DNA from: Candidatus Poribacteria bacterium
GTDB lineage: Bacteria; Poribacteria; WGA-4E; WGA-3G
Assembly (NCBI GenBank): GCA_022827625.1
Contig: JAJEIE010000024.1
Span: 1 to 40,226 of the forward strand
DNA: 40,226 nt
Reading direction: 5' to 3'
Shown: one piece after another, positions 1 to 40,226 of the stretch
Position numbering within the stretch: position 1 is the stretch's first letter
How the letters are laid out: each line of letters begins with the position of its first letter
Notes under the pieces: generated by a model
Databases searched by the model: none
Told to the model about the DNA's origin: nothing
The model's input: the letters and a program-made list of their open reading frames with translations, nothing else
Program-made: the position numbers and the translations under genes

Positions 1-1
1 C

Positions 2-331
2 TGCGAGCGGTTTGACCTTATCGCGACCGAGACGCTGAACCTTGACGGTATGAAACGCCTCTGGGGACGCAAAGTCTCTGACCTCGCTTTCGGGCAGTTT
101 GTTGAGATTTTGAAGTTCAAGTGTTTCAAACATAATCGTGAGTTCCGTCAAGTCGGACAGTGGACAGCTACAACGAAACCTTGTTCGGATTGTGGGTATC
201 ACAACACAAACCTAACACTTTCAGAGAGGCAGTGGATATGTCCTGACTGTGGTTCTCACCACGACCGAGACGTAAACGCTGCGATAAACATCTTACGGGC
301 TGCTTGCGATCCCGTTGTGGAGACGGTGTAA
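2..331 (+). CDS. tnpB: IS200/IS605-family TnpB (OrfB), 5'-truncated by window edge
   Basis: The reading frame is open from base 2 and ends at TAA 329-331, so only the C-terminal ~109 residues are visible. The partial protein begins CERFDLIATETLNLDGM. The Glu of the IATETLNL stretch fits the RuvC-II acidic residue. A zinc-ribbon pair follows (CSDCG and CPDCG, about 20 residues apart), then HDRDVNAAINIL, which supplies the RuvC-III Asp. These are hallmarks of TnpB, the RNA-guided DNA nuclease of IS605/IS607-type elements and ancestor of Cas12. The rest of the gene and any tnpA lie outside the window. The visible part is intact, with no frameshift. The element ends just before the recG stop codon, so it inserted tail-first against that gene. 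Confidence 0.9.
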   Translation, partial: CERFDLIATETLNLDGMKRLWGRKVSDLAFGQFVEILKFKCFKHNREFRQVGQWTATTKPCSDCGYHNTNLTLSERQWICPDCGSHHDRDVNAAINILRAACDPVVETV

Positions 332-410
332 GTCGGTTTCTCAGAAACCGTTGCTGTCTACGAAGCAGAAGCCCAATCCTTCAGGTTTGGGTGCCTTGAC
401 TGGGTTCTCC
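250..410 (+). ncRNA. Candidate omega RNA / right end of the tnpB element
   Basis: In characterised IS605-type elements the guide (omega) RNA overlaps the 3' end of tnpB and runs to the right end of the element. Here the stretch after the TnpB stop is densely structured. There is an 8-bp stem CGGTTTCT/AGAAACCG (334-350, one-base centre). A TGCT/AGCA hairpin follows around 352-366. A stem CCCAATCCT/AGGTTTGGG (372-391, one mismatch) then sits close to the presumed right end. The RNA boundaries are inferred; only the hairpins are seen directly. Confidence 0.4.
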
Positions 411-416
411 TTATAA

Positions 417-3206
417 TTAACCAACCGATGCGATTTCCAAATTGTCTCTCCAATGTTTCTGTAACATCCGCTTCAGCAGTTGATGCTCATGCACCTCCAG
501 CCGTGGATCGGCTTTGATTAATGATTCCGCTTCTTTCTTTGCCGCTTCCAAAAGCGAGGCATCTTGAATAATATTCGCAATCTTGAAATTTGGGATACCC
601 GATTGACGAGTCCCGAAAAACTCACCGGGTCCGCGGATGTTCAAGTCTGCTTCCGCAATCTGAAAGCCGTTGTTCGTCCGGATCATTGCCTGAATCCGTT
701 GGTAAGAGTCGTCACCCCTTGGCGAAGCGACGAGATAACACGCCGATTGATGCGCACCACGTCCGACGCGTCCGCGCAATTGGTGCAACTGTGAGAGTCC
801 AAACCGCTCGGCATTCTCAATCACCATCAACGTCGCGTTCGGCACATCAATACCCACCTCGATTACCGTTGTTGAGACGAGGATGTCGATATGTCTATCC
901 TTGAAGCTCCCCATCACTTCCTGTTTTTCAACGGATTTCATTTGCCCGTGCAGTAGACCGACCCGCAAGTCTGGAAATACGTCGTTCTGAAGATGCGCTG
1001 CCATTTCCGTCGCCGCTTTGAGTTCTTCCAGTTTTTCGGACTCTTCAACGAGCGGGTAGACGACATAAGCCTGCCGTCCACGCTGGATCTCTTTCCGAAG
1101 AGTGTCATATAGTTTTTCCCGACCGTTTTCCCGTATCCAATGCGTCCGAATTTGCTGTCTACCGGGTGGCATTTCATCTATGACAGATACATTTAGGTCT
1201 CCGTAAAGGGTCAACGCGAGTGTTCTCGGAATCGGTGTTGCTGTCATAACGAGGACATCCGGCGACGGGGCGGCTGTATCGAGATGTTTTTGTGCTTCCG
1301 TTGCAGATTGTGCTTTGTTACGGAGCGTTGCGCGTTGCATCACACCGAATCGGTGTTGTTCGTCGATGATAACGAGTCCAAGTTTGTGGAAATCTACGCC
1401 TTCCTGTATCAAAGCCTGTGTCCCGACGATGAGGTCTGCAGTGCCGTTTGCAATTGCCGTCAGTGCCTCTTCACGCTCGGCTTTGGGGAGGTCGCTTTTC
1501 AGAAGCACAACGTTTATTTTTTTCTTATCCTGTTGCTCGGTTTCTGTAGACACATCGCGATGTATAGCCTCGAGCATATCAGAGAGGTTGTAATAGTGCT
1601 GCTCGGCGAGGATTTCAGTCGGCACCATCAAGGCACCTTGGTATCCGTTTTCAATCGCACAAAGGAGTGCCATCGCTGCAACAACAGTTTTCCCCGAACC
1701 GACATCGCCTTGGATAAGTCGATTCATGACTCGCTTTTGCTGCATATCGTTCTGTATTTCCCTGAAGACCCGTTTTTGCGCACCGGTTAGCTTGTAAGGC
1801 AGCGAAGCCATGAAATCCGATAATAGAGAGGGTGACGTATTTCCTGAACCCATTCCAACCCGAAACGCGATGCCCGCCTCCAAGGTCTTACGCTCTTTTT
1901 TCATCTCCATTCCGGCACTGAGGAGGAAAAATTCCTCAAAAGCGAGCCGTTTTTGTGCGGCTTCTTGATGTGCCTCTGAGGTTGGGAAATGGATCTCATT
2001 GATAGCGAGTTGTCGGTCGATTAAGCCTTGCCGTTTGCGGAGTTCGAGCGGGAGAATCTCAGGAATTTCTTGCCCGTATTCATCAAGCGCAGTCCGCATC
2101 CATAGACGCAGCATTTTCGCCGTCAGTTTCGCCGTGAGCGGATATTTCGGAACGATTCGCTTTGTATGAATTAAGTTGTCTTCCTCAAATAATTCAAACT
2201 CGTAATCGGTCGCTTGGGTTTCGTTGTAACGGCGCGAGAACTTACCGCTAACGACGACTTCAGTATCCACTGGCAGCAGGGACTTCATAATACCGATGCG
2301 CCGACCGAAATTAACGAGGACGGCTACACCGGTCCCGTCGTAAATCGAGATTTTACCGATCCGTTTTCCCTTTGCTGTCGGAGACGACGTGTGGTTAACG
2401 ACCTTCCCTTGAATCGTCTCCGGTTCGTCATCTTCAGTTCTTCCGACCCTATAAATCTCGATTGTCTTGGAGCGGTCAATATAATCGCGCGGATAGTATG
2501 CCAGTAGTTCGCCAACCGTTCGGAGATTAAGTTCTGACAGAAGCATTGCCGCCCGCCGCGGACCGATCCCTTTGAGATACTGGAGCGATTCGGATAAGAA
2601 ATCGAGCGAGCTCAGGTCTGTCGAAACGGGAATATCTGAGATTGGCACGGCGGCTGACGGTTTTTCTGTAGAGGTATTTTGGGTTTGTGTCGGAGGAACC
2701 TCGGCGTCGCGGAAGAGTGGTAACGTCTCTTTGCGTGTCCTCTGGGTGGTGCGTTCCTTTGTCGTTTCCTGCTTTGGCGGCGCGCTGTCTGAGTGGTTCA
2801 CTTTCTCTTGAAAAAGCGGCAGCGACGCTGTTTGTGCGTTTTTTCTACTTGTGGGAGGGGTTTGCGGCGCTTCCGCGTCTACAGCAGTTCTATTTGTGAG
2901 AGGCGTTTCCAACCCCGAGCGGGTTTGCCGCTTGTGTCCGAGTGCTGCCTCAATACGTTTTGTTGCTTCCTCAAGCGTGCGTTGTCGTTCAGTCGGCGAG
3001 GCAGCTGCGTAATTTTGAAAGAGATCTGCTAAGTCGTGCAGCACCTCTTTTTCACTTCCCTTTAAGCCAAGGGCATCTCCATTTTTTACCCATAATTGGA
3101 CGTAGCTCCCTAACCCGTTGACAACGACATCGTCTTGGCACCCTTTTCGGCGTTCTTGTTGGAACGGACGGCGGATGGTGTTAAGAATTGTTGTGAAATT
3201 ATTCAT
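417..3206 (-). CDS. recG: ATP-dependent DNA helicase RecG with long N-terminal extension
   Basis: RecG remodels stalled replication forks and Holliday junctions. The 929-residue protein is longer than the usual 690-820. Residues 1-100 form a helical extension. Residues 105-195 are a Pro/Thr/Gln-rich linker containing two SLPLF/TLPLF motifs (128-132 and 161-165). The wedge/OB domain starts near 205 (LKGIGPRRA). The helicase core has Walker A GDVGSGKT (500-507), DEQH box (615-618), TATPIPRTLAL and the C-terminal LHQLRGRVGRG motif, all intact. The ATG at 3206 has no good Shine-Dalgarno but is the first start in frame. The gene is convergent with the tnpB element and ends only a few bases from it. 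Its upstream side borders a MITE-like element. Confidence 0.97.
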   Translation of the reverse strand: MNNFTTILNTIRRPFQQERRKGCQDDVVVNGLGSYVQLWVKNGDALGLKGSEKEVLHDLADLFQNYAAASPTERQRTLEEATKRIEAALGHKRQTRSGLETPLTNRTAVDAEAPQTPPTSRKNAQTASLPLFQEKVNHSDSAPPKQETTKERTTQRTRKETLPLFRDAEVPPTQTQNTSTEKPSAAVPISDIPVSTDLSSLDFLSESLQYLKGIGPRRAAMLLSELNLRTVGELLAYYPRDYIDRSKTIEIYRVGRTEDDEPETIQGKVVNHTSSPTAKGKRIGKISIYDGTGVAVLVNFGRRIGIMKSLLPVDTEVVVSGKFSRRYNETQATDYEFELFEEDNLIHTKRIVPKYPLTAKLTAKMLRLWMRTALDEYGQEIPEILPLELRKRQGLIDRQLAINEIHFPTSEAHQEAAQKRLAFEEFFLLSAGMEMKKERKTLEAGIAFRVGMGSGNTSPSLLSDFMASLPYKLTGAQKRVFREIQNDMQQKRVMNRLIQGDVGSGKTVVAAMALLCAIENGYQGALMVPTEILAEQHYYNLSDMLEAIHRDVSTETEQQDKKKINVVLLKSDLPKAEREEALTAIANGTADLIVGTQALIQEGVDFHKLGLVIIDEQHRFGVMQRATLRNKAQSATEAQKHLDTAAPSPDVLVMTATPIPRTLALTLYGDLNVSVIDEMPPGRQQIRTHWIRENGREKLYDTLRKEIQRGRQAYVVYPLVEESEKLEELKAATEMAAHLQNDVFPDLRVGLLHGQMKSVEKQEVMGSFKDRHIDILVSTTVIEVGIDVPNATLMVIENAERFGLSQLHQLRGRVGRGAHQSACYLVASPRGDDSYQRIQAMIRTNNGFQIAEADLNIRGPGEFFGTRQSGIPNFKIANIIQDASLLEAAKKEAESLIKADPRLEVHEHQLLKRMLQKHWRDNLEIASVG

Positions 3207-3226
3207 ATTTTTATCAAACTCACGTT

Positions 3227-3344
3227 ATATAGTAAAGCCTACAATTAAATGGACACTCGGAAATTGGCGAGGTTCGGAAACCTCGCCAGCGGCGGTGAGG
3301 TATTAGATCCTGTTATGTTCACATATTTTTGGACTTTACTATAT
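3227..3344. repeat. MITE-like element with ATATAGTAAAG terminal inverted repeats
   Basis: A 118-bp segment is bounded by perfect 11-bp inverted repeats, ATATAGTAAAG (3227-3237) and CTTTACTATAT (3334-3344). Inside is a 9-bp-stem palindrome GGCGAGGTT/AACCTCGCC (3266-3287). It has no coding capacity. The ends finish in TA, which suggests a TA target duplication as made by IS630/Tc1-type transposases; that part is inference. It fills the gap between recG and the PhyH promoter. Confidence 0.6.
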
Positions 3345-3389
3345 TAGACACAAATTCAGCAAACGTTGGGCGTTTGTAGCAAAATAGGA

Positions 3390-3418
3390 TTGACGCAACA
3401 TCGCAAATCGCCTATAAT
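3390..3418 (+). promoter_or_regulatory. Sigma-70-type promoter for the PhyH gene
   Basis: TTGACG (3390-3395), a 17-bp spacer and a perfect TATAAT (3413-3418). Transcription would start near 3425. That makes the upstream TTG at 3428 an unlikely start codon and supports the ATG at 3488. Confidence 0.75.
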
Positions 3419-3487
3419 CTTTTTAAGTTGACGGACTCGCAATATTTGGTATGTAATTCTTTCCAGTCCATGAAAAGGAGCGACACT

Positions 3488-4324
3488 ATGCTATCTCCAT
3501 ATTTGACGGATGTCCAAGAAAAAGAGTGGCAGAAAGAAGGGTTCCTGATTATTAAAAACGTCCTTTCCCCTGAAGAGATTCAAACGCTTTTAGCAGCTGT
3601 AGATTCTGTGATTGAAACCTACGTCCAAGAAACCCCGAACCTGCAAGGTAATAATCGGTTCGGAAAAGGGGCTTATACGATTATCCGCGCAATTGAGCGG
3701 ACAGATGTCCTTGACCGACTCACTGACCATCCACGTACCTTCGGCACAATCCTCTCGTTAATGGGGCCCTATCTCCAGATTATGGGAACGCAGATTTACG
3801 TCCGACACCCAGATGTAGATGCTTTGATGGGGTTTCATACCGATGCTGGACCCTCGCTGCAACGGATTCATCCGCATGAAGACAGTTTACCACTGCAATT
3901 TAAAATCCAGTTTTTCTTAACCGATTTGACTGAACCCAACCAAGGGAATTTTATGTGTGTACCCGGTAGCCATAAGATTCCGTTCCCTGAAAATAGATTT
4001 GAGAAAGGCGAATATCCTGAAGGGGCGATTCAAGTCCTCGCAGAAGCCGGGGATGCCGTCATCTTTCCTTGGGCGATGTGGCACGGGGTCGGACCGAATC
4101 GGACGGAACGTATCCGCAAAAGCGTCACCTTCCGTTATGGACAGATGTGGAGCCGTCCTTACGATTACGACAAACTGCCCGCCGATGTCCTCACACGGAT
4201 GACACCGCGCCGTCGTAGATTATTCGGCGACATGGGGGAGAACTATCATCCAACCGATTACTTCAAACCCCACGATCAACTTGAAATGATTTACGCCGAC
4301 GACTGGCATGTGCCGCATCCGTAA
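3488..4324 (+). CDS. Phytanoyl-CoA dioxygenase (PhyH) family protein
   Basis: This is a 278-residue member of the Fe(II)/2-oxoglutarate dioxygenase superfamily, PhyH branch. These enzymes hydroxylate small organic substrates; the substrate here is unknown. The facial triad is visible: H117-x-D119 in GFHTDAG and distal H199 in WAMWHG. R210 lies eleven residues on and probably binds 2-oxoglutarate. The start at 3488 is chosen because AAGGAG (3475-3480) stands 7 nt before it. The frame extends upstream to a TTG at 3428, but that codon lies only about 10 bp past the -10 box. The gene is monocistronic and convergent with the nucleoside hydrolase. A second PhyH paralogue lies at 29782. Confidence 0.92.
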   Translation: MLSPYLTDVQEKEWQKEGFLIIKNVLSPEEIQTLLAAVDSVIETYVQETPNLQGNNRFGKGAYTIIRAIERTDVLDRLTDHPRTFGTILSLMGPYLQIMGTQIYVRHPDVDALMGFHTDAGPSLQRIHPHEDSLPLQFKIQFFLTDLTEPNQGNFMCVPGSHKIPFPENRFEKGEYPEGAIQVLAEAGDAVIFPWAMWHGVGPNRTERIRKSVTFRYGQMWSRPYDYDKLPADVLTRMTPRRRRLFGDMGENYHPTDYFKPHDQLEMIYADDWHVPHP

Positions 4325-4356
4325 GGCTAACCGATCCTATAGGTCCCTGTCTGGTA

Positions 4357-4377
4357 GGTGCGGTTTGCAACCGCACC
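4357..4377. repeat. Short palindrome GGTGCGGTT-TGC-AACCGCACC
   Basis: A perfect 9-bp stem with a TGC loop sits between the convergent PhyH and nucleoside hydrolase genes. Near-identical stems occur at 33162-33183, with related ones at 3266-3287 and 23009-23033, so it belongs to a dispersed family. It could act as a bidirectional terminator, but there is no adjacent T-tract. Confidence 0.6.
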
Positions 4378-4400
4378 GAATCCTCTCCAAAATCCTCACT

Positions 4401-5321
4401 TCAGTCGGTGTGTTCCTGCAATTTCTCAAACAGATCCCGGAAAATCGCATCCCGATTGACACTCGATGCAACGCGCATAAGGTGTCGGCTGTTGTCAAAA
4501 CTCCATGTCGCTGCTTCTGTCAAGATGGGGCTGTGGACGATTTCTGTCGGCACCCACGATGGATTGACGAGATATGCCGTTGCAGATATATCCCAGATTA
4601 CCTTTGACCAAGCGTAGTGATCGCTTGAATAGTCTTTAAAGATCTCGACGAGATAATCTCCGATTTTACCTCTTCCTTGCACATACCGTTCCATCTCTGC
4701 AACCGTTGTGTGCAGATGTGAGACAACGCCGCGCGCCGGAAGCCAAACGAACGGCACCCCGCAATCCAAGACGACTTGGGCACTGACAAGGTCTTGCATG
4801 AGGTTGAACTCGCGGGTGTGGGGCCAGTACAACGGATTTCCGCCAAGCCAGATAACGACAATTCGTTTAATGATTTCGGGTTCTATGAGGATCGCAGCGG
4901 CGACATTTGTTATTGCGCCTACAGCGACGACATAAAGCGGTTCTTCTGTACTCGCCATTGCCCGTTCAATCAAGTCAGTCGCCGCATCGCTTGGTACGGG
5001 GGTCTCCTTGTCGGGGAGAAACGTTCTGGCACCGCGATAGACGAATCCATCGGTAGGCACATTCAGAAAATCTAAAAGCCGTATGATTTCGTCATAACTT
5101 TTCTCCATACCATCTTCGGGACTCTCTGAGCGATTGTTGTGGAAAGGGACGGCGTAGAGTGCCTCAACGTCGAGGTGTTCGGGTGAGAGCAGCGCGTGAA
5201 CGACTGCAAACTGATCGTCAATTTCGTTATAGGTGTCAGTGTCAAGCACCATCCGTACCCGTCCTGTCGGGGGTTGGAGCATCTCCAAGCGTTTCGACTC
5301 TGACAGCGTCGGAAAATTCAT
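4401..5321 (-). CDS. Inosine/uridine-preferring nucleoside hydrolase family protein
   Basis: The 306-residue protein belongs to the IUNH family, which cleaves the N-glycosidic bond of ribonucleosides using a Ca2+-bound Asp cluster. The N-terminal cluster reads DTDTYNEIDD (D27, D29, D35, D36), compared with canonical DTDPGIDD. VAVGAITNVA and a later EFNLMQD segment match the substrate and metal loop. The longer frame begins with GTG at 5366, but a TATACT box (5357-5362) lies inside that extension. The ATG at 5321, with AAGG about 11 nt upstream, is therefore preferred. The changed residues in the Asp signature mean substrate preference cannot be assumed. Confidence 0.85.
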   Translation of the reverse strand: MNFPTLSESKRLEMLQPPTGRVRMVLDTDTYNEIDDQFAVVHALLSPEHLDVEALYAVPFHNNRSESPEDGMEKSYDEIIRLLDFLNVPTDGFVYRGARTFLPDKETPVPSDAATDLIERAMASTEEPLYVVAVGAITNVAAAILIEPEIIKRIVVIWLGGNPLYWPHTREFNLMQDLVSAQVVLDCGVPFVWLPARGVVSHLHTTVAEMERYVQGRGKIGDYLVEIFKDYSSDHYAWSKVIWDISATAYLVNPSWVPTEIVHSPILTEAATWSFDNSRHLMRVASSVNRDAIFRDLFEKLQEHTD

Positions 5322-5751
5322 AAGCGGTTTTACCTTGTGAATTGAGAGTTTTCTTGAGTATAGCACGTCTGGAGAAAAATGGGAATTTATTTCTATCTGT
5401 TTTGGTGTTGAATAAGCCTATCCTGCGTGAAAACGGAGGTGAATGTAGTTTTAACTTAACGGTATATTTCTTCGTAATTTCCCCTAAAAATGTTACACCA
5501 ATGTAACATTTTGTGTGCGGTGTGTACCGTTAGAGAACCCAGTTGCCATAAGGGTTCGTTGATGTTTCGTTCTCAATTTTCTTTTGTGAAAAAAAATAAT
5601 TTGGCGGAGAGTGGAGCATTTTTTCTATTGGCAAATCAACGGTATGAATGCCTTATGGGCATTCCCCGGGCTATTAGCTGTCGGAAACCGTCGGAAACTA
5701 TTGTTTGTAGGTTGATACATTATTCGCCTCTTTGGAAAGTCTTATGATATA
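5322..5751. other. 430-bp intergenic region with several palindromes, no gene recognised
   Basis: It contains AATGTTACA/TGTAACATT (5489-5510, loop CCAA), GAACCC/GGGTTC (5535-5557) and GAATGCC/GGCATTC (5646-5664, loop TTATG). An 85-codon + strand frame at 5490-5747 crosses all three palindromes and has no recognisable domain or ribosome site, so it is not called. The right end is very AT-rich (5740-5765). A related GGAATGCC/GGCGTTCC palindrome occurs near 39475. Confidence 0.6.
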
Positions 5752-5925
5752 TTATATATTTTTACTAACTGATGTCAAGTTAAAATGGGTTATAAGTTGT
5801 GGGAAGGGGATCAATTTGGCAATAGATTTTCCGTTGCTATCCAAGATAATTTCCTCTCCTGCCACAGCGCGCTTGACCAACTGAGGCAAACTGTCTTTTG
5901 ACTGTTCATGTATATCAATATGCAT
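5752..5925 (-). CDS. Orphan Phd/YefM-type antitoxin, short
   Basis: The 57-residue protein begins MHIDIHEQSKDSLPQLV and continues VAGEEIILDSNGKSIAKLIP. This matches the Phd/YefM DNA-binding domain pattern (helix, then GEExxI...GKxxAxLxP). The frame can be extended upstream to 5982, but the family match begins at this ATG, and GATGAGAT lies about 9 nt before it. It is shorter than the usual ~80 residues, so the C-terminal toxin-binding tail is minimal. No Doc, RelE or PIN toxin is visible on either side. It is the last gene of a three-gene - strand run that starts with the SNase-like gene. Confidence 0.7.
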   Translation of the reverse strand: MHIDIHEQSKDSLPQLVKRAVAGEEIILDSNGKSIAKLIPFPQLITHFNLTSVSKNI

Positions 5926-5953
5926 TTGTCTTATCTCATCCAATTTTGCTTTT

Positions 5954-6181
5954 TTATTCACCCTCTGGAGGTAAAACTTCATCTATTCTATCAGGTGGGA
6001 ACCAGGTAGGTAGCGCTGCGAGGTGTGACTTGTTGATAGGTACTTGTAAGTTGTAACGTTCGGTGACTGAACTAACAAGGTCCAGAAGCCAATCAGGAGC
6101 GGAAGGATCGACTACTACTTCTTGGATTAGTGGATTTAGGTAGAGAAAAATATTAACGCGGAGGGTGCGACCATTTGGCAT
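5954..6181 (-). CDS. Small protein of unknown function
   Basis: This 75-residue frame (begins MPNGRTLRVN, ends IDEVLPPEGE) overlaps the SNase-like gene by 29 bp and ends 28 bp before the antitoxin start, as in an operon. I do not recognise a family. An alternative ATG at 6205 would add eight residues. Neither start has a clear Shine-Dalgarno, so translation may depend on coupling to the gene upstream. The composition is mixed polar and hydrophobic, with no signal peptide or membrane segment. Confidence 0.45.
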   Translation of the reverse strand: MPNGRTLRVNIFLYLNPLIQEVVVDPSAPDWLLDLVSSVTERYNLQVPINKSHLAALPTWFPPDRIDEVLPPEGE

Positions 6182-6545
6182 GACCACTATAGACCATAAT
6201 TGCATTTATAAACACGTGGTCTGGATATCGCCATACATCAGCAACTACGTGATCGTGAGAAATTCCTACCGGCTTGAATGTGATCTGTTTTCCCTCCAGA
6301 AATTGTTTCAGATAGCGGACAGCCTTTTCCCCTTGTGGAGTGCCAATTTCTGGGGCATTTATATTTTTTAAACGAATCTTATTAAACATATTTGGGCGGC
6401 TCAACTGTTCCAGTGGAGTTTCGGCGGGGAGGGGACCTCCTATTAGCCTTTCCATCGGAGTCTGCATCGCGGTTCTCCGGGAAATTTCAGGACTAACCTC
6501 AACCGTATCCCCATCAATGACTTTCGTTACAACATGCGTTTGCAT
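6153..6545 (-). CDS. Staphylococcal-nuclease-like (SNase/TNase) protein, probably catalytically altered
   Basis: The 130-residue protein follows the SNase OB-fold pattern. It has VTKVIDGDTVEV (metal Asp region, D11-D13), KIRLKNINAPEIGTPQG (R58 and E66, equivalent to Arg35 and Glu43 of staphylococcal nuclease), a helix AVRYLKQFLEGK, and a C-terminal FINAIMVYSGHAKW. An extra ~33-residue Pro/Arg-rich loop (about 22-54) is inserted after the first strands. The usual YGR motif carrying catalytic Arg87 is replaced by SHDHVVADVW, so phosphodiester cleavage may be weak or lost. The start is well supported: AAGGAG stands 7 nt before the ATG, and there is a promoter at 6608-6636. No signal peptide is seen, unlike secreted nucleases. 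Confidence 0.8.
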   Translation of the reverse strand: MQTHVVTKVIDGDTVEVSPEISRRTAMQTPMERLIGGPLPAETPLEQLSRPNMFNKIRLKNINAPEIGTPQGEKAVRYLKQFLEGKQITFKPVGISHDHVVADVWRYPDHVFINAIMVYSGHAKWSHPPR

Positions 6546-6607
6546 CTTTTTACTCCTTTTCTCGGAAATTTAGTAAGCGGAGTTATAGACCAACAATTAC
6601 ATATTAA

Positions 6608-6636
6608 ATCATACCACATTCTTGCGCATAAAACAA
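6608..6636 (-). promoter_or_regulatory. Promoter for the SNase-antitoxin run
   Basis: Read on the - strand: TTGTTT (6631-6636), a 17-bp spacer and TATGAT (6608-6613), about 60 bp upstream of the SNase-like start codon. Confidence 0.55.
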
Positions 6637-6684
6637 ATAGAAATCATGTTCCTGTAAATAGAAGTATATGGAGCTGATGTCTTC

Positions 6685-6754
6685 AGTCCCAGCGGGGCGA
6701 CAGGTCTATAGCTGCGTAATACCCCACCTCTAAAGCCCCAGCGGGGCGACATGT
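6685..6754. repeat. Two copies of a CCCAGCGGGGCGACA repeat
   Basis: The motif CCCAGCGGGGCGACA occurs near 6688 and again near 6737, about 48 bp apart. The second copy is longer at its 5' side, giving CCCC-AGC-GGGG as a stem. The repeats lie in the 255-bp gap between the TPR gene 3' end and the SNase promoter, where no gene is recognised. Confidence 0.6.
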
Positions 6755-6800
6755 AAATATTCTAAATCCCAGATTTGCACATTGAAGTTGGAAAATGTTT

Positions 6801-8690
6801 CTAATTGTTAAGTTCTTGCAGCCGTTTTTCAATGTAGACTTTGAGATTCTCGTTTCCTTGTTGTTCTGCCAGTTCCAAGGCAGTTTGAAGATCCGATTTT
6901 GATTCATTAATCCTGTCTAAATAGGCTTTTGCTATTCCTCTATTAGCATAAGCTTCTGCATAATCAGGTTTTATGCGAATCGCTTCGGTGTAGTCGGCAA
7001 TAGCGTTGTTAAATTCTTCGCACAGAGTTCTCAAAAACGCTCTACTGTAGTAAGTTATTGCAGAATCCGGCTTTATGCGAATCGCTTCGGTATAATCAAC
7101 AAGTGCAGCATCGTACTGCCCGAGTTCTCGTTTTAGACTCCCCCGATTGTTATACGCTGCAGCGAAATTGGGTTTTATACGAATTGCTTCGGTATAATCA
7201 GTTAAGGCATCATTGTATTGCCCATGTTTTTGTTTTAAATTGCCTCTATTGTAATAGGCTTCTGCATAATCAGGTTTTATACGAATTGCTTCGGTATAGT
7301 CCATGAACGCGCCGCTATGCTGCCCGAAGCTTCCCTTAACGTCCGCCCGATTGAGATAAATTTCCGCGGAATTAAGCCCCCGCTCAATTGCTTTATCAAA
7401 ATCGTCAATCGCCTCTTGAAAGTTAGCGAGTTTCTTCTTTGTCACTCCCCTACAATAGTAAGTTTCAGGAATGTCTGGTCTCAACTCGATTGCTTTATCA
7501 AAATCATTGATAGCCTCTTGGGAATTATTAAGTTGTAGTCTTGCAGCCCCTCTGTAATAGTATGCCGCAAAATTGCTTATATCTAACGCAATTGTTTTGT
7601 CAAAGTCGTCAATCGCAACTTGGAGGTTACCCAATTGATAACTTGCTTGTCCCCTTTTATAGTAGGCTTCAGCGTCATTTGGTTTTAAATTAATTACTTT
7701 ACTAAAATCGTCAATCGCGGCTCGGTAATTACCAAGTCGGTTCTTTTCAATCCCCCTATTGTAATAAACATCAGTGTAATTTGGATTAAGCCTAATTACG
7801 CTATCAAAATCAGCGATTGCAGACTCATGTCGATCAAGCTTGGACTTCGCTATACCACGGTTGTTGAAGGCTTCAGCGTGATCAGATTTTAATGTGATGG
7901 TTTCATTAAAATCAGCAATTGCTCCTTCATAGTCTTTCAATTCAGATTTCAGGATTCCTCGATTGTAATAGGCACTAGCAAAATTGTGATTCAATTCTAT
8001 TACTTCGTTAAAGTCGGTCATTGCCTCCGCATATTGTCTAAGATCATACCTTACAATCCCTCGCTTATAAAAGGTTTCCCAAGAATCAGGTTTCAATGTG
8101 ATCGTCATGTTATAAGCGGAAATGGCTTTTTCTGTCCGGTTCCCGTGGTAAAGGAGAGAACCAATTGAAAAAAAAGCATGCGCAGCAAGTTCGTTGTCGC
8201 TCGGTTCGGGGGTGTTCGCAGTGATCTGCTTATTTTTACTTTTAGTTTCTATCGGTGCTTCTTCTGCTAATTCTGGAAACAACTCTGTTAGTTTCGGAAC
8301 GTAGGCATCTTCATAGTTGTCAATAAGCCGCGTAACGAATTCCATCAGTGGTGCCAACGGATGATTCTCATTTTCACCGATCGAAAAGATTAGTTTTTCT
8401 AATATCTCATCCAACCACTGATATTCATCTTCGGTCAATTTGATGGTACCGTAATGTCCGTGCCGTTTCCTGAAATCGATTAATCCGTCTAATACCTCTA
8501 CTAACCATTGGTAGGCACTTTCCGGATAGTTCGGGACCCCAACGGTAGACGATACTTGAATCTGTACCTGAATTTGTATCAGTTCAGAACTCTCTGATAA
8601 TTGAGAGGGAGTCAGCGTTAAATCGGGGACAGCAAGATCCGAATCCAAAATTGCTGATACATTAAACTCAGGTTGTGTTTGCATCAACAT
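6801..8690 (-). CDS. TPR-repeat protein with HigA-like antitoxin N-terminus
   Basis: The 629-residue protein has about 13 tandem 34-residue tetratricopeptide repeats from residue ~168 to ~605 (pattern AEAYYNRG...A..DYTEAIRIKPD). Repeats 9-12 share EAIRIKPD, and their DNA recurs every 102 bp, so they expanded recently. There is no signal peptide or membrane segment. Residues 84-135 (IKLTEDEYQWLDEILEKL ... LIDNYEDAYVP) resemble the N-terminal domain of HigA antitoxins that partner PF09907 toxins (IKTEEEY...LIEDYE..YP). The usual HTH is absent; the TPR array takes its place. The gene starts 12 bp after the HigB-type toxin stop, with AGAGG 6 nt before the ATG, so it sits where the antitoxin should be. 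A bystander TPR protein remains the alternative. Confidence 0.85.
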   Translation of the reverse strand: MLMQTQPEFNVSAILDSDLAVPDLTLTPSQLSESSELIQIQVQIQVSSTVGVPNYPESAYQWLVEVLDGLIDFRKRHGHYGTIKLTEDEYQWLDEILEKLIFSIGENENHPLAPLMEFVTRLIDNYEDAYVPKLTELFPELAEEAPIETKSKNKQITANTPEPSDNELAAHAFFSIGSLLYHGNRTEKAISAYNMTITLKPDSWETFYKRGIVRYDLRQYAEAMTDFNEVIELNHNFASAYYNRGILKSELKDYEGAIADFNETITLKSDHAEAFNNRGIAKSKLDRHESAIADFDSVIRLNPNYTDVYYNRGIEKNRLGNYRAAIDDFSKVINLKPNDAEAYYKRGQASYQLGNLQVAIDDFDKTIALDISNFAAYYYRGAARLQLNNSQEAINDFDKAIELRPDIPETYYCRGVTKKKLANFQEAIDDFDKAIERGLNSAEIYLNRADVKGSFGQHSGAFMDYTEAIRIKPDYAEAYYNRGNLKQKHGQYNDALTDYTEAIRIKPNFAAAYNNRGSLKRELGQYDAALVDYTEAIRIKPDSAITYYSRAFLRTLCEEFNNAIADYTEAIRIKPDYAEAYANRGIAKAYLDRINESKSDLQTALELAEQQGNENLKVYIEKRLQELNN

Positions 8691-8702
8691 AATTTACCTC
8701 TT

Positions 8703-9020
8703 CTATCTCCGTTTACTATACTCGGCATGTGTTTCTACCTTTAAGATAATGACACGTTGTGCTTTATATCGCACGAATGCAGTAAGACGCGCTTTGTTAC
8801 CACCAATGTTAAAGACTGTTGATGTTATTTCTTCACCCGGTTGTCCGAAATCTTCTGCCGGAACTTTCACCGGAGAAGCGCGGGGAAACATTGCCCGCAA
8901 ATCTTCAAGAGATTTAAAACTCCCTTGCTCTATCAGATTATACCACCGATTAAGTGCGGATCTGGTATTTGGATGTCTCTGGGCAAATTTGTTCAGTTTT
9001 TCTACGCCTGTAATACGCAT
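8703..9020 (-). CDS. higB: HigB-type toxin (PF09907-like)
   Basis: This 105-residue protein matches the HigB toxin family of ribosome-associated mRNA interferases with a RelE fold. The visible landmarks are MRITGVEKLNKFAQRHP, LNRWYNLIEQGSFKSLEDL, VFNIGGNKARLTAFV (from 69) and a C-terminal THAEY (97-101). The protein stops four residues after HAEY, slightly shorter than many members. Its own promoter lies at 9073-9101 and the downstream TPR protein follows after 12 bp. Toxin-first order is normal for HigBA. No conventional HTH antitoxin is present nearby. The ribosome site is weak (AAGGCGG about 14 nt upstream), consistent with low toxin expression. Confidence 0.85.
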   Translation of the reverse strand: MRITGVEKLNKFAQRHPNTRSALNRWYNLIEQGSFKSLEDLRAMFPRASPVKVPAEDFGQPGEEITSTVFNIGGNKARLTAFVRYKAQRVIILKVETHAEYSKRR

Positions 9021-9072
9021 TTGTGAGAAAGATCCGCCTTTTAGTCAGGCATGTCAGGTTGTTCGCCTAATT

Positions 9073-9101
9073 AGTATACCATACAAAAACTCAGCGGTCA
9101 A
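9073..9101 (-). promoter_or_regulatory. Promoter of the HigB-TPR operon
   Basis: Read on the - strand: TTGACC (9096-9101), a 17-bp spacer and TATACT (9073-9078), about 55 bp upstream of the toxin ATG. No conspicuous operator palindrome overlaps it, which fits an antitoxin lacking an HTH. Confidence 0.65.
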
Positions 9102-9128
9102 AAAATATTCACGCGGCAAATCTATGCG

Positions 9129-12100
9129 CTATGCCTCCGCACCAATCTCCAACCCCGACAATCGTTCAACAATCCCCACCGTCTCCAAGCTTACACCGAC
9201 AACCTTCCCAATCAAATCCACAATATACGTCTCAGCATCCGCGCGATTTGGGTCGTTTACGATACCGCTCCGTTTATCCGTCTTCACGCGATATTGATCT
9301 ACTACCCACTCCAACGCCGAACGATTGCCTAACTGATACTGAAACGCCTCCGCAGGAATCCCGTCTAATGTCAGAAAATCGTTGTATTTTATCTGTGTTT
9401 TGTCTTTGGAGAACCGCATCTGTGCTACACGCCAATCCAGTGACCTCCCCTCAGTTTCAATCAGATTGAGTTTATATTCTGGTTGATCTTCATAGTGGAC
9501 ATGAATCTCCGCTAACCGTTTTCCCGCTTCGACAAACTCCCAGAAGTCTTTAGCAAACGGAATATGCGGCAAGTCCCGCTTGAGGTTCGCCTGATAGTGT
9601 TCGCGATATGTGGGATGATGTAAGAGTGCGTAGATATAATGGAAAATGTTCCATTTGGTAATATTCGCGTCTTTGTAATGCGCTTGGAACTGTGCTAATG
9701 CCCAATCGGTAATGTTCTCGCGGCGGTTTGTGCCATCTTCATCGTAGATGTAGAACGGAAAGCATTGGTTAGCGTCAATGGTAACAAAGACAGTATGCGG
9801 AATAACATTCGTGATATAACACCAAAAATCTGTGCGTCCGCTTATATTTGGAATACAGATAGCCTGATTCTCCGATTCGGTTTCAGGTGTGGGAAAAATG
9901 GATGGAAACAGATATACGACATCATTGAAGGTTCTATCAAAGAAAATATTGCTTTTGACAAACGGACGATGGAGGCAGGTTCTCACTTTGTGTTTGTTGT
10001 ATTCAGCGATTCTACTTCCTCGCAGTTTCGCTTTTAAGTCACGACTCCAACTAATTTTTTCGTCCTCATAGGTCACAAAATCATCAACATTTGTGTTTGA
10101 TTTGTCTCTGACTCCTTTCCACTTAAACACTTCCGCATTATAGAATTCCATCATTTGTTGAACGTTTTTTGTGAGTGTGTCTTTATTGAAGTTGATTGCC
10201 CAAGCATCGCGATTCGTCTTCACGCCGCTGCTAAACTGGTGAAAAATCACACTTGCAATCTCGTCTTTCGCTGTTTTTGCTGCTTTACTCCCCATTGGCA
10301 GAAAGGTCTCAAATTCCTCGCGCAGCCCTTCGGTAAGCCATGTATGCCGAGCATCCGGTTGAATCGCTTGCCAATCGACGTTGCCGAGATGTTCACATTT
10401 GTCCAGAAATTCAAACGTTGCCTCTTTGGACATCTCCGCTGTCTCACCGTTGTAAAAAATATGAGCAGCCTCTTTATTCTCTTGGTGCTTTTTCACGAAT
10501 AGGTTAATGCTCACCCCTACCTGAATGTCAAAAACATTGGCATTGCCGGGGTGACCTTTTCGGACATTCCCTCCCAAATCCAGCAGATAGATCGTATCGC
10601 ACGCCTCAGCGAGGTGTTTCCGCATGCCATCAAACGCTTGACCGGTGATAAAGTTGTGGTTCGTCACGAACGCAACGATCCCTTCCCCTTTAATTCGATT
10701 CAATGCCCAGAGAATCGCTTTGACATAAGGATCGTAGAGTGAAGTTTTGTTGGTTGCAGTGGAGGCTTGGGCGTAGGTCTCTTGAATTTGTCTATCCAGT
10801 TCAGGATACTTACGGTTCTTATTCGCATCATTCTCATCCATCTGCCGCGCATTGTAGGGTGGGTTGCCAATCACCACAAACATCTCCGTCTGCTTCTGTC
10901 GTTCAACCCGACGGGTGTTTTCTGGGGCAAACATGGAGAGTTGACGCTCAGTTGTTAAGTCGAAGGTATCCACGAGACAGAGGTTATCAAAAGGTTGGTA
11001 TTGCTTTGTAGCGACGTAAAATTCATGCTCAATATTCATACTGGCGATGTAGTAGGGCATTAGCAACACTTCATTGCAGTGGAGTTCGTCGGTGTATTTC
11101 GCTTTGAGCGCAGTTTTGTTGAGTTCTTGGATGAGCCGCACAATGAAGTTACCGGTACCGACGAACGGGTCGATGAGGTGAACCCCTGTGTCCGAAAGTG
11201 AACGTCCAAACTCGGTTTCGAGAAGATGTGAAACGCTTTTTACCATAAAATCGACAATCGGCTGCGGCGTGTAGACGATGCCGTGTGTATCGGCGACCTT
11301 GACAGAAAACCCTTGAAAAAATTGCTCGTATACGGTGTTGAGGAAGTGTTGTTTCTGTGAGAAGTCGATGAAGGTTGCAGCAGCGCGTTCAATTGCACCG
11401 TAGAACGGATTGAGTTCTCGGAGAAACTCCGAGCGGTTATAAGCCTGCCACGTGAGGGCATCAATCACATTTTCGATTTCGCGTGCGATGATATTGCGGC
11501 GTGTAAAGTCGGGATTGTCAAAGACGGTGCGGAAAATCCGCTCTGTTAGGAGGTGTTGGATAAGCATCTCCTCTACGGCAGATTTTGAGAGGTTCGGATT
11601 AATCGCCTCTTGACAGTGGCGGTGGAAGTCCGAAAACGCCTCCTGAAACCGAGCGTTAGTCTCCTCTTCGTTTAGGATTAACGCTGCAGCGCGTTTTCCG
11701 AGTGCTGGCACTCTATCCTTGAATTCAACGACGGCACGTTCCCAATTGGCAACATCTGCTTGTTCGTAACTGAAAAAGGTGTGAAGCACCCGAATAAACG
11801 CCTCTGGGTTTGCAACGCCTACATCCATAACCGCTTGTCCATTTTGATAGAGGATGGCGCGTTCTTGCGTTGTAAAGAGAATATTGTCCTGTGGATAACC
11901 TACCTCGAATTTCTGTCTAACGGCTACGGTGAGAGTGTCGTGAAGGTCTTTTGCCTCCCAGTAGCCGCGCGGCAAGCCGAAGGTATTATCAGTGAGCATA
12001 CCATCGACGTAAATTGTGGTGTTCTGTGGTGTTCGGAGGGATTTTTCACAGATAAGCGTTAGGTTGTTTTGACGAGCGTAATGTTGGAGGAGCGTTGCAA

Positions 12101-12206
12101 AGGCGAGTCGGACTTCGGTTTCGTTTGTCGCGCCGAGGTTTTCGTATTGTTTGAGTTCGGCGTAAAAAGTTTTTATCGGCTTATGTGTCGGTTTGATATT
12201 TCGCAT
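9129..12206 (-). CDS. Single-chain type ISP-like (type IIG-like) restriction-modification enzyme
   Basis: The 1025-residue protein appears to combine cleavage, methylation and recognition. An N-terminal PD-(D/E)XK nuclease is suggested by YVDG (D68) and WEAKD (E84, K86). An N6-adenine methyltransferase follows, with GIVYTPQPIVDFMV (motif X), DPFVGTGNF (motif I, from 346) and NPPY (motif IV, 448-451). The C-terminus (AFQYQLGNRSALEWVVDQYR, then SGIVNDPN) matches the type ISP specificity domain. Type ISP enzymes such as LlaGI are ~1600 residues with a helicase between nuclease and methylase. That helicase is absent here, giving a type IIG-like layout. The start at 12206 is preferred because a -10 box overlaps the first possible ATG at 12254, and GGAG lies 11 nt before 12206. 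Confidence 0.88.
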   Translation of the reverse strand: MRNIKPTHKPIKTFYAELKQYENLGATNETEVRLAFATLLQHYARQNNLTLICEKSLRTPQNTTIYVDGMLTDNTFGLPRGYWEAKDLHDTLTVAVRQKFEVGYPQDNILFTTQERAILYQNGQAVMDVGVANPEAFIRVLHTFFSYEQADVANWERAVVEFKDRVPALGKRAAALILNEEETNARFQEAFSDFHRHCQEAINPNLSKSAVEEMLIQHLLTERIFRTVFDNPDFTRRNIIAREIENVIDALTWQAYNRSEFLRELNPFYGAIERAAATFIDFSQKQHFLNTVYEQFFQGFSVKVADTHGIVYTPQPIVDFMVKSVSHLLETEFGRSLSDTGVHLIDPFVGTGNFIVRLIQELNKTALKAKYTDELHCNEVLLMPYYIASMNIEHEFYVATKQYQPFDNLCLVDTFDLTTERQLSMFAPENTRRVERQKQTEMFVVIGNPPYNARQMDENDANKNRKYPELDRQIQETYAQASTATNKTSLYDPYVKAILWALNRIKGEGIVAFVTNHNFITGQAFDGMRKHLAEACDTIYLLDLGGNVRKGHPGNANVFDIQVGVSINLFVKKHQENKEAAHIFYNGETAEMSKEATFEFLDKCEHLGNVDWQAIQPDARHTWLTEGLREEFETFLPMGSKAAKTAKDEIASVIFHQFSSGVKTNRDAWAINFNKDTLTKNVQQMMEFYNAEVFKWKGVRDKSNTNVDDFVTYEDEKISWSRDLKAKLRGSRIAEYNKHKVRTCLHRPFVKSNIFFDRTFNDVVYLFPSIFPTPETESENQAICIPNISGRTDFWCYITNVIPHTVFVTIDANQCFPFYIYDEDGTNRRENITDWALAQFQAHYKDANITKWNIFHYIYALLHHPTYREHYQANLKRDLPHIPFAKDFWEFVEAGKRLAEIHVHYEDQPEYKLNLIETEGRSLDWRVAQMRFSKDKTQIKYNDFLTLDGIPAEAFQYQLGNRSALEWVVDQYRVKTDKRSGIVNDPNRADAETYIVDLIGKVVGVSLETVGIVERLSGLEIGAEA

Positions 12207-12245
12207 TCTTGTGTTTTCTCCGTAAATGATAAATAAATGTGAAGT

Positions 12246-12274
12246 ATTATACATGCATTCACAGTCGATTGCAA
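12246..12274 (-). promoter_or_regulatory. Promoter of the restriction-modification gene
   Basis: Read on the - strand: TTGCAA (12269-12274), 17 bp, TATAAT (12246-12251). The -10 box lies inside the longest possible reading frame, showing that translation begins at 12206. Confidence 0.7.
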
Positions 12275-12301
12275 GTGAAATTAGGGTCTTTTGAAAAGAT
12301 C

Positions 12302-12414
12302 AGGACTTACGCCAACCTAACGGATAGGGTGGAATTTTTCTATTTCAAACCCCCTAAATCCCCAACCCCCCGTATCCCCCTTATCAACGGGGTAAGAGGA
12401 AGTGTGTAAGTCCT
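12302..12414. repeat. MITE-like element with AGGACTTAC terminal inverted repeats
   Basis: A 113-bp segment is bounded by AGGACTTAC (12302-12310) and GTAAGTCCT (12406-12414). The interior is C-rich, with CCCCCTAAATCCCC-like and CCGTATCCCCC runs. It has no ORF. The ends match those of the element at 33117-33206, so they form one family. Confidence 0.65.
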
Positions 12415-12426
12415 AAAGATAATGCT

Positions 12427-12456
12427 TTGACAGAAAAATCGTTTTTATAGTATAAT
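12427..12456 (+). promoter_or_regulatory. Consensus promoter upstream of the glycosyltransferase remnant and DUF368 block
   Basis: Perfect TTGACA (12427-12432) and TATAAT (12451-12456) with an 18-bp spacer. It now precedes the 36-codon remnant at 12469 and, beyond it, the DUF368-nadK-recN block. Confidence 0.7.
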
Positions 12457-12468
12457 GTACCAAAGGTT

Positions 12469-12579
12469 ATGAAAACAGGTTCGCTGCTACCTGCTTACAA
12501 CGAATCCAGAACAATCGGATGGCGAATTCAGGAGGCATCTGAATGTATTGGCTATCAGTCATTAGTTAAAGAGGTTTGA
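12469..12579 (+). pseudogene. N-terminal remnant of a family-2 glycosyltransferase
   Basis: A 36-codon frame begins MKTGSLLPAYNESRTIGW. It resembles the first strand and nucleotide-binding loop of GT-A family-2 glycosyltransferases (VIIPAYNE...TIG). After about 25 residues it runs into a heptamer-repeat element and stops at TGA 12577-12579. No downstream glycosyltransferase sequence follows. It sits directly behind a consensus promoter. The simplest reading is a gene truncated by deletion or by insertion of the repeat; a functional leader peptide is less likely. Confidence 0.5.
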
Positions 12580-12633
12580 TTTACTGAGAAAACCTCTTAA
12601 CTGATAACTGACAACTAACGACTGACAACTAAG
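12551..12633. repeat. Heptamer-repeat inverted element (copy 1)
   Basis: A stem AGTTAAAGAGGTTT (12564-12577) / AAACCTCTTAACT (12590-12602, one-base bulge) is followed by heptamers AACTGAT, AACTGAC, AACTAAC, GACTGAC, AACTAAG ending 2 nt before the DUF368 ATG. The same architecture recurs at 14821, 16612, 26614, 37968 and 39382. Confidence 0.75.
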
Positions 12634-12635
12634 AT

Positions 12636-13661
12636 ATGAATTCACTCCGGTTTTTTATTCACGGGTTTTTGATCGGCCTCGCCAACATCATTCCCGGTAT
12701 GAGCGGCGGAACGCTCGCACTCGTTTTAGGTATCTATGAACGGCTCATTGGGGCGTTACGAAACATCGGGCTTTCAACAGTAAAAAATTTGCTCGGCGTG
12801 ATAAAATTAAAAAAGGAAGCGTTCACGGCAGCGGAGACGGAACTTCGGCGTATTGACTTCGGGTTTCTCGCACTGTTAGGAACTGGCGCGGTAGCGTCAA
12901 TCCTGCTCACATCGAAGCTGATTGTCTATTTGCTGAACGACCATCATGATCCAACTTACGGTTTTTTTAGTGGACTCATTCTAACATCTATTCTGGTCCC
13001 GGCGCGAATGCTAAAACGATGTGGGGTGAGGGAATTATTGGTCTTACTGATTGCCGTTACACTCGTCCTTAGCTTGTCTGTTGGCACGAGTGGAAAGCAG
13101 TTAGAGCGGGTCGCGTATAAATCTGGGAACGAGGTGGTAATGGATACCGGTATCCAGCAAACCCCTTTTCCAACCTACGAGGACTTTGGGCTCTTTTTTG
13201 GAAGCGGGGCACTGGCGATTTCGGCGATGATTCTGCCCGGCATCAGCGGTTCCTTTTTGATGCTTGCCCTCGGTGTCTACTTTCAGCTCTTAACCGCAAT
13301 AAACACGCTAATGGAAGGCGTGCCAAAATTGCTTAACGGGGTTTTCGACGAGGTGATGTTGGCGAGTTTACTGATAATCGGCGTGACCGCAATTGGGTGT
13401 CTGTTCGGGCTTCTCGCTTTTACGCGATTACTTAACTATCTCTTAGAACGCTATCGTAACCTGACAATTGCCTTTCTTATCGGATTAATGGTCGGATCGC
13501 TCTATGGATTGTGGCCCTTTCGTAACTTCGCAATGGTTGGTGGGGAACGGATAGATACGGCGCATATTCTCCCGCAACTGGATGTGAATCTGCTTATCAC
13601 GACAGGGGCTTTTCTCATCGGTTGTGGTGTGATTTTTCTCTTTGCCCGTTTGGAGAATTAG
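12636..13661 (+). CDS. DUF368 / polyprenyl-phosphate (C55-P) transporter family protein
   Basis: The 341-residue integral membrane protein has about eight to nine hydrophobic segments and two internally related re-entrant motifs: NIIPGMSGGTLALVLGIYE near residue 18 and MILPGISGSFLMLALGVY near 198. These are the hallmark of the DUF368 (PopT) family, whose members recycle undecaprenyl phosphate across the cytoplasmic membrane for cell-wall and surface glycan synthesis. The length is normal. The ATG directly follows a heptamer-repeat arm, so no clear Shine-Dalgarno is present. It may be driven by the promoter at 12427. NAD kinase and RecN follow on the same strand. Confidence 0.88.
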   Translation: MNSLRFFIHGFLIGLANIIPGMSGGTLALVLGIYERLIGALRNIGLSTVKNLLGVIKLKKEAFTAAETELRRIDFGFLALLGTGAVASILLTSKLIVYLLNDHHDPTYGFFSGLILTSILVPARMLKRCGVRELLVLLIAVTLVLSLSVGTSGKQLERVAYKSGNEVVMDTGIQQTPFPTYEDFGLFFGSGALAISAMILPGISGSFLMLALGVYFQLLTAINTLMEGVPKLLNGVFDEVMLASLLIIGVTAIGCLFGLLAFTRLLNYLLERYRNLTIAFLIGLMVGSLYGLWPFRNFAMVGGERIDTAHILPQLDVNLLITTGAFLIGCGVIFLFARLEN

Positions 13662-13704
13662 GCGCATTGGATTTTATTGTATCCGGCTTGCGAGCAGAAA
13701 AAAA

Positions 13705-13824
13705 ATGAATGAAAACGGAAAACCAATGCTGGTAACCTGCCAACAACGGCAGGCGGTGCTTGAACACGGAGTATTATTGTACAAAACGCTTGTATTCACG
13801 CTTGGCGACCCGTTAAAAAAATGA
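13705..13824 (+). CDS. Possible 39-codon ORF coupled to nadK
   Basis: A small frame MNENGKPMLVTCQQRQAVLE... ends with TGA overlapping the nadK ATG (ATGA). It contains a CCTGCC/GGCAGG hairpin (13736-13753). No family is recognised and it has no ribosome site of its own. It may only be an upstream leader that couples translation to nadK, which also lacks a Shine-Dalgarno. Confidence 0.2.
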   Translation: MNENGKPMLVTCQQRQAVLEHGVLLYKTLVFTLGDPLKK

Positions 13825-14816
13825 AAAAAATAGAAAGCATCGGTTTTTTCGTCAATACAACCAAAGCGAATGCGGCAAGGGTCGTTGAAGGTGTATGCAC
13901 GTGGCTTGAGGGGCGCGGGATTGTACCGCTCCTGCCAGACGAACAAGCAGCCGCCTTGCAGAGAATGCCGCAAACGCGCATCTCTAAAACGGATGTGGTC
14001 GAGCAAGCGGATGTGATTCTCGTGCTTGGTGGTGATGGCACGCTCCTAAGCGCAGCACACATGCCGCAGATTGAAAACGTCCCGATCCTTGCGATCAATA
14101 TCGGAACGCTCGGATTTTTGACGGATGCCTCGCTTGATGAACTCTATCCAACTTTGGAAAGTCTTCTGACGGGGGACTATCGTATAGAACATCGGATGAT
14201 GTTAGAAGTTGTTGTGAACTCGCAGGTCCAAATGAATACAGAGTCACAAAGCCCAGAGGTTGTAAGCCCAACCAACGGGCCGGGCTGGATAGACGGGGAG
14301 GATCGTTCTTACCAAATCTCTCTGACCGAACCGCAAGAAACGTCAAAAAAACCTTTTCGGGCTTTCGCGCTCAACGATGTTGTGATTCGGCATTACACGC
14401 ATCTCATCGAATTGGACGCGTATATTGACGGCGAGCTCTTTATACCCTATAATGCCGATGGCTTAATTATCGCGACACCCAGTGGCTCGACTGGATATTC
14501 GCTCTCTTGTGCAGGCACTATTGTCGAACCGCAATTGGAAGCAATCCTGTTGACCCCTATCGCACCGCATAGTTTGACAGTGCGTCCGTTCATTGCCCAT
14601 GGTGAGGCAGAGATAACCGTCAAAATGCGTGCTGCATATCAGAGCGTCGATGTTTTTGTGGATGGACAGCGTGAGACACACAGCCTCACCGCAGGAGCAG
14701 TCATAAAAATAGAAAAAGCAGAACGCACAATTCAACTTATCCGTTCACAACACCATAGTTACTACAGGGCTTTACGTGAGAAATTGATGTTGGGTGAAGG
14801 AATCAGAAACGCATAG
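13821..14816 (+). CDS. nadK: NAD kinase
   Basis: ATP-dependent phosphorylation of NAD+ to NADP+. The 331-residue protein has the GGDGT motif (70-74), a NIGTLGFLT segment, LNDVVI in the place of the usual NE/D motif, and YNADGLIIATPSGSTGYSLS, the conserved glycine-rich substrate loop. RPFIAHGEAEITVK and a C-terminal DGQ follow as in the family. Most bacterial NAD kinases are about 290 residues. The extra length is a polar insertion at roughly residues 132-178 (rich in Ser, Glu, Pro and Gln), probably a surface loop. The ATG lies in an A-rich tract without a Shine-Dalgarno. Confidence 0.95.
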   Translation: MKKIESIGFFVNTTKANAARVVEGVCTWLEGRGIVPLLPDEQAAALQRMPQTRISKTDVVEQADVILVLGGDGTLLSAAHMPQIENVPILAINIGTLGFLTDASLDELYPTLESLLTGDYRIEHRMMLEVVVNSQVQMNTESQSPEVVSPTNGPGWIDGEDRSYQISLTEPQETSKKPFRAFALNDVVIRHYTHLIELDAYIDGELFIPYNADGLIIATPSGSTGYSLSCAGTIVEPQLEAILLTPIAPHSLTVRPFIAHGEAEITVKMRAAYQSVDVFVDGQRETHSLTAGAVIKIEKAERTIQLIRSQHHSYYRALREKLMLGEGIRNA

Positions 14817-14820
14817 TACT

Positions 14821-14883
14821 GCTATCAGCTGTCGGCTTTCAGCCTTTCAATTTTCTTTTGCCGACAGCCAACCACCGACAGCC
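14821..14883. repeat. Heptamer-repeat inverted element (copy 2)
   Basis: A stem GCTGTCGGC (14828-14836) / GCCGACAGC (14860-14868) is flanked by TATCAGC, TTTCAGC and GCCAACC, ACCGACA heptamers. It begins four bases after nadK and ends 6 nt before the recN ATG. Confidence 0.7.
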
Positions 14884-14889
14884 AAAAAA

Positions 14890-16605
14890 ATGATAGAAAC
14901 ACTCTCTATCCGCAACATTGCCCTCATAGACGAACTCGACTTGGAACTTGCACCTGGACTCAATATTTTCACCGGTGAGACGGGGGCTGGTAAATCCGTT
15001 ATTCTCAGATCCATTGGACTGGTCTTAGGGGAGAGAGTCTCTGCCGATATTGTGCGCGAAGGCACCGATTTCGCAAAGGTAGAGGTAGGGGTCGCACCTC
15101 ACGAGCAACATCCGATGTGGCATACGGATTTCGCTTTTAGCGATGTTTTGGACCCATCGGACGCCATAATTCTCTCCAGAAGGATTAGTGCTACCGGTAG
15201 AAGCCGCTGTCATATTAATGGTCAGTTGGTGAATTTGAGCCACCTCCAAGCGATTGGGGCATTGCTTGTTGATATCCACGGCCAACATGAACATCAGTCC
15301 TTATTTAGAACACAAACACATCTCAAGCTTTTAGATGATTTTGGGGGATCCAGTGAGGCGAGACACCAGGTTAGCAAGATCCACGCACACTTACAAGCCT
15401 TACAACAAGAAGCAGCCGGCTTGGCACAAACTTTGAGGGCATCAGAACGCGAAAGAGATCTCCTCGAATTTGAAATTAAGGAACTTACCGCAGCGGACCT
15501 TGAGGACGGTGAGGACGAAGAATTAGCCGCTGAAGCCCGTATCCTCAGCAACGCCGAAGAATTGGCTAATTCTGCCAGCCGCTTATATGCGATACTCGAT
15601 GGCGATACTTCTAGCAGCAGCAACGCATCGGTGCTCGAAAGACTTAAAGATGCCGCAAAGACCCTTATGAAATTATCCGAGTTAGATAACAGCCTCTCGG
15701 AAGTACAGGAACGCTTGGAAACAGTGCTCTACGAACTCGAAGATGTCGCCTTAGATGTCCGCCAATATAGGGACACGGTGGAATACAATCCTATGCGCTT
15801 GGACGAGATTACGGATCGCTTAGCACTGATTGCGAAGCTCAAACGGCGTTACGGCAATACGATTGCTGAGATATTAGCCTACCACGCCGAAGCAGCGCAG
15901 AAGTTGCAGACCTTAGAACTCGGTTCAGAAAAGCAAGAAGCACTTCAGATAGAGATCGACAAAACCATTCAGGAGGCACAACATCTGTGTCGTTCGCTCT
16001 CTGTGAAACGTCAGCATGTTGCTAAGCAGCTTTCAAAGCAGATTGAGAAGGAATTGCGTACGCTCGGTATGGATAAAGCAGAATTTCGAGCATCTGTCCA
16101 GCATATAGCGGACGAACGCGGGCCGTTTCAGATAGATGATAAACACTATGCCTTCCGCTCTCATGGCATGGATGCTGTCGAGTTCTTAATCGCACCGAAT
16201 GTCGGTTCTGAGGCGCGTCCAATTTCCAAAATTGCATCAGGGGGCGAAATCTCGCGCATTATGCTCGCTTTGAAGACGGTATTGGTGCAAGTCGATGAAA
16301 TCCCGACGCTGCTTTTCGATGAAATTGATAGCGGGATCGGTGGCAAAGTGGCGAACGTGGTTGGTCAGAAGTTGAAAGAACTTTCTGAATTCGCACAAGT
16401 GATCTGTATTACCCATCTTCCACAAATTGCTCGGTTCGCAGACAGACATTTCCGCGTAGAAAAGAAGGTCGGCGACGAACGCGCCCTGATTACAGCGAAA
16501 CCTCTGACACCAGAGGAGCAGATTAACGAAATTGCCCGAATGCACGGAGGTGAAGAGACTGAGATTGGACTCGCGCATGCGCGTGAATTATTGTTTGAAA
16601 AATAA
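14890..16605 (+). CDS. recN: DNA repair protein RecN
   Basis: RecN is an SMC-like ATPase that gathers DNA ends during double-strand-break repair. The 571-residue protein starts MIETLSIRNIALID. It has Walker A GETGAGKS (29-36), a long coiled-coil middle (about 160-380), the ABC signature SGGEISRIMLALK (near 446) and Walker B LLFDEIDSGIGG (D477-E478). The length is typical. The frame is open upstream to 14794, but that stretch translates the heptamer element and overlaps nadK, so the ATG at 14890 is used. No Shine-Dalgarno is visible because the repeat abuts the start. Confidence 0.96.
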   Translation: MIETLSIRNIALIDELDLELAPGLNIFTGETGAGKSVILRSIGLVLGERVSADIVREGTDFAKVEVGVAPHEQHPMWHTDFAFSDVLDPSDAIILSRRISATGRSRCHINGQLVNLSHLQAIGALLVDIHGQHEHQSLFRTQTHLKLLDDFGGSSEARHQVSKIHAHLQALQQEAAGLAQTLRASERERDLLEFEIKELTAADLEDGEDEELAAEARILSNAEELANSASRLYAILDGDTSSSSNASVLERLKDAAKTLMKLSELDNSLSEVQERLETVLYELEDVALDVRQYRDTVEYNPMRLDEITDRLALIAKLKRRYGNTIAEILAYHAEAAQKLQTLELGSEKQEALQIEIDKTIQEAQHLCRSLSVKRQHVAKQLSKQIEKELRTLGMDKAEFRASVQHIADERGPFQIDDKHYAFRSHGMDAVEFLIAPNVGSEARPISKIASGGEISRIMLALKTVLVQVDEIPTLLFDEIDSGIGGKVANVVGQKLKELSEFAQVICITHLPQIARFADRHFRVEKKVGDERALITAKPLTPEEQINEIARMHGGEETEIGLAHARELLFEK

Positions 16606-16611
16606 AGGAAT

Positions 16612-16697
16612 AGCGGTCAGCGGTCAGCAGTCAGTAAGAGTGGGACTTCATCAGGAAACCTCTGAACTGAAGACTGAAAGCCGACAGCCGACAGCCA
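16612..16697. repeat. Heptamer-repeat inverted element (copy 3)
   Basis: Left arm AGCGGTC, AGCGGTC, AGCAGTC, AGTAAGAG. Right arm AAACCTCTGAACTGA followed by GACTGAA, AGCCGAC, AGCCGAC. It fills the gap between recN and the oxidoreductase and ends 8 nt before its ATG. Confidence 0.7.
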
Positions 16698-16705
16698 TTA
16701 AAAAA

Positions 16706-19700
16706 ATGGATGAAAGGTTTACACAAGCCAGCGGGGCACATGTTTATACGGGTTGCGAATTGTTAGTCAAAGGTGCTTTAGAGAGTGGGGTCAGCCTCCT
16801 TACAGGCTATCCGGGCTCCCCACTTGCTGAAGTGTTTGACGTTATCGAGCGGAATGCTGAGTTGTTGAAAACCAACGGCATCGTCGCCCAGATAGCCAAC
16901 AACGAAGCCTTGAGTATCGCTCGATTAAACGGTTCGCAAATGGCGGACCTCCGCGCAATCACGTTTATGAAAAGCGTCGGTTTACATGTCGCTTCCGACT
17001 CGCTCGCAATTAGTAATCTTGCTGGCACAACTGGCGGGGCTGTCGTTGTTATCGGGGATGATACCTGGTCGCACAGCACGCAGGTCCCGGCGGATTCCCG
17101 GTTTTTGGTGCGGCACGTCTACACACCGCTGCTTGAACCCGGCACATTTCAGGAACTTAAGGACTGGATTAATTGTGCCTTCCAAATTTCCGCTGCTGCA
17201 AATCTCTATGTCTGCTATCTAACAACCGAGAATCAGGCAAGTGGTGGTGGTAATGTTGAACTCCGTCCTAACATTTACCCCGATATCAGCGATTTAAAGC
17301 GAATTAATCTTGATACCCAACACATTGATGCTGATAAGCGAGTCGTCTTACCGCCACATACCGCTCGCATTGAAGTTGAAACGTTACGGGAACGGCTGCC
17401 TGCCGCACTTGAGACAGCACGCGCTTTAGAACTCAACAAAATTCAGTTTTTGGAAAAGGCTTCAACTGGAAAGAGACACGCTCTCGGATTTGTCAGCGCA
17501 GGTTTGGCGTATAGCTGCCTCCGCCACGCCCTTGAAGAGTTGAACCTCTGTGGCGATATCCCGATCCTCAAACTCGGGATGACCCACCCGATTGATCCAG
17601 ACATCGTCCGAGAGTTTGCTGAACAGGTTGACGAAATTTGCGTTGTTGAAGAGAAACGCCCGCTCTTAGAAAACGAGATCAAAGCACTCCTTACCCAAAT
17701 GTATCAAGAGGGCGACATCAAGCGGTACGTGAACGTCTGGGGCAAGCAATTCCCTAACGGTCTGGCTGGTATACCGGTAGCTTCTGGCTTAGATGCCTCT
17801 ATTCTCATTCAGAAACTTATCCCACTCTTCAGAGACCGTCTCGGCACAACAGGCACAACTCTTGACACCGAGCACTTTGCACGTGAAGAGGCACTCCAAA
17901 AACAGGTCTCCGAACAACAGATTGATATTCCACAACGCACACCTACTTTCTGCCCAGGCTGTCCACATCGCGACTCTTCGAGCGTCTTCCTTGAAATCAC
18001 AGAACAATTTATGGATCCCGATTACATGAAAAAACATCACGATTCGGGACCCGTGGATCTCGTCTTTCACGGCGATATCGGTTGTTATTCCATGCTCAAA
18101 TATGAGCCGTTTCCGAGATTGATGCACAATCTCTCTGCTATGGCGTTAGGGGGTGGTGCTGGGGCAGGGATCGATCCATTCATCCAAAACAAACAGGTCG
18201 TTTTCATGGGGGATTCGACCTTCTTTCACGGCGGGATGTCAGCGATTTCGGATTCAATCAAAAACAACCAAGACATCGCCTATATCATTTTAGACAACCA
18301 GACGACGGCAATGACGGGACATCAACCGACACCCGCTGATGAACGTGACCTGCTCGGTAATCCTACCTTCGCACAAGACATTGAGCAGGTCGCGCAAGGA
18401 CTCGCTGGCAACTCTGGAATAGAAATTGTCCGTACCAACCCTGAAGATCGGGTCAACTACAAAAAATATCTTGAAAAAACTATTCTCAAATCTGGTGTCA
18501 AAATTGTCATTGCTGATAAAGAGTGTGCTATCACTTATCAGCGCCGTGTGCGTCGGGAACAACGAAAAACTATAGCCAGCGAGGGTTTCCTTAAATACGA
18601 AAAACATATCAATATTACCCCCGAAGTCTGCGAATTTTGTCGGGAATGCACAACGGCTACAGGATGTCCGGGTTTGAAGGTTATTGATACCGATTATGGT
18701 GAGAAGATTGCTATTGACCGTTCAAATTGTGTTTCCGATGGGGCATGTGCACGCATTAAATACGCCTGCCCAGCCTTTGAAGAGGTTATCGTCACCCGGA
18801 AACGTCCACCTCGAGAGATGGATGTAACGTCGAGGTATCGCGCACTCTTGAGTGATGCGCCTTTACCGCCGCCGCCGCCGCTGAACTTTGAACAGCGTTG
18901 GAACATCTACGCCGCCGGGGTCGGGGGTATGGGTATCGGGACGATTTCCAAAGTCCTCGTCGTCGCAGGGTATCTCCAAGGCTACGACGTGACGTTCTGC
19001 GACAGGAAAGGCTTAGCAATTCGTAACGGAGGGGTCTATACCCATATCGCATATACGCGTCCTGACGTTCACGCCTCACCAATGATTCCGTACGGTAAGG
19101 CGGATCTTCTGTTAGGGCTTGACATTTTAGAAGCCGTCCGCGGTATTACTGCCAATTCCCTTTTCCGTATCGCATCGCCATCGCGCACCGCTGCGGTGGT
19201 AAATACAGCTAAAACTGAAACTATATCCACACTCATCGGAAAGGACCATTTTGATCCAGAGACACTTGAAGATGACCTTCAGGCGTATACCAATGCCGAT
19301 GCGTATTTCGGTATAGACCTCTTTGCGGTCTCTGAACAGTTGTTTGGAAATAAGTTATATGCAAATATGATGCTCCTCGGCACTGCCTTCCAACGCCAGT
19401 TGATACCCCTCGAATTGGAACCCTTGCAGCTGGCACTCAAGCAGATGGTCCCGCATGCCGACTTGGATACCAACATGAGGGCGTTCAGCGTCGGACGTCG
19501 CCTTGCACTCGAATCGCCTGAATCTTCTGTTAACGCACCGTCAATAAAGACGTTAATAACTTATACGGAAATGCTTGCGTCGAAACGGCAGATTCTGGAG
19601 CGGAAATGGCGTGGAAAGCGTTTAGCGCAGGAATACATGGTGCTTGTCGAGGAGATAGTAGGCGCATTGGACATCGGTTCGGACAGTGTCAATCGAATGC

Positions 19701-20287
19701 TGGCGCTCTATATCTACGATCTCATTCAGTTTGAGGCTCTCGACTACGCACGTAGATATGTTGAGAAGATTAAGCAGGTTTACGCGCACGATACTGCTGA
19801 TTACGACTACCGCGCCACAAAAGCCGCGATTCAGTATTTGCATAAAGTGATGCTGATTAAGGACGAAGTCTACGTCGCGCACCTTTTGACAAGCGAGGAG
19901 AAATTGCAGCGTGACAAGGAATTGTATAAAGTCAATACGGCAGATGGGGACAGAATTCAGTATATTCATCTCAACCGCCCGCATTTCACTGTGATGGGAT
20001 TTGACATCGAAGGAGATATTGACACGCGAAATTGGCAATTAAATCTGATGAAGCGTATGAAATTCCTCAGGCGATGGCTGCCCCAATGGCACACAAAGGA
20101 GAAAGCGTTCCGGGAGTGGTATATCACCCGTGTGATTGACACTTTTGCACCCAATGATGAAGAGACTTATGAAAAACATCTCCAAGCGTTGGAATGTGCT
20201 GAAGAGGTTCGCGGTTATCGGGAAATTCGTTACCCGAAGATGGAAGTTGCACAGCGGACAGTTGAGGACTTACTTGCACATAAATAG
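16706..20287 (+). CDS. Fused indolepyruvate:ferredoxin oxidoreductase (IorA-IorB type)
   Basis: The 1193-residue enzyme is predicted to oxidatively decarboxylate aryl-2-oxoacids to acyl-CoA using TPP, passing electrons to ferredoxin. Domains in order: pyrimidine-binding TPP domain (TGYPGSPLAEVFD), pyruvate-oxidoreductase domain II, and TPP pyrophosphate domain with FCPGCPHRDSS (from 415) and GDIGCYSM...GDSTFFHGG. A ferredoxin-like segment follows, with CEFCREC...CP (from 642) and CVSDGAC...CP. After a PPPPPP linker comes the gamma (IorB) domain AAGVGGMGIGTISK (736 on), then a long helical C-terminal domain. Separate IorA and IorB subunits are the archaeal arrangement; one-chain fusions occur in many bacteria. 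The second cysteine cluster lacks a full CX2CX2C set. The start at 16706 excludes the repeat-encoded extension. Confidence 0.9.
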   Translation: MDERFTQASGAHVYTGCELLVKGALESGVSLLTGYPGSPLAEVFDVIERNAELLKTNGIVAQIANNEALSIARLNGSQMADLRAITFMKSVGLHVASDSLAISNLAGTTGGAVVVIGDDTWSHSTQVPADSRFLVRHVYTPLLEPGTFQELKDWINCAFQISAAANLYVCYLTTENQASGGGNVELRPNIYPDISDLKRINLDTQHIDADKRVVLPPHTARIEVETLRERLPAALETARALELNKIQFLEKASTGKRHALGFVSAGLAYSCLRHALEELNLCGDIPILKLGMTHPIDPDIVREFAEQVDEICVVEEKRPLLENEIKALLTQMYQEGDIKRYVNVWGKQFPNGLAGIPVASGLDASILIQKLIPLFRDRLGTTGTTLDTEHFAREEALQKQVSEQQIDIPQRTPTFCPGCPHRDSSSVFLEITEQFMDPDYMKKHHDSGPVDLVFHGDIGCYSMLKYEPFPRLMHNLSAMALGGGAGAGIDPFIQNKQVVFMGDSTFFHGGMSAISDSIKNNQDIAYIILDNQTTAMTGHQPTPADERDLLGNPTFAQDIEQVAQGLAGNSGIEIVRTNPEDRVNYKKYLEKTILKSGVKIVIADKECAITYQRRVRREQRKTIASEGFLKYEKHINITPEVCEFCRECTTATGCPGLKVIDTDYGEKIAIDRSNCVSDGACARIKYACPAFEEVIVTRKRPPREMDVTSRYRALLSDAPLPPPPPLNFEQRWNIYAAGVGGMGIGTISKVLVVAGYLQGYDVTFCDRKGLAIRNGGVYTHIAYTRPDVHASPMIPYGKADLLLGLDILEAVRGITANSLFRIASPSRTAAVVNTAKTETISTLIGKDHFDPETLEDDLQAYTNADAYFGIDLFAVSEQLFGNKLYANMMLLGTAFQRQLIPLELEPLQLALKQMVPHADLDTNMRAFSVGRRLALESPESSVNAPSIKTLITYTEMLASKRQILERKWRGKRLAQEYMVLVEEIVGALDIGSDSVNRMLALYIYDLIQFEALDYARRYVEKIKQVYAHDTADYDYRATKAAIQYLHKVMLIKDEVYVAHLLTSEEKLQRDKELYKVNTADGDRIQYIHLNRPHFTVMGFDIEGDIDTRNWQLNLMKRMKFLRRWLPQWHTKEKAFREWYITRVIDTFAPNDEETYEKHLQALECAEEVRGYREIRYPKMEVAQRTVEDLLAHK

Positions 20288-20323
20288 TTTTCGGAGGAGC
20301 GCACTACAAGGCAGACACGATCC

Positions 20324-21169
20324 ATGCTAACAGGACACACCCGCGTTGTTGGCGTTATCGGTGATCCGATTGAACACAGCCGTTCACCGCAAATGCACAA
20401 TGCCGCCTTTGCAAAAGCAGGTCTTGATTATGTATATGTGCCTTTCCATGTCCGATCTGATGAGTTGGCACAGGCAATCGCAGGATTCAAGGCACTTAAT
20501 GTTGTCGGCATTAACGTCACGCTCCCGCATAAACAGGCTGTTATCCCATATCTCACATCGATTTCGAGAGAAGCCGAGCTTATCGGGGCTGTCAATACCC
20601 TCACTTTTCTGGAGGATGGCATACACGGCGACAATACAGACGCACCAGGGGTCTTAAGAGCGTTGGAAGAGAACGGTGCGCTGTCTATACCGGTCGGTGA
20701 AGATGTCGTCGTCTTAGGTGCAGGTGGCGCAGCAAGAGCGGTTGTCGTCGCATTCGCCCTTGCAGGCGTTGCATCTATAACAATTGCCAATCGGACAACC
20801 GAGAAAGCTATCGCATTGGCAGCGGAAATGCAACGAAAAACTAATGTGCCGATGCAGGGGATGGGACTTACAGATACACGAGTGTCTGCTGCTGTTCGCC
20901 AAAGCACGCTTCTTGTCAATACTGCAACGGCGAGTATGGATCTGACACAACCACTGCTGATTTCTGTTGACTGGCTTCAACCGAATGCTATCGTTTACGA
21001 CATTGTCTATACGCCCCCAGTGACGCCTCTCATGGCAGCAGCCGCTGAACGTGGATGTCAAACACTTGGTGGTATCGGGATGCTCATTCATCAAGGGGCT
21101 ATCGCTTTTGAAAAATGGACAGGTGTTGCCCCGTGTACCCTGACAATGCAACAGGCACTTTCCATATAG
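20324..21169 (+). CDS. aroE: Shikimate dehydrogenase
   Basis: NADP-dependent reduction of 3-dehydroshikimate to shikimate in aromatic amino-acid synthesis. The 281-residue protein shows GDPIEHSRSPQMHNAAF (substrate Ser residues), GINVTLPHK with the catalytic Lys, GAVNT, GDNTDAPG with the catalytic Asp, a Rossmann GAGGAARAV and NRT for NADP, and the C-terminal GGIGMLIHQGAIAFEKWTG. All key residues are present and the length is standard. It lies 36 bp after the oxidoreductase gene and is probably cotranscribed. That pairs aromatic synthesis with aromatic 2-oxoacid catabolism. Confidence 0.96.
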   Translation: MLTGHTRVVGVIGDPIEHSRSPQMHNAAFAKAGLDYVYVPFHVRSDELAQAIAGFKALNVVGINVTLPHKQAVIPYLTSISREAELIGAVNTLTFLEDGIHGDNTDAPGVLRALEENGALSIPVGEDVVVLGAGGAARAVVVAFALAGVASITIANRTTEKAIALAAEMQRKTNVPMQGMGLTDTRVSAAVRQSTLLVNTATASMDLTQPLLISVDWLQPNAIVYDIVYTPPVTPLMAAAAERGCQTLGGIGMLIHQGAIAFEKWTGVAPCTLTMQQALSI

Positions 21170-21238
21170 ATATTGTAGCGCAATCTTAGAATCTCATAGC
21201 GTTCACTAAGAAATACGAAAGGGGTCAATAACAACACA

Positions 21239-21556
21239 ATGCAAGAGCAAGAACACGACTTTAAGCCGATTCGATTCGTCATCCTCGGAACGCCCTATAC
21301 TATCAAGCCAACTGAAGACTTAACCTCCGACGATATTAACAATCTTGTTGAATATGTCAAAAGTTTGGTTGAATCTTATCTCCGAAAGGGCTTTGACGAG
21401 CAGAGGGTTCCACTGCTTGTTGCGTTCCATATCGCTGATGAAAAACGTCGCCTTCAAGAAAAATATGAATTGCCATTGTATCGGATCGTTGAAAGGCTAC
21501 AGTTTGCGATTGATGAGGAAGCACCGCAACAACACTCGGATGAAGCCCGCGATTAA
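21239..21556 (+). CDS. zapA: ZapA-like cell division protein
   Basis: The 105-residue protein matches the ZapA pattern: an N-terminal beta hairpin VILGTPYTIKPTEDLTSDDI, then a helix NLVEYVKSLVESYL, then VPLLVAFHIADEKRRLQEKY, the equivalent of the conserved 'LAALNIADEL' segment, and a C-terminal coiled helix. ZapA proteins crosslink FtsZ filaments at the division site. GAAAGGGG lies about 14 nt upstream of the ATG, which is long for a Shine-Dalgarno. It follows aroE by 69 bp on the same strand and is convergent with the M48 protease. Confidence 0.75.
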   Translation: MQEQEHDFKPIRFVILGTPYTIKPTEDLTSDDINNLVEYVKSLVESYLRKGFDEQRVPLLVAFHIADEKRRLQEKYELPLYRIVERLQFAIDEEAPQQHSDEARD

Positions 21557-21602
21557 AGTATTTGGTCGGGATAGAAGGCTACGCTTGATGGGTATGCTTA
21601 TC

Positions 21603-22955
21603 TTAGCGGAATAAGAGCACTGCAAGCGCACAGAATATCGGGAGTAAAACAATCAGGATTTTGACTTCAATGAGGTAGTTTTTGTAACGTTGAATTCCTG
21701 AAGTCCCGGCTATCCACTGATTGATGAAAGCGAGGCGCCGATTGATAGAGGGATGGGTGTTGAAAAGTTCAAATACCCGTCGAATTGATTTCGGCACTGA
21801 ATTCAGTACCGCCAATTTCATTAATGCCGTTTTGAAGGCTTCCGGTTTTTCCGTAAGCCTGACCGCATACAGATCCGCTTGATGTTCACAACGCCTTGAC
21901 AAATATCGGAATATCAGCACGAAATAGGTGATTAGAAAAGTCAACGAGCATAGCGTTGGCAAAATTTGTGATTCGTCAAAATGTATCACCAACGGTTCTT
22001 CAACAAACACATAAAAAAACGGATAACTCAACAGGTAGAAGAGTGAAAAAAGCATATAAGTTTGAATGTGTTTGTACCGGATATGGCCAAGTTCGTGTGC
22101 GACTACGGTCTCAATTTCGTCATCCGTAAAATATTCCAGAAGCGCATCTGTTAAAAAAATACGCCGATTCCACGGGAGTGTCCCCGCAACAGCTGCATTT
22201 GCTATCAAGAGCGAACCCGTCTGCCAGACCATAATATCTTTATGTTTCGCCCCGCTCTGTTTTGTCAACTGTTCTAACCGTTGCTTTAGTCCTGAATTCG
22301 GAGCCAACGGTTCTGTTTTCCACAGGAACTGCATCAGCAACGGCGCAAGGATATAAGCGGAGACAATCACTGGTAGGATTAGCCCAATAAGAATATACGG
22401 ATGTTCAACAATGAACACCTTCGCCGAGTATGGGAGCCAATAAAGCGCATCTATCGTTATGAGATAGATGCACATCGGCAGCAGCGGGAAAAGTAGGAAC
22501 TTGAATTGAAGACTCAGGATTTCTCGGTAGTGTCCTGATTGGAGTCGATTGACTTGGTAAAACGCGAGTCGAATACAAATTAACCCGACCAGCAGCGGGA
22601 ACAACGCCAGCATCTGACGCAAATTTTCCATCGGAAAAAATGCGAAATATTTATCAATCAATACCGGCAAATTCAGTAGATAGAGATTGCACAGGTAACC
22701 CGCTAAGCTAAGGCATTCAAAAACAATCATGTAGCGGCGCAGGCGATAGAGTTTCGGTAGGTTTTCCTCTTTGTGAGCAGGGAAAGTTCTGGCAACATAT
22801 CCCGTCACGAAATACGCAATGAGAATGGGGTAACCCGTCAACACAATTGTCCAAAGTACCACCTGCATATCGCTGATGTTCATGCGTGTTTCCGGTGGTT
22901 CAAAGTGGAAAAGGAAGATGAGTCCGGTGATTAAAATGATACTTATCTGTCCCAT
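21603..22955 (-). CDS. M48-family membrane metalloprotease
   Basis: The 450-residue polytopic membrane protein has a zinc-protease motif HELGH (287-291) and the third ligand in CEHQADLYA (E357), as in M48 (HtpX/Ste24-like) peptidases. About four to five hydrophobic segments precede the catalytic domain, two lie between HELGH and the downstream Glu, and one is at the C-terminus. The family degrades misfolded membrane proteins or processes CAAX-type substrates. The region after the Glu (FNTHPSINRRLAFI) contains the THP.I..R motif typical of M48. It is a single gene, divergent from the OmpA-like lipoprotein. Confidence 0.9.
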   Translation of the reverse strand: MGQISIILITGLIFLFHFEPPETRMNISDMQVVLWTIVLTGYPILIAYFVTGYVARTFPAHKEENLPKLYRLRRYMIVFECLSLAGYLCNLYLLNLPVLIDKYFAFFPMENLRQMLALFPLLVGLICIRLAFYQVNRLQSGHYREILSLQFKFLLFPLLPMCIYLITIDALYWLPYSAKVFIVEHPYILIGLILPVIVSAYILAPLLMQFLWKTEPLAPNSGLKQRLEQLTKQSGAKHKDIMVWQTGSLLIANAAVAGTLPWNRRIFLTDALLEYFTDDEIETVVAHELGHIRYKHIQTYMLFSLFYLLSYPFFYVFVEEPLVIHFDESQILPTLCSLTFLITYFVLIFRYLSRRCEHQADLYAVRLTEKPEAFKTALMKLAVLNSVPKSIRRVFELFNTHPSINRRLAFINQWIAGTSGIQRYKNYLIEVKILIVLLPIFCALAVLLFR

Positions 22956-23124
22956 GCTGCTAACGACCTGCCTTACTTTATTACGACTTATGCACTATTA
23001 AAGACGGGTCGGTGTGGTTTTTAACCCCACCGATAAGATAACAGAATTTTACTCCATCTGACATCAAAAATCAAGTCTCTTTTTACGCTTAACCTTTGGC
23101 TTTCTGTTAAGCGTGAAAAAACTT

Positions 23125-23174
23125 TTGACTTTTTTTTAGGAAAGATGGTATAATTTATATTATTATGGTATAAT
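23125..23174 (+). promoter_or_regulatory. Promoter with tandemly duplicated -10 box for the OmpA-like gene
   Basis: TTGACT (23125-23130), an 18-bp spacer and TATAAT (23149-23154). A 20-bp unit ATGGTATAATTTATATTATT (23145-23164) is repeated immediately (23165-23184, one substitution), which supplies a second TATAAT at 23169-23174. The ACGCTTAAC hairpin ends 10 bp before the -35 box. Confidence 0.7.
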
Positions 23175-23289
23175 TTGTATTATTTAAAGTGTCTGTCGGG
23201 GAGAATTGCTCGCAAGTGTTTTACATTATGAGTGCGTGGTGCAGTTTCGGGCATTGAAAACTTTTGTCTGTGTAGGGAAGGAGATCGTC

Positions 23290-23322
23290 TTGTCCATATA
23301 CGCACATTCAGGCGGAATTTGA
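23290..23322 (+). CDS. Possible 10-residue leader peptide
   Basis: AAGGAG (23278-23283) stands 6 nt before TTG 23290. The frame reads MSIYAHSGGI and stops at TGA 23320-23322, inside the long leader of the lipoprotein gene. The spacing is ideal but the frame is very short, so chance is a real alternative. Confidence 0.25.
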   Translation: MSIYAHSGGI

Positions 23323-23444
23323 GCAGAATTCCAGGATACTATGAAAAGAAAATTAATTTTTTAGACTTAACTTGAGCGCCTGCTTCTTAAATATCAGCTG
23401 GCGAACAACGCTCTAAATTGTTGTAAATAACTTAGGAGGAATCC

Positions 23445-24329
23445 ATGATAAGTAGAACCGCTTTCACGATTATCGCTCTTTTGGGAGTTGCACTTGTTGT
23501 TAGTAGCTGCGGGAAGCTGGACCAAGAAGAGTTTGATATGTGGAAGAATGAACATGTCTCACAGATGGAACAAGCTGATGCTGACATTACAAACAAAGTC
23601 ACCATGTTAGAGACAAAAGTCGATCAGCATGCTAAAGACGCTGAGGACGCAATCTCCGCCGCAAAGAATGAGGCGATTGCTGCGTCTCAGCAAGGTGATG
23701 CCGACACTATCGCCGCTGCGAATCAATCTGCAATGGAACAGGACGCGCAACTCCGCGCCGACTTGACAAAGGCTATTGATATGCAAGGTCAAAAAGCGAT
23801 GGAATTTGCGCAAGGCGAAGACGCAAAATTGCAAGAGCGCATTGACGCACACGATAAAGCTGATGCAGCCCAAGACGACGCGATTAAAAAGCTTGAATCC
23901 GAAGTGATGTCCTTGAAAGAAGGACTTGCTGTGGTAGAGGCAGAGGTCGCCGCAAAACCGACGCTTGTGGCTACCGTCCGTTTCGGAAGTGGACAGACCC
24001 GTCTATCCACTGGAGGCCAAGGGATACTTGACGGCGTTGTTGAGCAACTCAAGGCAGATTCGGATGCGAAAATCATAGTTGTCGGACATGCGGATGGCAC
24101 GCCAGTCTTACGGGGCAGCTATAGAAGCAATTGGGACCTCTCGCAAGCGCGCGCGAACTCGGCTGCAAAATACCTTGAATCCAAAGGAATTGATACCAGC
24201 AGAATCGAAGCAATTGGTAAGGCACATACCGATCCCATCGCGCCCCAGAACACTTCCGCTGGCAGAGCGATGAATCGCAGAGTCGAGGTCATTCTGATTC
24301 CAGCAGGTGCCCTTGACCAGCCGTTCTAA
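23445..24329 (+). CDS. OmpA/Pal-like peptidoglycan-binding lipoprotein with coiled coil
   Basis: The 294-residue protein has a lipoprotein signal peptide ending VVSSC (Cys22 is the lipidated residue). An Ala/Asp/Gln-rich coiled-coil rod spans about 35-165. A C-terminal OmpA domain follows (TVRFGSGQTRLS, IVVGHADGTP, NWDLSQARANSAAKYLESKGI, GRAMNRRVEVIL), which binds meso-diaminopimelate in peptidoglycan. It probably links the outer membrane to the cell wall. TAGGAGG lies 5 nt before the ATG, the strongest ribosome site in this part of the window, which fits an abundant structural protein. The long leader and double -10 suggest regulated, high-level expression. Confidence 0.92.
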   Translation: MISRTAFTIIALLGVALVVSSCGKLDQEEFDMWKNEHVSQMEQADADITNKVTMLETKVDQHAKDAEDAISAAKNEAIAASQQGDADTIAAANQSAMEQDAQLRADLTKAIDMQGQKAMEFAQGEDAKLQERIDAHDKADAAQDDAIKKLESEVMSLKEGLAVVEAEVAAKPTLVATVRFGSGQTRLSTGGQGILDGVVEQLKADSDAKIIVVGHADGTPVLRGSYRSNWDLSQARANSAAKYLESKGIDTSRIEAIGKAHTDPIAPQNTSAGRAMNRRVEVILIPAGALDQPF

Positions 24330-24383
24330 ACTTTCCTTCAGTTCAAGTCATTCTGGTTGTTTGGAGCCGATGACGTAGCCTAA

Positions 24384-24430
24384 TTTTTTCTTCTCAACGT
24401 GGGGCGGGCCCCGTGCCTGCCCACCGTTTC
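24384..24430. repeat. GC-rich palindrome downstream of the OmpA-like gene
   Basis: GTGGGGCGGGC and GCCTGCCCAC form an imperfect stem around a CCCGT centre. It lies in the 150-bp gap between the lipoprotein and the beta-barrel gene. It may attenuate read-through; no T-tract follows. Confidence 0.4.
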
Positions 24431-24480
24431 CACATCGCTTTCCTCTACCTATCATCCTTCGGATAAGGGCTTTGTCGTTT

Positions 24481-25164
24481 ATGCGTTTGGTACTCGCCTG
24501 TCTTTTACTACTCCTTTTATTTCATTGCGTAACGTTCGCAGAGACTGCCGATGTCCCGCCGTTGCGCCCTTCACCCGTCCGAGCATTTTTAGCCGAATAC
24601 CTTCAATCTCCGTCGTTTCAACTCTCGTTATTCTCCTACAAGCCGCAATTGGGCGGACTTACTGATCTCCTCCAGAGTGTCGGAGTCGAACGGGTGCCAA
24701 GTGCACTGCTACCTATATTTTCAGTCGTATTTGAACATACACCGGAGCTCAATTCACGGTTTGAGTTCGGTTACTGGCAGATGCGACTTGACATTCCGCC
24801 ACCTACCTCGGTGGAACTCTCGACCACCCTGGTTCCCGTTGCCTATCAGTTTATCTATCGTCCAGTGCTTTTGTCAGAATTTGTTCCGATCTATGTTGGT
24901 GGCGGAGTCGGTTTCTTGGGGGCAAGTTTTAGTGGGAGCGCGCTTAATCTACTTGAGCAGCTGGGCATCAGTTTTGACGACGGTTCTTCCGGACCAACCG
25001 GATATGTTCTCGTCGGCGCGGAGCTGTTTCAGTGGGAACAGAACTTTTCACTCAACTTTGAATTGAAACGGATACTGAAAACAGTAGAGACGACCGGCAC
25101 TACGCCGCTCAATCTAATTTTAGATGGCACCGCAATTGGTCTCGGGATTGAAATGCGGTTTTAG
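24481..25164 (+). CDS. Predicted secreted outer-membrane beta-barrel protein
   Basis: The 227-residue protein has an N-terminal signal peptide (MRLVLACLLLLLLFHCVTFAET). Alternating polar/hydrophobic strands follow, with GGGVGFLGASF and GYVLVGAELFQW. It ends in an aromatic residue (GLGIEMRF), as outer-membrane barrels commonly do. I do not recognise a specific family. The ATG at 24481 is chosen over the TTG at 24472 because it begins directly at the basic/hydrophobic signal sequence. The gene lies between an OmpA-like lipoprotein and an O-antigen-ligase-like gene, supporting an envelope role. Confidence 0.7.
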   Translation: MRLVLACLLLLLLFHCVTFAETADVPPLRPSPVRAFLAEYLQSPSFQLSLFSYKPQLGGLTDLLQSVGVERVPSALLPIFSVVFEHTPELNSRFEFGYWQMRLDIPPPTSVELSTTLVPVAYQFIYRPVLLSEFVPIYVGGGVGFLGASFSGSALNLLEQLGISFDDGSSGPTGYVLVGAELFQWEQNFSLNFELKRILKTVETTGTTPLNLILDGTAIGLGIEMRF

Positions 25165-25181
25165 TCGTCAGCGTTCAGTGG

Positions 25182-26579
25182 ATGTCCTTGAAGTATGGCA
25201 AACGAATTATCCCACTTGTTGTCTGTCTCGTGCTCGGCGGTATTATTGGCGGTTACGCAGAGACGCCGCTCCCGCTCCTAAGCTTATTGGCTGCAACTGC
25301 TGTCTTTGTTTTCCTCGGCATGGAGATTGCCGTCTACTTGCTGCTAATCGCTCTACCGTTTTCGTTCCGTTATATTGTCCCTGGTAGTTTTGAGATTCAG
25401 ACACCGACAGAGCCGCTGTTAGGCATGCTCGTCGCTGTTTATGGTGTTCAAAGAATCGTTAACCGCGCCCTTCAGAAGCCGAAGCCCGAAAACAAGTTTC
25501 CTTTTTTCCGACCGCTCTGCTGCTATATCCTCATTACATTTCTCTCCGCAATCAACACACCAGACCTTTTTGTTACCCTCAAAGGTGCACTCCGTGCGGT
25601 TGTTTACATGCTATTTAGTGTGATCGTGTATACTGTTATCCAAAACAGGACTGCACTGAAACGGCTTTTTATTGCGATCTTTCCGTCTGCAGCGGTTGCT
25701 GTTATCTGGACGGTTGTTGTCCTCATCTATCATATTGATGCTTGGCAGTGGACAAGCGCATATCGAAGCGCACCCTTTACGAACTACTCCGTTTACGGTT
25801 CTTTCACCGCCATCTTTTTTCTGATCTGTCTCAGTCGCTTTCTATTTGACGATGGTACCTACGATAAGGTGCTCTGGACCGCGTGGTTCGTATGTTTTAG
25901 CGTTGGGCTCCTTTTCTGTTTTTCACGTGGGGTTTGGCTTTCTGTGGTCGTTGCAGTTGGGTTTATGCTGATGCAACTCGGAAGAGGCGTTACGCATAAA
26001 AAAATTCTGTTTATCGGTGCGGCATGTCTTCTCTTATTCGTCTGTCTGAATCTACCGGGAGTCTATAACATTATTATTGAGAGAATTACATCTGCGGTGG
26101 ACATCTCTTATGCTTCAAACCGAGCACGACTCTTGCGATGGGGACAGGCAGTGGTGATGTTCCTCGAAAATCCGATTTTGGGGAGGGGCTATGGAGCGTT
26201 TGCAATGCTTTACGAGGAAGATGTCGCACTCGTTGGAAGTTACACGGCGCAGTATCAACTCGGCGCACACAGTGAATACCTCCAAGTTATGGCGGAATTA
26301 GGGATTGTCGGGTTAGGTGTGTGGATATGGCTTAATGTTGCATTCTTGCGCTACGGCTTTCGTGCCCTCCGAACGTTAGAAGACGGTTTTTACCGCGCGA
26401 TCGTTATTGGACTGATCGCCGCTGAGCTGTCATTGATGGTGCATTTTACTGTGAACAATCTCTTGAACGGGGACGCTATTGGCGTACCTTTTTGGGGGAT
26501 TTACGGGCTGTTACCGGCTGTCGTGCAAATGGCTGAGCGTGAGAAAACACTTAATGTTGATCCGCAAGCAGCATCCTAA
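25182..26579 (+). CDS. O-antigen ligase / Wzy-like polymerase family membrane protein
   Basis: The 465-residue protein has about 10-12 transmembrane segments and a large periplasmic loop near residues 305-370. The loop shows the O-antigen-ligase (Wzy_C, PF04932) pattern: SRGVWLSV before it, then RWGQAVVMFLENPILGRGYGAF and GAHSEYLQVMAELGIVGL with the conserved His. Members ligate or polymerise surface polysaccharide on lipid carriers. Whether this one acts as WaaL, Wzy or another bactoprenol-dependent transferase cannot be told from sequence. It starts 17 bp after the barrel gene and is likely cotranscribed. Confidence 0.85.
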   Translation: MSLKYGKRIIPLVVCLVLGGIIGGYAETPLPLLSLLAATAVFVFLGMEIAVYLLLIALPFSFRYIVPGSFEIQTPTEPLLGMLVAVYGVQRIVNRALQKPKPENKFPFFRPLCCYILITFLSAINTPDLFVTLKGALRAVVYMLFSVIVYTVIQNRTALKRLFIAIFPSAAVAVIWTVVVLIYHIDAWQWTSAYRSAPFTNYSVYGSFTAIFFLICLSRFLFDDGTYDKVLWTAWFVCFSVGLLFCFSRGVWLSVVVAVGFMLMQLGRGVTHKKILFIGAACLLLFVCLNLPGVYNIIIERITSAVDISYASNRARLLRWGQAVVMFLENPILGRGYGAFAMLYEEDVALVGSYTAQYQLGAHSEYLQVMAELGIVGLGVWIWLNVAFLRYGFRALRTLEDGFYRAIVIGLIAAELSLMVHFTVNNLLNGDAIGVPFWGIYGLLPAVVQMAEREKTLNVDPQAAS

Positions 26580-26613
26580 ATTTCACAACATTAGAAACCG
26601 AAAACAGGATATA

Positions 26614-26653
26614 ATTAGCGATTAGCAAACCACTAATTGCTAACAACTAACAA
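26614..26653. repeat. Heptamer-repeat element (copy 4, short)
   Basis: TTAGCA (26622-26627) / TGCTAA (26638-26643) with following AACTAAC, AACCCAT heptamers. A TATAAT (26610-26615) precedes it, but no convincing -35 is seen. Confidence 0.5.
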
Positions 26654-26677
26654 CCCATCACCAATGGAGGCATAAAT

Positions 26678-28036
26678 ATGAACATTATCCACATTATTTC
26701 AGACACCTTTCGACGCGACAATCTTGCGATTTTTGGCGGTAAAGGATACACGCCATCCCTGAATGCTTTTGCTGAGAAATGTGTCGTTTTTGATAAAGCA
26801 TACGTCTGTGGCTTCCCGACTGTACCAATCCGAGGCGAACTCGTGACAGGGCAAGTCAGCGTCTGTCGGCGGGGGTGGGAGCCGCTCAAACGGGATGTCC
26901 CTGTCATTGCTGATGACTTAACAAAAGCCGGTATTGTGAGTATGATGATTGCCGATACACCGCACCATATCAACAACGGTTTCTTTTACAATCGTGGCTT
27001 CACCGGATGGAAATGGATTCGCGGGCAAGAGGGTGATCATTTAGAGACGCAGCCGTACGATTATGAATCAAAAAAATCGTTGCAGTATCGCACTTATACC
27101 CGGACACACCCGAATAGGTTACCGGGCGGTCTCGGCAATCATCTGAAAAATATCTCCTTTCGGCAGACCGAAGCCGATACCTTCGTTGCGCAGACGATGC
27201 AGACGGCTTGCGATTGGTTGGAACGGAACCACCAACACGAAAACTTCTACCTCATGGTGGACACTTTCGATCCGCACGAACCGTGGGATGCCCCCGAATG
27301 GTATCTAAGGCGTTTCGATGCCAGCGATTACGATGGACCCGAACCCATCTATCCGCCTTACGGTCCCAATCCTATGAACGCACGTGAGACGGAACGTCTC
27401 AATGCTCTCTATCGCGCAGAGGCGTCTCTCGTGGATAATTGGATCGGGCAACTCCTGAGAAAGATTGACTACATGGGCTTGATGGAAAATACAATGATAA
27501 TTTTCATGGCGGATCACGGTTTTTTATTAGGTGAACACGGACTCCTCGCCAAGAATCTGAGTATGTATGAAGAGGTCATCCATATCCCGCTGCTGGTGTA
27601 TCACCCGGATGCAGCACCGCGCCACACAGATGCACTCACCAGTATTGCCGATATTCCTGCCACTGTCGTTGATGTATTCGATGCGGAAGGCGGCGCGCAA
27701 GTGGAAGGTAACAGTCTCCTTCCGGTTATCATGGGAGATACGGATACCGGACGCGAGTATGCAGTTACACATGGTGCTTGGGTCGGCGGGTGGAGTCCTG
27801 ATGGTGGGAGTCCACACGGGAGCATTACCGATGGGACGTGGTCTCTGCTATTAGAAAATCAGGGTGCCCCGAAATCTTTGTTCCATCTGCCCTCTGATCC
27901 GGAACAGGAGCAGAATCGGTTTGAATCGGATACGACGGAAGCGCGGCGTCTCTATCAAGCGTTTCTGGAGTTCTTAGCACAACACGGCGCGCCTGAAGCG
28001 ATGGTAGCGGAATTTCAGAGTCGCTGGCCCGAGTAG
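26678..28036 (+). CDS. Sulfatase-fold (alkaline phosphatase superfamily) hydrolase with Thr at the nucleophile site
   Basis: The 452-residue protein follows the sulfatase layout. IIHIISDTFRRDNL supplies metal Asp residues (D9 and likely D14). The catalytic loop is followed by RGELVTG. MADHGFLLGEHGLLAKNLSMYEE (D279, H280) and IPLLVYHP complete the pattern. Sulfatases need C/S-x-P-x-R so that the Cys or Ser becomes formylglycine. Here the loop reads T48-V-P-I-R52, so formylglycine cannot form at that position. Thr is the nucleophile in related phosphodiesterases and pyrophosphatases, so a phosphate or phosphonate ester is a possible substrate. There is no signal peptide, so it is probably cytoplasmic. 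TGGAGG lies 7 nt before the ATG. Confidence 0.85.
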   Translation: MNIIHIISDTFRRDNLAIFGGKGYTPSLNAFAEKCVVFDKAYVCGFPTVPIRGELVTGQVSVCRRGWEPLKRDVPVIADDLTKAGIVSMMIADTPHHINNGFFYNRGFTGWKWIRGQEGDHLETQPYDYESKKSLQYRTYTRTHPNRLPGGLGNHLKNISFRQTEADTFVAQTMQTACDWLERNHQHENFYLMVDTFDPHEPWDAPEWYLRRFDASDYDGPEPIYPPYGPNPMNARETERLNALYRAEASLVDNWIGQLLRKIDYMGLMENTMIIFMADHGFLLGEHGLLAKNLSMYEEVIHIPLLVYHPDAAPRHTDALTSIADIPATVVDVFDAEGGAQVEGNSLLPVIMGDTDTGREYAVTHGAWVGGWSPDGGSPHGSITDGTWSLLLENQGAPKSLFHLPSDPEQEQNRFESDTTEARRLYQAFLEFLAQHGAPEAMVAEFQSRWPE

Positions 28037-28047
28037 TCGTTGTCTAA

Positions 28048-28075
28048 TAGACAGGGCTTTTGTAAGCCCTGTCTA
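28048..28075. terminator. Perfect 12-bp stem-loop after the sulfatase-fold gene
   Basis: TAGACAGGGCTT / AAGCCCTGTCTA with a TTGT loop begins 12 bp after the stop codon. Position and stability suit a transcription terminator. The T-tract is missing on both strands, so it might instead be a dispersed palindrome. Confidence 0.5.
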
Positions 28076-28100
28076 ACTATGGTGAGCTGACAAAATTAAC

Positions 28101-28129
28101 TTGACAAAGTGGTTTGGGGCTAGTATAAT
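28101..28129 (+). promoter_or_regulatory. Perfect consensus promoter of hicAB
   Basis: TTGACA (28101-28106), 17 bp, TATAAT (28124-28129): both hexamers and the spacing are consensus. The expected start of transcription is about 36 nt before the hicA ATG. Confidence 0.85.
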
Positions 28130-28171
28130 CTATAGCGATGTGCCACGAAAACAGAGAATTGAACACCTCTT

Positions 28172-28360
28172 ATGAAGTTTAGACAGGTCATAAAAATGGT
28201 TCAAGATGATGGGTGGTATTTAGACCGAACGCGAGGCAGTCATAAGCAGTTTAAACATCCAACAAAACCTGGGGTTGTGACGATTGCTGGAAAACCGAAC
28301 GAAGATGTCGATAAAGGAACACTGAACAATATTCTAAAGCAAGCTGCTCTGAAGAGTTGA
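28172..28360 (+). CDS. hicA: HicA-family mRNA interferase toxin
   Basis: This 62-residue protein has the double-stranded-RNA-binding-like HicA fold: an N-terminal MKFRQVIKMVQDDGWYLDRTRGSHKQFKHP with the catalytic His in GSHKQF, then VTIAGKPNEDVDKGTLNNILKQA. HicA cleaves mRNA independently of ribosomes. It precedes hicB by 10 bp. It lacks a Shine-Dalgarno while hicB has a good one, so antitoxin translation should exceed toxin translation. Confidence 0.93.
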   Translation: MKFRQVIKMVQDDGWYLDRTRGSHKQFKHPTKPGVVTIAGKPNEDVDKGTLNNILKQAALKS

Positions 28361-28370
28361 GGAAAACCTG

Positions 28371-28613
28371 ATGAAATATGTCGTTATTTTTGAGAAATGC
28401 GGAAACAATTATGGTGCGTATGTTCCCGATCTTCCCGGATGTGCTGTTGTCGGTGAGACATTAGAGGTAGTGCGAACGTTAATTGCTGAAGCTATCGATT
28501 TTCATATTGAAGGGCTGCGAGAAGCAGGATATGTTGTTCCACAACCATCATCCACACTACCTATTCAAACCCAGCCAGACGTGTTGTCTGAATTAATTGC
28601 ATCTGGGATTTAA
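28371..28613 (+). CDS. hicB: HicB-family antitoxin
   Basis: The 80-residue partner of HicA has the partial RNase-H fold pattern MKYVVIFEKCGNNYGAYVPDLPGCAVVGETLEVV, followed by the helix IAEAIDFHIEGLREAG. The C-terminal tail (about 25 residues) is too short for a full HTH or ribbon-helix-helix domain, so autoregulation by this protein may be limited. GAGG lies 8 nt before the ATG. The gene is convergent with the MDR dehydrogenase. Confidence 0.92.
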   Translation: MKYVVIFEKCGNNYGAYVPDLPGCAVVGETLEVVRTLIAEAIDFHIEGLREAGYVVPQPSSTLPIQTQPDVLSELIASGI

Positions 28614-28647
28614 TTTGGATGTCTGAGTACACTTAACCTTACAAAGA

Positions 28648-29652
28648 CTACGTCCAGTCCATAACCACGCCTAAGTATTCATCTTTCCGATCTGTCAACC
28701 CATCGTAAGCGGATTGTGCATCTTCTGGATCAATGACGTGAGTCAACAATTCTTCTACTTTGAACTTGCCTTCACACATCAATGAATACACCAAGCGCGA
28801 GTTGCGTTCAAGTGAGTGCTTCGATTCACCCGTATGCATCGTTGGATAGACCCACTCGTGCGCGCTTTTAAGTGTAATCGCTCCTAAACCGATACTATGG
28901 CTATAGTTCAGGATTGCCGTAGCATTCGTGACGTATTCACCGCGTGGGGAGCCGAGTAGTATAACTTCACCTTTCCTGCCGGTTAATTGATAAGCCGTTT
29001 CGACGAGCCGTGGATTCCCGATCGCTTCAACCGTGACAGCCGTTTTTTCACCGTTTGTCAGCTCAATGACGCGTTCCAATACATCTTCTTCATCAGGATT
29101 AATCAGATGTTGGATACCGCACTGCCGAGCGATTTCGAGGCGGCGCGGCACGCGTTCGATGCTGATGACCTTCATACCCGCCAAATTGAAAAGTTGCGAT
29201 GCGGAGTTGCCTACCAATCCCAAACCTATAACAGCGACGGTATCCCCAAATTCAGCAGAGGATACCCGTAGCGAGGTCATCGCTACCGTTGCCATTCGGA
29301 CAAATGGCACCAATTTCTCGTCTATATCCAGAGGCGGTTTGAACGCCAAAAGCACGGCTTCCGTTTTGGCAATAGAGGCATGCGGACCGTAACAGAAGGC
29401 GAGATCCCCTTCAACACATTTCGTCACATTTTCACCGACTTTAAGGACTTCACCGATTGCTGTGTAACCCGAACCGTGTGGGAAACGCGTTCCCTCTTGG
29501 AGTCCGGTGTATCCTGCGCCTTCGGTGCCGGGGCTAATCAAGCTGTAGTGTGTTTTCAACAAGATTTGGTTCGGTGTAAGCGTCTCGTCGAGTTCAAAAT
29601 CCTCCAGCATCGCCGATCGTTTCGCTGGCATTACAATCTGTTTACCTTTCAT
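28648..29652 (-). CDS. MDR-superfamily (zinc-type alcohol dehydrogenase-like) oxidoreductase
   Basis: The 334-residue protein has a GroES-like N-domain (LISPGTEGAGYTG, GYTAIGEVLKVG) and a Rossmann domain with VIGLGLVGNSASQLFNLAG (GLGLVG at 143-148) followed by ISIER, suggesting NAD(H). The catalytic-zinc Cys and the four-Cys structural-zinc lobe of classical alcohol dehydrogenases are not seen, so it may be a zinc-free dehydrogenase or reductase of the SPGTE-containing subgroup. The substrate is unknown. The start at 29652 is supported by AAGGAG 9 nt upstream; the longer frame to 29697 has none. It is divergent from the second PhyH gene with a 129-bp gap, so the two may share regulation or a pathway. 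Confidence 0.85.
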   Translation of the reverse strand: MKGKQIVMPAKRSAMLEDFELDETLTPNQILLKTHYSLISPGTEGAGYTGLQEGTRFPHGSGYTAIGEVLKVGENVTKCVEGDLAFCYGPHASIAKTEAVLLAFKPPLDIDEKLVPFVRMATVAMTSLRVSSAEFGDTVAVIGLGLVGNSASQLFNLAGMKVISIERVPRRLEIARQCGIQHLINPDEEDVLERVIELTNGEKTAVTVEAIGNPRLVETAYQLTGRKGEVILLGSPRGEYVTNATAILNYSHSIGLGAITLKSAHEWVYPTMHTGESKHSLERNSRLVYSLMCEGKFKVEELLTHVIDPEDAQSAYDGLTDRKDEYLGVVMDWT

Positions 29653-29781
29653 TTTGCTGCGCTCCTTGTTGATTTTCTTTAGCATGCATGGTATCATATA
29701 CGCACAACTTTTTATAGTAGATAATATGAAATAGAGACGAATTTAGTTTACAAGTCTTACGAAAATGGAGATGTTTTTCTT

Positions 29782-30663
29782 ATGAAACTCACGCCAGAGC
29801 AGTGCGAAACCTTTTGGACGCAAGGTGTTCTTATCGTCAAAAATGCCTTGACTGACGAAGACCTGCAACCCGTGATTGACGAGATTTCAGATTTGATTTC
29901 CGAACGCGCCCTTGCCTTGAAAGCGGAAGGTGAGCTCGAAGACCTCTACGAAGATGAACCCTTTGACCGCCGATTTGGAAAATTACTGGCACAATCCGGT
30001 GAGATGGCACGCGGCTTGGATATTATGCAATATCGCGGTAAAGCAATCTTTGAATTCTTGAGAAACGACAACCTTTTGGATGTTATTGAAGGGATTGTTG
30101 GACCTGAGATTACCTGTAATCCAATTCAGCATCTGCGAGCGAAACCACCTGTTATAGATGGGAATGCAAGTTGGGCGGGTGGTGTACCGTGGCATCAGGA
30201 TGCAGGGGTGATGATGCCGGAAGCTGAAGGATCAAACATCATCACATGTTGGCTTCCGTTAGGTGATAGTACGGTAGAGATGGGATGTCTACAGGCGTTG
30301 CCCGGTATTACTGAGGAGAAGGGATATCTGAGCCATCAGAAAGAGGGCGGGACTATGATTAAACCGGAGTTGATGCCGGATGTCGAACCGCTTATGCTGG
30401 AATGTTACCGCGGCGACCTCATCTTGTTGAGCCGTTTCACGCCGCATCGTTCACAACCGAATACGTCTGATAGATGCCGTTGGTCGTTAGATTTGCGTTA
30501 TCAACCGACAGGACACCATACCGGACGCACGGCGCATCCCGACTTTATCGTCCGGAGCCGAGAGAACCCGGACTCTGTTCTTTCTGAACATCAAGTGTGG
30601 TGTGATTTGTGGGTAGATGCATTTGAAAACCCACGCGGCTTCGCCGGACATCGTTCGGAATAG
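29782..30663 (+). CDS. Phytanoyl-CoA dioxygenase (PhyH) family protein, second paralogue
   Basis: The 293-residue Fe(II)/2-oxoglutarate enzyme has H138-Q-D140 in VPWHQDAG, distal H222 in TPHRSQPN, and R233 (CRWSLDLRYQ) as the likely 2-oxoglutarate ligand. It starts MKLTPEQCETFWTQGVLIV, the usual PhyH N-terminal pattern in which a helix precedes the first strand. It shares only the family pattern with the PhyH protein at 3488, so it is not a recent duplicate. GGAG lies 11 nt before the ATG. It is adjacent to and divergent from an MDR dehydrogenase, which could act on the hydroxylated product; that is inference. Confidence 0.92.
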   Translation: MKLTPEQCETFWTQGVLIVKNALTDEDLQPVIDEISDLISERALALKAEGELEDLYEDEPFDRRFGKLLAQSGEMARGLDIMQYRGKAIFEFLRNDNLLDVIEGIVGPEITCNPIQHLRAKPPVIDGNASWAGGVPWHQDAGVMMPEAEGSNIITCWLPLGDSTVEMGCLQALPGITEEKGYLSHQKEGGTMIKPELMPDVEPLMLECYRGDLILLSRFTPHRSQPNTSDRCRWSLDLRYQPTGHHTGRTAHPDFIVRSRENPDSVLSEHQVWCDLWVDAFENPRGFAGHRSE

Positions 30664-30719
30664 CGGCTTTCTATACGCTCCTGATTTGTCCACTTTGAAT
30701 TTTAGGGTAGTTTGTAGTA

Positions 30720-30735
30720 GTGCGATTTATCGCAC
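30720..30735. repeat. Short palindrome GTGCGA-TTTA-TCGCAC
   Basis: A 6-bp stem lies in the 110-bp gap between the convergent PhyH and AAA-nuclease genes; possible weak bidirectional terminator. Nothing else is seen in the gap. Confidence 0.35.
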
Positions 30736-30773
30736 GTTCCGAAGGGATGCGTTTTGCTCGCTACGAACCGTGT

Positions 30774-32381
30774 TTATATCAGCGTGTGTGAAGGGGCTTC
30801 TTGGATGACGGGGATGACATAACTCCGAATTGTTAATCCGTCAAAGTGGTCGGTTTCTACGCGGGGTTCCGGTTCCTTCCGGTGATCAAAGACGACATAG
30901 TATCCCTCCTGAACGTTCTCCAGTTTGAGATACGCGGCGAGTTGCTTTTTACCTGCCTGATACCGGGTGTCGCCTCGCCAAATCTTGGTTTCGACGATGT
31001 ATTTTCGCTGATTGTGGGTGATAAGGAGATCCATCTTCCCGCGTCCGGTTGGAACTTCAAATGACATGATGCCGCCTACTGTCTTGACGAAGGAATCCAA
31101 ATACGTCAGGAGCAGGTGCCTTCCGACATATTCTTGCGGGGTTTCAGGGACTTGCAGAATCCTAAAGCCAGCGCGGGTAATAAAATCCTGGAAGTTATCC
31201 AAAAGAGGCTCCATCTCAATCTGTCCGGCAGGGGTGAGATAATTGAGAAAGCCGTTGATGTTCTCTTCTGCAAAGTAGTCTCGCTCCAAACCGTTCACTG
31301 CCGGTGTAAATGCCTGCATGATATGATGCAGATAAATCGGATTGAGAATCTCACACCTTCCGTCAGGTCCTTCCCCGATAACGCCATAGGTTGCGAGTTC
31401 GCTGATGAGTTCATCGTGTAGATTAAAACGGATGCCTTCCTCATACGTCATGATCTCCATAAGTATTCTTTCAAAGTGGCGGTTTCTGCGGATGTTCGTT
31501 GTCAGATGATCGATGTTGGTGTTCCGTTCGCGAAGGAGTCGGGCGTGTGCCGCTGCGAAATGCACCATCGTTACCGGTTCGGTTTTGGGAATGTCTAATT
31601 CCTCCGTGAGTATCTGCGCAAGTCGATTGACGAGGAAGGGCTGACCGGCAGTCTGTTTGTGGAGGCTTTCAATAACTTCTGGCGCGAAGGCTTGCCCAAT
31701 TTCATCGGTGTACTGCGCGAGGAGTTCTTGCACCTGGGTCAGTGTGAAATTGGACAAGTGGAACTCATCTTGGATATTGAAGGGCGAAATGGACCGGTCG
31801 TAACTCAGTTGTGTGAGGCTTTTAACGCCGATAATACCGATACTGTGGGGACATCGGGGCTTGCCGGGGAGATAGATGTGACGGAGTGAATGTAGAAAAC
31901 CCTTCACAGTAGCTTGGGGGATGCCATCAAACTCATCTATGATAAGAACGACCTTCTGATTGTCAAGAAAATCGGAGAGGCGTTCAAAGAACTCCCGCAT
32001 TTCAACGTGGTCGGTTATCCTTGCGTTCTCTAAAAATTGGTTTAGCGTCTCAGGTGTCAGACTTCCGCGTTTTTGGAAAACGCCTTCAATTTGTTTGCAA
32101 ATTTCTCTATAAAAGGAGGCGTAAAAAGCGGCAGGTGTGTAATCTTCATACTCTTCAAAATTCAGGCGGATTGGAAAGTAGGTCGGCTCTGCTATAGCGG
32201 CGGTTGGGAGTGTGTCCAGGGCGCGTTGAAAAAAGGTGGTTTTTCCCGACTGGCGCGGCGCAAAAAGGACGATATATCGTCCCTCTTTGACGCGGTTGCT
32301 GAAATCTGCAGTTTCTTCGGTACGGCTGACAATGTAATTCTCTTGTGCATTGACGGGGCCTCGGGTTCCAAAATTTCTCAT
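30774..32381 (-). CDS. AAA-like ATPase fused to a PD-(D/E)XK nuclease domain
   Basis: The 535-residue protein has an N-terminal P-loop ATPase: Walker A APRQSGKTT (41-49) and Walker B VLIIDEFD (D149-E150), followed by a sensor-like region and a winged-helix-like stretch (about 295-350). The C-terminus has the nuclease pattern GKMDLLI (D451) ... YIVETKIW (E464, K466) ... KKQLAAYL, as in the PDDEXK_9 group often joined to AAA-ATPase domains. Such proteins are widespread and mostly uncharacterised; roles in defence or mobile-element biology are suspected. The start has GAGG 8 nt upstream. No partner gene is adjacent. It is followed at its 5' side by the REP-like array. Confidence 0.85.
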   Translation of the reverse strand: MRNFGTRGPVNAQENYIVSRTEETADFSNRVKEGRYIVLFAPRQSGKTTFFQRALDTLPTAAIAEPTYFPIRLNFEEYEDYTPAAFYASFYREICKQIEGVFQKRGSLTPETLNQFLENARITDHVEMREFFERLSDFLDNQKVVLIIDEFDGIPQATVKGFLHSLRHIYLPGKPRCPHSIGIIGVKSLTQLSYDRSISPFNIQDEFHLSNFTLTQVQELLAQYTDEIGQAFAPEVIESLHKQTAGQPFLVNRLAQILTEELDIPKTEPVTMVHFAAAHARLLRERNTNIDHLTTNIRRNRHFERILMEIMTYEEGIRFNLHDELISELATYGVIGEGPDGRCEILNPIYLHHIMQAFTPAVNGLERDYFAEENINGFLNYLTPAGQIEMEPLLDNFQDFITRAGFRILQVPETPQEYVGRHLLLTYLDSFVKTVGGIMSFEVPTGRGKMDLLITHNQRKYIVETKIWRGDTRYQAGKKQLAAYLKLENVQEGYYVVFDHRKEPEPRVETDHFDGLTIRSYVIPVIQEAPSHTLI

Positions 32382-32695
32382 CCTTTCGCCCTCTTGTTCA
32401 GTACCTATGCAACTTTCTTATTTGTAGATGTTAACGTTTTTTCGCAATATCGCGAGCATGAAGAAATCCGCAGAAATACCCAAGCAAAACACTCGCTCCT
32501 ACAGAAGAAAATATACGTATTCTCAGTATCGCGAGCACAGCTCGCTCCTACAGAAGAAAATATACGTATTCTCAGTATCGCGAGCACAGCTCGCTCCTAC
32601 AGAAGAAAATATACGTATATCTAAAGTGAATCTGTAAAACTAAATGACCCTGCACCCTGATAGGAATTGGGACTACGAGATACAGCCAATCAAAT
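32382..32695. other. 314-bp gene-free gap mostly filled by the REP-like array
   Basis: The gap lies between the AAA-nuclease start and the atpC stop. It holds the 49-bp tandem array (32492-32618) and a degenerate REP-like piece (TATCGCGAGCATG near 32447). No promoter or terminator of good quality was found. Confidence 0.6.
32492..32618. repeat. 49-bp tandem array of REP-like units
   Basis: Units start at 32492, 32541 and 32590 with CTCGCTCCTACAGAAGAAAA, giving a period of 49 bp and about 2.6 copies, almost identical. Each unit contains the palindrome GCGAGC-ACA-GCTCGC (for example 32531-32545). Read on the other strand, the core is TGTAGGAGCGAGC...GCTCGCGA, which resembles REP sequences of Pseudomonas. 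Confidence 0.85.
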
Positions 32696-33103
32696 CTACA
32701 AATTATGCGCCACTTTAATGCGGTTTTTCGCGCGCGCGAGTGCCGCCTCTACTTGTGGGCGGTTTAGATCTGACGCGTTTGCCGCAAGTTCCGCTTGTGC
32801 GCTATCACGGGCATTTTCGGCGCGTTCCACATCAATCTCCGATGCCCACTCTGCGGTCTCAACCAACGCCGTAACACCTGTACGCAGCACCTCAAAGACA
32901 CCACCGCTTATTGCCATTAACTGTGGCGTTTCTGATTCACGAATGCGAATCTCGCCGATATCTAATGCTGTTAGGAAAGGGAGGTGTCCAGCGAGAATCT
33001 CAAAGTTACCTTCGACTCCCGGCGCACGAATGCTCGTCACATCCCCTTCGTAAATCAATTGCTCTGGTGTCCGTATTTCAACGTGAAAACTTCTATTTAG
33101 CAT
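32696..33103 (-). CDS. atpC: ATP synthase F1 subunit epsilon
   Basis: The 135-residue subunit couples rotation in the central stalk and can inhibit the enzyme. The N-terminal beta-sandwich is clear (FHVEIRTPEQLIYEGDVTSIRAPGVEGNFEILAGHLPFLTAL), followed by the GGVFEVL segment and a C-terminal helix hairpin (VERAENARDSAQAELAAN). The length is typical. It is the last gene of the operon, separated from atpD by a MITE-like element. No Shine-Dalgarno is apparent before the ATG. Confidence 0.96.
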   Translation of the reverse strand: MLNRSFHVEIRTPEQLIYEGDVTSIRAPGVEGNFEILAGHLPFLTALDIGEIRIRESETPQLMAISGGVFEVLRTGVTALVETAEWASEIDVERAENARDSAQAELAANASDLNRPQVEAALARAKNRIKVAHNL

Positions 33104-33116
33104 ATTTTTTATTATC

Positions 33117-33206
33117 AGGGCTTACGCAAAATCAGAGAATTAAGTCTACCATGAGAAAATCGGTGCGGTTAGGAAACCGCACCTACCGGGCAAGTGCGTA
33201 AGTTCT
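33117..33206. repeat. MITE-like element with AGRRCTTACGCA ends, between atpD and atpC
   Basis: Ends AGGGCTTACGCA (33117-33128) and TGCGTAAGTTCT (33195-33206) are inverted with two mismatches and match the ends of the element at 12302. The interior carries the palindrome GGTGCGGTT-AGGA-AACCGCACC (33162-33183). Confidence 0.65.
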
Positions 33207-33263
33207 AATTTATGTGTCTCTGAGCATCGTGGAGCAGTGCCCAGATTCAATAGTTTAAAAAAA

Positions 33264-34688
<1,425 letters not shown>

Positions 34689-34979
34689 TTAATTTTCAGG
34701 AGTTGACTTTGCGTCGCGTCCGAATACTGAAGGGATTTCTTTAAACGCCTTTTTATTTTCCAAGGGCATTTCTAAGGATTCGCTGCTTTCTACTAAACAG
34801 AACCGGTCATTTGTACGCTCGTATTTGAGAATTTGACCTTCGCAGTGAAACCATACCCACTTCACAGCCGATGTCACTTTAGCATTAATGTGAAAAATTG
34901 CTCGCTCATAGTCGACGGACCACGCGAGAACGAATTCTGCAACGTGCTTTTCTGGAGCGTAAATGTCTCTATATCGCAT
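34689..34979 (-). CDS. Protein of unknown function inside the ATP synthase operon
   Basis: This 96-residue protein begins MRYRDIYAPEKHVAEFVLAW. It contains VKWVWFHCEGQILKYE and an acidic C-terminus, and has no membrane segment or signal. I recognise no family. The frame can extend to a GTG at 35024, overlapping the DUF1992 gene by 16 bp; the ATG at 34979 is used here but the choice is uncertain. It ends 15 bp before the atpD start and is on the same strand as the operon, so it is very likely cotranscribed. Confidence 0.5.
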   Translation of the reverse strand: MRYRDIYAPEKHVAEFVLAWSVDYERAIFHINAKVTSAVKWVWFHCEGQILKYERTNDRFCLVESSESLEMPLENKKAFKEIPSVFGRDAKSTPEN

Positions 34980-35008
34980 GCAAACTTTGAGCGTAGTTGT
35001 AAAAACGA

Positions 35009-35482
35009 TCAAAGACTCGGACACGCCTTTTGGAACCGAGTCAGTGCCGTTTCCTTATTAATCAACGCGTATTGTCGATTTTGGGTCGGCATCAGGAGAT
35101 TCACGCGTTGGATTTTCCGATTCAGATTTTCAAGTTTTTCACGATACTGCGCGAGACTACGGGCGCGTTCATGTTCAAAGCTCCGGCTGACCGCCTCGCG
35201 CCGATGCGGATACCGCTGTATGAGAGCAGCCAACCGCTCTCTACGGGCTTTTAGATTAATGAAGAGTTTTTTAAGTTGTGCTTTTTCTTTTTTAATTTCT
35301 TTTTCTAATTCAATCCATCGCGGCGCGAACCCGTTCTCTTTCAAGAGCCGATTCGCCATTCGGACTTGTGGGGTCAGAAAGGGATTCGTATCCAACTTAA
35401 TCGGTCTACCTTTACCCGGCAAATCTTTGAATTCACCGCGTTCCATCGCCTCTTCAATCTGTTCGTCTACATTGATTGGCAT
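35009..35482 (-). CDS. DUF1992 (DnaJ-homologue C28 conserved domain) protein
   Basis: The 157-residue protein has the DUF1992/DJC28_CD pattern at its N-terminus: DEQIEEAMERGEFKDLPGKGRPI, then NPFLTPQVRMANRLLKENGFAPRWIELEKEI. A long basic coiled coil follows (about 60-140). The biochemical role of the family is not established; it is normally found alone. Here it lies between atpG and atpD with GAGGAGG 6 nt before its ATG, 33 bp after atpG, so it is well translated as part of the operon. Confidence 0.85.
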   Translation of the reverse strand: MPINVDEQIEEAMERGEFKDLPGKGRPIKLDTNPFLTPQVRMANRLLKENGFAPRWIELEKEIKKEKAQLKKLFINLKARRERLAALIQRYPHRREAVSRSFEHERARSLAQYREKLENLNRKIQRVNLLMPTQNRQYALINKETALTRFQKACPSL

Positions 35483-35515
35483 CTGGGACCTCCTCGTTTT
35501 TTTAATTGTTTGTTG

Positions 35516-36394
35516 CTAACCCTCCAGTGCGGCTGCACCGCTTACAATCTCGGAAATTTCTGTGGTGATCTGCGTCTGACGCGCTCTGTTGCGTTGAAGG
35601 ATTAACTCGTCAATGAGTTCTTTCGCCTTTTGCGTAGCGTTTTCCATTGCCGCCATCCGTGCCGCTTGCTCGGCTGCGTTCGAGTCCAGGAGCACCTTCC
35701 ACATTTGCATGTTCAAATGTCTGCTGAGTAACATCTCAAAGAGTTCGATCTGCCCCGGTTCATAAATATAGTCTAAGAAAAGCGTGTCGCCTTCTGGGAA
35801 CTCAGGTACTAATGGAAGCAGCTGCTCAACAAGCACCGTCTGAAGGATGGCGGATTTAAAATTGTTGTAGATGACTTCAACTTTGTCGATTTTTTTCTCA
35901 ACATAGAGGTGTTCAAACTCGTGGACAACATCAACAGCCGTCTGAAATTCAAGGTTACGGAAAATGTTGGTGTACGCATCGGTGATATCATAACCGCGTC
36001 GGTCAAAGTGTTCGTGTGTCCGCCTACCGATACAGATAAGTGTCACGTCTGCCCCACCGTCTTGGTAGTGTTGGACCCGTTGTGTTGTTGTCCGAATGAC
36101 ATTACTATTGAAGCTACCACACAACCCGCGGTCGCCGGAGACGGAAATGATACAGACGTGCTTCAGTTCCCGTTCCTCAAGCAGCGGGTGGGTCAATGCC
36201 TCAGTCTCGGTGTCCATCCGTGAAATCAGGTGTCCGAGAATCGTATCGAGTTTGTCTGCGTAAGGGCGCGTTGCGTTAATGTTTTCTTGCGCGCGACGGA
36301 GCCGCGCTGCAGCAACAACCCGCATCGCATCGGTGACTTGCTCAATGTTCTGAATGCTGGTGATACGCCGTCGAATCTCTCGTAAGGTTGCCAT
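35516..36394 (-). CDS. atpG: ATP synthase F1 subunit gamma
   Basis: The 292-residue central-stalk subunit begins MATLREIRRRITSIQNIEQVTDAMRVVAAAR. The conserved GDRGLCGSFNSNV segment lies near residue 80. The C-terminal coiled coil ENATQKAKELIDELILQRNRARQTQITTEISEIVSGAAAL is the rotor axle and is well conserved. Length and motifs are standard. It lies 24 bp after atpA. Confidence 0.97.
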   Translation of the reverse strand: MATLREIRRRITSIQNIEQVTDAMRVVAAARLRRAQENINATRPYADKLDTILGHLISRMDTETEALTHPLLEERELKHVCIISVSGDRGLCGSFNSNVIRTTTQRVQHYQDGGADVTLICIGRRTHEHFDRRGYDITDAYTNIFRNLEFQTAVDVVHEFEHLYVEKKIDKVEVIYNNFKSAILQTVLVEQLLPLVPEFPEGDTLFLDYIYEPGQIELFEMLLSRHLNMQMWKVLLDSNAAEQAARMAAMENATQKAKELIDELILQRNRARQTQITTEISEIVSGAAALEG

Positions 36395-36418
36395 TTTTCC
36401 GTATTAACTCCGAGTAGA

Positions 36419-37942
36419 TTATGAAGTAGTCCAGTTTTCCTTGAACGTTTTCACCGCATTGTGTAAGGTTTCAAGCAGTTCATCGCTTAATTCACCTGTT
36501 TCCGCAATTGCTGTGAGTAGGTCTGCGTGATTTCTATCAAGGTATTGCAAGAATTCGGATTCAAATCGCGCGACTTCTTCTTCAGGCACATCGTCCAAGT
36601 AGCCGTTAGTCCCACAGAAAATAGCCGCGACTTCACGCTCCACAGGCATCGGTTGATATTCCGGCTGCTTCAGCAATTCAACGAGGCGTGTGCCCCGTAA
36701 AAGCAAGGATTGCGTTGACGCGTCCAAATCCGATCCGAATTGCGCAAACGCTGCAACTTCTCGAAAACTCGCTAAATCCAGTTTCAGTGTACCCGCAACT
36801 TCGTCTGATTTCATGGCTCTGACTTGCGCGTCTCCACCGACACGTGAAACCGATGTACCCACATCAATAGCGGGTCTCACGCCTTGGTTAAACAGATCCG
36901 TTGTGAGATATATCTGTCCGTCAGTGATAGAGATAACGTTCGTCGGAATATAGGTCGTCAGATCGCCTTCAAAGATTTCGATGATTGGCAGTGCCGTGAG
37001 GGAACCACCCCCCAATTCGTCGCTGAGTTTCGCGGCGCGTTCCAATAGGCGTGAATGTAAATAGAACACATCCCCCGGATATGCCTCCCTGCCTGGCGGT
37101 CTCCGTGAAAGTAGGGACATCTGACGGTATGCCCAGGCGTGTTTCGTCAGGTCATCGTATATGATGAGCGCATGTTTGCCGTTATCCCTGAAGTATTCAC
37201 CCATCGCAGTACCCGTGTAAGGCGCGATGTATTGAAGCGGAGACGGTTCACTCGCGGGCGCAGAGACGATAGTCGTGTATTCCATCGCGTTGTGCTCACG
37301 CAGTGTACTCGCAACCTGCGCTAAAGTTGAGCCTTTTTGCCCGATAGCGACATAGATGCAATAAACGTCTGTATCCCTCTGGCTCAGAATGGTATCAAGC
37401 GCGATAGCCGTCTTCCCGGTTCGCCGGTCGCCGATGATAAGTTCACGCTGTCCGCGTCCGATGGGTGTCAAGCTATCAATGGCTTTTAAGCCTGTATAGA
37501 GCGGTTCACTCACAGGTTGGCGTTGAACGATACCGAGCCCCTTCTGCTCGACCGGCAATTGATGTTCAGTTTCGACAGGACCCAACCCGTCAATCGGTTG
37601 ACCGAGCGCATTGACGATTCGTCCGAGAAGTGCTTCTCCGACAGGGACTTCCGGTAGCCGTCCCGTCCGTTTGGCAGTATCGCCTTCGTGAATAAGTTGG
37701 TCTTCACCGAACAGAACGCAGCCGACGTTGTCTTCTTCGAGGTTAAAAGCGATGCCGTAAATGTCGTTCGGAAATTCAATCATTTCACTTGCCATAGCGT
37801 TGGCAAGCCCATGCACCCGTGCGATGCCGTCGCCGACCTCCAGCACCGTGCCAGCGTCATAGACATCCACGTCCTGCTCAAACTGTTGCAGTTGTTGTTT
37901 AAGGATATTTGATATTTCGTCCGGTCGGACTTCTCTTGCCAT
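36419..37942 (-). CDS. atpA: ATP synthase F1 subunit alpha
   Basis: The 507-residue non-catalytic nucleotide-binding subunit has P-loop GDRRTGKT (171-178; Arg replaces the usual Gln), [10 protein letters not shown], and the arginine-finger motif [13 protein letters not shown]. The N-terminal [16 protein letters not shown] helix that binds subunit delta is present. AAAGGA lies 8 nt before the ATG. A 133-bp heptamer-repeat element separates it from atpH. Confidence 0.98.
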
Positions 37943-37967
37943 ATTTTTAGTCCTTTGTGGGAATCAT

Positions 37968-38100
37968 AGTTGTCAGTCTTCGGTTAATGGTTTTCAGTTA
38001 AGAGGTTTCCTTGTAACAATCTATCTTCTCTTGGTGTACACCAAGTAGGTGTAAATTGTTGCGAACCCGTCTTTTAACTGGTAACTGACAACCGATAACT
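37968..38100. repeat. Heptamer-repeat inverted element (copy 5), atpH-atpA gap
   Basis: Left arm AGTTGTC, AGTCTTC, GGTTAAT, GGTTTTC, AGTTAAG-AGGTTTCC. Right arm AACTGGT, AACTGAC, AACCGAT, AACT running into the atpH stop codon. Nested inside are TTGTAACAAT...AAATTGTTGCGAA and the perfect palindrome CTTGGTGTACACCAAG (38030-38045). Confidence 0.75.
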
Positions 38101-38641
38101 ATGAACCTTGTGCAAGTTGGTGCCTCAGGCGTTGAAGTTGGGTCGCAACACTTGCATCAAAAACAGTGTCGTCTAATTGCACAATAAATCCGCCCTGAAT
38201 TTCTGCGTCTACTGTACTTTCCAAACGTACCTGTTTTCCCGAATATGCCTCTAAATGCTGTATGAGTTGTGTCTCTTGTTCGGGTGTGAGTGCCACGGCT
38301 GTCGTCACTTTTGCAACCAGTCTACCCGCCGCTTCGTCAACGATGGCTGAAAAGACCTCCATCATCGCCGAGAGATAGCGTTCACGCTGCTTCAGGGCAA
38401 GTAGTTTGAGAAAGTTGATTGTCAGCGGATGTGTCGCGTCAGTAAAAATCTGATCAAACGTCTCGCTTTTGAATTGCGGAGACAGAATGGGGCTTGAAAT
38501 TAATTGAGCGAACTCCTCGGAGCCTTCAATCAACGCTTGCAGGTGATCTATATCTGCGATAATGTCTACCAAAGCGTCCTGTTCTAATGCTGCATCGTAT
38601 AACGCGCGGGCATAAGGTTTTGCAACCCGAATGTCTCTCAT
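38099..38641 (-). CDS. atpH: ATP synthase F1 subunit delta
   Basis: The 180-residue peripheral-stalk subunit (OSCP homologue) begins VAKPYARALYDAALEQDAL. It has the central PILSPQFKSETFDQIF region and a C-terminal domain VKVTTAVALTPEQETQL ... IQGGFIVQLDDTVFDASVATQLQRLRHQL, matching the family ending GG..v.igd.v.D.Sv...L..l. It ends inside the repeat arm. Length is normal. Confidence 0.95.
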   Translation of the reverse strand: MRDIRVAKPYARALYDAALEQDALVDIIADIDHLQALIEGSEEFAQLISSPILSPQFKSETFDQIFTDATHPLTINFLKLLALKQRERYLSAMMEVFSAIVDEAAGRLVAKVTTAVALTPEQETQLIQHLEAYSGKQVRLESTVDAEIQGGFIVQLDDTVFDASVATQLQRLRHQLAQGS

Positions 38642-38697
38642 AGTTGGTTCTTTTATTTTCTGCTTCTGAGCATCACTCCGTTGGGCTTAACCGAAAA

Positions 38698-38724
38698 TCA
38701 TCGTGAAACGAAGTGGAACGATGA
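38698..38724. repeat. Hairpin TCATCGT / ACGATGA between atpF and atpH
   Basis: A 7-bp stem with a GAAACGAAGTGGA loop lies 15 bp after the atpF stop in the intergenic gap. It may be an RNA-processing or mRNA-stability element in the polycistronic transcript, or another dispersed repeat. Confidence 0.45.
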
Positions 38725-38738
38725 CCAGGCGTTAATAG

Positions 38739-39347
38739 TTAAGAAATTGGCAATCGATTAATAGATGCGTCAATAATATGCTGATGCCGTTCCGCGCTGA
38801 GTTCCGCACTTATGATTTTGCTGGCAGCATCAATCGCGAGTTCAGCAACGACACCTCGTAGTTCCGAGATAGCATCATCTTTTTCACGCTGTATCTCTGC
38901 TCTGGCGCGTGCGACTTCCTCTTCTGCCTCTTGGCGTGCTTGTGTAAGGATCTCCTGACGCTCAGTGTTTCCTTGTTCAATTGCAGCTTGGATTTTAGTT
39001 TGCGCTTCGGTCTCAATTTCGGCTAAACGTTGGCGTGTCTCTGCGGTGAGTCTGTCCAACTCTTCACGATCCGTCCGCAATTGTTCCAACTGCGTGACGA
39101 TTCCGGTTCTGCGCTCATCTAAGAGACCCCCGACTTTGCCGAATACGAATTTCCACAGTACCGCCAGCACAACCAAAAAACCGATGACTTGAATAATAAT
39201 CGTCTTCGGGTCAATTCCGAGTAGACTCAACAACCCACCATCAGCAGGAGCATCAGCAGCGAACGCACTGTTGACACAGATGCCCATCAGAATAACCGAG
39301 CATGCATAGAGGACACGGTTTGCAGTTCCTTGTTTGGTGTTTCCCAT
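38739..39347 (-). CDS. atpF: ATP synthase Fo subunit b, with signal-peptide-like N-terminus
   Basis: The 202-residue peripheral-stalk subunit has an N-terminal segment VLYACSVILMGICVNSAFA that looks like a cleavable signal peptide. A short acidic stretch follows, then the membrane anchor TIIIQVIGFLVVLAVLWKFVFG, and a long charged coiled coil to the C-terminus (LAIDAASKIISAELSAERH). Standard b subunits are about 156-170 residues with no presequence, so the extra N-terminus is notable. No Shine-Dalgarno precedes the ATG, and no closer alternative start retains both features. A heptamer element separates it from atpE. Confidence 0.93.
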   Translation of the reverse strand: MGNTKQGTANRVLYACSVILMGICVNSAFAADAPADGGLLSLLGIDPKTIIIQVIGFLVVLAVLWKFVFGKVGGLLDERRTGIVTQLEQLRTDREELDRLTAETRQRLAEIETEAQTKIQAAIEQGNTERQEILTQARQEAEEEVARARAEIQREKDDAISELRGVVAELAIDAASKIISAELSAERHQHIIDASINRLPIS

Positions 39348-39381
39348 AAGTTTACTGTACTCTGTTTTTGGAATGGTTATT

Positions 39382-39578
39382 AGTTGTCAGTTATCGGTTG
39401 TCAGTTAAGAGGTGAGTTTGTAACAATTCGCCACTGCCTGGAGTACTCTAAACAAGAGAAGACTGTTAACCTCGGAATGCCATAAGGCGTTCCCCTGCTT
39501 TCAGTTAAGGCGTGTAGATATGAAAAACGTGTTACCTGCCACAAACGAGTAACAGAAAACTAACAACTGATAACTGAT
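39382..39578. repeat. Heptamer-repeat inverted element (copy 6), atpE-atpF gap
   Basis: Left arm AGTTGTC, AGTTATC, GGTTGTC, AGTTAAG-AGGT. Right arm AACTAAC, AACTGAT, AACTGAT ending 7 nt before the atpE stop codon. The ~150-bp centre contains GGAATGCC-ATAA-GGCGTTCC (around 39474-39493). Confidence 0.75.
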
Positions 39579-39585
39579 GTATTAT

Positions 39586-39891
39586 TTAATTTCCGCTTCT
39601 AACATCTTCTGTGACTCGATTCGCGTCTGCATCAATCATCTCTTTGAGCACTTCACCCTCTGGGAGTTTTGCCTGCAAGATAAAGAACATTAAAAGCGCG
39701 TAGATAACGAGCGATTCGATGAGTGCCAAACCGATAATCATCGCAGTTTGAATCTGTGGCGCGGATTCGGGTTGACGGGCAATACCCTCAAGAGCTGTGC
39801 TGGTTGCACTCCCTTGTGCTCTTGAAGCGAAAATGACAGCGATCGGCAAGCCTAAGGTTACACCGAACGCCAACACTGCTAAATAAATCAT
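39586..39891 (-). CDS. atpE: ATP synthase Fo subunit c with Na+-type ligand residues
   Basis: The 101-residue hairpin has helix 1 (3-33), the polar loop ARQPE (38-42) and helix 2 (46-73). The ion-carrying Glu is E59 in LALIESLVIYALL. Counting from the ARQPE loop, Q26, E59, S60 and Y64 fall at the positions of Gln32, Glu65, Ser66 and Tyr70 of the Na+-translocating Ilyobacter c subunit; Thr67 is Leu here. A charged C-terminal tail of about 25 residues makes it longer than usual. AAGGAGG lies 7 nt before the ATG, the strongest ribosome site in the operon, as expected for the most abundant subunit. Confidence 0.96.
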   Translation of the reverse strand: MIYLAVLAFGVTLGLPIAVIFASRAQGSATSTALEGIARQPESAPQIQTAMIIGLALIESLVIYALLMFFILQAKLPEGEVLKEMIDADANRVTEDVRSGN

Positions 39892-39942
39892 GAAATGTCC
39901 TCCTTGGACGGATACGGGACAGACTACACCTGTCCCACAGAA

Positions 39943-40226
39943 TTAGTGATGCGCTTCATGCGCTTCGTCGCCGTGTTCTATGAACAGCACGATGTAGATA
40001 GATGTTAAGATAGTAAAAACGAATGCTTGCAGGAAGCCAGCAAACAGCCCGAAGAACAGCATCGGCACTTGCACCGGAATAATCGGTATGGCATCTGCAA
40101 TTAGCACAATCAGTCCGAGTTTCGTCAGTTCAATCACAACCGCTTTTTCGCCAAAAATGTTTCCGAAAAGCCGAACGGCAAGTGAACCCGCACGCGATAA
40201 CTGCGCAACGACTTCAAGTGGAAACA
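39943..40226 (-). CDS. atpB: ATP synthase Fo subunit a, C-terminal part (cut by window edge)
   Basis: The frame is open to the window edge, giving about 93 visible residues. It begins FPLEVVAQLSRAGSLAVRLFGN, which contains the essential stator Arg of the SLxxRLFGN motif facing the c-ring. Two hydrophobic helices follow (LGLIVLIADAIPIIPVQVPMLF..., GLFAGFLQAFVFTILTSIYIVLFI), and the protein ends in a His-rich tail EHGDEAHEAHH. The 5' part lies beyond base 40226. It precedes atpE by 51 bp. Confidence 0.95.
   Translation of the reverse strand, partial: FPLEVVAQLSRAGSLAVRLFGNIFGEKAVVIELTKLGLIVLIADAIPIIPVQVPMLFFGLFAGFLQAFVFTILTSIYIVLFIEHGDEAHEAHH

Follow-up and report, generated by a model that had tools for sequence, protein, structure and literature searches.

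The window, by which we mean the whole stretch of 40,226 nt that was analysed, comes from Candidatus Poribacteria (GCA_022827625.1, contig JAJEIE010000024.1, positions 1-40,226), a sponge-associated organism. The genes and the promoter-like site described here all lie on its reverse strand. A 105-aa HigB-family toxin (8703..9020), recognised by PF09907, PADLOC, PDB HigB and its predicted fold, is followed by a 629-aa putative antitoxin (6801..8690) that joins a domain like the N-terminal part of HigA (HigA-N) to an array of TPRs. This ORF starts 12 bp past the HigB stop on the same strand, which bears out the toxin-antitoxin gene order claimed in an earlier note on this DNA. The 629-aa protein opens with a leader of about 56 aa (8523..8690) that is predicted to be disordered and evolves fast (in most pairs dN/dS is about 0.2-0.7). 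Next come the HigA-N-like, putatively toxin-binding domain (residues 57-144; 8259..8522), of which residues ~86-140 align to HTH-bearing HigA, and an exchangeable array of 13 repeats with Pfam TPR matches (residues 171-612; 6855..8180). A promoter-like site, TTGACC-17-TATACT with a TG (9073..9101), lies 52 bp upstream of HigB; as a mere match from a consensus scan, it is a candidate for the single promoter that the earlier note placed ahead of both genes.

Upstream, the module is bordered by a gene for a type ISP restriction-modification (R-M) enzyme (9129..12254; PF18135 at 2.8e-102), the R-M neighbour already remarked on, and downstream by a nucleoside hydrolase gene (4401..5366; PF01156). 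Between the TPR gene and the hydrolase lie an SNase-like gene (6153..6545; PF00565 at the cut-off), which by synteny follows VapC in two relatives (L037, L042), and a 76-aa ORF (5752-5982). The latter houses the orphan front half (residues 1-43; 5797..5925) of a Phd-type VapB, 79% identical to the VapB of locus L200 and with its tail missing. The spacer that separates the TPR gene from the SNase-like gene holds two exact copies of CCCAGCGGGGCGAC (6688-6701 and 6737-6750); 0.14 would be expected in the window allowing 2 mismatches, and the genome has two occurrences of a 15-base version. In one relative (L038:4333-5917) the TPR antitoxin and the SNase-like protein form an in-frame fusion, where the window has a separate SNase-like gene.

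The conserved loci of relatives have the same borders, with a type ISP R-M gene on one side of the module and a nucleoside hydrolase gene on the other. By tblastn, we recovered the R-M border in 18 and the hydrolase border in 17 of 47 long-TPR loci (a set that includes redundant copies and short flanks), and in 0/96 other HigB loci. Tandem copies of the module, and copies with a VapB-type tail but no HigB, are also found at this position.

The PF09907-like HigB proposed earlier was confirmed by a PF09907 match at 9e-20. The protein also matched the PADLOC model PD-Lambda-2_A at 1.5e-19 and, in a profile search of the PDB, the HigB proteins of E. coli and Shigella at 3e-13, and its predicted fold matched 5ifg_A, the HigB chain of the E. 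coli complex. It is probably a translation-dependent mRNase. HigB dN/dS was about 0.1-0.3 in the pairs compared and 0.08 against genomes G023 and G025, values by which the window copy is under purifying selection; it is intact and retains the positions that are nearly invariant across the family. Some HigB copies in other loci carry internal stops. No relatives were found on viral contigs. Plasmid-borne HigB relatives exist, all less than 60% identical, and the one examined, on a Synechocystis plasmid, has a 139-aa partner annotated as a transcriptional regulator.

For the N-terminal domain of the 629-aa protein no Pfam family was reported. Its residues 84-135 had been likened to the N-domain of HigA, and we found homology over residues ~86-140: when 43 TPR-type N-domains were compared by hhalign with 12 HTH-bearing HigAs taken from HigB neighbours, the probability was 97.6 and the E value 3.1e-12 (40% identity over 55 columns). 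Over most of their length the same HTH-bearing HigAs align with E. coli HigA (5ifg_B) at 2.1e-21, and only through them was the link from HigA-N to E. coli HigA obtained; against PDB sequences, an N-domain profile of three sequences gave no match and one of 68 sequences gave noise only. A Foldseek search with the predicted fold of the domain alone ranked E. coli HigA first, but at an E value of 2.1, and VIA gave Z 5.2 with unrelated entries at equal Z. Because the domain model alone was not significant in structure searches, the HigA homology rests on sequence. We also modelled the natural HigB + HigA-N operon with AF2, read through two in-frame stops (74 paired sequences). The pTM was 0.76 and the linker was the only stretch with pLDDT <50, which suggests that the HigB and HigA-N domains hold a fixed arrangement in this single-chain model.

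No HTH family occurred among the best 25 of the 35 Pfam matches (E<=1) to the 629-aa protein, and 13 TPR units were counted, in agreement with the ~13 repeats that had been read in place of an HTH. The names that NCBIfam offers for the TPR part (MamA, TOM70 and others) were set aside as generic TPR matches, nearly all under their cut-offs. The earlier proposal that a DNA-binding half was swapped for a TPR scaffold stands in that the HTH is gone, TPRs take its place and linkage to HigB is conserved. HTH loss may well have come first and TPR gain later, because HTH-less HigA-N-only antitoxins (73-147 aa) are common beside HigB in several phyla.

A genome search for HigB beside HigA-N/TPR fusions found the linkage to be conserved: 54 of 72 complete TPR-type ORFs, counted after removal of one clipped duplicate, adjoin HigB, a share that is biased upward because loci were sampled mainly by HigB. 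HigB and the TPR-type partner are mostly 2-12 bp apart. The 18 TPR-type ORFs without an adjacent HigB count against the model of a HigB-TPR antitoxin. HigA-N ORFs of at least 230 aa occur in 53/59 genomes of one Poribacteria family and in 0/26 other genomes of the phylum; among the genomes searched, the TPR-type partner is confined to this family. The genome of the window itself has a second HigB locus with a 284-aa HigA-N/3-TPR partner and a third with a 104-aa HigA-N-only partner.

Across relatives we classified 148 distinct HigB-partner pairs, which fall into four kinds: HigA-N with an HTH (132-163 aa); HigA-N alone (about 73-147 aa; Poribacteria, Cyanobacteria, Chloroflexi and others, by record titles); HigA-N with 2-18 TPRs; and HigA-N with two TPRs and a C-terminal stretch, seven pairs (L053, L048, L066, L068, L156, L056 and L169). 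The two C-terminal stretches scanned (L053, L066) weakly match HSDR_N_2 (PD-(D/E)XK-like) at 1e-4, under the Pfam cut-off. L156 adjoins a methylase-restriction gene. HTH-less HigA-N-only ORFs of 73-89 aa lie directly 3' of HigB in Cyanobacteria and other phyla (L071, L078, L080, L093, L099, L109 and others), and their overlap with the HigB gene is frequent. Since an HTH-less HigA-N alone appears to serve beside HigB elsewhere, the TPRs would not be needed for neutralisation. In the TPR types, pairwise distances correlated at r 0.79 for HigB and HigA-N, 0.63 for HigB and the array, and 0.62 for HigA-N and the array. In a permutation test 0/2000 values were as high, and shared ancestry adds to all three correlations.

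TPR repeat number ranges from 2 to 18 across relatives. Between near-identical loci, identity is 98-100% in the flanks, HigB and HigA-N but about 60% in the TPR core. L150 and L151, from genomes G009 and G001, are such a pair. The two share 98.3% DNA identity over 1793 bp that span the upstream region, HigB, HigA-N and roughly the first TPR, and 94.6% over 2.2 kb downstream, starting near the last TPR. In the array core, windowed identity is about 53-68% in a forced alignment, and the best match per repeat averages 63%. The L149 array is 74-95% identical to that of L150 repeat by repeat, and the L151 array is collinear with that of L154 (82.6%); because each array type recurs in another genome, both are real. 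We rejected assembly error as the source of the swap, since each array is embedded in a long contig and turns up again in another genome. Sharp borders within 98-100% identical DNA, together with this recurrence, argue for exchange and not slippage, and by these alignments the TPR array is replaced as a cassette between near-identical loci. Six other TPR genes of G009 and G001, picked by equal ORF length (a choice that favours conserved arrays), are 81-94% identical, nearly collinear and free of such a swap. Between the window and G025, HigB is 95%, HigA-N 86% and the repeats 49-84% identical; at the level of these identities, the window thus shows the same contrast less strongly. No positive selection on the array was detected, pairwise dN/dS being 0.14-0.27 and thus <1.

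Some relatives of the 629-aa protein have a second antitoxin part, which, like the VapB remnant in the window, goes beyond the earlier note. A VapB-type C-terminal tail of about 37 residues was found in 18 relatives (17 complete TPR-type ORFs and the contig-clipped L199). The key to this assignment is locus L200. It encodes a VapB of 80 aa whose front half is of the Phd type and whose gene overlaps its own VapC by 4 bp, and the tails of the TPR proteins are 73-90% identical to its tail where aligned. In six relatives (L036, L037, L039, L042, L125 and L199) the gene for a VapC of 125-126 aa begins within the stop codon of the TPR gene (4-bp overlap), and the tails of these six are 73-86% identical to the L200 VapB; the L036 VapC matches PF01850 at 1.3e-15. 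In known VapBC systems the VapB tail binds the toxin. We infer that the tailed relatives with VapC act as double antitoxins, neutralising both toxins. For some VapBs, the last 30 residues have been linked to cross-talk (PMC7354431). Because the HTH is gone from the HigA part and the Phd front from the VapB part, both merged antitoxins in these chimeras are, by homology, without their DNA-binding halves, and their putative toxin-binding parts are kept. The window protein has no VapB tail, and no VapC was matched in its genome at an E 1e-12 cut-off; the VapB front half downstream is the sole such match in that genome.

Further tailed proteins, consisting of HigA-N, 3-4 TPRs and a VapB tail, have neither HigB nor VapC adjacent (L220-L223, L225, L038, L040 and L130), and several tailed proteins of this sort sit inside the same locus. 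In the same family, most VapC genes of loci L205-L217 come after an ORF of about 226-313 aa with a VapB-type tail at its end (..EDFDxELPDFKEYM). One of these ORFs, scanned in part, gave DUF2281 (0.0024) only and no Phd domain.

The usual picture of a type II antitoxin is of two parts, one that binds the toxin and one that binds DNA, and the HTH of an ordinary HigA lets it repress its own operon. The HigBA systems of E. coli K-12 and Shigella (PDB 5IFG, 6KML, 5YCL) share with the window the PF09907 toxin family, the toxin-first order and a homologous HigA N-domain, but their COG5499-type HigA ends in an HTH, whereas the window protein has 13 TPRs and no HTH. PD-lambda-2 is alike in that its model PD-Lambda-2_A matches HigB and in that a HigA-like antitoxin is fused to an extra domain; it differs in retaining the HTH, in fusing it to a peptidase and in requiring a third gene (PMC9519451), none of which applies to the window. 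TAC systems also combine a HigB-like toxin with an antitoxin that has an extra regulatory region, but their operon includes a SecB-like chaperone gene. No such gene was seen at the window locus, where the downstream ORFs are the SNase-like gene, an 83-aa ORF without a Pfam match and the Phd-like half. To VapBC systems with a Phd-type VapB the likeness lies in the relatives, 18 of which have the tail and six of which adjoin a PIN-domain VapC. These proteins lack the DNA-binding half of VapB and bear its tail on HigA-N/TPR instead, and the window has neither tail nor VapC. In the open-access literature searched we found no description of a swappable TPR-array antitoxin or of a two-toxin antitoxin, which does not prove their absence.

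On balance, we lean towards a toxin-antitoxin module of the HigB type whose antitoxin is non-canonical, in which HigA-N holds HigB and the TPR array senses a ligand and frees the toxin. The array standing where the HTH was would most likely bind a protein ligand, and binding would loosen the grip of HigA-N or destabilise the antitoxin, so that HigB is released. Exchange of the array with retention of HigB and HigA-N in relatives would fit a part that sets specificity. It is rather unlikely, by comparison, that the protein is an ordinary HigB antitoxin whose array does no sensing but stabilises, multimerises or tethers it and drifts by repeat recombination. Such a passive array would sit well with the variation from 2 to 18 repeats, the dN/dS below 1 and the short TPR-less antitoxins of relatives. 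TPR genes abound in these genomes, two of which gave 150 scored matches each, so the array could have accreted by chance. The swap has sharp borders in 98-100% identical DNA, however, and each array type is found again in another genome; six TPR genes of the same length in the same genomes lack such a swap; and conservation in 53/59 genomes also speaks against passive drift.

We regard two other explanations as improbable. The TPR part might recruit a chaperone or protease, and antitoxin stability might be under the control of that factor, much as it is under that of the SecB-like chaperone in TAC systems. The frequent use of TPRs as docking modules favours this idea, as does the added chaperone-addiction region of TAC antitoxins (PMC9519451). 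Yet no chaperone gene was seen beside the window locus or among the downstream ORFs listed for relatives, and if the ligand were a conserved chaperone, one would not expect the array to be exchanged wholesale. Alternatively, the locus may be decaying, with HigB and the VapB half as relics and the TPR protein turned to a new function that has nothing to do with controlling toxins. The orphan VapB half in a genome without a VapC match at the 1e-12 cut-off, the 18 TPR-type ORFs lacking HigB and the internal stops in some HigB copies elsewhere would all be expected from decay; an intact window HigB with a dN/dS of 0.08 against G023 and G025 and its nearly invariant positions kept would not, nor would the widespread pairing with HigB.

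For the sensor-type module itself, a role in phage defence is suggested by analogy, because an R-M gene is adjacent, HigB occurs in PD-lambda-2 and the array is exchanged; HigB-bearing PD-lambda-2 protects E. coli against phage (PMC9519451). In those relatives that end in a VapB neutralising tail and adjoin a VapC, one protein could hold two unrelated RNase toxins. A broader reading, which we put forward tentatively, is that the family has a sensor-type antitoxin hub: with a HigA part at the front and, in relatives, a VapB part at the end, both stripped of their DNA-binding halves, it may control two RNase toxins through an array exchanged to follow changing ligands, for example phage proteins.

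In the window protein the DNA-binding part of the antitoxin, and in relatives that of both merged antitoxins, is gone, and an exchangeable, putatively protein-binding array stands in its place. This makes it testable whether a toxin-antitoxin pair can be turned into a sensor with swappable specificity. The tailed relatives may also offer a natural example of one protein with neutralising parts for two different toxins.
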